A stretch of DNA of 64,000 nt from Desulfovibrio psychrotolerans. GTDB taxonomy: Bacteria; Desulfobacterota; Desulfovibrionia; Desulfovibrionales; Desulfovibrionaceae. Shown in pieces: positions 1-64,000 of the stretch (the stretch's first letter is position 1; each line of letters begins with the position of its first letter). The stretch spans positions 157,579-221,578 of the forward strand of contig NZ_BLVP01000036.1 in assembly GCF_013340305.1 (NCBI RefSeq). The letters run 5' to 3'. Position numbers and translations under genes: made by a program. The notes beneath the pieces were generated by a model. The model saw only the letters and a program-made list of their open reading frames with translations. It did not search any database and was not told the DNA's origin.

Positions 1-1108
1 AGAAAACTACTCCCGCCATCTGGATAACCGTCCGGAAGGCTCGCCCCCCTCCTGCCTGCTGGACTATTTTGCAGATGATTTCGTGCTCTATGTGGACGAA
101 AGCCACATCACAGTCTCGCAGGTGGGGGCCATGTTCAAGGGCGACCGCTCCCGCAAGCAAACCCTTGTGGAATACGGATTCCGCCTGCCCTCCGCACTGG
201 ACAACCGTCCCCTGAACTTCGATGAATTTCTGGAACGCATCGGGCAGACGGTCTATGTTTCCGCCACGCCCGGTAAATGGGAACTGGAACGGGCGCAGGG
301 CTTGGTGGTGGAGCAGATCATCCGCCCCACCGGCCTTCTGGACCCCGTGGTAGAAGTGCGCCCCGTGCAGGGGCAGATGGACAACCTGCTGGGAGAATGC
401 AAGCTGCGGGCGGCGCGTGATGAGCGTGTGCTGGTTACCACCCTTACCAAACGCATGGCAGAAGACCTCACGGAATACTTTAACAGTATGGGCACAGCCT
501 CGCGTTACCTGCATTCGGATATAGATACCATGGAGCGCATGGCCATTCTTCAGGCGCTGCGCCGTAAAGAGTTCGATGTTCTTGTGGGCATAAACCTGCT
601 GCGCGAAGGGCTTGATATCCCGGAAGTTTCTCTGGTAGCCATTCTGGATGCGGATAAGGAGGGCTTTCTGCGGTCCATGGGGTCGCTCATTCAGACCTTC
701 GGGCGCGCTGCCCGGAATGTGGACGGTCGGGTCATCATGTACGCAGACGCGGTAACCCGCTCCATGCGTGCCGCCATGGACGAGACGGCACGCCGCAGGG
801 AACGGCAGCAGAATTTCAACAGCGAGCACGGCATAACGCCCACCACCATCCGCAAAAAGCTGGAGAGTTCCTTCGATTCCCTGTACACCGCCGCCGATGC
901 CAAGGCCAAATCCGGCAAGGGCAGGGCGGAAGCGCCGCAGACTCAGGCAGAAGGCTGGGGGCTTTCGTCGGAAGAACTGGGCAAGCGCATTCAGCAGTTG
1001 GAACGCGAGATGCGCGAAGCAGCGCGTGAGCTGGAGTTCGAACGGGCGGCGGAATTGCGTGACCGTATACACGTGCTGCGCCGCAGGTTGCTGGAAGCCG
1101 AGGCATAA
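1..1108 (+). CDS. uvrB: UvrB, excinuclease ABC subunit B (5' truncated by window edge)
   Basis: C-terminal part of the DNA-damage recognition helicase of nucleotide excision repair, which is loaded by UvrA and recruits UvrC. The reading frame is open from base 2. The first residues match the conserved UvrB stretch around [10 protein letters not shown] and LLDYFADDF, followed by [14 protein letters not shown] and [19 protein letters not shown]. The helicase C-terminal lobe shows [13 protein letters not shown] (motif V) and QTFGRAARN (motif VI). The last 45 residues form the UVR coiled coil ([14 protein letters not shown]) that binds UvrC. The N-terminal Walker A region lies outside the window. 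Downstream genes follow on the same strand at short spacing. Identification is secure. Confidence 0.97.
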
Positions 1109-1134
1109 CCGGAACGGAAGAGAGAAGGGCGGTA

Positions 1135-1890
1135 ATGGCCGGAGAAACAACGCCTTCCATGCGCATTGCGGTGATCATACTCCATTATGGCAGGCCAGCC
1201 CTTGCGGGGCGTCTTTACGCCCAGATAACCGGGGCAGACCCGCAGTATGCGGAGCACGTCTTCGTGCTGGACAACTGCGCCCCGGAACCGTATCCCGGCG
1301 CATGGCGCAGAACGGAGCACAACCTGTACTGGGCGGGGGCGCTGGACTACGCCCTTTGCGAGATGGCGCAGCAGGACTACAGCCACGTCTGGTTTTTGAA
1401 CAACGACCTGCTGTTTGACGGACCGCCGCCTTATCTGCGCCGTGCCATGGGCAGGCTGGCGCGCATGGAGGGCACCCTCGGCCCCGTGGGTATTTACGCC
1501 CCTGCCGTGACCGGCAATCCCTACCATCCGCAGATGGTGGCGGCACCGGGCATGCAGTACCGCACCGTGGAGTATGTAGACGGCATTGCTCCCCTTGTGA
1601 GCGTGGCCTGCTGGCAGGCGCTGGGCGGGGTGGATTACACGGGCAATCCATACGGCTACGGCGTAGACGTATGGTTTTCCCTATGCGCCCACCGGGCGGG
1701 CTGGCGGGTGGTGGTGGACCACGGGGTTCCCGTGCGGCACCGCTACCATTCCACCGCGCGGGAGATTTCCGGCTTCATGCATACCGCAGCGCAGGCGGAA
1801 GCGGCATACCTTGCGGCCCGTCTCGGCCCGGACTACCGGACCGTTCTGGCGCAGAGTGCCCGGCACTGGCACGATGCCGATTCCCTGTAA
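1135..1890 (+). CDS. GT2-like glycosyltransferase
   Basis: A 251-residue protein resembling family-2 (GT-A fold) glycosyltransferases such as rhamnosyltransferase-like proteins. An N-terminal beta strand IAVIILHYGRP is followed by a VLDNCAPEP nucleotide-binding loop. HVWFLNNDLLF contains the acidic NND metal site that replaces the usual DXD. A later GYGVDVWFSLCAHRAGW segment resembles the acceptor-side ED..D region. No membrane segment is obvious. The start at 1135 follows a GAGAAGGG ribosome site; an internal ATG at 1159 is a possible alternative. It sits between two DNA-repair genes, so the neighbours say nothing about its acceptor, and the sugar is unknown. Confidence 0.75.
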   Translation: MAGETTPSMRIAVIILHYGRPALAGRLYAQITGADPQYAEHVFVLDNCAPEPYPGAWRRTEHNLYWAGALDYALCEMAQQDYSHVWFLNNDLLFDGPPPYLRRAMGRLARMEGTLGPVGIYAPAVTGNPYHPQMVAAPGMQYRTVEYVDGIAPLVSVACWQALGGVDYTGNPYGYGVDVWFSLCAHRAGWRVVVDHGVPVRHRYHSTAREISGFMHTAAQAEAAYLAARLGPDYRTVLAQSARHWHDADSL

Positions 1891-1929
1891 CGGGCTGTGT
1901 TTTCAGCGACAGTAATTCAAGGATAATGA

Positions 1930-4245
<2,316 letters not shown>

Positions 4246-4263
4246 CAGCCGATGGGCAACACC

Positions 4264-4270
4264 AAAGGAG
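4264..4270 (+). promoter_or_regulatory. Shine-Dalgarno site fixing the dapB start
   Basis: AAAGGAG lies five bases before the ATG at 4276. An in-frame ATG at 4252 lacks such a site, so the shorter product is preferred. Confidence 0.8.
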
Positions 4271-4275
4271 AACAT

Positions 4276-5055
4276 ATGAGCGTGTTAGTGATAGTCATGG
4301 GGGCCAACGGGCGCATGGGCAACATCATTGCCCAGATGGTGAAAAACAGCGACAAGCACACCCTTGCCGCCGTGGTGGAACGCCCCGGCAATACCCAGCG
4401 GCTGGATGCGTGGGGCTGCATAGTGGGAACCGATCTAGACGAGGTGCTGCCCAAGGTTCCCGGCGGTATCGTCATAGATTTCACCGCGCCGGAAGCGAGC
4501 GTCGCGCATGCAGAGGCGGCCGCCCGGCACGGCAACGGCATTGTCATAGGCACCACGGGCCTCAATGATGAGCAGAAGGCCAGACTGGCGGAACTGGCGA
4601 AAAAGACCCCGGTGTTCTGGTCGCCCAACATGAGCGTGGGTGTGAATGTGCTGCTCAAAATTCTTCCGGACCTTGTGCGGCATCTGGGCGAACTCTACGA
4701 CCTTGAAATGGTGGAACTGCACCACAACAAAAAGAAAGACTCCCCCAGCGGAACGGCGTTGCGCCTTGCAGAATGCCTTGCCGAGGCACGCGGATGGGAC
4801 CTGAAGGACGTGGGCAATTACCACCGCGAAGGCCTCATCGGCGAACGCCCCAGGCAGGAGATAGGCGTGCAGACCATTCGCGGCGGCGATGTGGTGGGCG
4901 TGCACACCGTGTACTGCCTCGGACCGGGCGAACGCATAGAGGTCACGCATCAGGCTCACTCGCGTGAAACCTTTGCCGCAGGCTCCCTGCGTGCCGCCGC
5001 GTGGCTGGCGGACCAGAAGCCCGGCAAGCTGTACACCATGTCGGATATCTTCTGA
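4276..5055 (+). CDS. dapB: 4-hydroxy-tetrahydrodipicolinate reductase DapB
   Basis: Cytosolic NAD(P)H-dependent reductase of the diaminopimelate/lysine pathway, acting on the product of DapA. At 259 residues it is of normal family length. The N-terminal dinucleotide-binding loop is GANGRMG. TGLND and [11 protein letters not shown] follow, then the signature [15 protein letters not shown], which holds the catalytic His pair at about 149-150 and the substrate-binding lysines. A late [10 protein letters not shown] stretch is also typical. The start is set by a strong ribosome site five bases upstream. The stop TGA overlaps the ATG of nadE by one base (TGATG), so the two genes are probably translationally coupled. 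dapA is not in the window. Confidence 0.97.
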
Positions 5056-6764
5056 TGCGCATAGCCTTGTTGCAGTGCAACCCCGTGGTGGGTGATGTGG
5101 TGGGCAATGCCCGCCGTATCCGGGAAGCAGTGCTCCGCGCGGCGCATGACGGGGCCGATCTGTGCGTCACGCCGGAACTCGCCATATGCGGCTATCCTCC
5201 GCGCGATCTGCTGCTGCGCGAAAATTTCGCGCAGGCCTGCTGGATCGCACTGGAGGAACTGGCCCGTCAGCTTGCGGATACGGGAGAGAACGGATTCGCC
5301 GCCCCGGCTGTTCTGGTCGGTACGCCCGTGCGTAACCCGCATCCCGTGGGCAACCCCGTGCACAACAGCGCGGTGCTGCTGGAAGGCGGTTCCGTGACCG
5401 TGGTGTCGCACAAGACCCTTCTGCCCACCTATGATGTGTTTGACGAACGCCGGTATTTTGAGCCGGGCAAAGGGTGCGGCCGTGTGGTGGTCGCCGGAAA
5501 GCGCGTGGGCGTAACCATCTGCGAAGACGTGTGGAACGACAAGCACTTCTGGAAATCCCACCGTTATTACGATACAGACCCCGTGGCCGACCTTATGGAC
5601 GGCGAGGTGGATATTCTGGTCAACCTTTCCGCTTCCCCCTTCTCGCTGGGCAAACAGTCCGTGCGTGAACGCATGCTCGCATCCCTTGCCGTGCGCCACG
5701 GTGTTCCCGTGGCCTACGCCAATCAGGTGGGCGGCAACGATGATCTGGTTTTTGCGGGCAAAAGCGTGGTATTTGATGCGGCAGGCAAGCTCGTGGCGCG
5801 CGGGCAGGGCTTTTCTGAAGATGTGGTGCTGGCCGACCCCTTCGCGGGAACAGGCACCGTGCAGGCAGACGACCCTGCCCCGGAAGCTCAGGCTTGGCAG
5901 GCACTGGTGCTCGGAACCCGCGACTATGTGCGCAAGTGCGGTTTCTCCTCCGTGGTGCTGGGACTTTCCGGCGGCATAGATTCCGCGCTCACCGCCGCTA
6001 TCGCTGCCGAGGCCCTCGGGCCGGAAAACGTTCTGGGTGTGCTCATGCCGTCCCCGTTTTCCAGCCGTGGCAGCGTGGACGATTCGCTGGAACTGGCGTC
6101 CCGGCTGGGCATCCGTACCCGCACCATCCCCATTGAGCCGATGATGCATGCCTTTGAAGATGCCCTCGCTCCCGTCTTTCAGGGCAGAGCGCGTGATGTG
6201 ACGGAAGAGAACATCCAGTCCCGCGTGCGCGGCAATCTGCTCATGGCCATATCCAACAAACTGGGGGCCATGCTGCTCACCACGGGCAACAAGTCGGAGC
6301 TTTCCGTGGGCTACTGCACCATCTACGGCGACATGGCGGGCGGTCTGGCCGTCATATCGGACGTGCCCAAAACACTGGTCTGGTCCATCTCCCGCTGGCT
6401 GAACACGCAGGAAGGGTCGGAGCGCATCCCGCAGGTCATCATAGACAAAGTGCCTTCCGCCGAACTGCGCCCCGACCAGAAGGACAGCGACAGCCTGCCG
6501 GAATACGACGTGCTGGACGCCATCCTCAAAGCCCATGTGGAAGGGCGGCAGTGCCGCGCCTCCCTGCTGGCGGCGGGGTTTGCCGTGCAGGACGTGGAAA
6601 GGGTGCTGCATCTCGTGCGCATATCCGAATTCAAGCGGCGTCAGGCGCCTCCCGGACTCAAGATAACGGATACCGCGTTCGGCACAGGGTGGCGCATGCC
6701 CGTGGCTGCCCGTGTGAACCTGCCGGAAGATACGGGACAGGCAGAAGATGCAGGACAGGCATAG
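5055..6764 (+). CDS. nadE: Glutamine-dependent NAD+ synthetase NadE
   Basis: Last step of NAD biosynthesis: ATP-dependent amidation of nicotinate adenine dinucleotide, with ammonia supplied from glutamine. At 569 residues it has the two-domain bacterial form. The N-terminal nitrilase-type glutaminase carries its catalytic triad in PELAICGYPPRDLL (Glu), KTLLPTYDVFDERRYF (Lys) and VTICEDVWND (Cys156). The C-terminal synthetase has the PP-loop GLSGGIDSALT with Ser305-Ser310 and the TTGNKSEL/YCTIYGDMAGG segment. The start is the ATG overlapping the dapB stop; an upstream in-frame ATG lies inside dapB and lacks conservation. The nadBAC genes lie 10 kb away on the other strand. Confidence 0.97.
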   Translation: MRIALLQCNPVVGDVVGNARRIREAVLRAAHDGADLCVTPELAICGYPPRDLLLRENFAQACWIALEELARQLADTGENGFAAPAVLVGTPVRNPHPVGNPVHNSAVLLEGGSVTVVSHKTLLPTYDVFDERRYFEPGKGCGRVVVAGKRVGVTICEDVWNDKHFWKSHRYYDTDPVADLMDGEVDILVNLSASPFSLGKQSVRERMLASLAVRHGVPVAYANQVGGNDDLVFAGKSVVFDAAGKLVARGQGFSEDVVLADPFAGTGTVQADDPAPEAQAWQALVLGTRDYVRKCGFSSVVLGLSGGIDSALTAAIAAEALGPENVLGVLMPSPFSSRGSVDDSLELASRLGIRTRTIPIEPMMHAFEDALAPVFQGRARDVTEENIQSRVRGNLLMAISNKLGAMLLTTGNKSELSVGYCTIYGDMAGGLAVISDVPKTLVWSISRWLNTQEGSERIPQVIIDKVPSAELRPDQKDSDSLPEYDVLDAILKAHVEGRQCRASLLAAGFAVQDVERVLHLVRISEFKRRQAPPGLKITDTAFGTGWRMPVAARVNLPEDTGQAEDAGQA

Positions 6765-6833
6765 GCTGGCTGCCATGGCTGCCTCTGCTGTTTGATATAG
6801 TCAGTATTCCACTCCGTGTTTTCGCAACGATTT

Positions 6834-6874
6834 CAGGCCTTGGCGCATATGGGTATGCGCCAGGGCCTGTTTTT
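6834..6874 (+). terminator. Intrinsic terminator after nadE
   Basis: The long imperfect stem CAGGCCTTGGCGCATA pairs with TATGCGCCAGGGCCTG around a short loop and is followed by TTTTT. It closes the uvrB-to-nadE run. Confidence 0.8.
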
Positions 6875-6960
6875 ATGAAGCGTCTTTCAGGCACAGCCTG
6901 ATATGAAGCGGCTGACAAGGCTGTTGGCGCAGGTACAAACGAGGGAGCAGCGACAGGCGC

Positions 6961-7056
6961 GACATCAGTCATGAAAGCAGCCATGACATCAGCCATGACA
7001 TCAGTCATGACATCAGGCGGAACATTAGGCGGAACATTAGGCGCAGCTTCAGCAGC
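6961..7056. repeat. Degenerate 12-bp tandem array spanning a stop codon
   Basis: Eight consecutive 12-base units in phase, such as GACATCAGTCAT, GACATCAGCCAT, GACATCAGGCGG and AACATTAGGCGG. The array runs from outside the Fe-S gene into its 3' end. Its stop codon (7005-7007, minus strand) lies inside a unit, and the last coding units give the C-terminal Leu-Met-Phe-Arg repeats. Confidence 0.85.
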
Positions 7057-8279
7057 AGGCGCGCGGCATAGGTCCACGGCCCGCGTAACGGTGCCTTGGA
7101 GCATCCGTTTCCATGCGGAAACAGCACATCCAGCACATGAAGAACGGGCGGGGAATCGTTCCGGCGTGCAGCCGTTCCATTGCTGCGGTTCTGTGCCGCA
7201 AGGTCTTCGCCCGAATGCTTGGTGTCCGGACAGCTCAGATACCGGGCACATCCGGCACAGTAGGTGATCATGGTCCGGCCCTTTGCCTGCCGCTGTCTTC
7301 GCGCCGTCCACCGGCGGGCATATTCGGGCGCACGCAGGCTCACGGCCCCACCTTCGCCGCAGCACAAGGTACGGCCCCGTGCGTGTGTCATTTCCTCCAC
7401 CCGCATATCCTCGCGCAGCAGCAGTGTGCGCACGGCATCGTGCACGGCTGTCTCTGTGCGCAACGGGCAAGGGTCATGAACGGTCACAGGCTCCGTCCCA
7501 GACGCGGTCGCCGGCACGGTCACAGGGCCGGTCACTGGGTATGTCTCAGGTGCGTTCCCAGAGGCGGTCCCAAAGGCTGTCACAGTCGCTTTCATTGTCC
7601 GGTTCTGCTGTGCATCTCCGGGCTTCTGCGGCGGGTGTCCGGTCAGCGTTTCATACACGGTGCGCACACGCAGGCCTTCCGCATACCGGCTGAACACCTT
7701 GTGGCAGTTGGGGCACGCCGTGAGCACTGTCTCTACCCCGGCTTCACGCAGATTCCGGCATAAGGCCGTGAACCGCCGGAGAAAATACTCCTGTCTGCCA
7801 AGGTCGTGCGAAGGCTTGTGGCAGCAGTCCAGCACCATGCCCAGCGCGGGAATGCAGGAACACAGGTGCGTGTAAAGCCGCCATGTTGTGCCGGGGCGGG
7901 TTCCGGGAAGCGTGCAGCCGGGGAAGAATACCGTCCGGCAGCCGTCCGGCAGTGCGGCATGGCGGAACAGGGCGGAACTGCCGGTTTGTTCATACGCCAG
8001 CAGCGGCCTGTAGGGGGTTATGTCCAGTTCTCCTTCGGTCACGGCAGCCCTGCGCATGCACAGGAGCATGGTGGCGGGGTCAAGCCCTTCCGGGCATACG
8101 GCCGTACATAGTCCGCACAAGCTGCACAAAAAGGCAGTGCTTCTGGTGCCGGGGCCGTCGGTTTCGTGCGCCAGCGCAAGTGCTTTTGGTGTGCCGTGGT
8201 CCTTCAGAAAAGGGCACAGGGCCACACACGCCCCGCATTCCGTGCATGCGCGCGCCGTATGAAGAACGGGGTCGGGCAT
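7005..8279 (-). CDS. Ferredoxin/CCG-domain Fe-S protein (GlcF/HdrD-like)
   Basis: A 424-residue soluble electron-transfer protein. The N-terminus has two 4Fe-4S motifs: Cys12, 15, 18, 22 (ACTECGACVALCP) and Cys52, 55, 58, 62 (LCSLCGLCTAVCP). Two cysteine-rich CCG domains follow: FFPGCTLPG with LDCCHKPS and TACPNCHKVF, then VHDPCPLRTE with LCCGEGGAVSL and YCAGCARYL. This is the layout of GlcF, GlpC and HdrD partner subunits. A 12-bp repeat array inserts about 40 Thr/Val/Pro-rich residues between the two CCG domains, and the C-terminus ends in repeated Leu-Met-Phe-Arg. It starts four bases after the stop of the molybdopterin oxidoreductase, so it is probably that enzyme's redox partner. Substrate unknown. 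Confidence 0.8.
   Translation of the reverse strand: MPDPVLHTARACTECGACVALCPFLKDHGTPKALALAHETDGPGTRSTAFLCSLCGLCTAVCPEGLDPATMLLCMRRAAVTEGELDITPYRPLLAYEQTGSSALFRHAALPDGCRTVFFPGCTLPGTRPGTTWRLYTHLCSCIPALGMVLDCCHKPSHDLGRQEYFLRRFTALCRNLREAGVETVLTACPNCHKVFSRYAEGLRVRTVYETLTGHPPQKPGDAQQNRTMKATVTAFGTASGNAPETYPVTGPVTVPATASGTEPVTVHDPCPLRTETAVHDAVRTLLLREDMRVEEMTHARGRTLCCGEGGAVSLRAPEYARRWTARRQRQAKGRTMITYCAGCARYLSCPDTKHSGEDLAAQNRSNGTAARRNDSPPVLHVLDVLFPHGNGCSKAPLRGPWTYAARLLLKLRLMFRLMFRLMS
7481..7600. repeat. Ten in-phase 12-bp units inside the Fe-S gene
   Basis: Ten adjoining 12-base units with consensus near CGGTCACAGGCG (for example CGGTCACAGGGC, CGGTCACTGGGT, CGGTCCCAAAGG) run for exactly 120 bases without a phase break. 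On the coding (minus) strand they give four-residue units of the type Pro-Val-Thr-Xaa. Confidence 0.9.
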
Positions 8280-8283
8280 CCGC

Positions 8284-10188
8284 TTAGTTTTCCAGCCGGG
8301 CGTGCTGGCTGTAGTAGGCCGCGGTTTCTCCCATGTCGGTGATACGCGGTTCTATGAGCGGATTGGCGCAGTTGCCGTGCTTCATCCAGCCGCCGCGCCG
8401 GATGATGGCACAACGCGGGTGCAGGTCGGTCAGCACCTCCACGCGCACCGCCATGCGCCCCTTGGGCGTGGCAAGGTAGATGGGCCGGGTGTTGTCCAGC
8501 GTGCGCAGAACGGGATTCCCTATGTTCACCCACACGGTAGGCGGAGCATCCTGCACCACCTCCGGCATCTGGGAATGCAGAAAATCCCGGTGTACGAGCG
8601 AAAGCAGTTGCAGCGGAAACCCCTGCGGTACAGGCGGCTCCGTGTGCAGAGCTTCAGGCAGGCGGTATTTTCCGTCGGGGTGGGCAAAGTCATAGTTCTC
8701 CCACGCCACGGCGGGATGGTCCGCCATGGCAAACCCCTTGGCCCGCAATTCTTCCAGTGAGACAGAAAGATACGGGCTGTCCAGTGCCTGCCGCAGCACG
8801 TCCTCGCGCGTGGGGGCTGCAATGCCAAGGCGCGCCGCAATATCCGTCATAATGTCAAAGTCATGCCGCGCCTCTCCTGCCGGGGCAAACACGGCGGCGG
8901 AATACTGCACGCCGTTATGCAGGCACGACCCCAGAATTTCCTCGCGTTCGTGGTTCATGGCGCACGGCAGGATAATGTCCGCCCGCATGGCGGTGTCCGT
9001 CATGTAACCGTCCACCACCACCTTAAAGTCAATGGCGTCCATGGCGGCGGCGTTGGTCGCCGCGTCCGGTGTCTGATTTACAAAGTTGGAACCGTCCGCC
9101 CACAGAAATTTCACGGGCGGGGTTGCCTGCAAAATCTCTCTGCCGATGGCGGGCAGGAGCAGCCGCCGCGCCGGAGTGCCCGCGTTCTTTGCCCAGTCCG
9201 TATTGAGGTTGCGACCGGAGGAGATGTTGAAATACACCCCGCCTCCCGCCCGTCCCACATGTCCGGAAAGCAGGCCAAGAGCGTTGATGAAGCGCACGTT
9301 CTCCGCCCCGAACACATGCCGCTGCATGCCCCATCCGATGATGCTGGCAACGGGCTTCAGATCCATGTTGCCGTACACGTTTGCCAGCAGGTTCAGGTCC
9401 TGTTCTGAACAGTCGCAGTCGCGTAGCAGGCTCTGTTCGTCCTGCGCGGCGATAAGCTCCTTGAAGGCATCCCAGTTGGCTGTCTTGAAAATGGCACTGG
9501 TGGAGGCGTACCCGCGCACCAGCAGCTTGCGGATGATGGCTGCGGCCAGAAAACGGTCGGTTCCGGGGCGTATGCGTATGACGGTATCAGAAAATTCGGC
9601 GTTGCCGTCTCCGCCGGGTGAGATAGAGATAACCTTTCTGCCGCGTTTGCGGACTTCCTTCACCAGTTGGGCGGTGTGGATGGAAGAACGCGAAAGGTCT
9701 TTGCCCCAGTTCACGATGAATCCGGCGTTGAGCATATCTAGGGGGTCATTATGGTCCAGCGCGCCAAAGTCCGCAATGCTGGCCTCTATGCCCGCATCGT
9801 CACACAGTGCTCCGCGTGTGGTGGAGGCACCAAGAGAGCGGAACAGGAATCGGCTGGCTTCCGCCAGTGCGCCCCGGTAGCCGTGGGACCGTATATGCAG
9901 TATGGAGGCAGGCACATGGCGCAGGGCGTTCAGCCTGTCCGCAATGCGGTCCAGCGCGGTGTCCCAGTCCACGGGCCTGAACGCGCCGTTGACCTTGGCA
10001 AGGGGCGTGGTAATGCGCTCCGGGCTGATGATGCGTTCATGGGCCTTGCGTCCCTTGGAGCAGATGAAGCCTCTGGTAAAGGGATGGTCCGGGTTGCCGG
10101 TAATGGAAACCTTGCCGTCCGGCCCGGTTTCCACAATGACGGAACAGGCGTCCGGGCAGTCCAGTGTACAGGCGGAAATATATTTCAT
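8284..10188 (-). CDS. Molybdopterin-dependent oxidoreductase (DMSO reductase superfamily)
   Basis: A 634-residue catalytic subunit of the molybdenum/tungsten bis-PGD family. The N-terminal 4Fe-4S site is Cys7, Cys11, Cys15 and Cys43 (ACTLDCPDAC and GFICSKG). RPVDWDTALDRIADRL begins the cofactor domain. The GALCDDAG segment near residue 130 is where this family often places the metal ligand, suggesting Cys. A C-terminal molydopterin-binding domain contains NIGNPVLRTLDNTRP-like sequence. There is no twin-arginine signal, so it is probably cytosolic. The start at 10188 has AAGGGAT just upstream and is only two bases from the rtcB stop; longer upstream reading runs through rtcB and is rejected. 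The substrate cannot be told from sequence. Confidence 0.85.
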   Translation of the reverse strand: MKYISACTLDCPDACSVIVETGPDGKVSITGNPDHPFTRGFICSKGRKAHERIISPERITTPLAKVNGAFRPVDWDTALDRIADRLNALRHVPASILHIRSHGYRGALAEASRFLFRSLGASTTRGALCDDAGIEASIADFGALDHNDPLDMLNAGFIVNWGKDLSRSSIHTAQLVKEVRKRGRKVISISPGGDGNAEFSDTVIRIRPGTDRFLAAAIIRKLLVRGYASTSAIFKTANWDAFKELIAAQDEQSLLRDCDCSEQDLNLLANVYGNMDLKPVASIIGWGMQRHVFGAENVRFINALGLLSGHVGRAGGGVYFNISSGRNLNTDWAKNAGTPARRLLLPAIGREILQATPPVKFLWADGSNFVNQTPDAATNAAAMDAIDFKVVVDGYMTDTAMRADIILPCAMNHEREEILGSCLHNGVQYSAAVFAPAGEARHDFDIMTDIAARLGIAAPTREDVLRQALDSPYLSVSLEELRAKGFAMADHPAVAWENYDFAHPDGKYRLPEALHTEPPVPQGFPLQLLSLVHRDFLHSQMPEVVQDAPPTVWVNIGNPVLRTLDNTRPIYLATPKGRMAVRVEVLTDLHPRCAIIRRGGWMKHGNCANPLIEPRITDMGETAAYYSQHARLEN

Positions 10189-10190
10189 GG

Positions 10191-11663
10191 CTATCCCTTG
10201 ATGCAGATGAGGGGTTCGGTCCGGGCCACGCGCCGCGCAAGTCCCGCGGCTTCCGTGGCGTGTACCACGGTGTCCACGTCCTTGTACGCCTGCGGAGCCT
10301 CCTCCGCAATGCTTCGCGGGTCTTTGGTGCGGATATGTATGCCGCTGCGGTCCAGCGCGGCAAGCATTGCTTTGGCGGCAATATCCCTGCGGGCAGCCGT
10401 GCGGCTCATGGCTCGTCCCGCCCCGTGATTGGCGGAATAAAAGCTCTGTGCGCCAGATTCGCACCCGGCCAGTATGTACGATGGCGTCCCCATGCTGCCG
10501 CCTACCAGAACAGGCTGCCCCACGGCGCGGCAGAATGCTCCCAGTGCTTCGTGTCCGGGGCCGAAGGCGCGCGTTGCCCCCTTGCGGTGCACAAAGAGAC
10601 GGCGGGCAACCCCCTGCACCATGTGGGTTTCTTCTTTGCAGGTGTTGTGCGAAACGTCATACACCATGCGCAGCCGCGCGTGGGAGAAGAGGCTGTGCAG
10701 CACCGTCCGTGCAAGATGCGTCAGTACCTGCCTGTTGGCCAGAGCGCAGTTTATGCCCGCCCGCATGGCAGCAAGATACTGCTGGCCCAGTTCGGAAAGA
10801 ATGGGTGCGCAGGCCAGCTCCCTGTCCGGCAGGTGCAGCCCGAATCGTGGAGCCGCCTCGGTCATCCGGGCCAGATAGTCCGTGCCTATCTGATGCCCCA
10901 GTCCGCGTGAACCGCAATGGATGGAAAGCAGAATGTCGTCCTGCGCCAGCCCGAATGCCCTTGCGGCTTCGGCGTCATGGATATGCGTCACCCGCTGCAC
11001 TTCCATGTAGTGGTTGCCGGAACCCAGCGTGCCCAATTGGTCCGCAAACCGCTTTTTCGCCTCAGCGGAAACATGGGCGGGGTCGGCTCCGCGCATCCTT
11101 CCGCCTTCTTCCGTCCTGTCCAGGTCGGCGGCGGTGCCGTATCCGGATTCCACGGCCCATACGGCTCCTCCCCGCAGCATATCGTCCAGCTTGCCGGGAG
11201 TGAGCGGCATGGCACCTCCGGTACCCACCCCGCAGGGAATGGCGGCGAAGAGGGCGTCTGCAATCTCCCGCCCGCGGGAACGTACATCGTCCGGGGTCAG
11301 CCCCGTCACCAGCGAGCGCACCCCGCAGGCTATGTCAAAACCCACCCCGCCAGCCGATACAACCCCGCCCGCTTCCGGGTCAAACGCGGCAACCCCGCCT
11401 ATGGGAAACCCGTATCCGCTGTGCGCGTCCGGCATGACCATGCTGGCTGTGACAATGCCGGGCAGGGCGGCCACGTTGCATGCCTGCCGCAGGGTGGTTG
11501 CGTCCAGCGTGGCGCGCACTGCGTCCGTGGCAAACAGACGGCAGGGCACGCGCATGTCTCCCTGCGGGTCAATACGCCACACGGCATCAGATTCCCGTAC
11601 AAGATGCAGGGGCGGGGCAGGTGTGCTATTGTGCCTGTCTTTTCTGGTCTTATTATTTTTCAT
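10191..11663 (-). CDS. rtcB: RtcB-type RNA 3'-phosphate (tRNA-splicing) ligase
   Basis: GTP- and Mn2+-dependent ligase joining 2',3'-cyclic phosphate or 3'-phosphate RNA ends to 5'-OH ends, used in RNA repair. The 490 residues carry MPDAHSGYGFPIGGVAA, the metal site GGVGFDIACGVR, LGSGNHYMEV, HCGSRGLGHQIG, HNTCKEE, HRKGATRAFGPG and GSMGTPSYIL. The guanylylated histidine is His413 in SANHGAGRAMSR. Trp in the common DVHWGYG motif is Ser here. It is the first gene of a tight minus-strand unit with a molybdopterin oxidoreductase and an Fe-S protein, an unusual association. No rtcA, rtcR or archease gene lies beside it. Confidence 0.95.
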   Translation of the reverse strand: MKNNKTRKDRHNSTPAPPLHLVRESDAVWRIDPQGDMRVPCRLFATDAVRATLDATTLRQACNVAALPGIVTASMVMPDAHSGYGFPIGGVAAFDPEAGGVVSAGGVGFDIACGVRSLVTGLTPDDVRSRGREIADALFAAIPCGVGTGGAMPLTPGKLDDMLRGGAVWAVESGYGTAADLDRTEEGGRMRGADPAHVSAEAKKRFADQLGTLGSGNHYMEVQRVTHIHDAEAARAFGLAQDDILLSIHCGSRGLGHQIGTDYLARMTEAAPRFGLHLPDRELACAPILSELGQQYLAAMRAGINCALANRQVLTHLARTVLHSLFSHARLRMVYDVSHNTCKEETHMVQGVARRLFVHRKGATRAFGPGHEALGAFCRAVGQPVLVGGSMGTPSYILAGCESGAQSFYSANHGAGRAMSRTAARRDIAAKAMLAALDRSGIHIRTKDPRSIAEEAPQAYKDVDTVVHATEAAGLARRVARTEPLICIKG

Positions 11664-11680
11664 GGCACTGTTCGGGGTTC

Positions 11681-11713
11681 AAAAATACACAAGGCCGGAA
11701 CAGTCCGGCCTTG
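11681..11713 (-). terminator. Intrinsic terminator after the ACT gene
   Basis: Nine-bp perfect stem AAGGCCGGA/TCCGGCCTT with a four-base loop. Reading the minus strand, it is followed by GTGTATTTTT. It separates the ACT gene from rtcB. Confidence 0.8.
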
Positions 11714-11722
11714 GTTGTCTTG

Positions 11723-12154
11723 TTAGCAGGCGTAGAGCTTTTCCCCGGGTACGATGGGAATGCAGTGCTTCTGCAAAATCTCCAGAGCCTGATCGGTTCT
11801 GTCAAAGCGGAAGATGAGGGTGGCGTTGGCCACGCCCTGCTGCACAAAGGCGTACATGTATTCCACGTTCACGCCGTTGTCGCTGAGCGTGGAAAGAATG
11901 TGGTGCAGCCCGCCGGGCTTGTCGTCCACTTCCACGGCCACCACGGTGGTCCGGCCCACGGTGAACCCGTTATCTTTGAGCACGGCCTTTGCGCGCTCAT
12001 GGTCGCTGACAATAAGGCGCAGGATGCCGAAGTCCGAAGTGTCCGCCAGAGAAAGGGCGCGGATGTTGATCTTTGCATCGGCGAGGGTCTTCGTCACCTC
12101 GGCCAGACGACCGGCCTTGTTTTCCAGAAATACGGATATCTGTTCGACTTTCAT
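11723..12154 (-). CDS. Tandem ACT-domain protein
   Basis: A 143-residue protein made of two ACT domains, small ligand-binding modules that usually sense amino acids. The first begins [20 protein letters not shown] and the second [20 protein letters not shown]; each has the Gly-Arg/Gly-Gly loop where amino acids bind. Homologous stand-alone proteins often lie next to phenylacetate-CoA ligase or indolepyruvate oxidoreductase genes, but neither is present here. It has its own terminator and a GGAGGAAAA-like ribosome site before the ATG. It is probably an amino-acid-responsive regulator; the partner is unknown. Confidence 0.85.
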
Positions 12155-12549
12155 GGCGTTTTCCTCCGAGGCGTAGGTCCGTTGTTACTGTATGCGGGGC
12201 GTTCCTGCGGGCACCGCCTCTTCGGGTGCCTGCGCGTGGTCTGGAACGGTGATAGGCAAATTGTCTTTTTCCTGTATCACTCCAAGAGGTCGATGACAAG
12301 CGGCCTCTGCCATGCGCCTGCCGCGATTGTTCACTTTTTCACACTGTTCCGGCTTGCATGCAGTGCTGCTTCGCGTATACCTGTACTTCCGGATACCACC
12401 CGGCATGTTTCCCTGCGGAACGATCTGTTCCGGTATGGGGGAGTATACCAGTGCAGGCCCATACAGGCGGCTTCCGGCCAAGTCAGGCCGATTCAGGCCG
12501 GTTTAAACCGGTACAATCCTGTACTGTCCTGTACAAGAAGGATAAGACA
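12155..12549. other. 395-bp divergent intergenic region with 10-bp repeats
   Basis: Separates the minus-strand ACT gene from the plus-strand flavoprotein. Its right end holds about six 10-base units (12481-12540), such as AGTCAGGCCG, ATTCAGGCCG, GTACAATCCT and GTACTGTCCT, running into the flavoprotein's ribosome site. Promoters for both genes should lie here, but none could be assigned with confidence. Confidence 0.6.
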
Positions 12550-13632
12550 ATGAGCACGAATACGGCGCAGACCGGTGCCGGAACCATGAACTTCGGTTTC
12601 ATGAAGGCGGAATCCGCCCCCCCCAACGGGCGCAACGTGGCGGTCATCGGGGCCGGTCCCTCCGGGCTTGCCACGGCGGGCTATCTGGCCTGCCTCGGAT
12701 ATCAGGTGCATGTGTACGACAAGCTGCCCAAACCGGGCGGCCTCATGGTGTTCGGCATTCCCGGCCATCGCATACCGGAAAGCCGCATCCAGCGTGGCGT
12801 GCGCGACCTTGAAAGACGCCTCGGCGTGGTCTTCCGCACCAACACGAAAATATGCTGTAGCGCGCCCATGCACGAGGAAGAAGGCGACCACTTCGCCTGC
12901 GACATCCTCAGCCTGAACGACCTTGTGGAGAACTACGACGCGGTCATGATCTGTTCCGGTTCGTGGAAGTCCCGCAAACTGGGCGTTCCCGGCGAGAACC
13001 TGCCGGGCGTGTATTCCGGGCTTGAGTTCCTGTTCCCCATCCGCGCCGTCCGCTATGCCTCCACCAACGTCGCGGTGCCGGACGTGCGGGGCAAGGCCGT
13101 TGCCGTCATCGGAGCCGGTTTTTCCGCTGTGGATGTGGTGGATTCCGCCCATTCCCTCGGAGCCTCCGCAGTCTACCTGCTGTACCGGCGCACCGCGCGT
13201 GAGGCCCCCTGCGGCAGCTTTGAGATAGACCGCATGCGCGAAATGGGCTGCCAGTGGATGGAACGCCGATCCCCCGTGGTCATTCTCGGAGAGGGCAGGG
13301 TGGAAGCCTTGCAGATAACCAACGCCGCAACCGGAGAAACCGAAACCCTGCCCGTGGACGTGGTGGTCAGCGCCATTGGCGAAATTCCCACCCCGCCGTT
13401 CCAGAAGGAACTGGGACTGGAAAACGTCAGGCGGGGCGAGGTGCGCTGGCTGAACATGACCGCCATAGACAATGTTTTCGTGGCGGGCGATGTGCTCTCC
13501 GGCCCCAGCAAGATAGGCAAGGCCGTCTACAGCGGACTGCGTGCCGCGCGTTCTCTGGCCAATTGGCTGGACCTCAAGGCGCAGCACCGTGAGGATGAAT
13601 ACAATTTTGACGCGGACAAGATGACACGGTAG
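12550..13632 (+). CDS. GltD-like FAD/NAD(P)H oxidoreductase
   Basis: A 360-residue pyridine-nucleotide:flavin oxidoreductase of the glutamate synthase small-subunit type. The FAD loop is VIGAGPSGLATAGYL, the second nucleotide loop VIGAGFSAVDVVDSA, and the C-terminal FAD contact is VFVAGDVLSGPSKIGKAVYSG. The N-terminal Fe-S domain of true GltD is absent; a ferredoxin is encoded separately 158 bases downstream. Such pairs are known as CooF/FNOR modules near CO dehydrogenase genes, but no cooS is in the window. It probably moves electrons between NAD(P)H and the ferredoxin. The start follows AAGAAGGA; an in-frame extension upstream runs into repeat DNA and was rejected. Confidence 0.85.
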   Translation: MSTNTAQTGAGTMNFGFMKAESAPPNGRNVAVIGAGPSGLATAGYLACLGYQVHVYDKLPKPGGLMVFGIPGHRIPESRIQRGVRDLERRLGVVFRTNTKICCSAPMHEEEGDHFACDILSLNDLVENYDAVMICSGSWKSRKLGVPGENLPGVYSGLEFLFPIRAVRYASTNVAVPDVRGKAVAVIGAGFSAVDVVDSAHSLGASAVYLLYRRTAREAPCGSFEIDRMREMGCQWMERRSPVVILGEGRVEALQITNAATGETETLPVDVVVSAIGEIPTPPFQKELGLENVRRGEVRWLNMTAIDNVFVAGDVLSGPSKIGKAVYSGLRAARSLANWLDLKAQHREDEYNFDADKMTR

Positions 13633-13790
13633 CCCGGCGTTGCACGGCCTCGCCGCGTTCCCGGAACTGCGGGAGCCATGGCGGGCCATTCTCCGGATTC
13701 CGTGTCGTATTCACATCCACCCCGCACGACGGCACGCAGCAGCAGATTATGCGCACCCGTCGGCTCCCCCTTGTCCCGGAGGCAAAGGAT

Positions 13791-14303
13791 ATGCTTGAGG
13801 GCACAAAAACGCTCTATATAGATTACGCAAAATGCATCGGCTGCGAAACCTGCGAGGCCGTGTGCAAATTTCTGTATGATGTTCCGCGCATCACCATGAC
13901 CCGGACCACAGAGGGAATCATGGTCCCCCTCTACTGCAAGCACTGCGAAAAGGCATCGTGCATGAACGTGTGCAGCCGTGGTGCGCTTAACCGCGACAGA
14001 GACGGTGCCGTGGTGCTGCAACCGCTGCTCTGTCGTGGCTGCGAAACACGCAACTGCGTCATCGCCTGTCCCTATGCGGCATTTTTCGCCACCTGCAGCG
14101 GAGTGGCCGTGGCAAAATGCGACCTGTGCGCCTCGCGCCGCGCTATCGGGCTTGGTCCCGCCTGCGTGGAAATGTGCCCCTGCGCGGCCATTCTGTATGT
14201 GGACAGGGCAGATATTCCCGCGCTGGAAACCGAAGAATCCCGTAAAGCCTACCAAAGGGTCATGGATCATATCCGTCCGCCCAGATGCGAGACACAGGAA
14301 TAG
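13791..14303 (+). CDS. CooF/HycB-like four-cluster ferredoxin
   Basis: A 170-residue electron carrier with four cysteine clusters: KCIGCETCEAVCK, YCKHCEKASCMNVCS, LCRGCETRNCVIACP and KCDLCASRRAIGLGPACVEMCP. Together these match the polyferredoxin fold of CooF, HycB and DmsB-like subunits with four 4Fe-4S centres. No signal peptide is seen, so it should be cytosolic. The start at 13791 is preferred because GGAGGCAAAGGAT lies directly upstream. It follows the GltD-like flavoprotein and ends at a strong terminator, so the two form a small redox operon. The physiological partner (CO dehydrogenase, hydrogenase or another enzyme) must be encoded elsewhere. Confidence 0.88.
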   Translation: MLEGTKTLYIDYAKCIGCETCEAVCKFLYDVPRITMTRTTEGIMVPLYCKHCEKASCMNVCSRGALNRDRDGAVVLQPLLCRGCETRNCVIACPYAAFFATCSGVAVAKCDLCASRRAIGLGPACVEMCPCAAILYVDRADIPALETEESRKAYQRVMDHIRPPRCETQE

Positions 14304-14310
14304 CAGACCG

Positions 14311-14342
14311 AAAGGCCGCTCCGATCGGGGTGGCCTTTTTCC
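14311..14342 (+). terminator. Intrinsic terminator after the ferredoxin gene
   Basis: AAAGGCC pairs with GGCCTTT across a GC-rich loop and is followed by a T run. Confidence 0.8.
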
Positions 14343-14411
14343 TGTCCTCTGCGGAATGGTGCGCCCCCGTGCCGCACATGTATGTCTCTGTAGGGTGAAT
14401 CCAGTCCTGTG

Positions 14412-14440
14412 TTGACTTTGAAATTCAATTTCACTACGTT
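14412..14440 (+). promoter_or_regulatory. Sigma-70 type promoter with an internal Fur-box-like dyad
   Basis: TTGACT (14412-14417), a 17-base spacer and TACGTT (14435-14440) lie 48 bases before the MoxR ATG. The spacer contains the perfect inverted repeat TGAAATT-C-AATTTCA (14419-14433). From memory, the published Desulfovibrio Fur box is close to WTGAAAATNATTTTCAW; the site at 14418-14434 differs at three positions. Placement between -35 and -10 suits a repressor. Confidence 0.55.
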
Positions 14441-14487
14441 CACCCCTGCATACCCGCAGCAGCCATACAGACCGGAGGAACATCCGC

Positions 14488-15471
14488 ATGAAGCCGTCAG
14501 AAATAGTCAATGCCCTCGCCACCCTCATCATCGTGGAACAACCCGCCTTTCTCTGGGGGCCGCCCGGCGTGGGCAAAAGTCAGATCGTGGCGCAGGTCGC
14601 GGCAGAAAGGGGACTTACCCTTGTGGATATCCGTGCCGTGCTGCTGGACCCGGTAGATCTGCGGGGTCTTCCCCGGTTTGACGACGCAGGCCGCACCGTC
14701 TGGTGTCCGCCGTCCTTCCTGCCCGTACAGGGCAGGGGAATCCTGTTTCTTGATGAACTGAACGCCGCGCCGCCCCTCGTGCAGGCCGCCTGCTACCAGC
14801 TGGTTCTGGACCGCAGGCTGGGAGAATACGAACTGCCTGCAGGCTGGACCGTCATCGCGGCGGGCAACCGGGAAACGGATAAGGCCGTCACGCACCGCAT
14901 TCCTTCAGCCCTTGCCAACCGCATGGTGCATCTGGATGTGGACCCCGATCTGGAAGACTGGCTGACATGGGCCAAAAGGGCGGGCATAGATGCGCGCCTG
15001 TGTGCATTTTTGCAGTTCCGCCCGCGCCTTCTCCATGCCTTCGACCCCAAGCGCAACGATAAGGCCTTTCCCTCGCCCCGGTCATGGGAATTCGTGTCCC
15101 GCATTCTTTCGGCCCATCCCTCTGCGCTTACGCTTGAAGCACTCCTCCGCGGAACCGTGGGCGAAGGGGCTGCGGCGGAGTTCTGCGCCTTCCTGCGCCA
15201 ATACTCCTCCATGCCCGATGCGGACGCCGTTCTCGCCAATCCCGGCGGCATACATTTGCCGGAAGATCCCGCCGTCATCTGCGCCCTGTGCGAATCCGTG
15301 GCCCGCAAGGCGGCGGAAGAGGTTATGCCGGAATTTGCGGTGCTGGCTTCCCGGCTGCCTGTAGAGTTCGGAGTGCTCCTCATGCGGGATGCGGCGGCGA
15401 TCCAGCCTTCCATAGTAGAGACGGAAGCCTTCCGGGGCTGGGCCTGCGCAAACAGCGATGTGCTGGTCTGA
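14488..15471 (+). CDS. MoxR-like AAA+ ATPase
   Basis: A 327-residue ATPase of the MoxR branch of AAA+ proteins, which act as chaperones that remodel or load cofactors into partners, often with vWA proteins. Walker A is GPPGVGKS at about residue 24, Walker B is ILFLDELN, and the sensor-1 region is IAAGNRETD, followed by the arginine-finger region ALANRMVHLDVD. The ribosome site GGAGG lies nine bases before the ATG. The next gene encodes a vWA protein 17 bases downstream, matching the standard MoxR-vWA pairing. A dyad in its promoter suggests metal or stress control. Confidence 0.9.
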   Translation: MKPSEIVNALATLIIVEQPAFLWGPPGVGKSQIVAQVAAERGLTLVDIRAVLLDPVDLRGLPRFDDAGRTVWCPPSFLPVQGRGILFLDELNAAPPLVQAACYQLVLDRRLGEYELPAGWTVIAAGNRETDKAVTHRIPSALANRMVHLDVDPDLEDWLTWAKRAGIDARLCAFLQFRPRLLHAFDPKRNDKAFPSPRSWEFVSRILSAHPSALTLEALLRGTVGEGAAAEFCAFLRQYSSMPDADAVLANPGGIHLPEDPAVICALCESVARKAAEEVMPEFAVLASRLPVEFGVLLMRDAAAIQPSIVETEAFRGWACANSDVLV

Positions 15472-15488
15472 TAATCTGGGGAACCCTT

Positions 15489-16823
15489 ATGATCAATGAA
15501 ACGGCACACCGCAAGATGCAGCGTGCCAGAAGCGAACTGGTGCTCGACCATCCCTTCTTTGCGCACCTCGCCCTGCGGCTGGAGATGCGCGAAGACCCCA
15601 CCTGCCGCACCGCCTGGTCCGATGGTCGCGTGCTCGCCTATAATCCTCTGTATGTGGAATCCCTGCCCCTCGGCAAGCTCAAGGGAATGCAGTGCCACGA
15701 GGTGCTGCATCTGGTCTGCAACCACCATACACGCCGTAACGGAAGGGATGAGCGGCTGTGGAACATGGCCTGCGATTACGCCATTAACCCTGTTCTTCTG
15801 GAGGCGGGCATAGAACTGCCGTCCGGCTATCTGGATAATCCTGCCCATCATGGATTGAGCGCAGACGCCATTTATGCCGGACTGCTCGCCTTGCAGGAAG
15901 AGACGCACGGCGGTGCCGAAGGCGGCGCGCGGCAGGGCGAGGAGGTGGCATCCGAGCAAGGTTCTCCCGGCGGGGGTGCGGAGGATGGCGAGGCGGGAGA
16001 AGAGAGCGATGCAGGCGAAACGCCTCTGCCTGAAGCCGGAAGGGAAGACGCGGGCGGCAATTCCGGTGCCGAGGGCGAAAGCCCCTCGGAGAAGACTACG
16101 GAGGCCGAAGGCGACCCCGGCATGAGCGGCGAGGTGCGCGATTCCCCGTCTCAGGCAGCAGGCGACGGCGGAGCCGAATCCCTGCGGCAAGAAGAGCAGT
16201 CATGGCGTGCGGCCCTTTCGGAAGCCCTGCATAAGGCCCGCGAATTCGGCAGCCTGCCCGGCAGTCTGGAACGTCTGCTTGATGGCGGGCATCAACCCGC
16301 GCTGGATTGGCGGGAACTGCTGCAGCGGTTCCTGTATAATGCCGCCCGTAACGATTTTTCCTGGGCTCGCCCAAACCGGCGGTTTTTGCACACCGGGTTG
16401 TATCTGCCCGGACTGCATAACGAGGAACTGGCACAGGTGGCCGTGGCTGTGGATGTGTCCGGCAGTATCACGCCGCCGGAACTGGAACGCTTCGCATCAG
16501 AACTTTCCTCGGTGCTGGAAGAATTCGATGCGGCTATCACCGTCTTCACCTGCGATGCGGCCATAACCCGGCGCGAACATCTTTCGCGGTGGGATTTGCC
16601 GCTGGAATTCACCGTATCGGGTGGTGGCGGAACGGATTTTTGCCCGCCGTTCGAGCACCTGCGCGAAGAGGGAACCTCTCCCGCCTGCCTCATCTATTTT
16701 ACGGACATGGAATGCGGCCATTTCCCGGAAGAGCCGGAGTATCCGGTCCTGTGGGTTACGGCAAACGGGGCGCACACCCCGCCACCCTTCGGCGACGTGC
16801 TGCTCATGCCGCCATCGGCCTGA
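15489..16823 (+). CDS. DUF2201-type protein: HExxH putative metallopeptidase plus vWA-like domain
   Basis: A 444-residue partner of the MoxR ATPase. The N-terminal part has HEVLHLVCNHH, an HExxH zinc-site signature as in the DUF2201 N-terminal putative peptidase domain. Residues about 135-240 are an acidic Gly/Glu-rich linker. The C-terminal domain carries the vWA metal site VAVDVSGSI (DxSGS), with GGGGTDF and YFTDMECG completing a MIDAS-like arrangement. The ATG at 15489 lies 17 bases after the MoxR stop and was chosen over longer in-frame starts inside moxR. Peptidase activity is suggested by family name only. Confidence 0.85.
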   Translation: MINETAHRKMQRARSELVLDHPFFAHLALRLEMREDPTCRTAWSDGRVLAYNPLYVESLPLGKLKGMQCHEVLHLVCNHHTRRNGRDERLWNMACDYAINPVLLEAGIELPSGYLDNPAHHGLSADAIYAGLLALQEETHGGAEGGARQGEEVASEQGSPGGGAEDGEAGEESDAGETPLPEAGREDAGGNSGAEGESPSEKTTEAEGDPGMSGEVRDSPSQAAGDGGAESLRQEEQSWRAALSEALHKAREFGSLPGSLERLLDGGHQPALDWRELLQRFLYNAARNDFSWARPNRRFLHTGLYLPGLHNEELAQVAVAVDVSGSITPPELERFASELSSVLEEFDAAITVFTCDAAITRREHLSRWDLPLEFTVSGGGGTDFCPPFEHLREEGTSPACLIYFTDMECGHFPEEPEYPVLWVTANGAHTPPPFGDVLLMPPSA

Positions 16824-16841
16824 AAACGGGAGGATACGGGA

Positions 16842-17303
16842 ATGGATATGGAGTGGACCATCCTGAAAAAACGCGGCAACTTCCGGCCTGTCCTGCGCTA
16901 CACGCTCACCCTCACTGAATTCGAGGTGCAGTTGGGCATGCCGGCGGTGCGTGTGCAAAGCCCCATTCCCAAGCCGCCGGACGCAGGCTGGACCCATTGC
17001 TGGCCCGGACAGAATGAACGTGCGGAGTGGATTCCCGCTGAGTGGTATCTGCTCATGACCCCCTCGTACCGCACAGTCACGGTCACGGAAGATATCCGGC
17101 TCCCGTGGCGTGCAGACAATGAATACCCGGAAGTGGAGGCGGCCTTCACCCAACTGCGCGAAGCCTTTGAGAGTGCCCTTGCCGATGCGGTGGAAAGCGC
17201 GCCGATGGATGAGCGGGGCAGCATGCAGACCTCGGCCGCCGCCAAGCGTGTTATTGCCCCTGCCTTTGCGGCAGAACGTCTGTTGCGGGCTGTCCGGGGC
17301 TGA
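16842..17303 (+). CDS. Conserved-looking unknown protein, third gene of the MoxR-vWA operon
   Basis: A 153-residue soluble protein with no recognised domain. The N-terminal half is beta-rich (TILKKRGNFRPVLRYTLTLTEFEVQLGM) and contains several tryptophans; the C-terminal half is Ala-rich and probably helical. The ribosome site GGGAGGATACGGG precedes the ATG 18 bases after the vWA stop, and a terminator follows, so it is co-transcribed with the ATPase. A second ATG at 16848 is also possible. The MoxR-vWA pair suggests it is a substrate or adaptor, but nothing in the sequence shows this. Confidence 0.75.
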   Translation: MDMEWTILKKRGNFRPVLRYTLTLTEFEVQLGMPAVRVQSPIPKPPDAGWTHCWPGQNERAEWIPAEWYLLMTPSYRTVTVTEDIRLPWRADNEYPEVEAAFTQLREAFESALADAVESAPMDERGSMQTSAAAKRVIAPAFAAERLLRAVRG

Positions 17304-17354
17304 CCTACCCCTGCACGCTGGCCGTTTGAGCACATAGCTGGTTGTCTCAATCTG

Positions 17355-17385
17355 AAAGGCCGCTCCTTCCGGGGCGGCCTTTTTC
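17355..17385. terminator. Terminator between convergent operons
   Basis: AAAGGCCGC and GCGGCCTTT form a stem around CTCCTTCCGGG. T runs on the plus strand favour termination of the MoxR operon; the minus-strand reading also ends in TTTC, so it may serve nadB too. Confidence 0.75.
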
Positions 17386-17393
17386 ATGGCAAC

Positions 17394-18977
17394 TCAGTCT
17401 TCGCGGTAGTGGCAGCCTATGCTCTGCCGGTTCCGCTTGGCGGCAAGGGTTATCACATGCGCCGCCTGACATCCGTGGAACAGGTCTATGAGCCGTTTGG
17501 AAAGCGGAGTCCGCTTATAGAAATCGTGCACGTTCTTGGCAAGCTGCCCCATGTCTTCCACGGCGCGCGAAAGGCGGCTCGTGGTGCGGGTTATGCCCAC
17601 ATAGTTCCACATGGTATGGCGGATGCGTGCCCAGTCCTGCGCAATAAGGGCGGGGTCGTCGTTGTGCTCCTCGCCCGTGGGGTCCCAGTCGGGCACTGCA
17701 TCGCGCAGCCGTCTGCTTAACCTGCGGGTTATGCGCTTGCAGATGTCGTCGGCAGAAGAATGCCCCCATAACAATGCTTCCAGCAGCGATGTGGAGGCCA
17801 GACGGTTGGCACCGTGCACGCCGGTGCAGTTGCATTCGCCCACGGCGTACAGCCTCTCCAGCGTGGTGCGGCCCCTCGGGTCCGCCAGAATGCCGCCGCA
17901 GAAATAGTGGGCAGCGGGCACCACGGGAATAAGTTCCCTGCGGATATCTATCCCAAGGTCCAGACAGCGCCGGAAAATGGTGGGAAAACGCATGGCAAGG
18001 TCGTGCTTCACCCCGCTCGGGTCCAGATACACGCAGTCCTCGCCCTTCTTGAGCATTTCTTCCACAATGGCGCGGGCCACAATGTCGCGCGGGGCAAGGT
18101 CGGCGCGCGTGTCATAGCGCTGCATGAACGGCTCGCCCTTGGCGTTCACCAGCCGTGCGCCTTCGCCGCGCATGGCTTCGGTGATGAGGAACCGTCGTTC
18201 GGAGCGGTGGAAGAGAGCGGTGGGATGAAACTGCACATACTCCGCGTTGTGAATGCGTGCCCCTGCGCGCGAAGCCATGGCAAGCCCGGAGCCTATGGAC
18301 GCCGGGCTGTTGGTGCTGTGCAGGTAAATCTGACCCACCCCGCCCGTGGCAAGCACGGTGTAGTTGGCCAGCATGGTTTCCACATGCCGCAGCTTTTCGT
18401 TAAATACATAGGCCCCCACGCACTGGTTGTTCAGCTGATATCTGAATTCCTGGTCGCGCGTGTGGTGGTGGCTGGTCAGCAGGTCCACCGCCGTCCGGTT
18501 GGTCAGCACGGTAATGTTGGGGTGCGTAGTCACCGCCTGTATCAACCCGTCCATGATGGCCCGGCCCGTATAGTCCGCGCAGTGCAGAATGCGCGGCACC
18601 ATGTGTCCGCCCTCGCGGGTAAGGTCCCATTCGCATTCCGCGTCCGGGCTTGCCTTGGCAAAGGGAATGCTCAGCCGTTCCACCAGAATGCGCCGTACAG
18701 ATTCCGGTCCCTTGGTGCACAGGTAGCGCACCGCGGTCTTGTAGTTGCGGTTGTGCCCTGCGGTAAGAATATCTTTTTCCAGAAGCCGGGGGTCGCCCGC
18801 CGTGGCTTTGTAGACAATGCCCCCCTGTGCAAGGGCAGAGTTGCCGTTGTCCAGCGAGTCTCCGGAGGTGATGAGGGTGCATTCAACACCGCTGTCCGCA
18901 AGGCTCAGGGCGGTGGTGCACCCCGCAATGCCAGACCCGATGATAAGAACGGGGGTAATATGGCGATATGTGCTCAT
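17394..18977 (-). CDS. nadB: L-aspartate oxidase NadB
   Basis: FAD enzyme oxidising L-aspartate to iminoaspartate, the first step of de novo NAD synthesis. The 527 residues open with the FAD loop VLIIGSGIAGCTTALSLA, followed by NGNSALAQGGI. The succinate-dehydrogenase-like active-site segments are EYVQFHPTAL, EAMRGEGARLVN and YFCGGI, and the C-terminal FAD contact is YAVGECNCTGVHGANRLASTSLLEAL. A helical tail completes the fold. In this genome fumarate or another acceptor is likely to reoxidise FAD under anoxia (inference). Last gene of nadC-nadA-nadB, 108 bases after nadA. Confidence 0.97.
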   Translation of the reverse strand: MSTYRHITPVLIIGSGIAGCTTALSLADSGVECTLITSGDSLDNGNSALAQGGIVYKATAGDPRLLEKDILTAGHNRNYKTAVRYLCTKGPESVRRILVERLSIPFAKASPDAECEWDLTREGGHMVPRILHCADYTGRAIMDGLIQAVTTHPNITVLTNRTAVDLLTSHHHTRDQEFRYQLNNQCVGAYVFNEKLRHVETMLANYTVLATGGVGQIYLHSTNSPASIGSGLAMASRAGARIHNAEYVQFHPTALFHRSERRFLITEAMRGEGARLVNAKGEPFMQRYDTRADLAPRDIVARAIVEEMLKKGEDCVYLDPSGVKHDLAMRFPTIFRRCLDLGIDIRRELIPVVPAAHYFCGGILADPRGRTTLERLYAVGECNCTGVHGANRLASTSLLEALLWGHSSADDICKRITRRLSRRLRDAVPDWDPTGEEHNDDPALIAQDWARIRHTMWNYVGITRTTSRLSRAVEDMGQLAKNVHDFYKRTPLSKRLIDLFHGCQAAHVITLAAKRNRQSIGCHYRED

Positions 18978-19085
18978 TTTCTGGCCTGTTGCGAGTTCCT
19001 GTTTGGAGAGCCTGTCGGACGTTCTGCCGGAATTTTCACCGGATATGTTTGACGGATATGCTTGCCGGAGATGTTCCTGCCAAAC

Positions 19086-20120
19086 TTACGCGCACGCCTC
19101 CAGCATGCGCGTGAGCGCAAGCCGTGCATGGTCTGCAAACCCGATGGGCGCGCGCACTTCTTCTGCCGTGCCGTTTGCCACGTCCTGCAAGGTTATGGCC
19201 AGCTTCTCTTCGGTTACGCTTGCCATGTGGGAGCACGCGCTTTCCAGCAGGGGCACCACGGTTTTGCGACCCCGGTATTCCTGTGCAAGCCGCTCCACCA
19301 GATTTATTTCCGTGCCAATGGCTACAGCGGAGCCTTCCGGTGCTTCACGTACATAGTTGATGATGAACGAGGTCGAACCGGCGGCGTCAGAGGCAGCCAC
19401 CACTTCCGGTGCGCATTCCGGGTGTACCACCACGCGCACGCCGGGATGTTCCTGCCGCGCTGTCTCAATCTGCCGCAGGTTAAACCGGGCGTGAATGGCG
19501 CACAGTCCCGGCCACAGCAGCAACCGGGCACGGGCGGCGGCATCGGTGTCCACGGCATCGCCGTCCTGCCGGATGTTCAGCATATGCCACGCGCTTTCGG
19601 GAATCCCCAGCCTGTTGGCTGTGTTGCGTCCAAGGTTCTTGTCCGGGATAAAGAGCACCGCATCGCCACGTTCCATGGCCCAGCGCATCATGGTTTCCGC
19701 GTTTGCAGATGTACACACCGAGCCGCCGTGTTTCCCGCACACGGCCTTCACACCCACGGAGGAATTGACGTAGGTAAGAGGCACCACGGTGCGCCCGGAA
19801 CCGGCGAGGTGGCGCAGCACCTTGTCCACGCGGGCTGCGGGAGCCATCTGCGACATCACGCAGTTGGCGTCTTCTTCCGGCAGATATACCTTCTGTCCTT
19901 GGCGGGCGAGCAGGGCAGCCGATTCGCCCATGAAGTAAACCCCGCAAAAGACGATGTGTTCCGCCTTAACACTCTCCACCTTTCTGGCAAGTTCAAGGGA
20001 GTCGCCCTTCAGGTCCACGTGGCGGATAACGGAATCAGACTGGTAATGGTGCCCCATGATGACAAGGCGTTCCCCCAAGTCCTTCCGGATGCGGGCAATG
20101 GTTTCCGCATGGCTGTTCAT
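19086..20120 (-). CDS. nadA: Quinolinate synthase NadA
   Basis: 4Fe-4S enzyme condensing iminoaspartate with dihydroxyacetone phosphate to quinolinate. The 344-residue product has the family's repeated segments: IMGHHYQSDSVIRHVDLKGDS, DANCVMSQMAP, TYVNSSVGVKAVCGKHGGSVCTSAN, FIPDKNLGRN, HPECAPEVV and LLESACSHMA. The three cluster cysteines are expected in DANC, HPEC and SAC. The ATG at 20120 is chosen because AGAAGGA lies upstream and the alternative upstream start runs into nadC. It begins 16 bases after nadC. Oxygen-sensitive Fe-S chemistry fits an anaerobe. Confidence 0.97.
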   Translation of the reverse strand: MNSHAETIARIRKDLGERLVIMGHHYQSDSVIRHVDLKGDSLELARKVESVKAEHIVFCGVYFMGESAALLARQGQKVYLPEEDANCVMSQMAPAARVDKVLRHLAGSGRTVVPLTYVNSSVGVKAVCGKHGGSVCTSANAETMMRWAMERGDAVLFIPDKNLGRNTANRLGIPESAWHMLNIRQDGDAVDTDAAARARLLLWPGLCAIHARFNLRQIETARQEHPGVRVVVHPECAPEVVAASDAAGSTSFIINYVREAPEGSAVAIGTEINLVERLAQEYRGRKTVVPLLESACSHMASVTEEKLAITLQDVANGTAEEVRAPIGFADHARLALTRMLEACA

Positions 20121-20136
20121 GTATGTGATCCTTCTG

Positions 20137-21021
20137 TTACTGCACAAGCATGCTGAAATCCGCAGCGGGTGCGGAGTGGGTGAGCCTGCCCACGGAGATG
20201 AAATCCGGCCCCCTGTCGGAGGCGCAGGCAACGGAGCGTATGTTCTCCAGCGTCACGCCCCCGCTCACCTCGGTTTCCATGCCGTTCGGAATGATATCCA
20301 GAGCCTGGCGAATGCCCTCCGGCTCCATGTTGTCCAGCATGATGCGGTCTGCACGGCATTCCACTGCCTCGCGCACCTCTTCAAGTGTCCTGCACTCCAC
20401 CTCAATGGGCGGGCAGGGCGTGTAGCGTGCGCGCAGCATGTGCACGGCGGGAGCAATACCGCCTGCAAGGTCAATGTGATTGTCCTTGAGCATGAGCATG
20501 TCTGCAAGATTTTTTCTGTGGTTCAGCCCGCCGCCGACAAGTACCGCGTATTTTTCCGGGTAGCGCAGGCAGGGCAGGGTCTTGCGGGTATCCAGCAACC
20601 GGGAGCCCGTGCCCTGCAGTTGCCGCACATAGTCGCCGGTAAGGTTGGCTATGCCCGAAAGGTGGGCGATAAAGTTCAGGATCACCCGCTCCGCCTTCAG
20701 CAACCGGGCGGCGTCTGCCTCTATGGTGGCAACCACGGTTCTGTCCGCCACCCGTTCGCCTTCCTGTACAAGGGGCTGCCACGACCAGTCTCCGCTGCCG
20801 TCCCGTGCCGGGCATCGTTCCATCACAAGGGGGATGAGCGGCAGCCCTGCCACCAGCGTTTCCTGCTTGGCGATTATGCGTGCCGCAAGTCGGTGTCCGG
20901 CGGGGAAAATTCCCTCCGATGTCAGGTCCGGCCCGTCTTCGCGCAGGGCAAGGTCTATGGCCTGCAACAGCAATTCATGGGCCTGTCCACGGAAGAAACT
21001 GGAAAATTTTTCAATATTCAT
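20137..21021 (-). CDS. nadC: Quinolinate phosphoribosyltransferase NadC
   Basis: Makes nicotinate mononucleotide from quinolinate and PRPP, releasing CO2. At 294 residues it has normal length. Signature segments are LNFIAHLSGIAN, TRKTLPCLRYPEKYAVLVGGG, NHRKNLADMLMLKDNH and VECRTLEEVREAVE, with MLDNMEP and a final VSGGVTLENI phosphate-binding loop. It is the first gene of nadC-nadA-nadB and faces mgtE across a 249-base region that must hold both promoters. Only nadD is lacking in the window for a complete route to NAD, since nadE lies at 5-6.8 kb. Confidence 0.97.
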   Translation of the reverse strand: MNIEKFSSFFRGQAHELLLQAIDLALREDGPDLTSEGIFPAGHRLAARIIAKQETLVAGLPLIPLVMERCPARDGSGDWSWQPLVQEGERVADRTVVATIEADAARLLKAERVILNFIAHLSGIANLTGDYVRQLQGTGSRLLDTRKTLPCLRYPEKYAVLVGGGLNHRKNLADMLMLKDNHIDLAGGIAPAVHMLRARYTPCPPIEVECRTLEEVREAVECRADRIMLDNMEPEGIRQALDIIPNGMETEVSGGVTLENIRSVACASDRGPDFISVGRLTHSAPAADFSMLVQ

Positions 21022-21270
21022 GGATTGTGGTAGGAACGTCTTGATGATAGATGCTCAATGCCAAACGGGCAGAATCGATCAGGCGGTTCATGAGTGCCCG
21101 CTATCGGGTCACCATGAACCGATTTTGGTCTGCAACAGATGCTGCGGAGCCGCGTGCGTCAAGCAACGGCACCTTCTCTTTGCGTGTTTAGGACTCCGTA
21201 ACCGTTTCGTCAAGCCGTCTTCGCGTAAAGTGTGGGATGGCTTCAGGTAAATCCGGCAGGATGACAGATT

Positions 21271-22656
21271 ATGACTGATACCCGCACAACTCCCCCCATC
21301 ATTCCGGAAGAGTCTGGCGAAACGCCAAAGCCTGTAGTCATCCCCGTGGACTGCCGCGAAGAGGTGGCGAACATTTCTGTGGAAGAATTCGCCCACCCTG
21401 CGGACGCGGCGGAGCACATCCAGAACCTCACGCTCGAAAAACAGGTCTGCATGATGCAGCACCTTGCGGCAGAAGACGCCGCAGAGGCGCTGGCAGAGAT
21501 GGAAGACCGCGTCCAGACCGACATTCTGGAAAACCTCGACCCCGAGGTTGCCGCGCGCATTCTGGGAGAAATGTCTCCGGACGATGCCGCCGACGTGCTC
21601 AGCGAACTGGATGCAGATCACCGTGACCAGCTGCTCCGGTATGTTGAAGCGGAAGACGCGGGAGACGCAGAAGAAATCCGCACGCTGCTCGCCTTTGATG
21701 AAGACACGGCGGGCGGCATTATGAACACGGAAATCATAATCCTTAATCACAATCTCACGGCAGATCAGGCTATCATGCACATCCGCCGCGAGATGGAAGA
21801 CAAGGAAATTCCGTACTATGCCTACATCGTGGATGATAAGCTGCGCCTCGCCGGCGTGCTGTCTCTGCGCGACCTTCTGCTGTGCCGTCCCGGTTCCGTG
21901 CTGAAAAACGAACTTTCCGACCAGAGCCTCATCTCCGTGCTCTTCGATGTGGACCGGGAAGAAGTGGCGCACACCCTTGCCCGATACGATTTTATGGCGT
22001 TGCCCGTGGTGGATTACGAAGGCCGCCTGCTAGGCGTCGTCACCTATGACGACATCATCGACATCATCCATGACGAGGCGTCGGAAGACATGCTCGGCAT
22101 GGTGGGCGCGGGGCAGGACGAAACCGTGGATACCCCGTGGCTGGAATCCGTCAAGGTGCGGCTGCCGTGGCTTCTGGTAAACATGTTCAATTCCGCCGCC
22201 TCCGCCTTTGTGGTCTATATGTTCGAAGAATCCATAGCCACCATGGCCATTCTTGCCGTGCTCATGCCCATAGTGGCCAATCAGGCCGGAAACACGGGCC
22301 AGCAGGCACTTGCCGTGATGATCCGCCAGCTTGCCGTGGAGCGGTTCGACCGCAAAAAATCGTGGATAGCGGTGCTGCGTGAGGCAAAAATCGGCCTGCT
22401 GAGCGGACTTATCATCGGCATTGTGGTGATGTTCGCGGTGTTCGGGTTCACCCAGAATCTGCGGCTTGCACAGGTTGTTTCACTGGCGCTGGCGCTGGAT
22501 ATGGTGCTCGGTGCGCTGGCGGGGGCCTCCATTCCGCTCATCCTCAAGGAACTTGGGCGTGACCCGGCGCAGGCGTCCAGCATCTTCCTCACCACGCTTA
22601 CGGACGGTGCCGGCTTCTTCATTTTCCTCGGGCTGGCCACGGTCATGCTGCTTTAG
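21271..22656 (+). CDS. mgtE: Magnesium transporter MgtE
   Basis: Inner-membrane Mg2+ channel gated by cytosolic Mg2+. The 461 residues follow the family order: helical N domain (about 50-150, with the repeated DAADVLSELD pattern), paired CBS domains (about 155-275; AGGIMNTE, VVDYEGRLLGVVTYDDIIDIIHDE), then the connecting helix and five membrane helices from about residue 300. The pore region includes MPIVANQAGNTGQQALAVMIRQL, matching the conserved P-x-x-x-x-x-G-N-x-G-x-Q motif. The start is preceded by GGCAGGA. It is transcribed away from nadC and ends in a strong terminator. Confidence 0.95.
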   Translation: MTDTRTTPPIIPEESGETPKPVVIPVDCREEVANISVEEFAHPADAAEHIQNLTLEKQVCMMQHLAAEDAAEALAEMEDRVQTDILENLDPEVAARILGEMSPDDAADVLSELDADHRDQLLRYVEAEDAGDAEEIRTLLAFDEDTAGGIMNTEIIILNHNLTADQAIMHIRREMEDKEIPYYAYIVDDKLRLAGVLSLRDLLLCRPGSVLKNELSDQSLISVLFDVDREEVAHTLARYDFMALPVVDYEGRLLGVVTYDDIIDIIHDEASEDMLGMVGAGQDETVDTPWLESVKVRLPWLLVNMFNSAASAFVVYMFEESIATMAILAVLMPIVANQAGNTGQQALAVMIRQLAVERFDRKKSWIAVLREAKIGLLSGLIIGIVVMFAVFGFTQNLRLAQVVSLALALDMVLGALAGASIPLILKELGRDPAQASSIFLTTLTDGAGFFIFLGLATVMLL

Positions 22657-22685
22657 ATTCCCATAGCCCCACGCATAGCAACAAA

Positions 22686-22719
22686 GAGGCCGCCACTCCG
22701 AAAGGGGTGACGGCCTTTT
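22686..22719 (+). terminator. Intrinsic terminator after mgtE
   Basis: GGCCGCCACTCC pairs with GGGGTGACGGCC (one mismatch) around GAAA and is followed by TTTT. Confidence 0.85.
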
Positions 22720-22897
22720 GCTTTCCAAAACGATTGGCAGGTGGGTAACTGTATTGCATCGGTGTTCGGCGCGGGAGATGCGGAATACATCCGGCGCCCA
22801 TATCCGGCCTGCCGGGAAGATGCACAGAACCGCCCGCATCCTCTGACTGGTTGCCGCAACGCGGCAGGTTGCCTTTTCAAAGGATGTTTAAGGCAGC

Positions 22898-23584
22898 TCA
22901 GTTGCCGTGTGCAGCCTCGGCAGGGCGTACCCGGCGCGCAAGATAGAGAAAGGGCGTATCCAGCAGGGCGACGACAACCTTGAACAGGTAGGTGGTAAGC
23001 ATAATCTCCATGAGCACGGGCGCGGGAAAAACACCCCAGAAGGCCAGCGTGCAGAAGATGGAAGAATCCAGCGCCTGCGAAACAAGGGTGGAGGCGTTAT
23101 TGCGCAGCCACAGGGCGCGTCCGTTGGTCACCCGTCTCCAGAAATGGAAGGCCCACACGTCATGCCATTGCGAGACAAGATACGCCGCCATAGATGCCAC
23201 CGCCAGACGCGGCAGGAATCCGAATATACCCTCCAGCAGAGGCTGGGCAAAGTCGTCCGGTGCCGGGGTGTAGAGCAGGGCTATCTGCATGTACACGGTG
23301 GCGAGAATGAGTGTGGCAAAGCCCAGCATCACGCCCTTTTTCGCCTCCTCCTTGCCGTGCAGCTCGCCCAGCATGTCGGTGGCAAGAAACACCCCGGCGT
23401 AGAGGATATTGCCCAGTGTGGTAGTCAGTCCGAAAAGCTCCACAGTCTTCAGAACCTGAATGTTGCAGAGCAGCAGGTTGAACACGATAAGGGCAAAAAG
23501 CCCCGTCTTGCCGAACAGCCTGTACATGACCAGCGTGACGGTGAGGTCCAGCAGGGCAAAGCCTATCCAGATAAGCTCGTTCAC
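22898..23584 (-). CDS. yhhQ: Queuosine precursor transporter, YhhQ/VUT family
   Basis: A 228-residue integral membrane protein of the vitamin-uptake-like family; the E. coli member imports queuosine precursors. About six hydrophobic helices are seen, with the family hallmark GNILYAGVFLATDMLGELHGKEEAKKGV and LRNNASTLVSQALDSSIF near the centre and end. The start codon is GTG, supported by AAGGAAG a few bases upstream. An eight-bp GC hairpin lies in the leader 27-45 bases before the GTG. Substrate assignment rests on family membership; no queuosine biosynthesis gene is adjacent. Confidence 0.85.
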   Translation of the reverse strand: MNELIWIGFALLDLTVTLVMYRLFGKTGLFALIVFNLLLCNIQVLKTVELFGLTTTLGNILYAGVFLATDMLGELHGKEEAKKGVMLGFATLILATVYMQIALLYTPAPDDFAQPLLEGIFGFLPRLAVASMAAYLVSQWHDVWAFHFWRRVTNGRALWLRNNASTLVSQALDSSIFCTLAFWGVFPAPVLMEIMLTTYLFKVVVALLDTPFLYLARRVRPAEAAHGN

Positions 23585-23610
23585 GGTTTTCTTCCTTGCA
23601 AAAGGGGAAA

Positions 23611-23629
23611 GGGCCGGAATGTCCGGCCC
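23611..23629 (-). promoter_or_regulatory. Leader hairpin upstream of the YhhQ-type gene
   Basis: Perfect stem GGGCCGGA/TCCGGCCC with a three-base loop. On the minus strand it is followed by TTTCCCCTTTT and then the ribosome site. This could be an attenuator, or the terminator of an upstream transcript. Confidence 0.45.
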
Positions 23630-23718
23630 CGAGTATGCATTGTATGCGAAGGGGAATCAACGCCCGATGCTCAGGCAGCCCGCTTGTGGCTCATTTTGCT
23701 CTGTCCGTCAAGAAGCCC

Positions 23719-23836
23719 TGAGCAGGTTGGGAACAGGCCCGGAGCAGGTTGGGAACAGCCCGGACAGGCCCGGAGCAGGTTGGGAACAGCCCGGACAGGT
23801 CAGGAGCAGATCAGGAGCAGGTCGGGAACAGGTCAG
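23719..23836. repeat. 31-bp tandem repeat with about 11-bp sub-units
   Basis: Two adjoining 31-base units (23741-23771 and 23772-23802) share all but three bases and start GGAGCAGGTTGGGAACAGCC. Partial, more diverged units flank them (GGAGCAG/ATCAGGAGCAGGTCGGGAACAGG). Noncoding. Confidence 0.9.
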
Positions 23837-23977
23837 CGTGCCCTGTATTTTCGTCTAGTCCACAAAAACTGCCCCATCACCCCGGTCAGTCACTTTGCCG
23901 GACATACTCAAGACTTTTGTGTCCTGTATGCACAAGGTGCCATGCGTCTTCACGCTCCATGCACAGGCTGTGCGAGC

Positions 23978-25570
23978 CTAGCAGTTCCCCGCCAGCTTGG
24001 GTTTTCCGGTCCGGCTGAGCCTGTTCCCGGTCACGGGAGAGCCGCCGCCTGCATGTCCTGTCAGCACGGGCTGCTTGTTGCTGTCCTTGCGTGTCCGGGT
24101 CGGGTCCGCTGAAGCAGCTATATGACACTGCGTCGCACTGCACACGCGGTTTCTTCCGCACGCTTTGGCGCGGTAAAGAGCCCTGTCTGCATCGCCCAGA
24201 ATCTGTTCAGCCGTCTGCGCCTGCGTTTCCGGCACGGGGGAAAGGCCTATGCTCACGGTCACGGGAATGTTCAGGCCTTCATGGCTGAACGGGTGGCCTT
24301 CTATAATGGAGCGCAGGCGTTCTGCCAGCATAAGGGCCTGCTCATCGGGCGTGTAAGGAAGAATAACCACAAATTCCTCACCGCCGTAGCGTGCCACATA
24401 GTCGGTGGTACGCAGGGTGCTGCGCAAAAGTCCCGCAAGCTGCTTAAGCACGGCATCACCCGCCTGATGCCCGTAGGTGTCGTTAATGGGCTTAAAGTGG
24501 TCAATATCCAGCATCATCAGGGTAAAGGGCTGTGCGTAGCGTATGTGCCTCTCGGTTTCCTCCGCCAGCCGCGTATCAAAATGCCTGCGGTTGTGCACCA
24601 GGGTCAGCCCGTCCAGATCAGCGTGCTGCTTCACTTCACGGTAAAGCATGGCGTTTTTGAGCGCCAAAGCCAGATGCCGCATGGCCGATTTCAGAATCTG
24701 CAGTTGGTCCTTGCCCAGATGCAGTTCGTTGCGGGCAAGCAGGGCAAACGCCCCAAGGGTTTCTCCGCCGGTTTTCAGCGGCAGAATGACAACCTTTCCC
24801 GCTTCCGGCAGCACGGGTGCCTCCGCTTCAGCAGGGGCAAGGTACTCCGTGTGGTATTCGTCCACGGAGCGGTCAGAGAGTTTCTCCGCACTGGCAAGCA
24901 GCAACGTCACCCATTCATCGTAGGCGGCATGCGGCTGGCGTACGGGAACATACAGTCCGGCCTCAAAACGCCGTCCGGCACCGGGGGCCCAGCACACCGC
25001 CCCTGTGGCGGAAATGGGCAGCAGCATGGCAAGATCTTCCTGTGCGCTCTGCATGATCTCCAGCGGCTCAAGGCTTTCCGTGGCACGCGAGAGGAAGGAG
25101 ACAATAAAGGAAAGTATATCGTTTTTGCGTTCCAGCAGTTCCCGCTCAAGACATATCTCGCGGGTCATGCGGATGATGTCATGATAGAGGTTGTGCGTTT
25201 CCGCTGCGCGCATGAGCACATCGCGAATACGCGCCTCCGTCAGCGGCGGCTTGATCACGTCCGTGAATCCGCTGTCCAGTGCGTCTTCCAGTTCATGCAT
25301 GCTGTAGTGTCCGCCCAGCAGCAGCACGCGGGGAACAATTTCCAGATGCCTCGTGGTATTCACAGGCAGTTTCTTCAATTGGTCCCATGCGGACTTGGCA
25401 ATCCAGACAAGGCTCGGCTCGTCCCTGTCCATGTCCTTGGCGCTGGGAATGGACCCTTCAGGCAGCATGACGAGCGTAAAATCCTTCCTCCCCACGGAAC
25501 GGATAAGTGCCTCGTCAGCCTCTTCAAGGCCCATGCCCCACATTATTCTTTTCTTGCTTGTACCGCGCAT
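23978..25570 (-). CDS. Diguanylate cyclase with receiver-like and GAF-like N-terminus
   Basis: Predicted to make cyclic di-GMP. Of 530 residues, about 1-125 resemble a degenerate receiver (VLLLGGHYSMHELEDALDSGFTDVIKPP) without a clear phospho-Asp. About 165-300 look like a GAF domain. The GGDEF domain (about 325-490) is complete: LTLVHNRRHFD, MLDIDHFKPINDTYGHQAGD and the active site GGEEF at 396-400. The product-inhibition I-site RTTD (387-390) sits at the standard distance, so feedback control is expected. The last 40 residues are low-complexity. It stands alone, and the input signal is unknown. Confidence 0.9.
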   Translation of the reverse strand: MRGTSKKRIMWGMGLEEADEALIRSVGRKDFTLVMLPEGSIPSAKDMDRDEPSLVWIAKSAWDQLKKLPVNTTRHLEIVPRVLLLGGHYSMHELEDALDSGFTDVIKPPLTEARIRDVLMRAAETHNLYHDIIRMTREICLERELLERKNDILSFIVSFLSRATESLEPLEIMQSAQEDLAMLLPISATGAVCWAPGAGRRFEAGLYVPVRQPHAAYDEWVTLLLASAEKLSDRSVDEYHTEYLAPAEAEAPVLPEAGKVVILPLKTGGETLGAFALLARNELHLGKDQLQILKSAMRHLALALKNAMLYREVKQHADLDGLTLVHNRRHFDTRLAEETERHIRYAQPFTLMMLDIDHFKPINDTYGHQAGDAVLKQLAGLLRSTLRTTDYVARYGGEEFVVILPYTPDEQALMLAERLRSIIEGHPFSHEGLNIPVTVSIGLSPVPETQAQTAEQILGDADRALYRAKACGRNRVCSATQCHIAASADPTRTRKDSNKQPVLTGHAGGGSPVTGNRLSRTGKPKLAGNC

Positions 25571-25953
25571 AGCGCATCCCCTCCGTGGTCATACGGCAGA
25601 AACTGCCGAACAAGTCATACACTGGCGTTCATGCTGCTCTTTGCAAGATGGAGACCACCAAGAATAACCGCCCTCCGGCAGGGCTCCCGGTACGCCTGCG
25701 TACGGGGGGTGGGATGTACCGTGGACTGTGCAGGGAGTATGAAAAAAGAACCTTTCCGGGCAAAGGGTTATCCGCCATGGCGTTCTGCGTCGTACCCAGC
25801 GGAACACCTATGTCCAGAATGGTGGCATCCGCAATGCGTCCGTAAAAGCAGGAAAGGGCAGGGTGTCTGCTTTTTGACGCAAAGATGGCGGCAACACGCA
25901 CTCCGTGCCGTTCCGTATTTGACAAGCGGCGCGTTCTGTGTCCTTCTCATGCC
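25571..25953. other. 383-bp divergent intergenic region
   Basis: Lies between the diguanylate cyclase and a glycosyltransferase. It contains the dyad GTACGC-CT-GCGTAC (25690-25703), whose outer flanks also pair after one mismatch and which may be an operator. Short open frames here show no ribosome site or family features, so no gene is called. Confidence 0.5.
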
Positions 25954-27681
25954 ATGAAAAAGACAGGAATATGGGGAACCTTGCATCCCTTTTTCGAACG
26001 CGGCGATATCATGGGACGCAGCGTTGCCAACGAAGGTTTCATCCGCGCTCTGCTGCGTCGCGACCCCTTCGCGGCATACCATTTCTATCTTTCAGATGCG
26101 CATCAGACGCGTATCCTTCTGGAGCGACTGCGGGACGAGTTTCCCGTCATGCTGCGCAACGGCAGATTCGTGCTGGGCACGTATGCCGATGTGCCCCGCG
26201 CCCTTGCCACACATGATTTCCATTGCTTCCACCTTTCGGACTGCATGCTGCACAACGCACATCTGGCCCGCCTGCGCAACCTGCATTCCCGGCGCATCTT
26301 CCCCATCACCGGCAGTACCCATTCCCTCAGCTATGCCCGCTACATGCCCATGCTTCTGGGGCAGGTATGGGCGGGAACCAGCCAGCGGGATGCCGTGCTC
26401 GCCACCTCGCACGCGGCCGTATCCATGATGGAAACCGCCTTTTCCCGCCTGCGCAGTGCCTACGGTCTGCCGGCGTCCGTCCCGCATCCCCGGGTGGAGC
26501 ATGTTCCTCTCGGCATAGACTGCGCCACACTGTCCTGCACCGCCGGTTCAGATACCGTCTCACAGACCGCCGCAAGCCGCGATGAATCCGCTGCAGCAGT
26601 TGCGCGTGCAAGAATGCGCACCCAACTGGGGGTGGAAGAGCAAGATGTCCTGCTGCTGGTGTTCGCCCGCATTTCCCATTACTCCAAAATGGATATTCTT
26701 CCCCTGCTGCGGGCACTCCAGCGCCTTGCCCGGTCAGGCGTTCCCATGCGCCGCCTGCATCTGTGCGTTGCGGGTTTCCTGCCGCAGGGCGACTCCACGC
26801 CCCAAACCCTTGCCGGGCTTGCTTCCGTCCTCGGTGTGCGCATGCATGTTCGGGCCAACCCCCCGGATGCGGAGCGCAACGAACTTTACGCGGCTGCGGA
26901 TGTATTCGTCTCTCCCGTGGACAACCTGCAGGAAACCTTCGGACTCTCCTTGCTGGAGGCGGCTGCGTCCGGGCTTCCCGTCATCGCCTCAGACTTCGAC
27001 GGCTACCGCGATCTGGTCGTGCACGGGCAAACCGGGCTGCTTATCCCCACCCTCGGTCCGGCATGGACCGACGATGCGGACACCATGGCCAACCTCGCGT
27101 ACGACAGTGCCACGCATCTTGCCCTTGCCCAGCGCACCGTGGTGGATGTGGGGGCGCTGGCAGATGCCCTCCGGCAACTGGTGGAAAGTCCTGCTCTGCG
27201 ACGCGATATGGGACAGAAGGGCCGTGCCCGTGTGACCGCAGCCTTCGGCTGGGATACCGTGCTGGATCAATACCTCGCCTGCTGGGAGCGCCTCAATGCC
27301 GTTCCCGTTTCCGCAGAAGGGGAGCAGGCTCTGCGCGCGGCGGTGCATCCGCTGCACATGCCGTATGCGGAGCTGTTCGTGCAGTATCCTTCAGCCATAG
27401 TGGAAGGGGCCATGCAGGTGGTCTGGACAGCAGCAGGCGAAGCCGTCTACCGCAACAGGGAACAACCCGTCATTTACGAGGGCATTGCGGCATCCGTGGA
27501 CCCGGAAACCCTTCGCCACATGCTGTTCCTCGCGCGCCGCGGCATTCCCGTGGCACGTCTCTGCGCACTGCTTGCGGAGCGGGGGGGGCAGGCAAGCTCT
27601 TCCGGAAGCCGCACAGATTCCCGAACGCATGAAGCGCTTGTTCTCTGGGCGCTCAAGCATGACTTTTTGGAGCGGGTGTGA
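25954..27681 (+). CDS. GT4-type glycosyltransferase
   Basis: A 575-residue GT-B fold transferase. The N-terminus GDIMGRSVANEGFIRALLR is the acceptor-side glycine loop. The nucleotide-sugar domain shows VLLLVFARISHYSKMD, NELYAAADVFVSPVD and the E-x7-E element FGLSLLEAAASGLPVIASDFDGYRDLV. About 110 residues after this domain have no recognised role. The ATG at 25954 was chosen because the conserved N-terminus starts shortly after it, although its ribosome site is weak; ATG 26011 is an alternative. It overlaps the next glycosyltransferase by a base, so both belong to one surface-glycan unit. Donor and acceptor unknown. Confidence 0.82.
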   Translation: MKKTGIWGTLHPFFERGDIMGRSVANEGFIRALLRRDPFAAYHFYLSDAHQTRILLERLRDEFPVMLRNGRFVLGTYADVPRALATHDFHCFHLSDCMLHNAHLARLRNLHSRRIFPITGSTHSLSYARYMPMLLGQVWAGTSQRDAVLATSHAAVSMMETAFSRLRSAYGLPASVPHPRVEHVPLGIDCATLSCTAGSDTVSQTAASRDESAAAVARARMRTQLGVEEQDVLLLVFARISHYSKMDILPLLRALQRLARSGVPMRRLHLCVAGFLPQGDSTPQTLAGLASVLGVRMHVRANPPDAERNELYAAADVFVSPVDNLQETFGLSLLEAAASGLPVIASDFDGYRDLVVHGQTGLLIPTLGPAWTDDADTMANLAYDSATHLALAQRTVVDVGALADALRQLVESPALRRDMGQKGRARVTAAFGWDTVLDQYLACWERLNAVPVSAEGEQALRAAVHPLHMPYAELFVQYPSAIVEGAMQVVWTAAGEAVYRNREQPVIYEGIAASVDPETLRHMLFLARRGIPVARLCALLAERGGQASSSGSRTDSRTHEALVLWALKHDFLERV

Positions 27682-28919
27682 TGCCGTCTTCTCCCGTTCC
27701 TCCCGGCACCATGCCGCACGGTGTGCATCTGCACTCCCTGCTGGCCCTGCGGGGCGGAGCGGCACGCATTGCCGCCATGCTGCGCGACCATCTCGCGTGC
27801 GGTATAGCCTCCCCGGATGGTTCAGGCCGTTCAGGCCGTCTAGGTCATCTGCGCGGCACTGTTCCCGGTACTGTTCAGAATACTGTCTCCGATACTGTTC
27901 AGAAACATTTTCAGCCCCCCGTGCCAGTCTCCTGCTCCTGCGAGATTGCGGACGAAGGGGCCATATCTTCCTGTGCGGCCGTGTCCCCTGCGGATGTGGC
28001 CCTTGCCGTCCCCGGAACAAGCCTCCTGCATCTGCACGGCACGCAGGACTGGACAGCCTGCCTTCAGGGCGTTGCCTGCAGGGAACTCCCCTGTGTCATA
28101 ACCCTGCATGACTGTTCTCTGCTCACGGGCGGCTGCGTCTACCCGCTGGACTGCCCCGGCGCCACGCAGGGGTGCCTTTCTCCGTGCCCGCGCGGTTATC
28201 CGCATGCCGCAGCGGTTCAGCGGGCGCAGCATGCGGCTGTGCGGGCGGCCATAGCCCGTCTCGTTGCTCCTTCCGGCTGGCTGCGTGCCATGGCCAAAGC
28301 GGCCCTGCCGGATGTTCCCTGCACCGTCATCCCCAATGGTGTGGAAACGCCGGACCCGGCCATCACCCGTTCACTCGCGCGTAACAGGTTCGGCCTTGCG
28401 CCCGGCGCGCGCCTTGTGTTGTTCATGGCCCACGGCGGAGAGCAGGCGGCCTATAAGTCGGGAGGACGCTGGCGCGAGGTGTGGCACAGCGTGCGCACCT
28501 TGGTTCCCGGCGCGGTGTGTTTCATGGTGGGGGGGGATGGGCACGCCCGTGAGGATTCACTGGTGCTCTGGCCCTATGTGGACAGGGAACGGGCGCAGTT
28601 GTTCATGGCGGCAGCGGACTGCTTCGCCTATCCCACGCTGGCAGACAACCATCCCCTTGTGGTGCTGGAAGCCATGGCAGCAGGGTGTCCCGTGGTTTCT
28701 TTTGCGGTGGGCGGGGTTGCGGAACAGGTGGTTCCGGGAAAAACCGGCGTACTTGTGCAACCCGGAGACTGGCAGGCGTTCACCGGTGCCTGCGTATCTG
28801 TGCTCACAGGTGCTGCGGAGCAGCGGCGCATGCGGCATGAATCGCAGGAGCTGTTCACCCGCCGGTTCACTGTGCAGCGCATGGTCCGCGATTACCGTTC
28901 GTTCTACTCCCGGTTTTAA
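27681..28919 (+). CDS. GT4-type glycosyltransferase with repeat-encoded N-terminal insert
   Basis: A 412-residue GT-B glycosyltransferase. The C-terminal donor domain includes LVLFMAHGGE, FMVGGDGH, LFMAAADCFAYPTLADNHPLVVLEAMAAGCPVVSFAVGGVAEQV and GKTGVLVQPGDWQAF, the usual E-x7-E region. The middle part (HDCSLLTGGCVYPLDC) has the cysteine-rich segment seen in some family members. Residues about 46-76 are encoded by short tandem repeats and give Gly-Thr-Val-x units; they replace what is normally a compact N-terminal loop. The ATG overlaps the preceding stop (TGATG) with GGAG eight bases upstream; a GTG three bases earlier is also possible. Probably acts with the preceding transferase. Confidence 0.82.
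   Translation: MPSSPVPPGTMPHGVHLHSLLALRGGAARIAAMLRDHLACGIASPDGSGRSGRLGHLRGTVPGTVQNTVSDTVQKHFQPPVPVSCSCEIADEGAISSCAAVSPADVALAVPGTSLLHLHGTQDWTACLQGVACRELPCVITLHDCSLLTGGCVYPLDCPGATQGCLSPCPRGYPHAAAVQRAQHAAVRAAIARLVAPSGWLRAMAKAALPDVPCTVIPNGVETPDPAITRSLARNRFGLAPGARLVLFMAHGGEQAAYKSGGRWREVWHSVRTLVPGAVCFMVGGDGHAREDSLVLWPYVDRERAQLFMAAADCFAYPTLADNHPLVVLEAMAAGCPVVSFAVGGVAEQVVPGKTGVLVQPGDWQAFTGACVSVLTGAAEQRRMRHESQELFTRRFTVQRMVRDYRSFYSRF
27819..27908. repeat. In-frame short tandem repeats in the glycosyltransferase gene
   Basis: Two copies of GTTCAGGCC are followed by four 12-base units (27861-27908): GTTCCCGGTACT, GTTCAGAATACT, GTCTCCGATACT and GTTCAGAAACAT. These encode the four-residue units Val-Pro-Gly-Thr, Val-Gln-Asn-Thr, Val-Ser-Asp-Thr and Val-Gln-Lys-His. 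Confidence 0.88.
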
Positions 28920-28976
28920 GCCCGGCTTGTAGCCTCTTTCTTGCCTTCCGTTTTCCCTCAGGTTCCATGCCCCGGT

Positions 28977-29924
28977 CTACGTCGGGATATGTATCCGGCT
29001 TTCCGGCTCCCCAGCGGCTTCCGGTTCTTCCCATTCCGCGTCGCGGTGCAGCAACCCGTCCCCGTGTCCGGCGTGCTCGTCCACAATGGCGCGTATGGCG
29101 GCAATGGCCTGCATGGCCGTGCCCCGGTGATAGAGCATGGCTATGTGGCTCACCAGCGGCGTGCGTTCTTCGCGCCACGCGGGGTTGCGTATGTGCAGCC
29201 CTTCCTGCGGCAGCACCATGTTGTCCAGCGCGGATGAAAGGCTGTAGCAGGGCATGGCGGGCTGTATGTCTTCGCTTTCAATGCGCCGTATGAGCGGGCT
29301 GCGAAAGACTATGCTGCGGCACAGCGAACCTATGCCCAATCCGGCCAGTTTGCTGCCCTGATGGGGAGATCCCAGGGTAACAACGCCCAGAACGCGGTTC
29401 TGGTTGTCATTGCGGGCAATCCATGAACGGATGATAAGCCCGCCCAGACTGTGCCCCACCAAGACGGGTTTTACGCCGGGGCAGGCGGCTTCCAGTGCTG
29501 CAACCCGGTTTTCCAGCTTGTCCACCAGCGCGTCAAAGTGGGTATTGAAGCTGAAATAGGAATAGCAGAACGTATTGGAAAATCCGGCCTCCTTCAGCCA
29601 CCTCCTGTACAGCACCCATGCCGAGGCATTGTGATACAGGCCGTGCACCAGCAGAACGGGCGGATTATTCCGGCTGGCGTCTTTCAGGCTGCCCGCGCGG
29701 GGAATGGCTGCCCGGTTGAACAGGGCCAGCGGGTAGGTGAAGAAGACTATTGTCTGGCTCAGAAAGCTCATGCCCATACCGCGTGCAATGCAGGCTGCGC
29801 GGGTGCACACGCCCGGGTGCGGTCCGTAGGGGCGGCTTCCTTCTTCGTACCAGTAGAGCAGATACGTGATCAGAGAGACAAGCACCGTGAGCAGGATGAC
29901 GGCCTTGAGCAGAAACCAGAGCAT
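28977..29924 (-). CDS. Membrane-anchored lipase-like alpha/beta hydrolase
   Basis: A 315-residue protein with one N-terminal membrane helix (about 3-25), so the catalytic domain is anchored, probably on the outer face of the inner membrane. The alpha/beta-hydrolase fold shows the oxyanion motif VLLVHGLYHNASAW and the nucleophile elbow VGHSLGGLI. SPHQGSKLAGLG follows, as in triacylglycerol lipases and PGAP1-like acyltransferases. A late VSHIAML offers the catalytic His. The Glu-rich C-terminus has no known role. It converges on the glycosyltransferase pair. Substrate unknown. Confidence 0.85.
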   Translation of the reverse strand: MLWFLLKAVILLTVLVSLITYLLYWYEEGSRPYGPHPGVCTRAACIARGMGMSFLSQTIVFFTYPLALFNRAAIPRAGSLKDASRNNPPVLLVHGLYHNASAWVLYRRWLKEAGFSNTFCYSYFSFNTHFDALVDKLENRVAALEAACPGVKPVLVGHSLGGLIIRSWIARNDNQNRVLGVVTLGSPHQGSKLAGLGIGSLCRSIVFRSPLIRRIESEDIQPAMPCYSLSSALDNMVLPQEGLHIRNPAWREERTPLVSHIAMLYHRGTAMQAIAAIRAIVDEHAGHGDGLLHRDAEWEEPEAAGEPESRIHIPT

Positions 29925-30159
29925 GGCGTACCACCGTGGGGATAGAATGTTTGCACACGGTGTATATAAGGAATGCCCCGTCCGGGCAACCTTTCCCGTA
30001 CTGGCCTCGCCGGCTGTGCCATGCCACTTTCTGCGGGCCGTTCATCAATGGTGCGATACAAGACGAAAAAAAGTTCAGGGCTGAATCGCATATAGCCATA
30101 CGCGATGTCAGATATGAACATTTCGCAGCAAGGCGGCGGATTGCCGTATCAACGGCCCG

Positions 30160-30369
30160 CTAGGTGATGGTGCTCACCAGCTTTCCGGTGGTACTTTCAA
30201 TAATCGGGCGCACCGTCACGCTTTTAGACAGCTCCGGCGAGGCAATCCCCAGCGAATGGAGCGATGAAAAGGTCTTGGCCAGCGTGCGCAGGTTCTGGCT
30301 GGCAACGGATTGAGAAATATTGGAGGCACCCGCAATGGCGCTCCACATCTGCGAAGAGTCAGGTGTCAT
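30160..30369 (-). CDS. Small protein of unknown function
   Basis: A 69-residue Ser-rich frame (MTPDSSQMWSAIAGASNISQ...) preceded by GGGGGA seven bases before the ATG. The composition is compatible with an amphipathic helix at about 18-38. No signal peptide, cysteine motif or recognised domain is present. The ribosome site and reasonable amino-acid composition favour a real gene, but there is no homology-based support from inspection. Confidence 0.45.
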   Translation of the reverse strand: MTPDSSQMWSAIAGASNISQSVASQNLRTLAKTFSSLHSLGIASPELSKSVTVRPIIESTTGKLVSTIT

Positions 30370-30586
30370 GGTTCCCCCGCAAAGATAGGCACGAATATAC
30401 GTTGTCGTGTGTCTTCTGTCTGGCCGCCAACGTTACATCCTCGCGGCATACATGCCTTTTCGCATGCACGTGGCGTCAAATAACCCCGGAGGTACCGCAC
30501 CACCGGGATATATCTATGCAAAACAAGCACAGCAGTTCCGGTGAAAAGGAGAAAACAGTGCCCCTCCGTCCGGTAACCGTCAATTC

Positions 30587-30615
30587 TTGACTCACGGATG
30601 CTAACTAATTATCCT
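30587..30615 (+). promoter_or_regulatory. Sigma-70 type promoter for the exported unknown protein
   Basis: TTGACT (30587-30592), exactly 17 bases, then TATCCT (30610-30615). The start codon at 30660 follows a T-rich leader and GGAG. Confidence 0.6.
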
Positions 30616-30659
30616 AGTGGCCTCAAGAGCGATTTGCTCGTTTTTTTTTGGAGAAAAGA

Positions 30660-31853
30660 ATGTCATTTTATACGATTCCTTTTTTTGCATGTTTACGGAA
30701 CTGCCTGCTTACCGGCTTCCTGTGCTTTGTGCTGTCCGGCGTATCTGTTCTGCCCGCCGTTGCAAACAGCACGCCTGAACCCCCGGCCATGCCTGCCGAT
30801 GTGGAAGCCGGGTTGGATCACCTCATCGCTGCCGTGGGCGATAAAAATATTTCAGCCGATTTCAATGCCATAGCCGCTGTGCTGGATTATGCCCTGCAAA
30901 GCGACCTTGCCCCCGCCAAGCCGGAGGCAGAACCCATGCCCCGCAAGCGGGAGCAGGGCAACGGCATTTTCATGCGTGAACAGATCAACGTGCCCATGGA
31001 AAAACTGGTCCGTTATTGCTATGACCCGCAGGTGCCGCCGTCGGTGCTGTTTCCCAACTCCATCCGCCGGGGGCACTGGCTTTCCGGCAGCGATATCCTC
31101 GTCAGCGGGGTAAAACTGTGGGACGTGCTGGACGGTCTGGAAGAACCTCTGGTCATGCGCGGGGCAGAGTATGAAGAGATAACCCCGGACGCCTTCAGCG
31201 GTTCCTATTACGGCTACAATCTGGACAGGTTGCTGATCGTACTTCCCTACAAGGGGCACCGCATGTTTGTCTCCGTTTCCCGCCAGCAGAACCCTTCCAC
31301 CGTGGGGATGAAGGGAGCCATCGTGGGTAACGACGACAGCTGGGACTACGTCTATTCCGGTGTTAACGGTGCCACGGCGCGCGGTATAGGCTGGATGGAT
31401 ACCTATATGTACGCCTCTTCCACCGTCACCGTTTTCTTTGACGGCGGGCCGGAAAGCACGCAGACTCAATATGCCGTGTTCAAATGGCTCAAGGCGGGCT
31501 GGGCGAATCTCAATGTGGTGAAACGCAGTCATATCCTGTCCGGCACCCGGCGTTTTCTGGACGGGTTCCGCCGGATAATAGAAGACTCCAACCTGCCGCC
31601 TGCGGAAGATATCGTGCGGCAGATGCGCGCATTTGAATCTTCGTCCGAACAGGAATTGCAGGCCGCCATGCACACCTATGCCCAGCGGCTGGAAGTTGTG
31701 GCCCAAAAAGATGACGTGCTCTCCCGGTCAGACTTCAGGAAGATCATCGCCAATGCCGGATACGCCGTGCACCTGAACAAAGATGAACTGGTGCACGACC
31801 TTATGAAGCGGTTCATCAAGAGCCGGCTCAGCATAGCCGATCTGGAAGGCTGA
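30660..31853 (+). CDS. Exported protein of unknown function
   Basis: A 397-residue protein with an N-terminal signal sequence: a hydrophobic run of about 25 residues ending in PAVANSTP, giving a likely signal peptidase I site. The mature part is Tyr/Trp-rich (GSYYGYNLDRLL, GNDDSWDYVYSGVNG, GIGWMDTYMYASST), suggesting a beta-rich periplasmic or outer-membrane-associated protein. A charged helical C-terminal third follows. The start is placed at the ATG with GGAG at -7 rather than an upstream TTG. It has its own promoter and terminator, so it is monocistronic. No function can be assigned. Confidence 0.8.
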   Translation: MSFYTIPFFACLRNCLLTGFLCFVLSGVSVLPAVANSTPEPPAMPADVEAGLDHLIAAVGDKNISADFNAIAAVLDYALQSDLAPAKPEAEPMPRKREQGNGIFMREQINVPMEKLVRYCYDPQVPPSVLFPNSIRRGHWLSGSDILVSGVKLWDVLDGLEEPLVMRGAEYEEITPDAFSGSYYGYNLDRLLIVLPYKGHRMFVSVSRQQNPSTVGMKGAIVGNDDSWDYVYSGVNGATARGIGWMDTYMYASSTVTVFFDGGPESTQTQYAVFKWLKAGWANLNVVKRSHILSGTRRFLDGFRRIIEDSNLPPAEDIVRQMRAFESSSEQELQAAMHTYAQRLEVVAQKDDVLSRSDFRKIIANAGYAVHLNKDELVHDLMKRFIKSRLSIADLEG

Positions 31854-31882
31854 GCCGGGGTATCTCATCACTGCATGCAGTG

Positions 31883-31921
31883 CGGGCCGGAGCGGATAAT
31901 CCGTTCCGGCCCGTTTTTTTT
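31883..31921 (+). terminator. Strong intrinsic terminator
   Basis: GGGCCGGA and TCCGGCCC form the outer stem, with an inner GGAT/ATCC pairing, followed by eight Ts. Confidence 0.9.
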
Positions 31922-32112
31922 GATGACAATGCACGTTGCACAGTCTCTGGCTGCGGCGGCGAAGGGAACTGAGCCGGCTCTGCTCCCCGCATCCGTATGG
32001 CTCAATGATTCGCCATTCGGCGTAAGGCCGCTCCCCGCGTCAGCGGGAAATATCTGCTTCAGGGGCTGTCAGCAACCGTACTGTAAACACGTACGAGAAG
32101 CGTACTGCGCCT

Positions 32113-32712
32113 TCAGGCCAGAAAGTTGCGTATGCCGGTAAAGATGATCTGGGCGGAAAGGGCAGCCAGAACCAATCCCGTGATCTTGGTCATGATGGAA
32201 AGGCCAATATTTCCGATCACCCGTTCCACCTTGGGTGCCAGATAGAGCAGCACGCCCATGGAAAGAATGGCGGCAACCAGCGCGGCAGTGCCCACAATAT
32301 TGGCAACAGCCCCCTTCATCTGCGCCCCCATAATGAGCAGTGCCCCGGTGGTGGCAGGGCCCACGGTAATGGGAATGGCAAGCGGCACCACGCTTATGTC
32401 GCCTTCGGTTTCCGCCTTGGGCGGAGCCTTGGTGCCCCGCACCAGTTCCACAGCAGAAAGAAAGAGCAGGGCGCCCGCGCCTATGCGGAAGGAGTCAAGC
32501 GTAATGCCGAATATGGCAAAGATGGTGTCTCCGAAAAAGTACAGGCTTATGCAGATAACCACCACCGCAGACGTTACACGCAGGGCCGTCTTTTTCTGTC
32601 GGTCTTCGGGCATGTCCCGGGTAAGGGCAAGAAACATGGTCATAACAAAAAAAGGTGCCAGCACGAAAAACATCTTTATATACGTAGAGATGAACAGGGT
32701 AATGTGTTCCAT
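32113..32712 (-). CDS. MarC-family integral membrane protein
   Basis: A 199-residue protein of the MarC (UPF0056) family with six predicted membrane helices. Family features include APFFVMTMFLALT near the N-terminus, GITLDSFRIGAGALLFLSAVELV, and the repeat-like VVPLAIPITVGPATTGALLI, whose Pro-Xaa-x-x-Gly-Pro pattern is characteristic. The biochemical role of the family is unsettled; the name comes from the mar locus, but a role in drug resistance was not upheld. Translation starts at 32712 after AAAGGAAAT. It is divergent from lutABC, and a partial copy of the lut operator lies 60 bases upstream of its start. Confidence 0.9.
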   Translation of the reverse strand: MEHITLFISTYIKMFFVLAPFFVMTMFLALTRDMPEDRQKKTALRVTSAVVVICISLYFFGDTIFAIFGITLDSFRIGAGALLFLSAVELVRGTKAPPKAETEGDISVVPLAIPITVGPATTGALLIMGAQMKGAVANIVGTAALVAAILSMGVLLYLAPKVERVIGNIGLSIMTKITGLVLAALSAQIIFTGIRNFLA

Positions 32713-32773
32713 TTTCAAATTTCCTTTATGGTTTGCAGGGCGTCTCGGGGCGCGGCGGCACACTCCGGGCAAA

Positions 32774-32788
32774 ATTGGTCAAACCGGT
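32774..32788. promoter_or_regulatory. Half-conserved GntR-type operator before the marC-family gene
   Basis: ATTGGT-CAA-ACCGGT: the left half matches the perfect dyad found at 32964 and the right half differs at two positions. On the minus strand it overlaps TTGACC, a possible -35. Confidence 0.4.
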
Positions 32789-32963
32789 TCGCAGCCCCGG
32801 ATAAGAATACGTCATGAATAAAAAGGGTTGAATGATATCTGTGTGTGTTACAGCAGAAAAGTGCAGTGAAGCAGGAAAAATTTTCAACGTGGCGGATGAG
32901 GGCTTCTATCGTGTTGTTGCTTTGTCTTCAAGGGGTTGTTTGAAAAATCAATCTCCCGGCCAT

Positions 32964-32978
32964 ATTGGTTCAACCAAT
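32964..32978. promoter_or_regulatory. PdhR/LldR-type operator upstream of lutABC
   Basis: Perfect dyad ATTGGT-TCA-ACCAAT. The ATTGGT-N3-ACCAAT layout is the established recognition pattern of FadR-subfamily GntR regulators PdhR and LldR, which respond to pyruvate or lactate. No such regulator is encoded in the window. Confidence 0.65.
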
Positions 32979-32985
32979 CAAAAAG

Positions 32986-33015
32986 TCGACATTTTTATGA
33001 AAAAAATGGTATATG
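32986..33015 (+). promoter_or_regulatory. Candidate lutABC promoter
   Basis: TCGACA (32986-32991), 18 bases, TATATG (33010-33015). The GntR-type dyad ends seven bases before the -35. The lutA ATG lies about 120 bases downstream of the expected start site, leaving a long leader. Confidence 0.45.
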
Positions 33016-33138
33016 AGTCATCCGTCACATGCTCCTTGCCGGGCTTCTGGGGTTTGCCCGGCATTTACGGAGTATTTCAGCAAGGTGCGTCTCTCCGCTC
33101 GCGCGGAAGCGCACCTGAACAACGAAGCGAGAGGAAGT

Positions 33139-33891
33139 ATGGGTAACAATCCAGCCAAAGTTAAAACGGTGTACTATTTTGGCACCTGTCTTGTGGATAT
33201 GGCCTATCCCAAGGCAGGCATGGCAGGCATCAAACTGTTGCAGCGCGAAGGGGTGGAAGTGATTTTCCCCCGTGAACAGGCTTGCTGCGGCCAGCCCGCC
33301 TACAATTCCGGCTTCAGGCAGGAAGCCAAGGACGTTGCATGGAAGCAGGTGCAAATTTTTTCCGGCAACGACTATCCCATCATCGTGCCTTCCGGTTCCT
33401 GTGCCGGGATGATGAAATATCACTATCTGGAACTCTTCAAGGACGATCCGGAATACTATGATGTGAAGCGTTTCTGCGACCGCATCCACGAAATCACCTC
33501 CTTTTTGCGCAATGTGCTCGATGCGCAGTATACGGACAAGGGCGCACCCATCAAGCTTACGTGGCATTCGTCCTGTCATGCCCGCCGCGAAATGGGCTGT
33601 ACCGAAGATTCCAAGGCCCTCATCCGCCAACTCAAGAACGTGGAACTGGTGGAAATCGCCCGCGAGCACGAATGCTGCGGTTTCGGCGGCACCTTCTCCA
33701 TCAAGCAGCCCGAAATCTCTGCGGCAATGGTCCATGATAAGGTGGAAGACATCAAGAGCACCGGTACGCATAAGTTTCTTACTGGCGACTGTGGCTGTAT
33801 GATGAACATCACCGGCCACATGGAAAAGGAAAAAGTAGCCATTGAAGGCCAGCACATTGCTGAATTTATTCTGGAGCGCATCCATGGCTAG
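33139..33891 (+). CDS. lutA: LutA-type Fe-S/CCG subunit of L-lactate oxidation
   Basis: A 250-residue (Fe-S)-binding protein with two CCG cysteine-rich domains: GTCLVDMAYP with EQACCGQPAYNSG, and WHSSCHARREMG with HECCGFGGTFS and DCGCMMN. This matches LutA (YkgE), the Cys-rich subunit of the flavin-independent L-lactate dehydrogenase complex LutABC. The ATG at 33139 follows GAGAGGAAGT; an upstream in-frame extension is not conserved. It overlaps lutB by eight bases. The operon is preceded by a lactate/pyruvate-type operator. In lactate-using sulfate reducers the electrons feed sulfate reduction (established physiology, inferred here). Confidence 0.93.
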   Translation: MGNNPAKVKTVYYFGTCLVDMAYPKAGMAGIKLLQREGVEVIFPREQACCGQPAYNSGFRQEAKDVAWKQVQIFSGNDYPIIVPSGSCAGMMKYHYLELFKDDPEYYDVKRFCDRIHEITSFLRNVLDAQYTDKGAPIKLTWHSSCHARREMGCTEDSKALIRQLKNVELVEIAREHECCGFGGTFSIKQPEISAAMVHDKVEDIKSTGTHKFLTGDCGCMMNITGHMEKEKVAIEGQHIAEFILERIHG

Positions 33892-35314
33892 CAACAAAAC
33901 CTTCGATTTCAAGCAGAATATCGCCGGTGCGCTTGCGGATAAGCAGTTGCGCAGCAACTTCAAAAACGCCACAGATACCCTTCGGGGCAAGCGTCTGGCT
34001 GTTTTTACCGATCCGGAAGAAACCCTCCGTCTGCGCCATGTGGGCAACCAGATCAAGCGTGCGGGGCTGAACCGCCTCCCCGAACTGCTGGAGCAGCTGG
34101 AAGCCAAGTGCAAGGAAAATGGCATCATCGTGCACTGGGCAGAGACGGTGGACGAGGCAAACAACATTGTCCTCAGCATCATGGAGCAGCATGGCGCGCA
34201 CAAGATGGTCAAGGGCAAGTCCATGGTTTCCGAGGAAATGCACCTGAACAAGTTCCTCGAAGACAAGGGCAAGCTGCCTCTGGAAACCGACCTCGGCGAA
34301 TACATCATCCAGTTGAACAATGAGCCTCCGTCGCACATCATCGTCCCTGCGGTGCACAAGAACCGCAAGCAGATCGGTCAGATCTTCGCGGATAACATTC
34401 CCGGCGTCTCCTATACGGAAGACACGGCGGAATTGCTCGCCATCGCCCGCGGCAGGCTGCGTGAACATTACCGTACGGCGGATATCGGCCTCTCCGGCGT
34501 CAACTTTGCCATAGCGGAATCCGGCACCCTGTGTCTGGTGGAAAACGAAGGCAACGGCCGCATGTGCACCGCCGTTCCGCCCGTGCATGTGGCGCTCATG
34601 GGCCTTGAAAAGGTGGTCGGCACGCTGGAAGAGGTTCCGGCCCTGTACCGCCTGCTCTGCGGCTCTGCCACGGGGCAGCGCATCACCACCTATTTCAACA
34701 TGATCAAGGGGCCCCGCAAGCCCGGCGAAAAGGACGGCCCCAAGGAAGTCCACCTCATCATTCTGGACAACGGCCGCTCCAAGATACTTGCCGACAAGCA
34801 GCTTCGCCAGACCCTGCAGTGCATCCGTTGCGGCACCTGCCTTAACCATTGCCCCGTGTACACCCGCATCGGCGGTCACGCATACGGCTCCACCTATCCC
34901 GGCCCCATCGGTGAAATCCTGATGCCGCAGATAGAGGGTCTGGACAAAAAGGGCAATCTGGCCACGGCATCTTCGCTCTGCAACGCCTGCGAAGAGGTGT
35001 GCCCGGTGATGATTCCCATCCCCGCCCTCATCCGCCGCCTGCGTGACGAAAGTTACGACATGGACGAGAACGGCGTGGTCAAGGGCCACGGGTGCAAGAA
35101 GAACCTGCTGGAAACCGTGATCTGGAAGGCGTGGAAGTACATGCAGGTGTACCCGCTGCTCAATACCATCATGCTTAAAAAGCTCCAGCTGTTCGGCAAC
35201 AAGCTGCCCAAGGTCGGTCCGTTGAAGGCGTGGACCAGCGTCCGCACCGCTCCCAAGTTCGCCCGTCAGAGCCTGAAGGATCTGGCGAAGAAAGAGGGTA
35301 TCCGCAATGAGTAA
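33884..35314 (+). CDS. lutB: LutB-type Fe-S/LUD subunit of L-lactate oxidation
   Basis: A 476-residue protein with an N-terminal LUD domain (KGKSMVSEEMHLNKFLE, IGLSGVNFAIAESGTLCLVENEGNGR) and a C-terminal pair of 4Fe-4S motifs (CIRCGTCLNHCP and CNACEEVCP). This is the LutB (YkgF) layout: the large subunit that links lactate oxidation to electron transfer. The ATG at 33884 overlaps lutA by eight bases, and the gene overlaps lutC by eight, implying translational coupling. A C-terminal extension with KLPKVGPLKAW is typical. No transmembrane part is present. Confidence 0.94.
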   Translation: MASNKTFDFKQNIAGALADKQLRSNFKNATDTLRGKRLAVFTDPEETLRLRHVGNQIKRAGLNRLPELLEQLEAKCKENGIIVHWAETVDEANNIVLSIMEQHGAHKMVKGKSMVSEEMHLNKFLEDKGKLPLETDLGEYIIQLNNEPPSHIIVPAVHKNRKQIGQIFADNIPGVSYTEDTAELLAIARGRLREHYRTADIGLSGVNFAIAESGTLCLVENEGNGRMCTAVPPVHVALMGLEKVVGTLEEVPALYRLLCGSATGQRITTYFNMIKGPRKPGEKDGPKEVHLIILDNGRSKILADKQLRQTLQCIRCGTCLNHCPVYTRIGGHAYGSTYPGPIGEILMPQIEGLDKKGNLATASSLCNACEEVCPVMIPIPALIRRLRDESYDMDENGVVKGHGCKKNLLETVIWKAWKYMQVYPLLNTIMLKKLQLFGNKLPKVGPLKAWTSVRTAPKFARQSLKDLAKKEGIRNE

Positions 35315-35975
35315 TACCAGTGCCCGTGAGAGTATATTCGCCCGTCTGCATTCCGCACGTAGTGCGGGTCTGCCATATGCCCCCGTGCCGGAAAAGTGGG
35401 AGCCGGCTCCCATAGAAGATAAAAAGGCGCGCGTGGCCCGTTTTGTGGAGCTCATGACTGCCATGCGTTCCGAGGTGTATCAGGTAAAGGGCGACGAGTG
35501 GGTCGGCAAGCTTCAGGAAATCCTCGCGGAGCGCGGCTTGAAGAACCTTGTGTACGGGCCCGGAACCGAAATCGCCAAAAAGCTGGAATCCGCGTGGAAG
35601 GGTAAAAAGGATGTCGGCGCCGAACTGGTGCCGTGGAAGAATGATGTGGAAGAATTCCGCGACGAGCTGTTTGCTGCGGACGCGGGCATCACCACCACCA
35701 TGGGCGGCGTTGCCGAGTCGGCAGCCATGATCCTGTGGCCCTCGCCGCAGGAACCGCGCCTGCTCTCCCTTGTGCCCCCGGTGCACTTTGCCGTGGTAAA
35801 GGCCGACCGCATCTGGACTTCCTTCGCGGAAGCCATCCGCGAACTGGACTGGAGCGCAAAGGCTCCCACTAACGCCCTGCTTATCTCCGGCCCGTCCAAG
35901 ACGGCAGACATCGAATTGATTCTGCAGTTCGGCGTGCACGGCCCCACAGACCTTATCGTGTTTGTCGTGGAATAA
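35307..35975 (+). CDS. lutC: LutC-type LUD-domain subunit of L-lactate oxidation
   Basis: A 222-residue LUD-domain protein of the LutC (YkgG) family. Conserved stretches include the N-terminal ARESIFARLHSAR, TTTMGGVAESAAMILWPSPQEPRLLSLVPPVHFAVV and the C-terminal ALLISGPSKTADIELILQFGVHGPTDLIVFVV. LUD proteins adopt a sugar-isomerase-like fold; LutC is the third subunit required for LutABC activity. It is the last gene of the operon, overlapping lutB. A 13-bp hairpin follows. No lactate permease, D-lactate dehydrogenase, pta or ackA gene is adjacent, unlike the larger clusters in some Desulfovibrio. Confidence 0.94.
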   Translation: MSNTSARESIFARLHSARSAGLPYAPVPEKWEPAPIEDKKARVARFVELMTAMRSEVYQVKGDEWVGKLQEILAERGLKNLVYGPGTEIAKKLESAWKGKKDVGAELVPWKNDVEEFRDELFAADAGITTTMGGVAESAAMILWPSPQEPRLLSLVPPVHFAVVKADRIWTSFAEAIRELDWSAKAPTNALLISGPSKTADIELILQFGVHGPTDLIVFVVE

Positions 35976-36005
35976 CAGTCCCGGCACGATAACCTTGTGT
36001 ATCAC

Positions 36006-36038
36006 AGGCACCGGAGAGCCATGCGCTCTCCGGTGCCT
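36006..36038 (+). terminator. Hairpin after lutC
   Basis: Perfect 13-bp stem AGGCACCGGAGAG/CTCTCCGGTGCCT with a seven-base loop. The downstream T run is weak (TTGCCATATT), so termination may be incomplete. Confidence 0.6.
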
Positions 36039-36238
36039 TGCCATATTGTCCGCTCCTGCCTCCTGTTGCCCGGCACCGGTCCCTGTCCGGCGGAAGGAAT
36101 TGCATTGCGCGCGCATCCCCTGTATAGCCCCCGCAGGTATGCAGAGCCAGCCTTCGGAGCGGCGGCGGGGCCATCCGGCGGAGTGTCGTGGTGATAATCA
36201 TGAGTGATAATCCGGGTGATAATTGGGGGGGGATAATC

Positions 36239-36529
36239 ATGGGTTCGTACTATCGACATTTCAAGGGCCGGTATTATCAGGTAGTAGGCGAGGCGTTGGA
36301 TACAAGCACAGATTCTCCCGTGGTGGTGTACCGCACCCTGTATCCTTCGCAGTATTCGCTGGTTACCCGGCCCGCAGAGGAATTTTTCGGAGAGGTGCTG
36401 CTGGCGGACGGAACCCGCACTGCGCGTTTCTCTCCGGTCAATGCAAGCGATCTTCCCGAAGATGCCGCCCGGTATGCATGTGACCGGCCCTTTGATTTTC
36501 CCGTCTCCGGTGCAGGCGGTGTCCGCTGA
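36239..36529 (+). CDS. DUF1653 family protein
   Basis: A 96-residue protein matching the short DUF1653 pattern: YYRHFKGRYYQVVGEALDTSTDSPVVVYRTLYP near the N-terminus, then LVTRPAEEFFGEVL. Family members are small SH3-like beta proteins of unknown function. The ATG at 36239 has GGGGGGGA six bases upstream; an ATG at 36200 would add 13 residues encoded by a repeated GATAAT-containing stretch and is less likely. The extra C-terminal 30 residues (ARFSPVNASDLPEDA) are common in this family. Monocistronic by position. Confidence 0.78.
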   Translation: MGSYYRHFKGRYYQVVGEALDTSTDSPVVVYRTLYPSQYSLVTRPAEEFFGEVLLADGTRTARFSPVNASDLPEDAARYACDRPFDFPVSGAGGVR

Positions 36530-36720
36530 CAAAGCCCGCATCCTGCGGTCAGGTCAGCTCAAGGTCAGGTCAGACGGCTGGCGAAGCTCAGAGGATAAAC
36601 TTGTGTTAAAAGTTGCACAGTTCCGTGCGCTTGCAAAATATTCTTGCGTCCTGTAGCAACTCGGGTACTTTTTGAGGAAAACCGTCGCCCTCATCGGCGT
36701 TACATGAAGGAATGGAAAGA

Positions 36721-37545
36721 ATGAGCGAAAAGGATACGCAGCAGGAAACCCGGCAGGAAGCCGACCCCAAGGGGAAAGGCCCGCGCGGTTTCAGCCCCGG
36801 CGGACTCGGGGCCATGCTCAATGAGAAAGAGCGTAAATCCTTGCTTGCCTATATTGCGCTTGGGGTCATCATTGTGGAATTTATGGTCACGGTGGTGGCC
36901 ATCCTGCACGGCATAACCAACATGCACGCCATGCCGGACGGTACCATGGAATACTCCTTCCCGTGGAAGGCGTATCTTGTGGCCGTGTTTCTCGCTCCCG
37001 TCGGCGTCATGTTCATCATCCAGATTATCGGCATGGGTTTCTCGCGCATCATCCTCGGAGATCCGGACCTTGCCGATGCCGCCTCGGAGCACATGCCCGA
37101 ACGTATGAAACGCTGGTTCGGGCTGGTACAGGGCATGCCCACCATCATCATGCTGGCTGGCCTGCTGCTTGTGGGGCTTGTGCTCTTTAATCTGGACGTC
37201 ATCATGGGCTTTTTGCTCAAGCTGGGCGAAACAGCAGCGGAACTTGCCCTCTGGGTGGGTGCAGGCCTGTTTGCCGCGTGGCTGATAAGCTACATCGCCA
37301 AGCTCTGGCTTATGTACCGTACCCGCCGCCTTGCAGAAGAATACGCCTTCCGGCGCGATGTGCTGGAACGAACGGGCATTGCTATTCTGGATCAGAACAC
37401 GGCCATCACAGCAGACGGGCGCATGATCACTTCCGGCGGCGAAGACCGGAGCAAGACTATAGAGGCCCTGCCCATGAAGTCCGGCGGAAGCGGCTCCCAT
37501 GTGCCGCGCAGCCTGCCTGTGGGGCCGTCTTCCGGCGAGGAATAG
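36721..37545 (+). CDS. Integral membrane protein of unknown function
   Basis: A 274-residue protein. A hydrophilic N-terminus of about 40 residues (Lys/Glu/Gln-rich, GFSPGGLGAML) precedes four hydrophobic helices at roughly 42-65, 85-110, 135-155 and 165-190. A cytosolic-looking C-terminal tail of 80 residues includes RTGIAILDQNTAITADGRMITSGG. No family was recognised. The start at 36721 is preferred over 36712 because AAGGA is nine bases away from it but only one from the other. A terminator follows, so it is probably a single-gene unit. Confidence 0.7.
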   Translation: MSEKDTQQETRQEADPKGKGPRGFSPGGLGAMLNEKERKSLLAYIALGVIIVEFMVTVVAILHGITNMHAMPDGTMEYSFPWKAYLVAVFLAPVGVMFIIQIIGMGFSRIILGDPDLADAASEHMPERMKRWFGLVQGMPTIIMLAGLLLVGLVLFNLDVIMGFLLKLGETAAELALWVGAGLFAAWLISYIAKLWLMYRTRRLAEEYAFRRDVLERTGIAILDQNTAITADGRMITSGGEDRSKTIEALPMKSGGSGSHVPRSLPVGPSSGEE

Positions 37546-37579
37546 ACCCGCATCGTTTTGCTTTGTACCTGTTTTCTCC

Positions 37580-37614
37580 AAGGCCCCGGCATCCGTCCGG
37601 GGCCTTGTCTTTTT
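37580..37614 (+). terminator. Intrinsic terminator
   Basis: Ten-bp perfect stem AAGGCCCCGG/CCGGGGCCTT followed by GTCTTTTT. Confidence 0.88.
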
Positions 37615-37615
37615 C

Positions 37616-38551
37616 CTACAGGCTGCACACAAACCGGGGCAGGGTAAAACCCCCCAGTGTACGCTTTATGCTGAAAAGGCATGTGCCCATGGAGTATTCA
37701 AAAACCTCCCCGGCGCAAACCTTCAACTGGTTTTTCATGAAGGAAAAGGTCATGGGAACAGTCTCGTTTACGGCCTCTTCACAATAGCTTTCCCGTACAG
37801 ACGGGGCGTGCTGCACGCGTCTGCCGTCCGGCATGATGACCTGAACGCAGTCCATGGCCGTGACCACATGAACGATATTGCCCTCACCATCAAAGCATAG
37901 AGAATTTATATCTCCGCATATACCTACTGCATCCGGGTTGAAGGCGTGTACCGTGCCTATGGGGGTTGTTATCTCCACCGGCATGTCCGGTTCCACGGAT
38001 TCAATGGCCCCGTTGGAATGAAAGGCAATGCCGTTGCGCACAGGAATCCTGCCCGCCGGGGTGTCCACATCCAGCTTCGTTCCCGGCCACAGGGTTATGC
38101 TGCGCATCAGTCCCGTCTTGCCGAAGTGTACCCCCACAACGCGCACATCAAGCCTTCCCAGCGGGGTATCTATGGCAACAGGTGCCGCCAGGGCATCTTC
38201 GTTTTCCTGCGTCCAGTAGCCGTTCAGGGTGCCGTTCAGCGGAAAAACCCTGCGCAGCGCCCCGGTCTCATGGAAGGTGATAAGTTCCGCAGGCATCGTG
38301 CCCGCAGGCGTCCGGATCTCCGCTTGCGTTTCCAGAGGCAGGGACTTCAGCAGCCCGTTTTCATAAAACTCAATGATGGGTAGTTGCCTGCGGCGCACTT
38401 CTGCGGCCGTGTACTGGGGAATGAAAACTCCCCATGGTGTTGCCAGCGGGCTTGCCTCACCTGCCGTGCAACTGCGCAGGGCACCGTTGGAATGATACTC
38501 CACCCGTGTGGCTCCGTGTATGCTTCCGTAAACCGTATGCAGTGTGGTCAT
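37616..38551 (-). CDS. YwqK-like/MORN-variant repeat protein
   Basis: A 311-residue protein built from about six diverged repeats of the form F-x-x-x-G-x-L/I-x-S: YHSNGALRSC, FYENGLLKSLPL, FHETGALRRVFPL, FGKTGLMRSITL, FHSNGAIESVEP and FDGEGNIVHVV. Between repeats lie short T-P-x-G-x-I/L strands. The pattern resembles the MORN-variant repeats of YwqK-type proteins, predicted to make an extended beta sheet. No signal peptide. AGGAGG sits six bases before the ATG, and a sigma-54 type promoter lies 30 bases upstream. Function unknown; in other bacteria such proteins accompany polymorphic toxins, but none is here. Confidence 0.75.
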   Translation of the reverse strand: MTTLHTVYGSIHGATRVEYHSNGALRSCTAGEASPLATPWGVFIPQYTAAEVRRRQLPIIEFYENGLLKSLPLETQAEIRTPAGTMPAELITFHETGALRRVFPLNGTLNGYWTQENEDALAAPVAIDTPLGRLDVRVVGVHFGKTGLMRSITLWPGTKLDVDTPAGRIPVRNGIAFHSNGAIESVEPDMPVEITTPIGTVHAFNPDAVGICGDINSLCFDGEGNIVHVVTAMDCVQVIMPDGRRVQHAPSVRESYCEEAVNETVPMTFSFMKNQLKVCAGEVFEYSMGTCLFSIKRTLGGFTLPRFVCSL

Positions 38552-38580
38552 GGTAACCTCCTGAGTGTTGCAGGGGAGTA

Positions 38581-38596
38581 AGCATAAACAGTGCCA
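38581..38596 (-). promoter_or_regulatory. Sigma-54 (-24/-12) type promoter
   Basis: On the minus strand TGGCAC-N6-TGCT gives GG and GC exactly 10 bases apart. It matches the consensus TGGCACG-N4-TTGCW at all but two positions. The expected start site is near 38571, giving a 20-base leader with AGGAGG. Confidence 0.55.
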
Positions 38597-39017
38597 TTCT
38601 CTATTTAGCTGAAATAATTCTGTTTTTTTTGTCTGGTCCCGTCTGCGTGCCTACAGAAGTGTAGCGGGCTACATTTATGTATGTACAAGAAAAGATGCAT
38701 GAATCCGTGCGCACATCGCCCAATCCGGGTTGACAGACGCTCCTGTATGTCCGATGCTGTTCACGGTCAGAGAAGCGTTGCTTAACGTGGTGCTGCCCGG
38801 ATACAGCCAGACCCGGATACAGGCCAGACCCGCAAAGGGCCGGGTTCGTCCAAGCATGCACGGGTATACTCCGTACAACTGCGACAGTTCATCGATTTCC
38901 GGTTACGTTTTCAGGTGAATCATCGCGCCCGTGGTGCGGCTGCGGCGCACCCGGCAGAGCACATGGGCTTCGGCCCCGACCCAACAATGCCAGACTCAGG
39001 AAGGTGGTTTCCCGTTC
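38597..39017. other. 421-bp intergenic region with a 16/17-bp direct repeat
   Basis: Lies upstream of the binding-protein gene and of the divergent repeat-protein gene. Two adjoining units, CCCGGATACAGCCAGA (38797-38812) and the same sequence with one extra G (38813-38829), occur near the middle. No gene is supported. Confidence 0.55.
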
Positions 39018-39770
39018 ATGCTGCAACCTAAACTGACAGGCATACTCCTCGTCCTGCACATCCTGTTCGTCTTTTTCTGTCTTTCCGGCAGGGCAGACGC
39101 GCAGGTCATAGAGGTGCTCTACATGGAGCGCCCGCCCTATTACTACACCAAAGACCACAAACCGGCCGGATTCCTGCTGGAACAGTCCCTGAGAGTCTTC
39201 CAAAAGGCCGGGGTGGAGGTGAGAGTCCGCTCTCTCCCAGCCAAGCGCATTTTGCAGATAGTGCAGGAAGGGCAGGCGCAGGTGGCCGCCATCGGCTGGT
39301 TCAAGAGCAAAGACCGTCTTGCGTGGGCCAGCTTCAGCAGCCCGCTGTACAGAGACCAGCCGCTTATCGCCCTGCACAGAAAGAAGGCGAAGGACGGATT
39401 GGGCGAAACGTCTTCCCTGAGTGACCTGTTTACCAACCCGCAACTGCGTCTCGGAGTGCTGGACGGCTACTCCTATGGCGATCAGGTGGACGATAGCATC
39501 CGGCGTCTTTCCCCGCCGCGTTTCGTGCTTTCCGGCGATCAGGTGCAGCTTGTGCGCATGCTTGCCGCAGGACGTGTGGATTACATGCTGATCGCCCCGG
39601 AAGAGGTGTCGCACCTTCTTCTTTCCGCAGGAGAAAACGAGCGTGATTTCAGCTTTACCCTGCTGGCGGATGTGCCGGAGGGCAACACCCGCTACATCAT
39701 GTTCAGCCGGTCCGTTTCACCGGAAATCATCCGCAGGGTAAACCTCGTTCTGCAAGAGGCGGGGTGGTAG
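39018..39770 (+). CDS. Periplasmic solute-binding protein, SBP_bac_3-like
   Basis: A 250-residue protein with an N-terminal signal sequence (about 1-28, ending RADAQ) and the two-lobed family-3 binding-protein fold. Typical parts are the first strand VIEVLYMERPPYYYTKDHKPAGFLLEQSLRVF, the RILQIVQEGQAQVAAIGWF lobe connection and FVLSGDQVQLVRMLAAGRVDYMLI. No permease or ATPase gene is near. Such orphans often deliver ligands to sensors, and several kinases with the same fold lie downstream, but no link is shown. The start follows AGGAAGGTGG at some distance. Ligand unknown. Confidence 0.8.
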   Translation: MLQPKLTGILLVLHILFVFFCLSGRADAQVIEVLYMERPPYYYTKDHKPAGFLLEQSLRVFQKAGVEVRVRSLPAKRILQIVQEGQAQVAAIGWFKSKDRLAWASFSSPLYRDQPLIALHRKKAKDGLGETSSLSDLFTNPQLRLGVLDGYSYGDQVDDSIRRLSPPRFVLSGDQVQLVRMLAAGRVDYMLIAPEEVSHLLLSAGENERDFSFTLLADVPEGNTRYIMFSRSVSPEIIRRVNLVLQEAGW

Positions 39771-39937
39771 CCGCTTACTCGTGGGTATCAGGCGGAAGAG
39801 GCTTTTCCAACAGGCCGCCAGGCCACCAGGCCACCAGGCGCAGTACGTGGCAGCCCCTGTTTTCTGCACAGGCGTAGCGTACTCCCTGCGGTAAGGTCTG
39901 CAACGTCGTTTCGAGATCAGCGTTAGCGGCGCATAAC

Positions 39938-39971
39938 AAAAAGGCGGCCCTCCGTGTGGAAGGCCGCCCTG
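39938..39971 (-). terminator. Terminator after the HesB-like selenoprotein gene
   Basis: GGCGGCC and GGCCGCC form the stem, extended by TCC/GGA after one mismatch. The minus strand ends in TTTTT. Confidence 0.85.
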
Positions 39972-40015
39972 CATTGTTCGCATACCGCAGTCGCGTAGCG
40001 GAATCGAATGTCCTT

Positions 40016-40336
40016 TTAGCCGCAGTTGCCCGCGCTGGAGCATCCGCCGCAGGAACTGCCGCCACTGCTCATGGGGTTGGCAGATTCTACCGAAAAGCCC
40101 ATGTAGGAAAGATCAATCTTCACTGCACCCGTCTGGGCCAGCAGGCCGGTGTTGATGCAGAAGGTGAATTCCTTTTCATTGAAAACCGTGTCGTCATCGT
40201 TTGGCTCATCCAGAGCCAATGCCAGGCGGGGGCCGCTTCAGCCACCGGGCGCAAGATAAATCCGTATGCCGGATTTTTCCTTATCCGCAAAATACGCCGC
40301 CAATTCCTTGTGGGCGCTTTCCGTCAATGTAAACAT
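40016..40336 (-). CDS. HesB/IscA-like selenoprotein (Sec33, in-frame UGA)
   Basis: A 106-residue A-type Fe-S carrier-like protein that is complete only if the UGA at 40240-40238 is read as selenocysteine. Translation from the ATG at 40336, with GGAGG seven bases upstream, gives MFTLTESAHKELAAYFADKE..., then LAPGG-Sec-SGPRLALALDEPNDDD. The neighbouring paralog at 40535 has Cys33 at exactly this place (LAPGGCSGPRLALALDEAGDDD). A 7-bp hairpin 18 bases after the UGA fits a bacterial SECIS. The C-terminal CGC pair of IscA is replaced by a Gly/Ser-rich CGGCSSAGNCG tail. HesB-like selenoproteins are a known family in selenium-using anaerobes. An internal ATG downstream would give only a 67-residue fragment. 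Confidence 0.85.
40201..40219 (-). promoter_or_regulatory. SECIS-like hairpin for UGA recoding
   Basis: On the minus strand TTGGCTC-TGGAT-GAGCCAA makes a perfect 7-bp stem with a five-base loop that has G at its second and third positions. The stem begins 18 bases after the UGA and the loop is 25 bases away, inside the range accepted for bacterial SECIS elements. Confidence 0.75.
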
Positions 40337-40342
40337 CGCAAT

Positions 40343-40347
40343 CCTCC
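40343..40347 (-). promoter_or_regulatory. Shine-Dalgarno site of the selenoprotein gene
   Basis: GGAGG six bases before the ATG at 40336 marks translation starting upstream of the UGA. This supports the full-length reading over the internal start. Confidence 0.8.
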
Positions 40348-40364
40348 GTAGGGTGTGAAACGAA

Positions 40365-40393
40365 CAAGTACGTACACCTAGAGGTATTGTCAA
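40365..40393 (-). promoter_or_regulatory. Weak candidate promoter of the selenoprotein gene
   Basis: TTGACA (minus strand, 40393-40388), 17 bases, TACTTG. The -10 is poor. The spacer contains the dyad ACCT-CT-AGGT, so an activator-dependent promoter is possible. Confidence 0.3.
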
Positions 40394-40477
40394 TGGCAAG
40401 AGGTCATAGTTATAGATTTCACAACTTGTTGGGTAGGAAAACCGGGACGTTGTGTCCTTTTTCCCGGAGCATCTTCC

Positions 40478-40506
40478 TGAAAAAGAAAACGGCCCCGAAG
40501 GGCCGT
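40478..40506 (-). terminator. Terminator after the Cys-type HesB-like gene
   Basis: Perfect stem ACGGCCC/GGGCCGT with CGAA loop (TTCG on the transcript strand), followed on the minus strand by TTTTCTTTTT. Confidence 0.9.
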
Positions 40507-40534
40507 CCGCAGCAAGAAGCGTAAAACTGTGCGG

Positions 40535-40858
40535 CTACGAGCAGCAGGAGGAAGAAGAGCCGCATCCGCTGCACCCGCCGCCAGCACCGGGCAGAGGAAC
40601 AACGGGCAAAACGCTGAAGCCGCCGCAGGAAACGGAAATAGTCGCTCCCTGCACCTGATCCAGCAGTGTGTTATTCATGATGAAGCTGTAGCCGTTACTT
40701 TCCGCAGTGGCGTCGTCGTCTCCGGCTTCATCCAGCGCAAGGGCAAGGCGCGGTCCGCTGCATCCTCCCGGTGCCAGATATACGCGGATGGAAGACTTCT
40801 CCTTGTCCGCGAAATAGGCATCCAGTTCCTGCCGGGCGCTGTTTTCCAATGTGATCAT
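40535..40858 (-). CDS. HesB/IscA-like protein, cysteine form
   Basis: A 107-residue paralog of the adjacent selenoprotein. It begins MITLENSARQELDAYFADKE and has the core motif IRVYLAPGGCSGPRLALALDE with Cys33 where the neighbour has Sec. The C-terminus GAGGGCSGCGSSSSCCS carries five cysteines in place of the CGC of IscA, so Fe-S or metal binding through a flexible tail is plausible. It has its own sigma-70 promoter and terminator, so it is regulated separately from the Sec gene. The IscA-type role (Fe-S carrier) is inferred from the fold; a thiol redox role is also possible. Confidence 0.88.
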   Translation of the reverse strand: MITLENSARQELDAYFADKEKSSIRVYLAPGGCSGPRLALALDEAGDDDATAESNGYSFIMNNTLLDQVQGATISVSCGGFSVLPVVPLPGAGGGCSGCGSSSSCCS

Positions 40859-40934
40859 GTTGCCTCCGGTCTGCGGGTGTATACACCCGCATTACGTATT
40901 TCAATGCCTTGCGGCACCGTCTATTTGTTGTTTA

Positions 40935-40963
40935 AATATACCAAAATACTCACTTTTTGTCAA
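40935..40963 (-). promoter_or_regulatory. Strong sigma-70 type promoter of the Cys-type HesB-like gene
   Basis: TTGACA (40963-40958), exactly 17 AT-rich bases, TATATT (40940-40935). The expected start is about 70 bases before the ATG. Confidence 0.8.
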
Positions 40964-41366
40964 CGATGAGCAGCCGTTCCCTTCCGACAGGCCTTCCATC
41001 CCCGCTGCAATGGTGCGGAGAAGAAAGACAACTTCCCTAAGCTGACGTCTGGCTTCACGCGTCATGTTTCAGGCTTGTGGCTTCGGCTCTCCCGAACATT
41101 CCGGAAGGGCAGGGGGCAAAGAGAGCGTGTTCACACATTGATTTGTTGCCCGCCTGCGGGTATGTGTGCGAAATAGAGTGGCGGCTTAAGGTTTGTGCAA
41201 GTCCTGCGGGCCGTTTCCCCGAGTCGGTTGGTCCGGTTATTTCCCGGCATGTGTCCGAATCGTTATACAGATCGACCTGCCATGCGGCGTACCTCCCGGA
41301 ACAGGCGTAAATGCCCATACCGCCCAGCCCCTTAACCCCTTCAACCACCTAACAAGGCCGGTCCCC
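40964..41366. other. 403-bp intergenic region
   Basis: Lies upstream of pyrR and of the divergent HesB-like gene. Apart from the C-rich degenerate run just before pyrR and a short CCCGCCTGCGGG dyad, I see no gene, RNA or clear promoter. Short open frames lack ribosome sites. Confidence 0.5.
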
Positions 41367-41906
41367 ATGAAGAACGGAATAGTCATCCTCACAGAAGAAG
41401 ACATGCGCCGCACGCTGGAGCGGCTAGCCTATCAGGTGCTGGAAAAACACGGAGAATGCGCCAACCTGCTCATCATCGGCATCCAGCGCCGCGGGGTGGA
41501 CCTTGCGGCAAGGCTGCGTGCCATTCTCGGGCAGCGTCTCGGCTGCGAACCCCCGTTCGGCGCGCTGGACATAAACCTCTACCGCGATGACTGGACAAGC
41601 CTCGAGTCCCACCCCGTCATCAACCGTACGGAGCTGCCGCAGAACATAGACGGGCAGAATATCCTGCTCGTGGACGATGTCCTCTACACAGGCAGAACCA
41701 TCCGCGCGGCGCTGGAGGGCATTCTGGATTTCGGCAGGCCGCGCACCGTTGAATTGCTGGTTCTTGTGGACAGGGGCCATCGCGAACTGCCCATCCATGC
41801 AGATTACGTGGGCAAGGTGGTCAATACCGCGCGCGAAGAGCGGGTGGATGTACTCACCAAAGAACGCGACGGGCAAGACGTGGTGATGCTGCTCGAAAAG
41901 GCATAA
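41367..41906 (+). CDS. pyrR: PyrR: bifunctional pyr operon regulator / uracil phosphoribosyltransferase
   Basis: A 179-residue type-I phosphoribosyltransferase. The PRPP loop is ILLVDDVLYTGRTIRAAL, the flexible hood segment LDINLYRDDWTS is characteristic of PyrR, and IIGIQRRGVDLAARL and LVDRGHRELPIHADYVGK complete the signature. In Gram-positive bacteria it attenuates pyr mRNA; outside them it may act mainly in uracil salvage. No pyrimidine genes are adjacent and no PyrR-binding loop was seen. The ATG at 41367 is chosen for conservation, and the upstream ribosome site is weak (AAGGCCGG). It converges on the K+ channel gene after only 12 bases. Confidence 0.92.
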   Translation: MKNGIVILTEEDMRRTLERLAYQVLEKHGECANLLIIGIQRRGVDLAARLRAILGQRLGCEPPFGALDINLYRDDWTSLESHPVINRTELPQNIDGQNILLVDDVLYTGRTIRAALEGILDFGRPRTVELLVLVDRGHRELPIHADYVGKVVNTAREERVDVLTKERDGQDVVMLLEKA

Positions 41907-41918
41907 GGCTATGTTCCG

Positions 41919-43622
41919 TTACGCGGCAGACTGAAAAAAGGCCGCGAACTTGCGCTCCCCTTCAGCCGTGCCTATGAGAATAAGCTCGTCTCCCGGTTCC
42001 ACCACGGTGGCGGGGTCCGGGTTTATGAGCATCCTTTCGCCGCGCTTTATGGCAATGACGCTGCACCCCGTCTCTTCACGAATGGTCTGTTCGTGCAGTG
42101 CCTTGTTCACCACCTTCTGATTGGGCATGGACCGGAATATGTTCAGCCCTTCGGAGATCATGAGCAGTTTTTCCGGCCTGAGCAGGTTCAGTATGGTGGT
42201 CTGGCACAGCGATGAGAACGACATCACAAGGTTTGCCCCCGCGCGGTGCAGGGTGTTTATGTTTCGGTCCAGGCTGGCGCGGCTGATAATCTGCACGTCC
42301 GGCCGCAGCCTGCGGCAGTAGATGGTAAGAAAGATGTTCAGGTCGTCATCGTGGGTGGTGATGATAATGGATGGCGTGTCGTTAATGCCTGCCCGCGTCA
42401 GCACATCCAGGTCCGCCGCGCTTCCCAGCACCACGCGCGAATCTTCCTGCACGCGTCCGGCCTTCTTTTCCACCACCCGGTAGTCTATGCCCCTGTCCCG
42501 CAGGGTGGAGGCAACAGACATGCCCACTCTGCCGCCACCCAGTACCAGAACCGGCCCGTTGTGAGCGTCAGGCGATTTGGAACTGCTCATCAGCCTGTCA
42601 TACCGTTCAAGCTGCGTTTCCGAACCGGCCAGCACCAGCACGGTAGAAGCCTCAATCCGCCTGCCGGGACTGGGGAGCATAAACCGCCCCTGTTCCCACA
42701 GGCCCACCACCGTAACCCCGCTCGTTTCGCGCAGCCGGCTTTCGGCAAGGGTCCGCCCCTGCAGTGCCGTGCGCATGGCCGGCGTCTCCGCAATCAGCAG
42801 TTCGTCAAAGCTGCCTATCACGTTCGCCTTCATGCTCACGCCCAGCACGCGCCTCGCAAGCACCTGCCCGAGCATCTTGGTGAACTGAAAGGTGTGGGTG
42901 CTGCCCGCAAGGTTGAGAATGTCCAGCGAATCGTCCTGATCCGCATTGGTAACGGTGATAACGCTGTCAGATACTTCACGGATGGTGAAAATGATGTTGG
43001 TGCTGGCTATGTCCTCGTTCATTACAATGACAAGCGCCGCATTCTCCACCCGCAGCCGTTTGTATGTCTCCGGATCGTCCAGTTCGCCCACCACCACGCG
43101 GAACCCGGACTCATGCAGGTTCAGCGCCTGCTGCAGGTCAGGCACGAGTATCACGTTGGGAATGTTATACTGGTTCAGTTTTTCCACAATGCCCACGGCA
43201 ACGGCGTCAAAGTGGGTGAGAATGACATGGCCTTTGGTTCCTTCCGGCACGCTGCGCGGGGTGCGGGCCTTGTTCTGGGCTTCCAGCCACGGGGCATAGA
43301 AAAACTGAATGAAGGTGAAGGGCAGCATGATGAGCAGAAAAATCACCCCGCTCAGCATCACCAGAATGGAAAACAGCCGGCCGGCGTCACTGGTGAAGGT
43401 AATGTCGCCGAACCCCAGCGTCGACATGACGGTGAGGGTCCAGTACAGCCCCGTGATCCATGAATGTTCCTGTCCCTCATACAGCATGAGAAAGTGAAAG
43501 CCCGCAGTGTACGCAAAGAACAGGAACAGCAGAATGAGCAGAAACCGCACCATGAGTCTGGTGTTGTTTTTTTGTTTTCCGGTCTGCACCAGCGCGCTCA
43601 TCTGCGACAGCATGAATTTCAT
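41919..43622 (-). CDS. K+ channel with fused TrkA/RCK regulatory domains
   Basis: A 567-residue membrane protein. Two membrane helices (about 23-46 and 83-107) flank a pore loop with selectivity filter TLGFGD in place of TVGYGD. The cytosolic part has two RCK/TrkA-N modules: the first begins HVILTHFDAVAVGIVEKL and the second VLVLGGGRVGMSVASTL, each followed by a TrkA-C domain (the last ends ELILIGTAEGERKFAAFF). Nucleotide or ion binding to RCK domains gates such channels. The start is set at MKFMLSQ, with GAGAGAAT upstream. It is the only gene of its unit; an exchanger gene follows upstream on the same strand after a terminator. Confidence 0.88.
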   Translation of the reverse strand: MKFMLSQMSALVQTGKQKNNTRLMVRFLLILLFLFFAYTAGFHFLMLYEGQEHSWITGLYWTLTVMSTLGFGDITFTSDAGRLFSILVMLSGVIFLLIMLPFTFIQFFYAPWLEAQNKARTPRSVPEGTKGHVILTHFDAVAVGIVEKLNQYNIPNVILVPDLQQALNLHESGFRVVVGELDDPETYKRLRVENAALVIVMNEDIASTNIIFTIREVSDSVITVTNADQDDSLDILNLAGSTHTFQFTKMLGQVLARRVLGVSMKANVIGSFDELLIAETPAMRTALQGRTLAESRLRETSGVTVVGLWEQGRFMLPSPGRRIEASTVLVLAGSETQLERYDRLMSSSKSPDAHNGPVLVLGGGRVGMSVASTLRDRGIDYRVVEKKAGRVQEDSRVVLGSAADLDVLTRAGINDTPSIIITTHDDDLNIFLTIYCRRLRPDVQIISRASLDRNINTLHRAGANLVMSFSSLCQTTILNLLRPEKLLMISEGLNIFRSMPNQKVVNKALHEQTIREETGCSVIAIKRGERMLINPDPATVVEPGDELILIGTAEGERKFAAFFQSAA

Positions 43623-43712
43623 GTGATTCTCTCGGAATAAAGTTGGGTGGAACATGCGCAGTCGCGCCCAGCCAGCTAAGATATCGTATTGCCCCAAGCC
43701 CTTGCAAGCCTG

Positions 43713-43751
43713 TAAAAAAGGGCTCCGCGTCAGTATGCAGACGCGGAGCCC
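43713..43751 (-). terminator. Terminator after the Na+/Ca2+ exchanger-like gene
   Basis: Perfect 12-bp stem GGGCTCCGCGTC/GACGCGGAGCCC with an eight-base loop, then TTTTTT on the minus strand. Confidence 0.92.
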
Positions 43752-43760
43752 GGCGTGTCA

Positions 43761-43824
43761 GGCCCGATGTTCTGGCCCGATATTCAGACCTGATGTTCAG
43801 GCCCGATGTTCAGGCATGGTCTCA
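43761..43824. repeat. 13-bp tandem repeats in the exchanger 3' untranslated region
   Basis: Units GGCCCGATGTTCT, GGCCCGATATTCA, GACCTGATGTTCA, GGCCCGATGTTCA and a shortened GGCATGGTCTCA lie between the exchanger stop and its terminator. Confidence 0.88.
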
Positions 43825-43862
43825 GGCGTGGCTTCCGGAAGGTTATCCGGGCCGACGGTTTA

Positions 43863-44843
43863 TCAGGACATAAAGGCCGTTGAGGCCAGATACGCCGTAT
43901 AGGCCACATACACGGCCAGCAGGGCTGCGCCCTCATATCTGTTTATGCGTCCGGGACCGCGGAACCCGTAGCCGAAAACAAAAAGCGAAACGGTTACCGC
44001 CAGCATCACCATGATATCGCGCGAAAAAATTTCCGGCCCGAAGGATATGGGGGACATGGGCGAAATGGTTCCCGCTATACCCACCACAGCCAGCGTGTTA
44101 AAGAGGTTGGAACCGAGAATGTTGCCAAGGGCAATGTCGTGTTCTCCCTTGCGGGCGGCGATGACGGAAGAGGCAAATTCCGGCAGCGATGTGCCCACCG
44201 CCACCACGGTCAGGCCAATGATCAGGTCGCTCACGCCAAAGCCGTGCGCAATCTCCACAGCGCCCCAAACCAGCAGCCGGGAACTGGCAATAAGCAGCAG
44301 CAGCCCGATGGCGAGCCAGATGAGTGCCCGGTTCAGCGGCATGGTGTCAGACTCCAGTTCCTTCTCCATATCGGTTCCCAGCTGGTCAGACTTGGCCCGC
44401 GTGCCCTGAAACACCGTCCAGGCCATCAGCGCGCCGAACACTGCCAGAAGGATAAAGGCTTCCATCCGGGAAATGCTCCCGTCGTATATCTGCCACGCGG
44501 CAAGGCCCGAAATGGCGGTGAGTATGGGCAGTTCCTTACGCAGCACCAGCGAGTGCACGGCAATGGGGCTGATAAGGGCGGTCACTCCCAGAATAAGGGC
44601 AATGTTGGTAATGTTGGACCCGTAAGCGTTGCCCAGAGCTATGCCGGGATTCCCCTGTAACGCGGCAATGGCGGAAACCACCATCTCCGGAGCCGAGGTG
44701 CCGAATCCCACAACCACCATGCCGATAAGCAACGGGGACATGCCGAAATAGCGTGCGGTGCACGCCGCTCCTTCCACAAAACGATCGGCGCTCCATACCA
44801 GAAGCGCCAATCCGGCCACAAGTGCGATGACTGCCAGCAGCAT
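43863..44843 (-). CDS. Sodium/calcium exchanger-like protein (CaCA, YrbG type)
   Basis: A 326-residue membrane protein with about ten helices in two inverted halves. Each half carries the alpha-repeat of cation/Ca2+ exchangers: GFGTSAPEMVVSAIAALQG with NAYGSNITNIALILG, and AVGTSLPEFASSVIAARKG with NILGSNLFNTLAVVG. The Glu/Asn residues there bind the cations. A charged cytosolic loop (about 150-172) separates the halves. Family role is Na+(or H+)/Ca2+ exchange at the inner membrane; the exact ions cannot be read from sequence. It has its own terminator downstream. Confidence 0.92.
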   Translation of the reverse strand: MLLAVIALVAGLALLVWSADRFVEGAACTARYFGMSPLLIGMVVVGFGTSAPEMVVSAIAALQGNPGIALGNAYGSNITNIALILGVTALISPIAVHSLVLRKELPILTAISGLAAWQIYDGSISRMEAFILLAVFGALMAWTVFQGTRAKSDQLGTDMEKELESDTMPLNRALIWLAIGLLLLIASSRLLVWGAVEIAHGFGVSDLIIGLTVVAVGTSLPEFASSVIAARKGEHDIALGNILGSNLFNTLAVVGIAGTISPMSPISFGPEIFSRDIMVMLAVTVSLFVFGYGFRGPGRINRYEGAALLAVYVAYTAYLASTAFMS

Positions 44844-45029
44844 TGCGATGTTCCATTTGGTTTAACGTGTCAGAAAATCGGTCTGCGCACTGCAGCAGCC
44901 TGGGCCGCCTCATGCCGCATGACCCGCAACGCGGGCATATATGCCTGCAGCCTTGCGCAGGCAAGGGGAGGGAGAAAATTATTATTTGAAAGGAAGGCCC
45001 GCAGTGAGCACGCCCGTGCGCGAGGCGGC

Positions 45030-47414
45030 TTATCCGTTTTGGGGCAGGGGCAGGCGCACATGAAACGTGGCTCCCTTTCCCGGGGCGGATTCCACGCTTA
45101 TATCCCCTCTGTGATTGCGGTGAACTATCAGGTAGCACACCGAAAGCCCGAGCCCTGTTCCCTCTCCGGGGGGCTTGGTGGTGAAAAAGGGTTCAAACAC
45201 GCGTCTGCGTGTTTCTTCATCCATTCCCGGGCCGTTGTCGGAAATGGAGGCTAGCAGGTGGCCGTCCTGCTCCGTCAGGCGGATGGATATCCGCCCCTGC
45301 ACAGCCTGCCGAGTGTGTCCAGCCGGTTTCACCTGTCCAGCCCGTTCAACCCGTCCAGCCCATTCGGCCCACTCAGCTTGTCCCGCGGGCAGTTCCCTTC
45401 TCGCTATGGCTTGCGCGGCGTTGCGGATAAGATTGAACAGTACCTGCACAATCTCCATTTCGGAGCACTCCACTCTGGGCAGATTGGGGGCGTACTCGCG
45501 CAGGATTTCAATATTGCGGAAGTCATAGCGTGTATTCAGGTCGTAATCTGCCTGTGTAAGCGCTATGGCCCGCTCCGCCATGTCCGGCAAAGACCGCAGG
45601 GCATGGCTGGTTTCGCTCTTGCGGCTGAAGTTGAGCATGTTGGAAACAATGTCTGCCGCCCTCTGCCCGCATTCGCGGATGCCCTCCAGCATCCGGTCAA
45701 TGCGCCGCAGCCGCATATAAGCCTGCACTGTTTCAAGGCCGCACCCCGCTTCTTCCGCTGCCTTGCGGTTGGCGTCCACATCGCCGGAAAGCCGCCGCGA
45801 TATGTTCTGTACCCCTTGAAGAATTCCTCCCAGCGGGTTGTTAATTTCATGCGCCATGCCCGCCGCCAGCCCGCCCACGGAAATCATTTTCTCATTCTGC
45901 ACCATGAGTTCCTGCATCTGTTTGCGTTCGGAAATATCCCGCAAAAAGGCAACCACATAGGTGTCTTCCAGCAATTGCATGGCGGTAATGCTCACCTCTG
46001 CCATGAAAACGGAACCGTCAAGGCGTCTGTGCTGCCACTCAAAGGTGTGGCTGCGTCCTGCAAGCGCGTCCCGTACTATCTCTGCCGCCGCAATGGCGGA
46101 ATCTTCGCCTCCCGGCTGCAGTGGCGGAGAAAGCTCTCCGGGAGAAAGCCCTATGATCTGTTCGCGTGTACAGCCGAACATTTTCAGTGTCTGCAGGTTG
46201 CAGTCTACAAACCGGTTGTCCTTAAGCAGGAATATGGCGTCCGGTGAAGACTGGAAAAGCACCCGGTGCTTCTCCTCGCTGAACCGGCGCTCGGTAATGT
46301 CGGTATGGGTTCCGCAGATAAGCGCAGGATTCCCCTGCGTGTCGCGTTCAATCACATCGCCTCTGCCCAGTATCCACTTCCATCCGCCGTTTTTGGTGCG
46401 CATGCGGAATTCGGCTTTGTAGGATATGGCTCCCCCGGAGCGGATGGTTTCATCAATCTGCACCATGGCTGCGGCATGGTCTTCCGGATGACACAGGCTC
46501 TTCCACGTACCGAAACACATGGGCAGTTCCTGATCCCGGTACCCCAGCATTTCGTACCAGCGGGGGCTGAAATAGGTATCCCCCGTGGCGTATGACCATT
46601 CCCATATGGCGTCAGACGTTGCGCTGATCGCGCGTGAAAGCCTCTGTTCGCTCTGCTTGAGCGCTGCGTTGGCGTGATCAAGAGCGCGGTAGGAGGTGTC
46701 AAGGCGGGTCATCAGTTCGCCAAAGGCGGAACTTAGGTTGATAATCTCCGTATCCCGCGAAAAGACGGGAAGGGCGGCGGAAGCGGTTCCCGCATCCATT
46801 CCCCGCATGGCTTCTCCCAACTCGCTGAGCGGCGTAACCACAGACCGGCGCAGCCGGTTGAGCAGCAGCATTTTCATGCACAAAAAGGTTATGAACAGCA
46901 GGGCGAAAAAGAAGCCGAAGAAGTTGATGAGTTGCTTGCGGAGCAGGGTCAGGTCTTGGTCAATGCGCACCCACCCCAGCACCTCCCCGGCAGCAATGAG
47001 GGGGCGGGTAAAGTGCAGGGTGCTGAAGTCGTGCTCAAAAATGTAAGGCACCCGGCTGTTCAGGACAGACACGTCCAACGCAGGCTCGTCTTTCATCGGC
47101 TGGTCAGCGCCTGCGGAAGCCCCGGCAATGGGCGCTCCGTGTGCATCGTACAGGGTAACGCGCACCATGTCCTCAATCCGGCTCATGTCCGCCAGGCGCA
47201 TGTTCAGGGCTGCAGTACGTCTTTCAAACAGCTCATTGGCAAGGTTGTCCTGCTCCCGGGCAACGAGCGTATCCAGCAGGCGGCAGACGGTATGGATGTT
47301 ATCATCCTTCCACCGCAGCTGCATGAAGCTTCCTAATGCGACGAACAGGCAGGCAATGACGGTAAAGGTAATCAGGATGTCATGGTTCATCCGTTGGGCA
47401 ATGCTTCTGCTCAT
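45030..47414 (-). CDS. PAS-containing sensor histidine kinase coupled to a binding protein
   Basis: A 794-residue membrane kinase. It has a membrane helix at 14-34, a periplasmic domain of about 150 residues, a second helix near 187-209, HAMP, and two PAS domains (about 275-390 with SPRWYEMLGY, and 395-515). The dimerisation box GLAAGMAHEINNPLGG carries phospho-accepting His522. The ATPase has N box LFNLIRNAAQAIA, G1 DNGPGMDEE and EPFFTTKPPGEGTGLGLSV. Between N box and G1 lies an insert of 6-residue repeats. Its ATG overlaps the stop of the binding-protein gene (ATGA), so ligand-loaded protein is probably its input. No response regulator is adjacent. Confidence 0.93.
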   Translation of the reverse strand: MSRSIAQRMNHDILITFTVIACLFVALGSFMQLRWKDDNIHTVCRLLDTLVAREQDNLANELFERRTAALNMRLADMSRIEDMVRVTLYDAHGAPIAGASAGADQPMKDEPALDVSVLNSRVPYIFEHDFSTLHFTRPLIAAGEVLGWVRIDQDLTLLRKQLINFFGFFFALLFITFLCMKMLLLNRLRRSVVTPLSELGEAMRGMDAGTASAALPVFSRDTEIINLSSAFGELMTRLDTSYRALDHANAALKQSEQRLSRAISATSDAIWEWSYATGDTYFSPRWYEMLGYRDQELPMCFGTWKSLCHPEDHAAAMVQIDETIRSGGAISYKAEFRMRTKNGGWKWILGRGDVIERDTQGNPALICGTHTDITERRFSEEKHRVLFQSSPDAIFLLKDNRFVDCNLQTLKMFGCTREQIIGLSPGELSPPLQPGGEDSAIAAAEIVRDALAGRSHTFEWQHRRLDGSVFMAEVSITAMQLLEDTYVVAFLRDISERKQMQELMVQNEKMISVGGLAAGMAHEINNPLGGILQGVQNISRRLSGDVDANRKAAEEAGCGLETVQAYMRLRRIDRMLEGIRECGQRAADIVSNMLNFSRKSETSHALRSLPDMAERAIALTQADYDLNTRYDFRNIEILREYAPNLPRVECSEMEIVQVLFNLIRNAAQAIARRELPAGQAEWAEWAGRVERAGQVKPAGHTRQAVQGRISIRLTEQDGHLLASISDNGPGMDEETRRRVFEPFFTTKPPGEGTGLGLSVCYLIVHRNHRGDISVESAPGKGATFHVRLPLPQNG
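45316..45387. repeat. Four in-frame 18-bp units inside the kinase ATPase domain
   Basis: Units TGTCCAGCCGGTTTCACC, TGTCCAGCCCGTTCAACC, CGTCCAGCCCATTCGGCC and CACTCAGCTTGTCCCGCG. On the coding strand they give six-residue units of the type Xaa-Xaa-Ala-Gly-Xaa-Val. Confidence 0.88.
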
Positions 47415-48601
47415 GGAATCGGTTCCACCTGTCTGACAAATTCCACCCTGCCCGGGGTGATGCGCAGCACCACAATGGGTTTCACGGGATCGCGGGATTC
47501 CGAAAACCGTATGCTGCCTGTCACCCCCTCATACCGTTCCGTTTCCGCCAGTGCCCTGCATATGTCTTCCGGTCTTACGCTTTGCGCGCGGACAATGGCA
47601 TCTGCCAGAAGTCCCACCGCGTCATAGGCATTGGCGTTGCCCGCATCGATCATGGACAGGGCGTCTGGCCCGAACTCTTCGTGCAGCAGCCGGACAAACT
47701 TGCTGTTCTCTTCACCGTCCGCTGCCGGATGCCAGTGCGAGACATAAAAATTCTCACCTCTGGCCGGGTCAAGGTAGGGGTAATGCTCAAGGGCCGTCCA
47801 CCCGTCACCGCCCAGAAACGGCACGGTCAGGCCTTCTCCGCGAGCCTGCTTGAGCAGCAGGCCGGAATCGCGGGTATAGCCGGGAACAAAAACTACATCA
47901 GGCTTCATCTGCCGTATCATATCCACCTGTTCCGAAAAATTCATGGCATTCTGCAGATAACGCGATTGTCCTGCCACAATACCGCCCGCCTTCGTGAACC
48001 TGTCGCGAAAGGCTTCGCTCAGTCCCTCGCTGTACACATCTCCGGCTATGGTTACGATAACGGCGCTGCGGGCCTTCAGGTCGCTGCGCGCAAACAGGGC
48101 CAGCACCCCCGCCTGCATGTCATCGGTGTAGCATACGCGGAAGATGCAGTTGCCAATCCGCGTTACCTCCGGTGCCGTAGTTGTCGCGCCTATCATGGGT
48201 ATGCCGGCTTCCTGCAGTACAGGCCCCATGGCCATAGCCTGCGAACTCCATGAAGGGCCTACAACAGCCACAACACCGGCTGCCACGGCCGCTGCGGCCG
48301 CCTGCCGGGCTCCCAGCGGAGTGCTCATGGTGTCAAATTCGATGATCTCAAGAGGACGGCCCAGAACGCCTCCCCGGGCATTTATGGCTTTCACGGCCAG
48401 ACGGGCAATGCGGTAGTTGGGCGAACTCTCGGCAGCAGCCGGTCCCGTTTTGGCAAAGCAGCTTCCGATGCGTATGGGAGAAGCTCCGGTGTCAGGGGTA
48501 TCTGCTGCGGCGGTGGTTGCGGCAGCGCAGAAGAGGCTGGCCGCCAGAAACAGCGGCAGAAGCAGGGCGCATATGCATCGGAAAATGGTGCGCGGCGGCA
48601 T
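47411..48601 (-). CDS. Periplasmic ligand-binding protein, Peripla_BP_6 (LivJ/amide-binding) type
   Basis: A 396-residue exported protein. The chosen ATG gives a signal peptide (FRCICALLLPLFLAASLFCAA, cleaved near AAADTP). The mature part starts IRIGSCFAKTGPAAAESSPNYRIARLAVKAINARGGVLGRPLEIIEFDT, the hallmark of branched-chain-amino-acid/amide-binding proteins. VVGPSWSSQAMAMGPVLQEAGIPMIGATTTAPEVT and YDAVGLLADAIVRA follow. Longer in-frame starts up to 48775 exist and the ribosome site is unclear, so the start is uncertain. No ABC permease is near; the stop overlaps the start of a sensor kinase, suggesting a sensing rather than an uptake role. Ligand unknown. Confidence 0.87.
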   Translation of the reverse strand: MPPRTIFRCICALLLPLFLAASLFCAAATTAAADTPDTGASPIRIGSCFAKTGPAAAESSPNYRIARLAVKAINARGGVLGRPLEIIEFDTMSTPLGARQAAAAAVAAGVVAVVGPSWSSQAMAMGPVLQEAGIPMIGATTTAPEVTRIGNCIFRVCYTDDMQAGVLALFARSDLKARSAVIVTIAGDVYSEGLSEAFRDRFTKAGGIVAGQSRYLQNAMNFSEQVDMIRQMKPDVVFVPGYTRDSGLLLKQARGEGLTVPFLGGDGWTALEHYPYLDPARGENFYVSHWHPAADGEENSKFVRLLHEEFGPDALSMIDAGNANAYDAVGLLADAIVRAQSVRPEDICRALAETERYEGVTGSIRFSESRDPVKPIVVLRITPGRVEFVRQVEPIP

Positions 48602-48901
48602 GCCGGTATCGGCCGGAGAAGTATGGCAAGGAAGCTGTAGATGCATAGTACGCACCACCATAATACTCTGTCCGGGCTGCTGTACTGCTGCGATATCCGC
48701 AGAAACCTGCCGTGTTCCTTTATGTGCCGCAACTGTGGCTTCACTATGGGGGAGCATTGTATAGGTATAGCACATTGCGGGTCACGGGCAACAGGTTTTG
48801 CTGAACAGTATCATCCTTATGCAAGGATATACGCGTCCTTGCATGGAATATGGCAATGGCTATGCCGTGCCGTGTTCCGCCCTTCCTCAGGCAGGTACCC
48901 G
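48602..48901. other. 300-bp region with a 9-bp perfect dyad
   Basis: Lies between the second kinase gene and the binding-protein gene. ATGCAAGGA (48819-48827) and TCCTTGCAT (48836-48844) form a perfect inverted repeat with an eight-base spacer. There is no T run on either side, so an operator is more likely than a terminator. The true start of the binding-protein gene may lie inside this region. Confidence 0.55.
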
Positions 48902-51061
48902 TCAGTCTTCAGGGTGCGTTAAGGAGGCAACATCCGTGTGATTCAGGGGCAGGCGCAAATGGAACGCGGTTCCTTTTCCCGGAACGGATTCCACGCTTAT
49001 ATCCCCCCTGTGATTGCGGTGAACAATCAGGTAGCACACCGAAAGCCCGAGTCCGGTCCCCTTTCCGGGGGGCTTGGTGGTGAAAAAAGGCTCGAAAATA
49101 CGGCGTCTTGTTTCGCCGTCCATGCCGGGGCCGTTGTCGCGCACCATGACAGCCAGACTGTCTCCTTCCTGCCGGGCGGCAATGGTTATGCGCCCCTGTT
49201 CAGTGCGGTCCGCCCGTTCTGTGGGCCGTTCACTTGTCCGTTCACTAGCCCGATTAGTAGCCCGATTAGTAGTCTGTTCAATGCGTTGTTCGGCGATGGC
49301 TTGGGCGGCATTGCGCAGCAGGTTAAAGAATACCTGCACCATTTCCGTTTCAGAGCAGTGCACCTCAGGAAGGTCGGGCGGAAAATCACGCGTGATTATC
49401 AGACTGCGAAAATCGAACCTGTTCAGCACGTCATAGTCCGACTCCGCAAGACGAATGGCCCGTTCCACAATGTCCGGCAGCCTATGCGGGGCATGGTGGC
49501 TCTCGCTTTTGCGGCTGAAGTTGAGCATGTTGGACACGATCTTTGCCGCCCGCTGTCCGCATTCCCGTATGCCTTCCAGCATGCGGTCCATGCGCCGCAG
49601 GCGCATGTATTCGCGTATGGCTTCCAGGCTGCATCCCGCCTCTTCGGCTGCCTTGCGGTTGGCTTCTATATCGCCATAAAGCCGCCGCGAAATGTTCTGC
49701 ACACCTTGCAGAATGCCGCCCAGCGGATTGTTTATCTCATGGGCCATGCCTGCTGCCAGCCCGCCCACGGAGAGCATTTTTTCCGACTGCACCAGCAGTT
49801 CTTCCGTACGCTTGCGTTCGGTGGTGTCCGTAAGAATGGCAAGAATCTCGTTCCCTATGGGCTTAACTCTAAACTCCACAAAGCGTATTTCGCCATTTTT
49901 GCAGGCAACCTCCCATTCCCGCACAGTGGTGTTGGAGGGCAGGGCGTTTCCCGCTCTGCGAAGCGCCGCATCCCACAGCATGCGCCCTTGTCTGCGGTAT
50001 CCGGGGTCCGGAAGGGCTTTTTTCCACCATTCATCCATGTGCGGCACATCCCCGTGCGTATAGCCGAGCATACGCGTGAATTCCGTGTTCACCAGTAACA
50101 CGTTACCGTTTCGGGCAATAAGGGCCATGCCCAGCGGCGAACTTTCCACCAGAGTCCTGAACCGTTCCCGGCTCTGCCGCAGGTCGGCGGTTTTCTGCTG
50201 CACGGCCCGTCGCAGGCTCCACGTCCATAACAAAAACCCGCACAGGAGCAGGGCGATGGGAATACCGGCATACATGGCGTAGAGCATTAAGGTCCGGGTT
50301 ATGGATTCCCGTTCATACACCCCGAACCACTTGTCGTGGATGCGTTCATATTCCCCGGAATTTTTAATGATGTTTAACCCTTCGTTAAAGGTCGCCCGCA
50401 GCACCTCATCCCCCTTGCGTACCACAATGCAGAAGCGCCTCGGCTCCATGGGCGGTCCCACTGTCTCCAGTCCGTCTAGTTTCCGGCGGTGTATGATGTG
50501 CAGTGCCTGCAGGGTGCCCAGCAGTGCCGCGTCGCATCCGCCCGATGCCAGCGCGTCGAGCGCTTCATTCTGCGAGGTAACTGTCACTATGGTCACATCG
50601 GGCAGGTTCAGGCGTGCATAGTCGTGCATAATGTCGCCCTGCTGCACAACAATCGTCTTGCCCGCAAGATCATCAAGTGAGGCTATGGGTGAGCCTTTGC
50701 GCACAAACAGGGCGTGATTGGCTATGATATGCGGTGTACAAAAATCCACCAGTCTTTCCCGTTCCGGGGAGTAGTACATGCCCGTCAGGGCGTCTATTTC
50801 TCCCTGTTCTATCTGGCTGCGCACTTCTGTCCACGGACCAAGGTCAATGCGGATATTCAGATTCATGACCCGTGCCACAGCACGCACAATGTCCACGCTG
50901 AACCCGGAGGGAACGCCATTGTCCAGAAAATCGTAGGGGGGGTAGTTGTAGTCTCCACGTATGTGGATGAGATTGTCGTCTTCCGCGCTCTGTGCGGGAG
51001 AAGCGTAAACGCCGGACCCCAGCAGCAACGTGCATGCGAAGATGATGAGCAGGGTGCGCAT
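48902..51061 (-). CDS. Sensor histidine kinase with fused SBP_bac_3 sensor
   Basis: A 719-residue kinase. After a signal sequence, residues about 30-255 are a family-3 binding-protein domain (IHIRGDYNYPPYDFLDNGVPSGFSVDIVRAV, LTGMYYSPERERLVDFCTPH). A membrane helix near 265-285 leads to one PAS domain (about 305-415), then GLAAGMAHEINNPLGG with His441 and an ATPase (FFNLLRNAAQAIA, DNGPGMDGE, EPFFTTKPPGKGTGLGLSV). From the H box onward it is very similar to the kinase at 45030-47414, so the two arose by duplication with different sensors. A Thr/Asn/Glu/Arg repeat insert sits between N box and G1. No response regulator is adjacent. Confidence 0.93.
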   Translation of the reverse strand: MRTLLIIFACTLLLGSGVYASPAQSAEDDNLIHIRGDYNYPPYDFLDNGVPSGFSVDIVRAVARVMNLNIRIDLGPWTEVRSQIEQGEIDALTGMYYSPERERLVDFCTPHIIANHALFVRKGSPIASLDDLAGKTIVVQQGDIMHDYARLNLPDVTIVTVTSQNEALDALASGGCDAALLGTLQALHIIHRRKLDGLETVGPPMEPRRFCIVVRKGDEVLRATFNEGLNIIKNSGEYERIHDKWFGVYERESITRTLMLYAMYAGIPIALLLCGFLLWTWSLRRAVQQKTADLRQSRERFRTLVESSPLGMALIARNGNVLLVNTEFTRMLGYTHGDVPHMDEWWKKALPDPGYRRQGRMLWDAALRRAGNALPSNTTVREWEVACKNGEIRFVEFRVKPIGNEILAILTDTTERKRTEELLVQSEKMLSVGGLAAGMAHEINNPLGGILQGVQNISRRLYGDIEANRKAAEEAGCSLEAIREYMRLRRMDRMLEGIRECGQRAAKIVSNMLNFSRKSESHHAPHRLPDIVERAIRLAESDYDVLNRFDFRSLIITRDFPPDLPEVHCSETEMVQVFFNLLRNAAQAIAEQRIEQTTNRATNRASERTSERPTERADRTEQGRITIAARQEGDSLAVMVRDNGPGMDGETRRRIFEPFFTTKPPGKGTGLGLSVCYLIVHRNHRGDISVESVPGKGTAFHLRLPLNHTDVASLTHPED
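49213..49284. repeat. Six in-frame 12-bp units inside the second kinase ATPase domain
   Basis: Consecutive units include GCCGTTCACTTG, TCCGTTCACTAG and two identical CCCGATTAGTAG. They encode four-residue units such as Ala-Thr-Asn-Arg and Thr-Ser-Glu-Arg. Confidence 0.9.
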
Positions 51062-51373
51062 GTCCTTGTCCTCGGGCGTTATCGCTGTGGCGTACGGTGC
51101 CGCTGAGGCGTACGGTGCATGTACAACCCGTTCGGCATGTTACAGTATATACGTCTTATGCCATTCCGGCATATATGAAAAGACCGGCCAGAAAAAAACC
51201 TGTAAGGTGTACAGAAATATCGTGCTGTGCATATCCGTATTGCCCGCACCCTGCATATGCGGTACTTGAAAAAGAGGGGCCTGTTCCTGCCTGTGTGTGG
51301 CAGGGTAATCACTACAAGGCCGGAGGCCCGGCACACAGCATGCGATGGCGCAGGCCCGCAGAAGAGGAGAACA
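51062..51373. other. 312-bp divergent region with an 18-bp direct repeat
   Basis: CGCTGTGGCGTACGGTGC (51083-51100) is followed immediately by a copy differing at one base (51101-51118), just upstream of the kinase start. No gene is seen in the remainder. Confidence 0.55.
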
Positions 51374-52528
51374 ATGAAGCGATTTTGTTACACCATAACA
51401 GTGTTTCTTTTGTGCGGCATGCTGCAGAGTATGGTTTCGGGCTGTTCACAGAGAGAGCACCATGAACCTGTCCGGCGTGTTACTCTGGAAGCAGCCGTGC
51501 AGGAATTCTTAGCATCTTCTGGAGCGCCGGGGGTGGTCGTCTCCGTGCTTCGGCGCGGCGAGGATGCGCCGCTTTCCGTAGCCGGCGGGCTGGCCTGTCT
51601 GGAAAACCCTGTGGAAATGGCACCCCTCAGCGTGCTGAAGATTGGTTCCGTCACCAAGGTGTATACGGCATTGCGTGTGGAAATGCTCATGGAAGAGGGC
51701 GTCATAGGACCGGATACGCCCCTTGCCCGCTTTTTTCCGGAATTTCCCGGCGCAGAAGCAATACACATCCGCCACCTGCTGACGCATACGTCAGGGGTGC
51801 CGGAAATGCTCAGAATGGAGCGCCTGCTCGCCAACACCGCAAAGGCATGGACCGCGCAAGAAATTCTCGCCATGGTTGCAGAACAGCCGCTTGATTTTGA
51901 ACCGGGTACCAGGCAGAAGTACTCTAATTCTGGCTATCTGCTCCTCGGCCTCATCATAGAAAAGGTCACGGGCGAGTCATACGAGCGGCAGATACTGCAG
52001 CACGTTGCAAAGCCGCTGGGCATGGCGGACATGCGCGCCGGAGACGATACCTCCATAGTGCCCGGCCTTGCCTGCGGATATGCGTGTACTGCGCAGGGGA
52101 ACCTGTGCAAACCCATGCTGCTGAGCATTGTCCCCGGCTTTGCCACGGGCAACCTGCTCGGCACGGCGGAAGATGTGGTGCGCCTCGTCAATCAGGGCCG
52201 CATACTGCGGAACAATCTGTTGGATAATCCGCCTTCCGGCCCGTACATTTTGGATACCGGCGAAGCCGCGTATACCCATACGCAGTTTCAGGATATGTCC
52301 TACGATGAGAGCAACCACAGCGGCATGGCCACATATCATTTTTCGGAACGGTCCATGACCCTCGTGGGCAAGGCCGGCATGTTTCCGGGTTTTGCCACAT
52401 GGTTTTTGTATGATCCGCAAACCCGGATGGCCGTTGCCGTGTCCACCAATCACGAGGCCCGCTCTCTGGAGGCCCAGCAACTCGCCGTCCATGTGCTGGA
52501 AGATATCCGTCGTACAGGCAGGCCATGA
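51374..52528 (+). CDS. Lipoprotein serine hydrolase (class C beta-lactamase/AmpH-like fold)
   Basis: A 384-residue protein of the beta-lactamase-like penicillin-binding family. The N-terminus MKRFCYTITVFLLCGMLQSMVSGC has a lipobox-like SGC, so it is probably an envelope lipoprotein. The catalytic motif S-x-x-K is Ser92-Val-Thr-Lys95 in KIGSVTKVYTALRVE. LLTHTSGVPE and KYSNSGYLLLGLIIEKVTG (Y-x-N) follow, and a GKAGMFPGFATWF segment stands where the third motif lies. Members hydrolyse peptides, esters or lactams, so a lactamase role should not be assumed. GAGGAG precedes the ATG. Next genes follow closely on the same strand. Confidence 0.87.
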   Translation: MKRFCYTITVFLLCGMLQSMVSGCSQREHHEPVRRVTLEAAVQEFLASSGAPGVVVSVLRRGEDAPLSVAGGLACLENPVEMAPLSVLKIGSVTKVYTALRVEMLMEEGVIGPDTPLARFFPEFPGAEAIHIRHLLTHTSGVPEMLRMERLLANTAKAWTAQEILAMVAEQPLDFEPGTRQKYSNSGYLLLGLIIEKVTGESYERQILQHVAKPLGMADMRAGDDTSIVPGLACGYACTAQGNLCKPMLLSIVPGFATGNLLGTAEDVVRLVNQGRILRNNLLDNPPSGPYILDTGEAAYTHTQFQDMSYDESNHSGMATYHFSERSMTLVGKAGMFPGFATWFLYDPQTRMAVAVSTNHEARSLEAQQLAVHVLEDIRRTGRP

Positions 52529-52568
52529 TGAACCCCGCCGTCAACCTTCCGTGTCCGGTGTTACCGCA

Positions 52569-53375
52569 ATGAACCATCCGCCGCAGGCAGCCTCATGCGC
52601 ACTCCTGTCCGGTGCCGTCCCCACAGACAGCATGGCTGCCCCGTGGCTGCCCCGGACCGTGCCCTGCGGCACCATCCTGTGCGTTGGGCTGGTTCTGGCG
52701 GGCGATCCGCAGCACTGGTGCGCGGCTGCTTCGCCCTATGCCGCACCGGATGAACTGGAGCGGGCGTCCCGCTTCATCCATACCATAGACGCGGCACGGC
52801 ATCTGGCGGGCAGGGCGCTTGTCCGCAAGGTTCTGGCTGCGGCAACAGGCGTCTCCTTTCCAGCCACCCCCTTTTCCCGCAATGCATGGGGCAAGCCGGA
52901 ACTGCCCGGCAGTCCCGTTTCCTTCAGCATCTCTCATGCCGGAACCATGCTCTGGACCGCTTTCTGCCGTCATACCCCCGTGGGCATCGATGTGGAGGCA
53001 ATACCCTCCGCAACAGACGTTTTTGAACTGGCCCGCATGTTGCACTCAGACGAATGCGCTGAGATTGCCGCCCTTTCGCAGCATGAGGCGGTGGCGTGTT
53101 TCTACCGCACATGGGTCCGTAAAGAAGCGGTGCTCAAGGCGGTGGGCGAGGGACTCAACCGTTCGCTGACCAGCTTCCGCGTCAGTACCGGTGCGGCCTC
53201 CGGCAACTGGCTGCAGCAGCCGCCCGGCGGGGAAGGATATGCCTCCCCCGGCTGGACCACCGCAGACATTGCAGTGCGCGAAGGCTATTTTTGCAGCGTG
53301 GCCGCACAGGCGTCCGGTCTTTCCCTTGCCGTACACCATGTGCCGTGCCCGGATGCGGCTCTGTTCTTTGCATGA
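52569..53375 (+). CDS. Sfp-type 4'-phosphopantetheinyl transferase
   Basis: A 268-residue enzyme that converts apo carrier proteins to the holo form using coenzyme A. Motifs are the N-terminal RNAWGKPEL, SFSISHAG, VGIDVE with metal-binding Asp141 and Glu143, and FYRTWVRKEAVLKAVGEGL. The size and motif order match Sfp/EntD rather than the short AcpS. The ATG at 52569 is about 40 bases after the hydrolase stop; longer in-frame starts lie inside that gene. No NRPS or polyketide synthase lies in the window, so the carrier substrate is unknown. The C-terminal 60 residues are poorly conserved, as is usual. Confidence 0.9.
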   Translation: MNHPPQAASCALLSGAVPTDSMAAPWLPRTVPCGTILCVGLVLAGDPQHWCAAASPYAAPDELERASRFIHTIDAARHLAGRALVRKVLAAATGVSFPATPFSRNAWGKPELPGSPVSFSISHAGTMLWTAFCRHTPVGIDVEAIPSATDVFELARMLHSDECAEIAALSQHEAVACFYRTWVRKEAVLKAVGEGLNRSLTSFRVSTGAASGNWLQQPPGGEGYASPGWTTADIAVREGYFCSVAAQASGLSLAVHHVPCPDAALFFA

Positions 53376-53420
53376 ACACCGTGCGGAACCCGTTTGCCAT
53401 CCTCATGAACAGGAGCGTGT

Positions 53421-55046
53421 ATGATCCCGGTAATGTCACACCCCCTCACCGGTCTTGCAAACGAACTGGCATTCATCACGCTTGAGGAAGCATGCCGCCA
53501 CCTCGACAATTATCTGGGCAACTTCGTGCTGGATGATGTGGCGGGCATTGTCTACGCCAACCGTTTTCTCGGTGCGCCGGATCTGGAAACAGTCCCCCGT
53601 GCGGTGCACGACCTGTACTACTGCCTGAACCGCGTGCTGGAACACGCCCCGCACGGCGTGCAGGTTCTCGAAGCGCTGAACAGCATGTCCCCGCAACCGG
53701 AGCGGGCAGAACGCATCGCCTTTCTGCAACGTCTGTCGCCGGACCCGCACCTCAAGGAAAAAATCGTCAAGCACATCCGACAGGATGACTTCGAAAAGGC
53801 TCAGCGGCTGCTCCATCAGCAGCTTTCGGAACTTCCCGCGTGCCTGTGGGCTGCTGCCCAGCTTCTGCAGGACGATGCGGACCACGGCAGGCACCCCGGT
53901 CCGTGGCAGAGCATGTTCAAATGCCCCGCGAAAATCCGCCCCCTGTGGGACAGGATGCTTTTCCACCATTACGCTGCGCTCGGCTTGCATGAAGATGCGT
54001 TGCGCCTGTGGGAACAGATGGATGAAGCCCATTCCGGGCCATACAGCCTCAATCTGGCGGCAGAGATGTACCGGGCACTGGGCGACCGGGGCAAGGCGTC
54101 CGCCCTGTACATGCAGTCGATCAAGCAAGACCCCCGCCAGACAGTTCTCCGTTACCGGCTGGAGGAGCTGGCAAATCCCTTTACGGCAGATCATTCCCTG
54201 CCGGAACGCCGCAGCGTGAATATCTATCTGTATTCATGGAATAAGGCTGATTTTCTGGAAAAAACCCTGCGCGGGCTCGCCGCAACGCACATAGGCAATG
54301 CCCGCATCCGCCTGCTGCTGAACGGCTGTACAGACGATTCCTTGAACCGCGCGGAACGCATCCGCGATGAATATTTCAAGGAAAACATGAAGATCATCTC
54401 CCTTCCCGTGAACATAGGCGCTCCTGCCGCACGCAACTGGCTCATAGCCCTTCCCGAAACCCGCGAGGCAGACTACACCGCCTTCCTCGATGACGACGTA
54501 GATGTGGAGGAGCATTGGCTGGCAAAGCTCCTTACGGTGCTGGAGGCAAACCCCGGAGCGGGCGTGGCGGGATGCAAGGTGGTCTATCCGGGCACACCGC
54601 GCAGACTGCAATACCTCTACCGCACGCCTTCCGTTGTACGCGACGACCTCTTCCGTATCAGTTTCGAGGCACCGTCCGTACGCAACGATACCGGTCTCTA
54701 CGATTTTGTAAGGTCAACAGCCAATGTCATGGGCTGCTGCCATCTCTTCCGCCGTCAGGCGTTGCTGGACTGTCCCACCTTCGATATCTGTTTCTCGCCC
54801 AGCCAGATGGATGATATAGCTCATGATTTTGATCTGCTGCTTAAAGGGCACGGAATAATCTACTGCGGCTTGGCTTCCTGTGTGCATCACCAGAATACGG
54901 GAACAGCGTTTTTCAGAACACGAAAACTGTCGCAGCACGGCAACATAGCCGGAAATGACGTCAAGTTTTTCTACAAATTCTGGGAAAACCGCAATGAACT
55001 GCGTTCCCTTATGAATGTCAGACAACCCGCTTCCGGCGGTGCGTAG
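53421..55046 (+). CDS. GT2 glycosyltransferase with TPR-like N-terminal half
   Basis: A 541-residue protein. Residues about 1-250 are all-helical with TPR-like character (LGLHEDALRLWEQMDEAHSGPYSLNLAAEMYRALGDRGKASALYMQSIKQDP). The C-terminal half is a GT-A family-2 transferase: VNIYLYSWNKADFLEKTLRGL, LLLNGCTDDSLNRAE, PVNIGAPAARNWLI and the metal site FLDDDVDVEEHW. MGCCHLFRRQALLDC and DFDLLLKGHG follow. The ribosome site CAGGAG precedes the ATG. Combined TPR-GT2 proteins are common in surface-glycan and flagellin-glycosylation loci, but no flagellin gene is near. It may form a run with the hydrolase and phosphopantetheinyl transferase. Confidence 0.85.
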   Translation: MIPVMSHPLTGLANELAFITLEEACRHLDNYLGNFVLDDVAGIVYANRFLGAPDLETVPRAVHDLYYCLNRVLEHAPHGVQVLEALNSMSPQPERAERIAFLQRLSPDPHLKEKIVKHIRQDDFEKAQRLLHQQLSELPACLWAAAQLLQDDADHGRHPGPWQSMFKCPAKIRPLWDRMLFHHYAALGLHEDALRLWEQMDEAHSGPYSLNLAAEMYRALGDRGKASALYMQSIKQDPRQTVLRYRLEELANPFTADHSLPERRSVNIYLYSWNKADFLEKTLRGLAATHIGNARIRLLLNGCTDDSLNRAERIRDEYFKENMKIISLPVNIGAPAARNWLIALPETREADYTAFLDDDVDVEEHWLAKLLTVLEANPGAGVAGCKVVYPGTPRRLQYLYRTPSVVRDDLFRISFEAPSVRNDTGLYDFVRSTANVMGCCHLFRRQALLDCPTFDICFSPSQMDDIAHDFDLLLKGHGIIYCGLASCVHHQNTGTAFFRTRKLSQHGNIAGNDVKFFYKFWENRNELRSLMNVRQPASGGA

Positions 55047-55214
55047 GGTTTTGTACCGGCAGACGGATCATTTTCTTTTTCCCGTCAAGACACGATACGG
55101 TGTGCAACCACCCTGTTGCAGTGCACATTTTTTCTCCTTTTCCTCCTGCACTATTCTTCATGCCTGTGCGGAATATAATACCGCAACTGCCATGTTTTGT
55201 GTTGCTGTGCAGAG

Positions 55215-58200
55215 ATGGAAAAATATCCTAAACGCCCGTCCGCTTCCGGCCCCCGTTTCGCCCCCTGTCTCGGCATGGTCCCATGTCTGCTGTGGGCTTA
55301 TCTCATCACGCTCTTCGTTCTTCCCGGCATCGGGTTGGCGCAAAGGCAGGAATCTCCTGTCAGCATAAACGGGCCGCAAATAGCCGCCCGTCCGGTATCC
55401 GGCCTGCAGCTTACCCCCGAAGAGGCCAAATGGCTTGATGAGCATCCGCGCATATCCGTCGGTGTCATGGATTCATGGCCGCCCATGGATTATGAGGATG
55501 CAACCGGCAGCCCCGCAGGCATCGGTGCGCAGTTTGTCCATGCGCTTAACCTCCGTCTGGGCGGCAGGCTTCGTCTGCATTCCGCCCCGTGGGACGAAAT
55601 CTACCGGGCTGTCTCCGAACAGCGGCTGGATGCGCTCATGGGCATCACGCCCAGCGCGGAGCGTGAGGAATACTTCCATTTCACCTCTCCGTACGTCACT
55701 GTGCCGCATGTCATTGTCGCCCGTAAAGAAAGCCCCTTTGCAGACGGCATAGCCGATCTGGAAGGCAAGCGGGTAGCCGTGGAGCGCGGTTTCATCATCA
55801 GCCGTATTCTCGCCGGCAACTTTCCGGGCATGGATGTGGTGGAGTATCCCGCCACCAAAGAGGCGATGCGGGGAGTGGTCACAGGAGAAGCCGATGCCTA
55901 TATCGGCAACCGCGCTGTGGCACTCTATCTCATGGAAGAGGAGGAATTCGCCCCGCTGCGCATTCAGGGCCGCATAACCGAAGCCTCGTCCGTAAACGCC
56001 ATCGGCGTGCGTAAAGACCAACCCATCCTGCGCGGCATCCTCCAAAAGGCGCTGGACAGCATGAGCATGGACGAGCGGCATACTATCCTCGGCAAATGGC
56101 TTCTGCCGGGTCAGATCGGCGGCGGTCCGCGCCTGCCGCTTTCCGCAAAGGAAAAGGCATGGCTCAGCGCGCATCCCCGCATGAGCGTTGCAGTCATGGA
56201 TGCCTGGCCGCCACTCAACGCAAAAAACAGCCATGGCACGCCGGAAGGCATAGGCGTGGATTTTCTCAATCTCGTGGGTGCGCGTCTGGGGGTGGATATC
56301 GATCTGGTGGCAGCTCCCTTCGAGTCCAATCTGGAAGCCGTGAAGGAACGGCAGACAGACGCGCTCATGGATGTCACGCCGCGCCCGGACCGTGAGCTAT
56401 ACCTCCACTTCTCCAAGCCCTACATTATCGTTCCGCACGTCATTGTCGCCCGTGCGGGCGAAGACTACTATGAGAACGAAGACCATCTGCGCGGCAAGCG
56501 CGTGGCACTGGAAAAAGGCTTCGGGAATAATAAGCGGTTCAGGGAAGAATATCCCGATGTCACAGTGCTGGACTACCCGGACACCATTTCCTGCCTGCAG
56601 GCCGTATCAAAAGGCGATGCAGATGCCTACGCGGGCAACCGTGCCGTTGTCATGTACCTTATCGCCAAAGACCTGCTCACCAATCTGCAGATTCAGGGCA
56701 ATCTGCGTGCTCCCGGTTCCGTGCTCACCATGGGCGTCCGCAAAGACTGGCCGGAACTTGTGCCGCTGCTGAACAAGGCGCTGGACTCCATCACCCCGGC
56801 AGAGACTCAGGCCATTCTGCGGCGCTGGACAGGGGACCAGTGGACAGGACAGGAACTTGTCCTCAGCGATGAGGAAAAGGCATGGCTCAAGGCAAACCCG
56901 CAGCTCAGGCTGGCGGCGGTGACAGACTGGCCCCCCTTTGAATTCCGTGACAGCAGTGGAGCATTTGCCGGCATATCTTCTGAATATGTACGGCTGTTCA
57001 ACGAAAAACTGGGTATAACCCTCAATCCCCAGTTCGGCATGTCATGGGCGCAGATTCTGGAAGCGTCAGCCCGTGGCGAGGTGGACGTAGTACCCACCAT
57101 CATGCGGACAGAGGCGCGGGAGAGGCATTTCCTCTTCACGCGCCCGTATATCCGCTCTCCGCTTGTGGTCATCACGCGTGATGATGCCCCCTATGTGGAG
57201 GGGCTGGGCAGTCTTGCCGGTAAGACTGTCGCCGTCACCAGGGGCTACGTGACGCAGGAGTTTCTGGAACGGGACCACCCTGCGCTGGACCTGCTGCTGG
57301 TAGAAACCACCGAAGATGCCCTGCTGGCAGTGTCCAAGGGCCGTGCCGACGCCATGGTGGAAAACGTGGCGGTCATGAACTACCTCAGCCAGCGGCTGGG
57401 GGTGAGCAACCTTAAGGTGGCGGCTCCCACACCGTACTTCATGGACCTGTCATTCGGCGTGCGCAAAGACCTGCCGGAACTGGCCCAGATACTCAACAAA
57501 GTGCTGGCCGCCATTCCGGAACGCGACAGAGCCGTCTATCACGAACGCTGGGTGAACCTGCGCGTGGAACAGCGCACGGACTGGGGGATGGTCTTTGGCA
57601 TAGCCGGGGGCATCTTCCTGCTTGCTGCGGGCATTGTGTCCGTTTTTGTCCTTTCCAATCGTCGTCTGCGCGAAGCGCAGCAGCGCATTGCCGAATCAGA
57701 GGAAAAAGTCCGCGCCATGAGTGCCGCCATGCACGACGGACTCATGATGTGCGATGCCCCCGGCAACGTCCTGTTCTGGAACCATGCGGCAGAGGCCATG
57801 TTCGGCTATACGTCGTCAGAGGCGGAAGGCTTGAACATCCACGCCCTCTTTGTGCAGAACATCGGGCAGGAGGAAAAGAACCGGGCTTTCAGTGAGCTTC
57901 CCCGCGAAGACGGTGGCCTGCTTCTGGCGGGCCTGCGCGAAGAAACGGCACTGCGGCGCGATGGCAGCACCTTCCCCGTGGAAACGGCTGTGGCGTCCTT
58001 CCGCATGGGCGGCAGATGGTACACAGTCAGCTCCGTGCGCGATATCACGCAGCGCAAGGTTCAGGAGCGCGAGCTGGAAAAAGCCAGAGATGCGGCGGAA
58101 GAGGCCACCAGAGCCAAGTCGGATTTTCTGGCCAACATGAGCCATGAAATACGCACCCCCATGAACGCCATCATCGGCATGAGCCATCTGGCCCTGCAAA

Positions 58201-60371
58201 CGGAGCTTACCCCCAAGCAGCGCGACTACATCAGCAAGGTGGACCTGTCGGCCAAAACCTTGCTCCGCCTCATCAACGACATTCTGGACTTCTCCAAGAT
58301 AGAGGCGGGTCGCATGGATATTGAGCATACGGAATTCTATCTGGATGACGTGCTCTCCAATCTGGCGCACCTCACCGGTGCTTCCGCGCAGGACAAAGGG
58401 CTGGAACTGCTTTTCCGTATCTCCCCGGATGTACCGGAACGGCTGGAGGGCGACCCGCTCAGGCTGGGGCAGGTGCTCATCAATCTGGTGGGCAATGCGG
58501 TCAAATTCACCAAGCAGGGCGATGTGGTCGTCACCGCTGCGGTTGAAGAACAGCAGGGCGGCAGCATCCTGCTCCGTTTCGAGGTTGCAGACACGGGCAT
58601 AGGCCTTACCCCGGAGCAGCAGTCCCGCCTCTTTTCCTCGTTCACGCAGGCAGATGCCTCCACCACCAGAAAATTCGGCGGCACCGGCCTCGGGCTGGCC
58701 ATATGCAAGCGTCTGGTAAATCTTATGGGGGGCGACATAGAGGTGCATTCGGAATACGGGCGCGGCACCACGTTCCGGTTTACTGTGCGGTGCGGCCTGC
58801 GTGCCGGGCAGGAGCGTCGCTTTGCCGTGCGCGAGGATTTCAGGAATACCTCCGTCCTTGTGGTGGATGACAGCACAACCTCGCAGGAAGTTCTCAGGAG
58901 CATTCTGGAGGACTTCAGCTTCAAGGTCGATGTGGCTTCCACAGGAGCAGAGGCCCTCGATATGCTGGAGAGGGCGGAAAAACCTTACAGACTCATTCTC
59001 ATGGACTGGAAGATGCCCGGAATGGACGGGCTGGAAACATCCCGTCGCATAAAGGAACACAGAAACCTTGCGCAGATTCCCACCATTATCATGGTCACCG
59101 CTTACGGGCGTGAGGAGATCATGCAGCAGGCAAATGCCATAGGGCTGGACGGCTTCCTCATCAAGCCCGTGGGGCCATCGTTGCTGTTTAATACCATCAT
59201 GGATGTGTTCGGCGAAAATGTGGAGCAGACCACCGGGCCTGCCCGTAACGAGGGAATGCTGGAAGAGGCCCGCTCAAGCATCGGCGGGGCACGTGTGCTT
59301 CTGGCAGAAGATAACGAGATCAATCAGCAGCTTGCCGCAGAGATTCTGGAACAGGCATGGATGCAGGTCGCCGTGGCCCGCACCGGAAAAGAAGCCGTGG
59401 AGATGGCGGGGCAGGGCGAGTATGATGTCATCCTCATGGACATTCAGATGCCGGAAATGGACGGTCTGGAGGCAACGCGGGTGTTGCGGCGCGATGAACG
59501 CTTCAGCGGCGTCCCCATCATAGCCATGACAGCCCACGCCATGACCGGTGACCGGGAAAAGAGCCTTGCCAGCGGCATGAACGACCATATCACCAAGCCC
59601 ATAGACCCGGATGTCCTTTACGCAACACTCATCCGCTGGATTCGCCCCTCCCGCCCGTCTTCCGCATCTTCGGTGCCGGGCCCGCGCACCTTCCGTCCGG
59701 TCACGCCCCGGCACGGAAAGGAAGAAGGCCCCGCGTTGCCGCAATCCATTCCCGGCATTGATATGCGGTCCGGCCTCATGCACGTGGGGGGAAACAGGGC
59801 ACTGTACCGCAAGCTCCTCATCAAGCTTCGTGACGAATACGGGCAGGCAGCAGCGCAGATGCGGGAATATCTGGCTTCAGGCAATCAGGGCGATGCGGAA
59901 AGGCTGGCCCACACCGTCAAGGGTGTGGCGGGCAATCTGGGGGCAGAGGCCCTGCAGGAGGCGGCAAAGCAGCTGGAAACAGCCATCAAGGACGCGGCAG
60001 CCGATGCTCTGCCAGGTCAGAACGAATCCCTGATGGAAGCCTTTGAGCGGGAGCTGGCAGCAGTGCATTCAGCCCTTGCTGCCGCACTTCCGGAAGCACC
60101 GCAGGAAGATTCCCCCGCCCAGGGTCCGGTCTCGGATAATGAGTCCCTGCGGCAAGCTCTTCAAGGCCTGCTGCCCCATCTCAAAACAAGAAGGCCAAGG
60201 CCCGTGAGCGAAGCCTTTACCGTTTTCGATGCATTGGTGTGGCCCCCGAACCTGCGCGACGATATAGGCAGGCTTGCGGAGCAGATAGGTAAATACAGGT
60301 TCAAGGAAGCGGAAACACTGGCGCGGAACATGCTGTCCGAACTGGAAGGGGAACAGGATGAGCGAGCATAG
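55215..60371 (+). CDS. BvgS/EvgS-like hybrid histidine kinase with three tandem binding-protein sensors
   Basis: A 1718-residue hybrid kinase. After a signal/anchor helix, three SBP_bac_3 domains lie in series at about 65-295, 307-540 and 548-785, each starting with a W-L-x-x-(H/N)-P segment. A membrane helix (790-813) leads to a PAS domain (about 835-955). The dimerisation box MSHEIRTPMNAIIGMSHLAL has His977, and the ATPase has INLVGNAVKF and GGTGLGLAICKRLV. Two receivers follow with phospho-Asp1264 and Asp1409, then an Hpt domain with His1566 (AHTVKGVAGNLGA) and a helical C-terminal extension. BvgS has two sensors, so three is unusual. The ATG at 55215 lacks a strong ribosome site. It overlaps the HD-GYP gene. 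Confidence 0.94.
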   Translation: MEKYPKRPSASGPRFAPCLGMVPCLLWAYLITLFVLPGIGLAQRQESPVSINGPQIAARPVSGLQLTPEEAKWLDEHPRISVGVMDSWPPMDYEDATGSPAGIGAQFVHALNLRLGGRLRLHSAPWDEIYRAVSEQRLDALMGITPSAEREEYFHFTSPYVTVPHVIVARKESPFADGIADLEGKRVAVERGFIISRILAGNFPGMDVVEYPATKEAMRGVVTGEADAYIGNRAVALYLMEEEEFAPLRIQGRITEASSVNAIGVRKDQPILRGILQKALDSMSMDERHTILGKWLLPGQIGGGPRLPLSAKEKAWLSAHPRMSVAVMDAWPPLNAKNSHGTPEGIGVDFLNLVGARLGVDIDLVAAPFESNLEAVKERQTDALMDVTPRPDRELYLHFSKPYIIVPHVIVARAGEDYYENEDHLRGKRVALEKGFGNNKRFREEYPDVTVLDYPDTISCLQAVSKGDADAYAGNRAVVMYLIAKDLLTNLQIQGNLRAPGSVLTMGVRKDWPELVPLLNKALDSITPAETQAILRRWTGDQWTGQELVLSDEEKAWLKANPQLRLAAVTDWPPFEFRDSSGAFAGISSEYVRLFNEKLGITLNPQFGMSWAQILEASARGEVDVVPTIMRTEARERHFLFTRPYIRSPLVVITRDDAPYVEGLGSLAGKTVAVTRGYVTQEFLERDHPALDLLLVETTEDALLAVSKGRADAMVENVAVMNYLSQRLGVSNLKVAAPTPYFMDLSFGVRKDLPELAQILNKVLAAIPERDRAVYHERWVNLRVEQRTDWGMVFGIAGGIFLLAAGIVSVFVLSNRRLREAQQRIAESEEKVRAMSAAMHDGLMMCDAPGNVLFWNHAAEAMFGYTSSEAEGLNIHALFVQNIGQEEKNRAFSELPREDGGLLLAGLREETALRRDGSTFPVETAVASFRMGGRWYTVSSVRDITQRKVQERELEKARDAAEEATRAKSDFLANMSHEIRTPMNAIIGMSHLALQTELTPKQRDYISKVDLSAKTLLRLINDILDFSKIEAGRMDIEHTEFYLDDVLSNLAHLTGASAQDKGLELLFRISPDVPERLEGDPLRLGQVLINLVGNAVKFTKQGDVVVTAAVEEQQGGSILLRFEVADTGIGLTPEQQSRLFSSFTQADASTTRKFGGTGLGLAICKRLVNLMGGDIEVHSEYGRGTTFRFTVRCGLRAGQERRFAVREDFRNTSVLVVDDSTTSQEVLRSILEDFSFKVDVASTGAEALDMLERAEKPYRLILMDWKMPGMDGLETSRRIKEHRNLAQIPTIIMVTAYGREEIMQQANAIGLDGFLIKPVGPSLLFNTIMDVFGENVEQTTGPARNEGMLEEARSSIGGARVLLAEDNEINQQLAAEILEQAWMQVAVARTGKEAVEMAGQGEYDVILMDIQMPEMDGLEATRVLRRDERFSGVPIIAMTAHAMTGDREKSLASGMNDHITKPIDPDVLYATLIRWIRPSRPSSASSVPGPRTFRPVTPRHGKEEGPALPQSIPGIDMRSGLMHVGGNRALYRKLLIKLRDEYGQAAAQMREYLASGNQGDAERLAHTVKGVAGNLGAEALQEAAKQLETAIKDAAADALPGQNESLMEAFERELAAVHSALAAALPEAPQEDSPAQGPVSDNESLRQALQGLLPHLKTRRPRPVSEAFTVFDALVWPPNLRDDIGRLAEQIGKYRFKEAETLARNMLSELEGEQDERA

Positions 60372-61398
60372 CCGGGCAAACATTCTCGTCGTGGACGATA
60401 CGGAAACCAACATCGACATTCTTGTGGATGTTCTGGCACCGGAATATGAGGTAGCTGTGGCCATGGATGGCGCAACCGCCCTTGAAATGGCGGAAGAGGA
60501 GCCGCCGGACCTCATCCTTCTGGATATCATGATGCCGGACATGGACGGATACGAGGTGTGCAGGCGGCTCAAGGCTGCCAGAACCACCTATCGCATTCCG
60601 GTCATTTTCGTCACCGCCCTCAGCGATACGCAGGACGAGGCTGCGGGGTTCGCGGCAGGCGGTGTGGACTATATCACCAAGCCCATTTCTCCCCCCATCG
60701 TGCTGGCACGGGTGGCCACGCATCTGGCGCTGGCGGATCAGCAGCGCGCCTGCGAACACACCGTGGAACGCCAATTGGCAGAAATTCGCCAGAGCCATAA
60801 GGATGCGGTCTACATGCTCGGCCATGCAGGCCATTATAATGACGATGATACCGGCGTGCATATATGGCGCATGGCCTCATACGCCCGTGAACTTGCCAAA
60901 TCGCTCGGCTGGTCTGTGGAGGCGCAGCAACTGCTCCTGCTTGCTGCCCCGCTGCACGATACGGGCAAGATAGGCATGCCGGATTCCATCCTCAAAAAGC
61001 CCGGCCCTCTCACGGAAGAAGAGTGGGTAATCATGCGCACGCATACCACCATCGGGCACCGTATCCTCTCGGTCAGCAACACGCCCCTGTTTGTCATGGC
61101 GGCGGATGTGGCTCTCTGCCACCATGAACGGTGGGGCGGAGGCGGCTACCCTGCCGGACTTCAGGGAGAAGCCATTCCGGAGGCCGCACGCATCGTCGCA
61201 ATAACAGACGTCTTTGACGCGCTGACCATGCAGCGTCCCTACAAGCAACCGTGGCCTGTTGAGCGGGCATTGGAATATATCGCGCAGGGCGACGGCCACT
61301 TTGACCCCCATATGGTAGAGCACTTTCTGTACATACAGGACCGGATTGTGGAAATAATGCGGCACTGGAACAGAAAGGAAAAAGGAAACTTCCTATAA
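60358..61398 (+). CDS. HD-GYP response regulator (RpfG-like c-di-GMP phosphodiesterase)
   Basis: A 346-residue protein with an N-terminal receiver (ILVVDDTETNIDILVDVL, phospho-Asp56 in LLDIMMPDMDG, TKPIS switch region) and a C-terminal HD-GYP domain. The metal-site dyad is His200-Asp201 in HDTGKIGMPDSILKKPG. Later HHERWGGGGYPAGLQGEAIP retains the GYP signature, and ITDVFDALTMQRPYK completes the domain. Such proteins hydrolyse cyclic di-GMP when phosphorylated. Its start lies 14 bases inside the upstream hybrid-kinase gene, so the kinase is its probable phosphodonor. The diguanylate cyclase at 24-25.6 kb would make the opposing activity. Confidence 0.93.
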   Translation: MSEHSRANILVVDDTETNIDILVDVLAPEYEVAVAMDGATALEMAEEEPPDLILLDIMMPDMDGYEVCRRLKAARTTYRIPVIFVTALSDTQDEAAGFAAGGVDYITKPISPPIVLARVATHLALADQQRACEHTVERQLAEIRQSHKDAVYMLGHAGHYNDDDTGVHIWRMASYARELAKSLGWSVEAQQLLLLAAPLHDTGKIGMPDSILKKPGPLTEEEWVIMRTHTTIGHRILSVSNTPLFVMAADVALCHHERWGGGGYPAGLQGEAIPEAARIVAITDVFDALTMQRPYKQPWPVERALEYIAQGDGHFDPHMVEHFLYIQDRIVEIMRHWNRKEKGNFL

Positions 61399-61607
61399 GT
61401 TCTCATCGTAGGAAAAGCCTCCGCGTCAGGCGGTGATAACCTTGTCCTATGCAGGGCTCGCGGTATGTGGTGGTGCATGGAACAGGACAGTCCGGTTTCA
61501 TATGCCACGGCCATGCAGGGAACCGTGCGCATGGTCGTCCCTGCATCCGGCAGCGGTGAGAAGAGGGCGTTTTACACGTGGCAGCAGCGTGAGCAGAGGT
61601 GCAGCAT

Positions 61608-62711
61608 ATGAGCAGCAGACGAAGGGTTCTTCTCGTGGATGACGACCCGGCCCATCTGGACATTCTGGAAGCGATTCTGGGTTCCGACCACGACGTCAGC
61701 GCGGTCACCGGCGGGGAAGAGGCTCTGCTCTTTGTGCAGACAGAGCGGCCGCATATCATCCTGCTGGATATCCTCATGCCGGGCCTGAACGGATATGAGG
61801 TCTGCCGCAGGCTTAAAGCCCTGCCGGAAACAGCGGACATCCCGGTCATCTTCGTCACCTCAAGAGATGCTGATGAGGATGAGGCCCGGGGGCTGGAGTA
61901 CGGCGCGCAAGATTACATCACCAAGCCGTTCTGCCCGGCAGTGGTCCGGGCACGGGTGCGCAACCATCTCCTCCTCGCGGAACAGCGGGAACGGCTGGAA
62001 AAAAGCATTTCCCTTCTGGAACACGAAAAAGAACTGCTGCAGCAAAAGGCGGAATTGGGCATTCAGGCAGGCGGGCTCGCGCACGATATGGCCAATATCC
62101 TTACCGTGCTGGAAGTGCTGCGGTATATCCCCAGAGAACGTCCCGGCACCGATGAGGAATGGGCGGATGTCCTTGCCGCCGTGGATATGTCTGTGGAAAG
62201 CATGGACGTGGGGGCGGGCATCTGCAAAGGCTTCACCAGCTACCTGCGCAATGTGGGCGAACCGGCGGAAGATTGTTCTCTGAGCGACCTGCTGCAGGTG
62301 CTCGGCATGTACAGAAAACGCTACAAAGGCGCGCTCACGCAGCATGTGCAGCCAGCTATGCCGCCTGTGCGCTGCAAGGCGTGGCAGGTGCGCAGGGTGT
62401 TCGTCAATCTGTTCACAAACGCCATGCAGGCAGTGGAGCAGGCCGCCTCACCGGAAATTGCCCTGCGCCTGTGGCATGATGCACAGGGGGCGCATTTTTC
62501 CATAACCGATAACGGAGCAGGCATCCTCCCGGAACACCTGCCCCGCATCTTCGAAGAATCCTTCACCACCAAACCCGCCGGAACCGGCCTCGGCCTCTAT
62601 ATGGCCCGGCAGATTATGGACTCCCACGGCGGAACCATCACCGTAGATTCGCAACCCGGAAAAGGCACTACCTTCACGCTCACCTTTCCGGTGCATGGAA
62701 ATACGGTCTAG
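61608..62711 (+). CDS. Receiver-histidine kinase (REC-HK) protein
   Basis: A 367-residue soluble protein in reversed order: an N-terminal receiver (VLLVDDDPAHLDILEAIL, phospho-Asp54 in LLDILMPGLNG, KPFCP), a coiled-coil linker (about 125-150), then a kinase. The kinase has an unusual H box, GLAHDMANILTVLEVL with His159, close to the A-H-D-x-x-N type. The ATPase has VNLFTNAMQAV, DNGAGI and FTTKPAGTGLGLYMARQIM. It has no sensor domain, so the receiver is probably its input, possibly from the hybrid kinase phosphorelay. The ATG has AGAGG eight bases upstream and lies about 210 bases after the HD-GYP gene. Confidence 0.9.
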   Translation: MSSRRRVLLVDDDPAHLDILEAILGSDHDVSAVTGGEEALLFVQTERPHIILLDILMPGLNGYEVCRRLKALPETADIPVIFVTSRDADEDEARGLEYGAQDYITKPFCPAVVRARVRNHLLLAEQRERLEKSISLLEHEKELLQQKAELGIQAGGLAHDMANILTVLEVLRYIPRERPGTDEEWADVLAAVDMSVESMDVGAGICKGFTSYLRNVGEPAEDCSLSDLLQVLGMYRKRYKGALTQHVQPAMPPVRCKAWQVRRVFVNLFTNAMQAVEQAASPEIALRLWHDAQGAHFSITDNGAGILPEHLPRIFEESFTTKPAGTGLGLYMARQIMDSHGGTITVDSQPGKGTTFTLTFPVHGNTV

Positions 62712-62753
62712 GGCCGGTCTGGTTTGCTCATGCAGGTTCCCGCTACGTCTTCA

Positions 62754-63821
62754 CTACGCCCCCTGATACCGCCACAGATTCTCCGCGTTGCGGAATACCT
62801 GATATCTGGATTGATCCAGCGGGTAGTCCCATGAGCCGCTGCGCAGCTCAATATGCCCCCCGAAGCCGGTCTTGAAGCGGTACAGACCGTGGAAACGGTG
62901 GTCCTCATCCCACCCCGGCGAAACGGCTCCCATGTCATAGACTGTGCAGCCGCGCTGCCGTGCCCATCGCATGGCTGTCCAGTGCATGGCATACGGAGCC
63001 ATAAGATTCTTGTGGGTATCCGAAGAGGCTCCGTAAAGAAAGCTCGCCGTGCAGCCGGAGACAGCCACGATGGCCCCTGCCAGCAGGTTCTGTCCCCGTC
63101 TTGCCATAAGGAAGAGAATTTCCGGCGTTCCGGGATTTTCTGCCCGGACCTGAAACAAGGCAAGAAGCTGCCGGTATTCGCAGGCACGAAAACCGTTGCG
63201 CCTCGCCGTGCGGCAGTACATGTCGTGAAAGGCGGGCAGCACATCCGTGCCTGCTCTTTCAACCACCACTCCTTTCCGTTGTGCCAGCCCTATGTTGTAG
63301 CGCGTTTTCGGCTTCATCCGGGCCAGCATCTCGTCTTCGGACAGCCGCAAATCCACCTTAAGCGTACTGGCTACGGTCATATCCATCCCCGTCTTGTGCA
63401 GGTTCCATGACCGGGTGCCCATGTTCATGCGCATTTCCCGTACCCGCGCCTCCGGATAACCGTTCAGGTCGCCGTTGCGAATGGATTCGGCATAAGGCGA
63501 CTCCCACGGCAGGTCATACCGGATAAACGCCACATCCCGGCCCATATGCTCCACAAGGGATTCAGACAGTTCCTCCAGAAACACGCCGTAGCTGTCCTGT
63601 GCCGGTGCGTGCTCCGGGCCTTGTGGCACATAGGCCAGCGTAGCGTCCGTATCATACTGCTGCAGCAGCACCAGCACGTCACCCCAGCGGTCGGAAGTGT
63701 ACAGGTCAAAGGCCATGGGCATAAAGCCCAGCCGGGATTTTACATCGGCCCAGTAGGGAGTCTGAAAGACAATGTCTGTGGGGACTAGGGCCTGTGTGTT
63801 TTTGAAGGAAAGCTGAAGCAT
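62754..63821 (-). CDS. FemAB/FemX-like aminoacyltransferase (GNAT fold)
   Basis: A 355-residue protein resembling peptidoglycan bridge-forming FemX and related GNAT-fold enzymes. N-terminal QTPYWADVKSRLGFMPMAF is the typical start, and the conserved core is MKPKTRYNIGLAQRKGVVVERAG, followed by FYGASSDTHKNLMAPY-like sequence (SFLYGASSD), MHWTAMRWARQRGCTVYDMGAVS and LYRFKTGFGGHIEL near the C-terminus. In other bacteria such enzymes add amino acids from aminoacyl-tRNA to lipid II or a peptide acceptor; in Gram-negatives the acceptor is usually unknown. It converges on the receiver-kinase gene and is a single-gene unit after a terminator. Confidence 0.87.
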   Translation of the reverse strand: MLQLSFKNTQALVPTDIVFQTPYWADVKSRLGFMPMAFDLYTSDRWGDVLVLLQQYDTDATLAYVPQGPEHAPAQDSYGVFLEELSESLVEHMGRDVAFIRYDLPWESPYAESIRNGDLNGYPEARVREMRMNMGTRSWNLHKTGMDMTVASTLKVDLRLSEDEMLARMKPKTRYNIGLAQRKGVVVERAGTDVLPAFHDMYCRTARRNGFRACEYRQLLALFQVRAENPGTPEILFLMARRGQNLLAGAIVAVSGCTASFLYGASSDTHKNLMAPYAMHWTAMRWARQRGCTVYDMGAVSPGWDEDHRFHGLYRFKTGFGGHIELRSGSWDYPLDQSRYQVFRNAENLWRYQGA

Positions 63822-63855
63822 GTGAACTCCTGTTCATGGCAGTTGAGCCGCGCAA

Positions 63856-63887
63856 AGAAAAAGGGTTCCGGCACATGGCCGGAACCC
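63856..63887 (-). terminator. Terminator after the gene at the right window edge
   Basis: Perfect 10-bp stem GGGTTCCGGC/GCCGGAACCC with a five-base loop. The minus strand continues TTTTTCTTT. Confidence 0.9.
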
Positions 63888-63913
63888 CGCAAAGGCGCTG
63901 TCTGAAAAACGGG

Positions 63914-64000
63914 TCAGAAAGGCGTGCGGGTACGCAGGGGCAGGGAGCCGCAATTGCGGCCTGAATCAAGGAAGGCGCAGCTCTCCGGACGCACGCGGAG
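63914..64000 (-). CDS. C-terminal end of a gene cut by the window edge
   Basis: The minus-strand frame from 64000 is open for 28 codons (ending ...LPLRTRTPF) and stops with TGA at 63914-63916, followed within 30 bases by a strong terminator. The fragment is too short to name. Two cysteines and an Arg/Pro-rich end are all that can be seen. The reading frame is inferred mainly from the terminator placement. Confidence 0.5.
   Translation of the reverse strand, partial: LRVRPESCAFLDSGRNCGSLPLRTRTPF

Follow-up and report, generated by a model that had tools for sequence, protein, structure and literature searches.

The closest described relatives of the gene analysed here are the HesB-like selenoproteins, of which PMC1794560 lists 11; its Table 3 gives a HesB-like entry for both Desulfovibrio vulgaris and D. 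desulfuricans. The same source describes two Sec-to-Cys events in the HesB-like family, and a Desulfitobacterium Cys homologue that retains a remnant SECIS-like structure. In D. vulgaris, DVU_1382 is given as a HesB-family TGA gene (PMC1914089), while a HesB-like selenoprotein of Methanococcus maripaludis was identified via mutagenesis and 75Se labelling, its function being called not clear (PMC11097638). For HesB-like selenoproteins generally, both a UxGP motif and the protein model TIGR01911 have been given (PMC13188914).

The gene that we describe lies in a stretch of 64,000 nucleotides of the Desulfovibrio psychrotolerans genome, referred to below as the window. Going by their published descriptions, DVU_1382 and the D. 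desulfuricans HesB-like gene belong to the same bacterial family, are likewise UGA genes of the HesB family, and differ from the window gene in locus and species only. The M. maripaludis protein, again as described, resembles it in being HesB-like and containing Sec, but is made through the archaeal Sec pathway. Given that HesB-like selenoproteins have already been reported in D. vulgaris and D. desulfuricans, we regard the window gene as a well-supported further orthologue of the known family, rather than as a new family: the locus is new, while the family is already known in close relatives. The original prediction, made from the letters of the window, had likewise called HesB-like selenoproteins a recognised family, which agrees both with the NF038090 match reported below and with the listings in PMC1794560 and PMC1914089.

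A 106-codon frame with one internal UGA

Read along the minus strand from 40336 to 40016, the frame opens with ATG, passes through a single in-frame TGA (40238-40240) and closes with TAA, giving 106 codons (Table 1). Translation with table 11 yields only one open reading frame of at least 60 aa in this frame, namely a 67-aa frame at 40016-40219 that starts with TTG. The claim that conventional translation leaves only a 67-residue fragment downstream of the UGA is thus correct, as is the claim that reading the UGA as Sec gives 106 residues from an ATG with a GGAGG site; translation and coordinates agree on both.

Table 1. Features of the locus, in window coordinates
Feature	Position	Strand	Details and evidence
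Predicted HesB/IscA-like selenoprotein gene, stop included	40016..40336	-	106 aa, UGA(33)=Sec; translation, NF038090, PF01521, IscA fold
UGA codon 33, predicted selenocysteine	40238..40240	-	TGA in 50/50 distinct Sec genes; aligns with E. coli IscA Cys35
SECIS hairpin UUGGCUC-UGGAU-GAGCCAA	40201..40219	-	Frozen synonymous codons; two-sided changes in four relatives
GGAGG ribosome-binding site	40343..40347	-	Sequence; 6 nt 5' of ATG
Promoter-like TTGACA-17-TACTTG	40365..40393	-	Directly 5' of Sec gene; second hexamer weak
Terminator-like hairpin 3' of Sec gene	39941..39970	-	Stem of 13 pairs, of which 9 are G-C; T-rich tail
Terminator-like hairpin between Cys paralogue and Sec gene	40487..40508	-	Terminator scan
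Cys paralogue, 107 aa, Cys33 at the Sec position	40535..40858	-	57% identity; NF038090 94.5 bits vs 85; without hairpin
Promoter-like TTGACA-17-TATATT of Cys paralogue	40935..40963	-	11/12 consensus matches

The conventional calling could be taken at face value, with the UGA as a real stop or a sequencing error; the locus would then be a pseudogene, or its functional gene would be the 67-aa TTG frame, the only one that standard calling gives here. At codon 40 of the long frame, the TTG in question coincides with the first three bases of the conserved hairpin described below, and the 20 nt 5' of it contain no GGAGG. In each of the seven genus relatives compared, a GGAGG likewise precedes the Sec gene. 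Furthermore, the same UGA is present in all 50 distinct Sec genes of the family set, and the site is TGC or TGT in 17/17 tabulated Cys copies (the Cys copy of L049, with an offset start, was left out of the codon table). A dead or truncated gene is also at odds with the pattern of substitution in the 5' half. Over codons 2-32, the window gene differs from that of L056 at 12.0 of 21.7 synonymous and 2.0 of 71.3 non-synonymous sites, and from those of six other genus members at 11 to 15 of 21.5 synonymous and 4 or 5 of 71.5 non-synonymous sites. With so few non-synonymous against so many synonymous differences, the codons 5' of the UGA are, by this measure, under purifying selection, and hence selected coding sequence. 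Taking these observations together with the presence of the Sec machinery (see below), we consider it highly improbable that the UGA is a stop or an error.

The hairpin 3' of the UGA

Bacterial SECIS elements are hairpins that lie directly 3' of the UGA, with a G early in the apical loop. Part of this rule is given in PMC1794560. The window gene has such a hairpin just 3' of its UGA: it starts exactly 18 bases downstream, comprises seven pairs and has G as the second loop base, matching exactly the geometry first proposed for it (a 7-bp hairpin with a G-containing loop, 18 bases after the UGA). The further proposal, that this is the place of a bacterial SECIS, gains support from the conservation of the hairpin core in Sec genes as opposed to Cys copies, but none from the fold of the single sequence, which is within chance (z -1.5; 16 of 200 shuffles of the 45-nt segment fold equally well). 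Shuffles of the family Sec windows, 1860 in number, satisfied a loose SECIS rule (stem of at least 5, G among the first two loop bases, right distance) in 35% of cases. It is thus the comparative evidence, and not the single-sequence fold, that sets the hairpin clear of chance.

Within the hairpin, codons 41, 42 and 44 are GCT, CTG and GAG in 50/50 distinct Sec genes of the family set, whereas every other tabulated position (codons 2-50, bar 33) uses more than one synonymous codon among the Sec genes. The same three codons vary in the 17 Cys copies, being GCT in 2, CTG in 10 and GAG in 9 of them respectively. The hairpin core GGCTCTGGAYGAGYC was found in 91 of 93 distinct Sec windows of a set made up of the window and L020-L151 (mostly family records, although L075 is labelled a betaproteobacterial MAG), in 25 of 28 Sec windows of the phylum set L152-L179, and in 1 of 103 Cys windows of the former set, the exception being L020; these counts leave out copies that score below 85 bits, lack both Cys and Sec at the site or are shorter than 51 bases, and take identical windows once. 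The Cys paralogue in our own window lacks the hairpin.

The five Sec windows that do not match the core are themselves informative about the stem. L075 and L117 have a C-G pair in place of U-A, while L173 and L176, of the phylum set, have U-A in place of C-G, along with Val for Ala41 and GAA for GAG; each of the four preserves the stem despite a differing protein residue. The fifth, L170 of the phylum set, has a changed loop base and an intact stem. These four paired-change windows were deliberately included in alignment A6 (50 hand-picked Sec windows, 49 distinct rows), in which two pairs have two-sided changes, in 4 cells. Two such pairs were reached by 6 of 500 shuffles of A6, and 4 two-sided cells by 0 of 500. 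Sliding the register by -1 or +1 gives 7 or 6 two-sided cells, against 4 in register, yet slid registers never pair in more than 53% of cells, compared with 90% in register. No two-sided changes occur in the stem in the family-only alignment A1 (from which two Sec windows identical to others were left out, reducing 50 to 48). In the Cys alignment A2 the stem positions pair in 40.5% of cells, which does not exceed what slid registers give. Judged by these alignments, Sec genes conserve the hairpin whereas Cys paralogues do not, and it is selected as RNA.

At the level of single codons, L075 and L117 both have Gly for Glu44 plus a silent difference at codon 41, the protein residue differing and the RNA stem being kept.

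A search with RF00031 (SECIS_1) returned no match in the D. psychrotolerans genome and none in any control genome. We consider this null result uninformative, since not one control genome matched and the model presumably represents the eukaryotic SECIS family. Over the locus itself, Rfam gave matches only far below gathering scores.

Selenocysteine machinery in the genome

The original prediction had named selA, selB, selC and selD as genes to look for, and all four are found in the genome, which is estimated to be 99.86% complete: selA at 611 bits, selB at 366 and selD at 341 each exceed the curated cut-off for their model, and tRNA-Sec scores 79.4 bits with RF01852 (cut-off 47). Among 14 control genomes, the corresponding cut-offs were passed for selA in 1, selB in 2, selD in 2 and tRNA-Sec in 5. 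As 5 of the 14 control genomes also pass, the RF01852 score alone is not proof of a tRNA-Sec; the assignment is supported because ARAGORN reports a tRNA-SeC with anticodon tca.

The selD gene (L010:1522, contig 8) contains an in-frame TGA of its own followed by a predicted hairpin, and is probably a selenoprotein gene as well. The predicted fold, of 60 nt, has an energy of -22.8 kcal/mol.

With the machinery and the hairpin in hand, we can weigh whether the UGA might be read as some residue other than Sec, for example with a near-cognate or suppressor tRNA putting in Trp or Cys. Such a reading could appeal to the paralogues, which have Cys at this very site. However, the genome encodes a tRNA-Sec with the cognate anticodon, together with selA, selB and selD, and the hairpin core goes with the UGA genes, occurring in only one of the 103 Cys windows; we accordingly give readthrough with another residue almost no credence. 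Our conclusion is that the gene almost certainly encodes a HesB-like selenoprotein in which UGA33 is read as Sec. In E. coli, SelB binds the hairpin and delivers the Sec-tRNA (PMC1794560). If the window gene follows the pathway known from bacteria, its hairpin would be bound by SelB carrying GTP and Sec-tRNA(Sec), and Sec would be inserted at UGA33.

Protein family and predicted fold

Against NF038090 (IscA_HesB_Se; cut-off 85) the read-through protein reaches 114.5 bits, and against PF01521 (cut-off 26.3) it reaches 32.9. Its in-frame UGA stands at the conserved Cys/Sec site, within the UxGP motif, which here reads U33-S-G-P. With TIGR01911 (HesB_rel_seleno), in contrast, it reaches 42.2 of the 66.35 bits required, and because this is below the cut-off we place the protein in the NF038090 branch, not in that of the TIGR01911 model.

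An AlphaFold model built on a 21-row alignment has a mean pLDDT of 78.6, falling below 50 in the tail (residues 90-103). Its best matches in the PDB are IscA (1x0g, 1r94 and 1s98) and SufA (2d2a), with E values from 7e-7 to 2e-5. In a profile alignment Sec33 falls on Cys35 of E. coli IscA (numbering counted by hand), and the C-terminal Cys96 and Cys105 are kept in 21/21 aligned proteins. The protein thus resembles E. coli IscA, SufA and ErpA in its predicted fold, in the Cys35 position (occupied by Sec) and in its C-terminal Cys residues, and by fold and Cys35-equivalent it would be classed as an A-type carrier. Equivalog scores do not class it so: it obtains 33.4 of 150.6 bits for IscA, 27.3 of 117 for ErpA and 22.1 of 136.2 for SufA, and does not reach the cut-off of TIGR00049. 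It also differs from these carriers in having Sec for Cys and in its identity to IscA of only ~25% in the structural match. The CGCG motif of IscA supplies cluster ligands, whereas the tail motif of the window protein is CGGC...C.

These differences raise the question of whether the protein, although a selenoprotein, is an Fe-S carrier at all, or is a thiol/selenol redox or metal-binding protein that has borrowed the IscA fold. The latter would sit well with scores below the IscA, ErpA, SufA and TIGR00049 cut-offs and with a CGGC tail where IscA has CGCG, and an AEM review of 2026 calls the functions of most selenoproteins unclear (PMC13188914). It is harder to reconcile with the predicted IscA fold, with Sec placed exactly at IscA Cys35, and with two tail Cys residues kept in every aligned protein. 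We see a non-carrier role as a serious possibility, though one somewhat short of an even chance. The product is predicted to fold like IscA, with Sec in place of Cys35 and a flexible CGGC...C tail where IscA has its CGCG ligands. On the carrier reading, which we prefer but hold much less surely, Sec33 together with the tail Cys residues might take up an Fe-S cluster, iron or a (seleno)persulphide, or pass one on. The neighbouring Cys copy, again much less surely, might serve the same purpose when selenium is scarce or another redox potential is called for. We rate the chance that this is the biochemical role of Sec33, the tail Cys residues and the Cys twin at about even.

The Cys paralogue and local transcription signals

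The Cys paralogue adjoins the Sec gene upstream, and the two proteins are 57% identical over 89 residues. Residues 27-44, YLAPGG(U/C)SGPRLALALDE, are the same in both apart from U/C, bearing out the early observation that Sec33 falls at Cys33 of the adjacent paralogue with near-identical flanks. The Cys protein passes PF01521 narrowly (26.8 against 26.3 bits).

Both genes are accompanied by promoter- and terminator-like sequences (Table 1). The arrangement TTGACA-17-TACTTG stands 5' of the Sec gene in 8/8 genus members compared, the window included; since its second hexamer is weak and the consensus scan did not return it, the Sec-gene promoter is a putative one. The terminator-like hairpin between the two genes suggests that they have separate transcripts. 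Scanning of the region found 3 terminator-like sites where 1.6 are expected by chance, and 1 promoter-like site where 0.9 is expected, and with counts so near chance these sites are suggestive only.

A perfect 18-bp palindrome, GCGGGTGTATACACCCGC, lies at 40873-40890, between the promoter-like site and the start of the Cys gene. It resembles an operator, but the upstream sequence of L056, the closest relative, lacks it, and we do not propose that role.

Tandem Sec/Cys pairs in relatives

Of the family genomes searched, 185 of 199 gave a match to NF038090, as did 165 of 297 from the phylum; one in-frame TGA is common among the matches listed. We compared 51 family loci (the 30 best-scoring, 20 chosen by hand and the window), of which 42 carry a Sec and a Cys copy together, 8 show only a Sec copy and 1 shows only a Cys copy. 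The paired copies are on the same strand in 42/42 loci, with starts 403-715 bases apart, and the Cys copy is upstream in 13 and downstream in 29. Both copies are present in 45 of 80 named loci, which partly repeat the family genomes, and in 2 of 28 phylum loci, or 4 by another site rule; the rule giving 2 leaves some phylum copies unassigned, while that giving 4 mislabels G-S-C-x-G copies. All pair counts derive from profile search. Contig ends can hide a partner, and L050 and L051, being copies of the window locus, were left out of every count.

Weak HesB-like copies with Glu, Asp, Ala or Ser at the site stand beside the Sec gene in L037, L039-L044, L046, L048, L071 and L076-L080. They score about 63-84 bits, and are paralogues that lack the reactive residue and yet have been kept. 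L060 has a similar weak copy, whose site residue is not assignable.

A quick tree of 89 copies (only those over 100 bits, identical proteins left out) needs 10 Sec/Cys changes, 3 of them forced by starred branches. A single clade of all Cys copies (43 rows) is rejected (AU p 2e-7), on an alignment that is short at 105 columns. This suggests repeated Sec-to-Cys duplication or gene conversion, both of which fit the rejection of one Cys clade; because gene conversion produces the same result, the rejection is not proof of repeated origin. Within the genus, the Cys copy is upstream of the Sec gene in the window and L056 and downstream in the six others. We dropped the reading of two origins for these eight Cys copies, since one clade is not rejected for them (AU p 0.611) and the constrained tree outscored that of the quick search.

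The Cys copy at L020:823-1141 (minus-strand coordinates) has an intact SECIS core, GGCTCTGGACGAGCC. It is possibly a remnant, a recent Sec-to-Cys change or a converted copy.

Searching the D. psychrotolerans genome with TIGR00049 (E up to 1) returned the window pair, at 37.3 and 34.4 bits, and one stray of 11.8 bits, all below the cut-off. By this model the genome has no canonical IscA, SufA or ErpA over the cut-off, compared with hits over it in 8 of 14 control genomes. A genome search with PF01521 gave 0 candidates although both window proteins pass its cut-off; this search is insensitive, and we do not use it as a sign of absence. As TIGR00049 finds no other recognisable member, the Sec/Cys pair may be the only A-type-like proteins of the genome.

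Discussion

In the open-access literature searched, we found no paper on the tandem Sec/Cys arrangement. Tentatively, and while thinking it rather unlikely to hold in full, we propose that the tandem pair are selenium-responsive isoforms that make up the cell's only recognisable A-type set, and that in the Desulfovibrionaceae the Cys member has repeatedly been regenerated from the Sec member or overwritten by it. If this were true, the Sec gene would repeatedly spawn a selenium-free backup next door.

As for the gene itself, one that standard calling would shorten to 67 residues is put right, and the HesB-like selenoproteins, whose function is still open, gain a well-supported orthologue. The Cys neighbour, promoters and terminators that seem to be separate for the two genes, and a genome with no further recognisable A-type carrier together make the locus a clean natural system for asking what an IscA-type protein gains from Sec.
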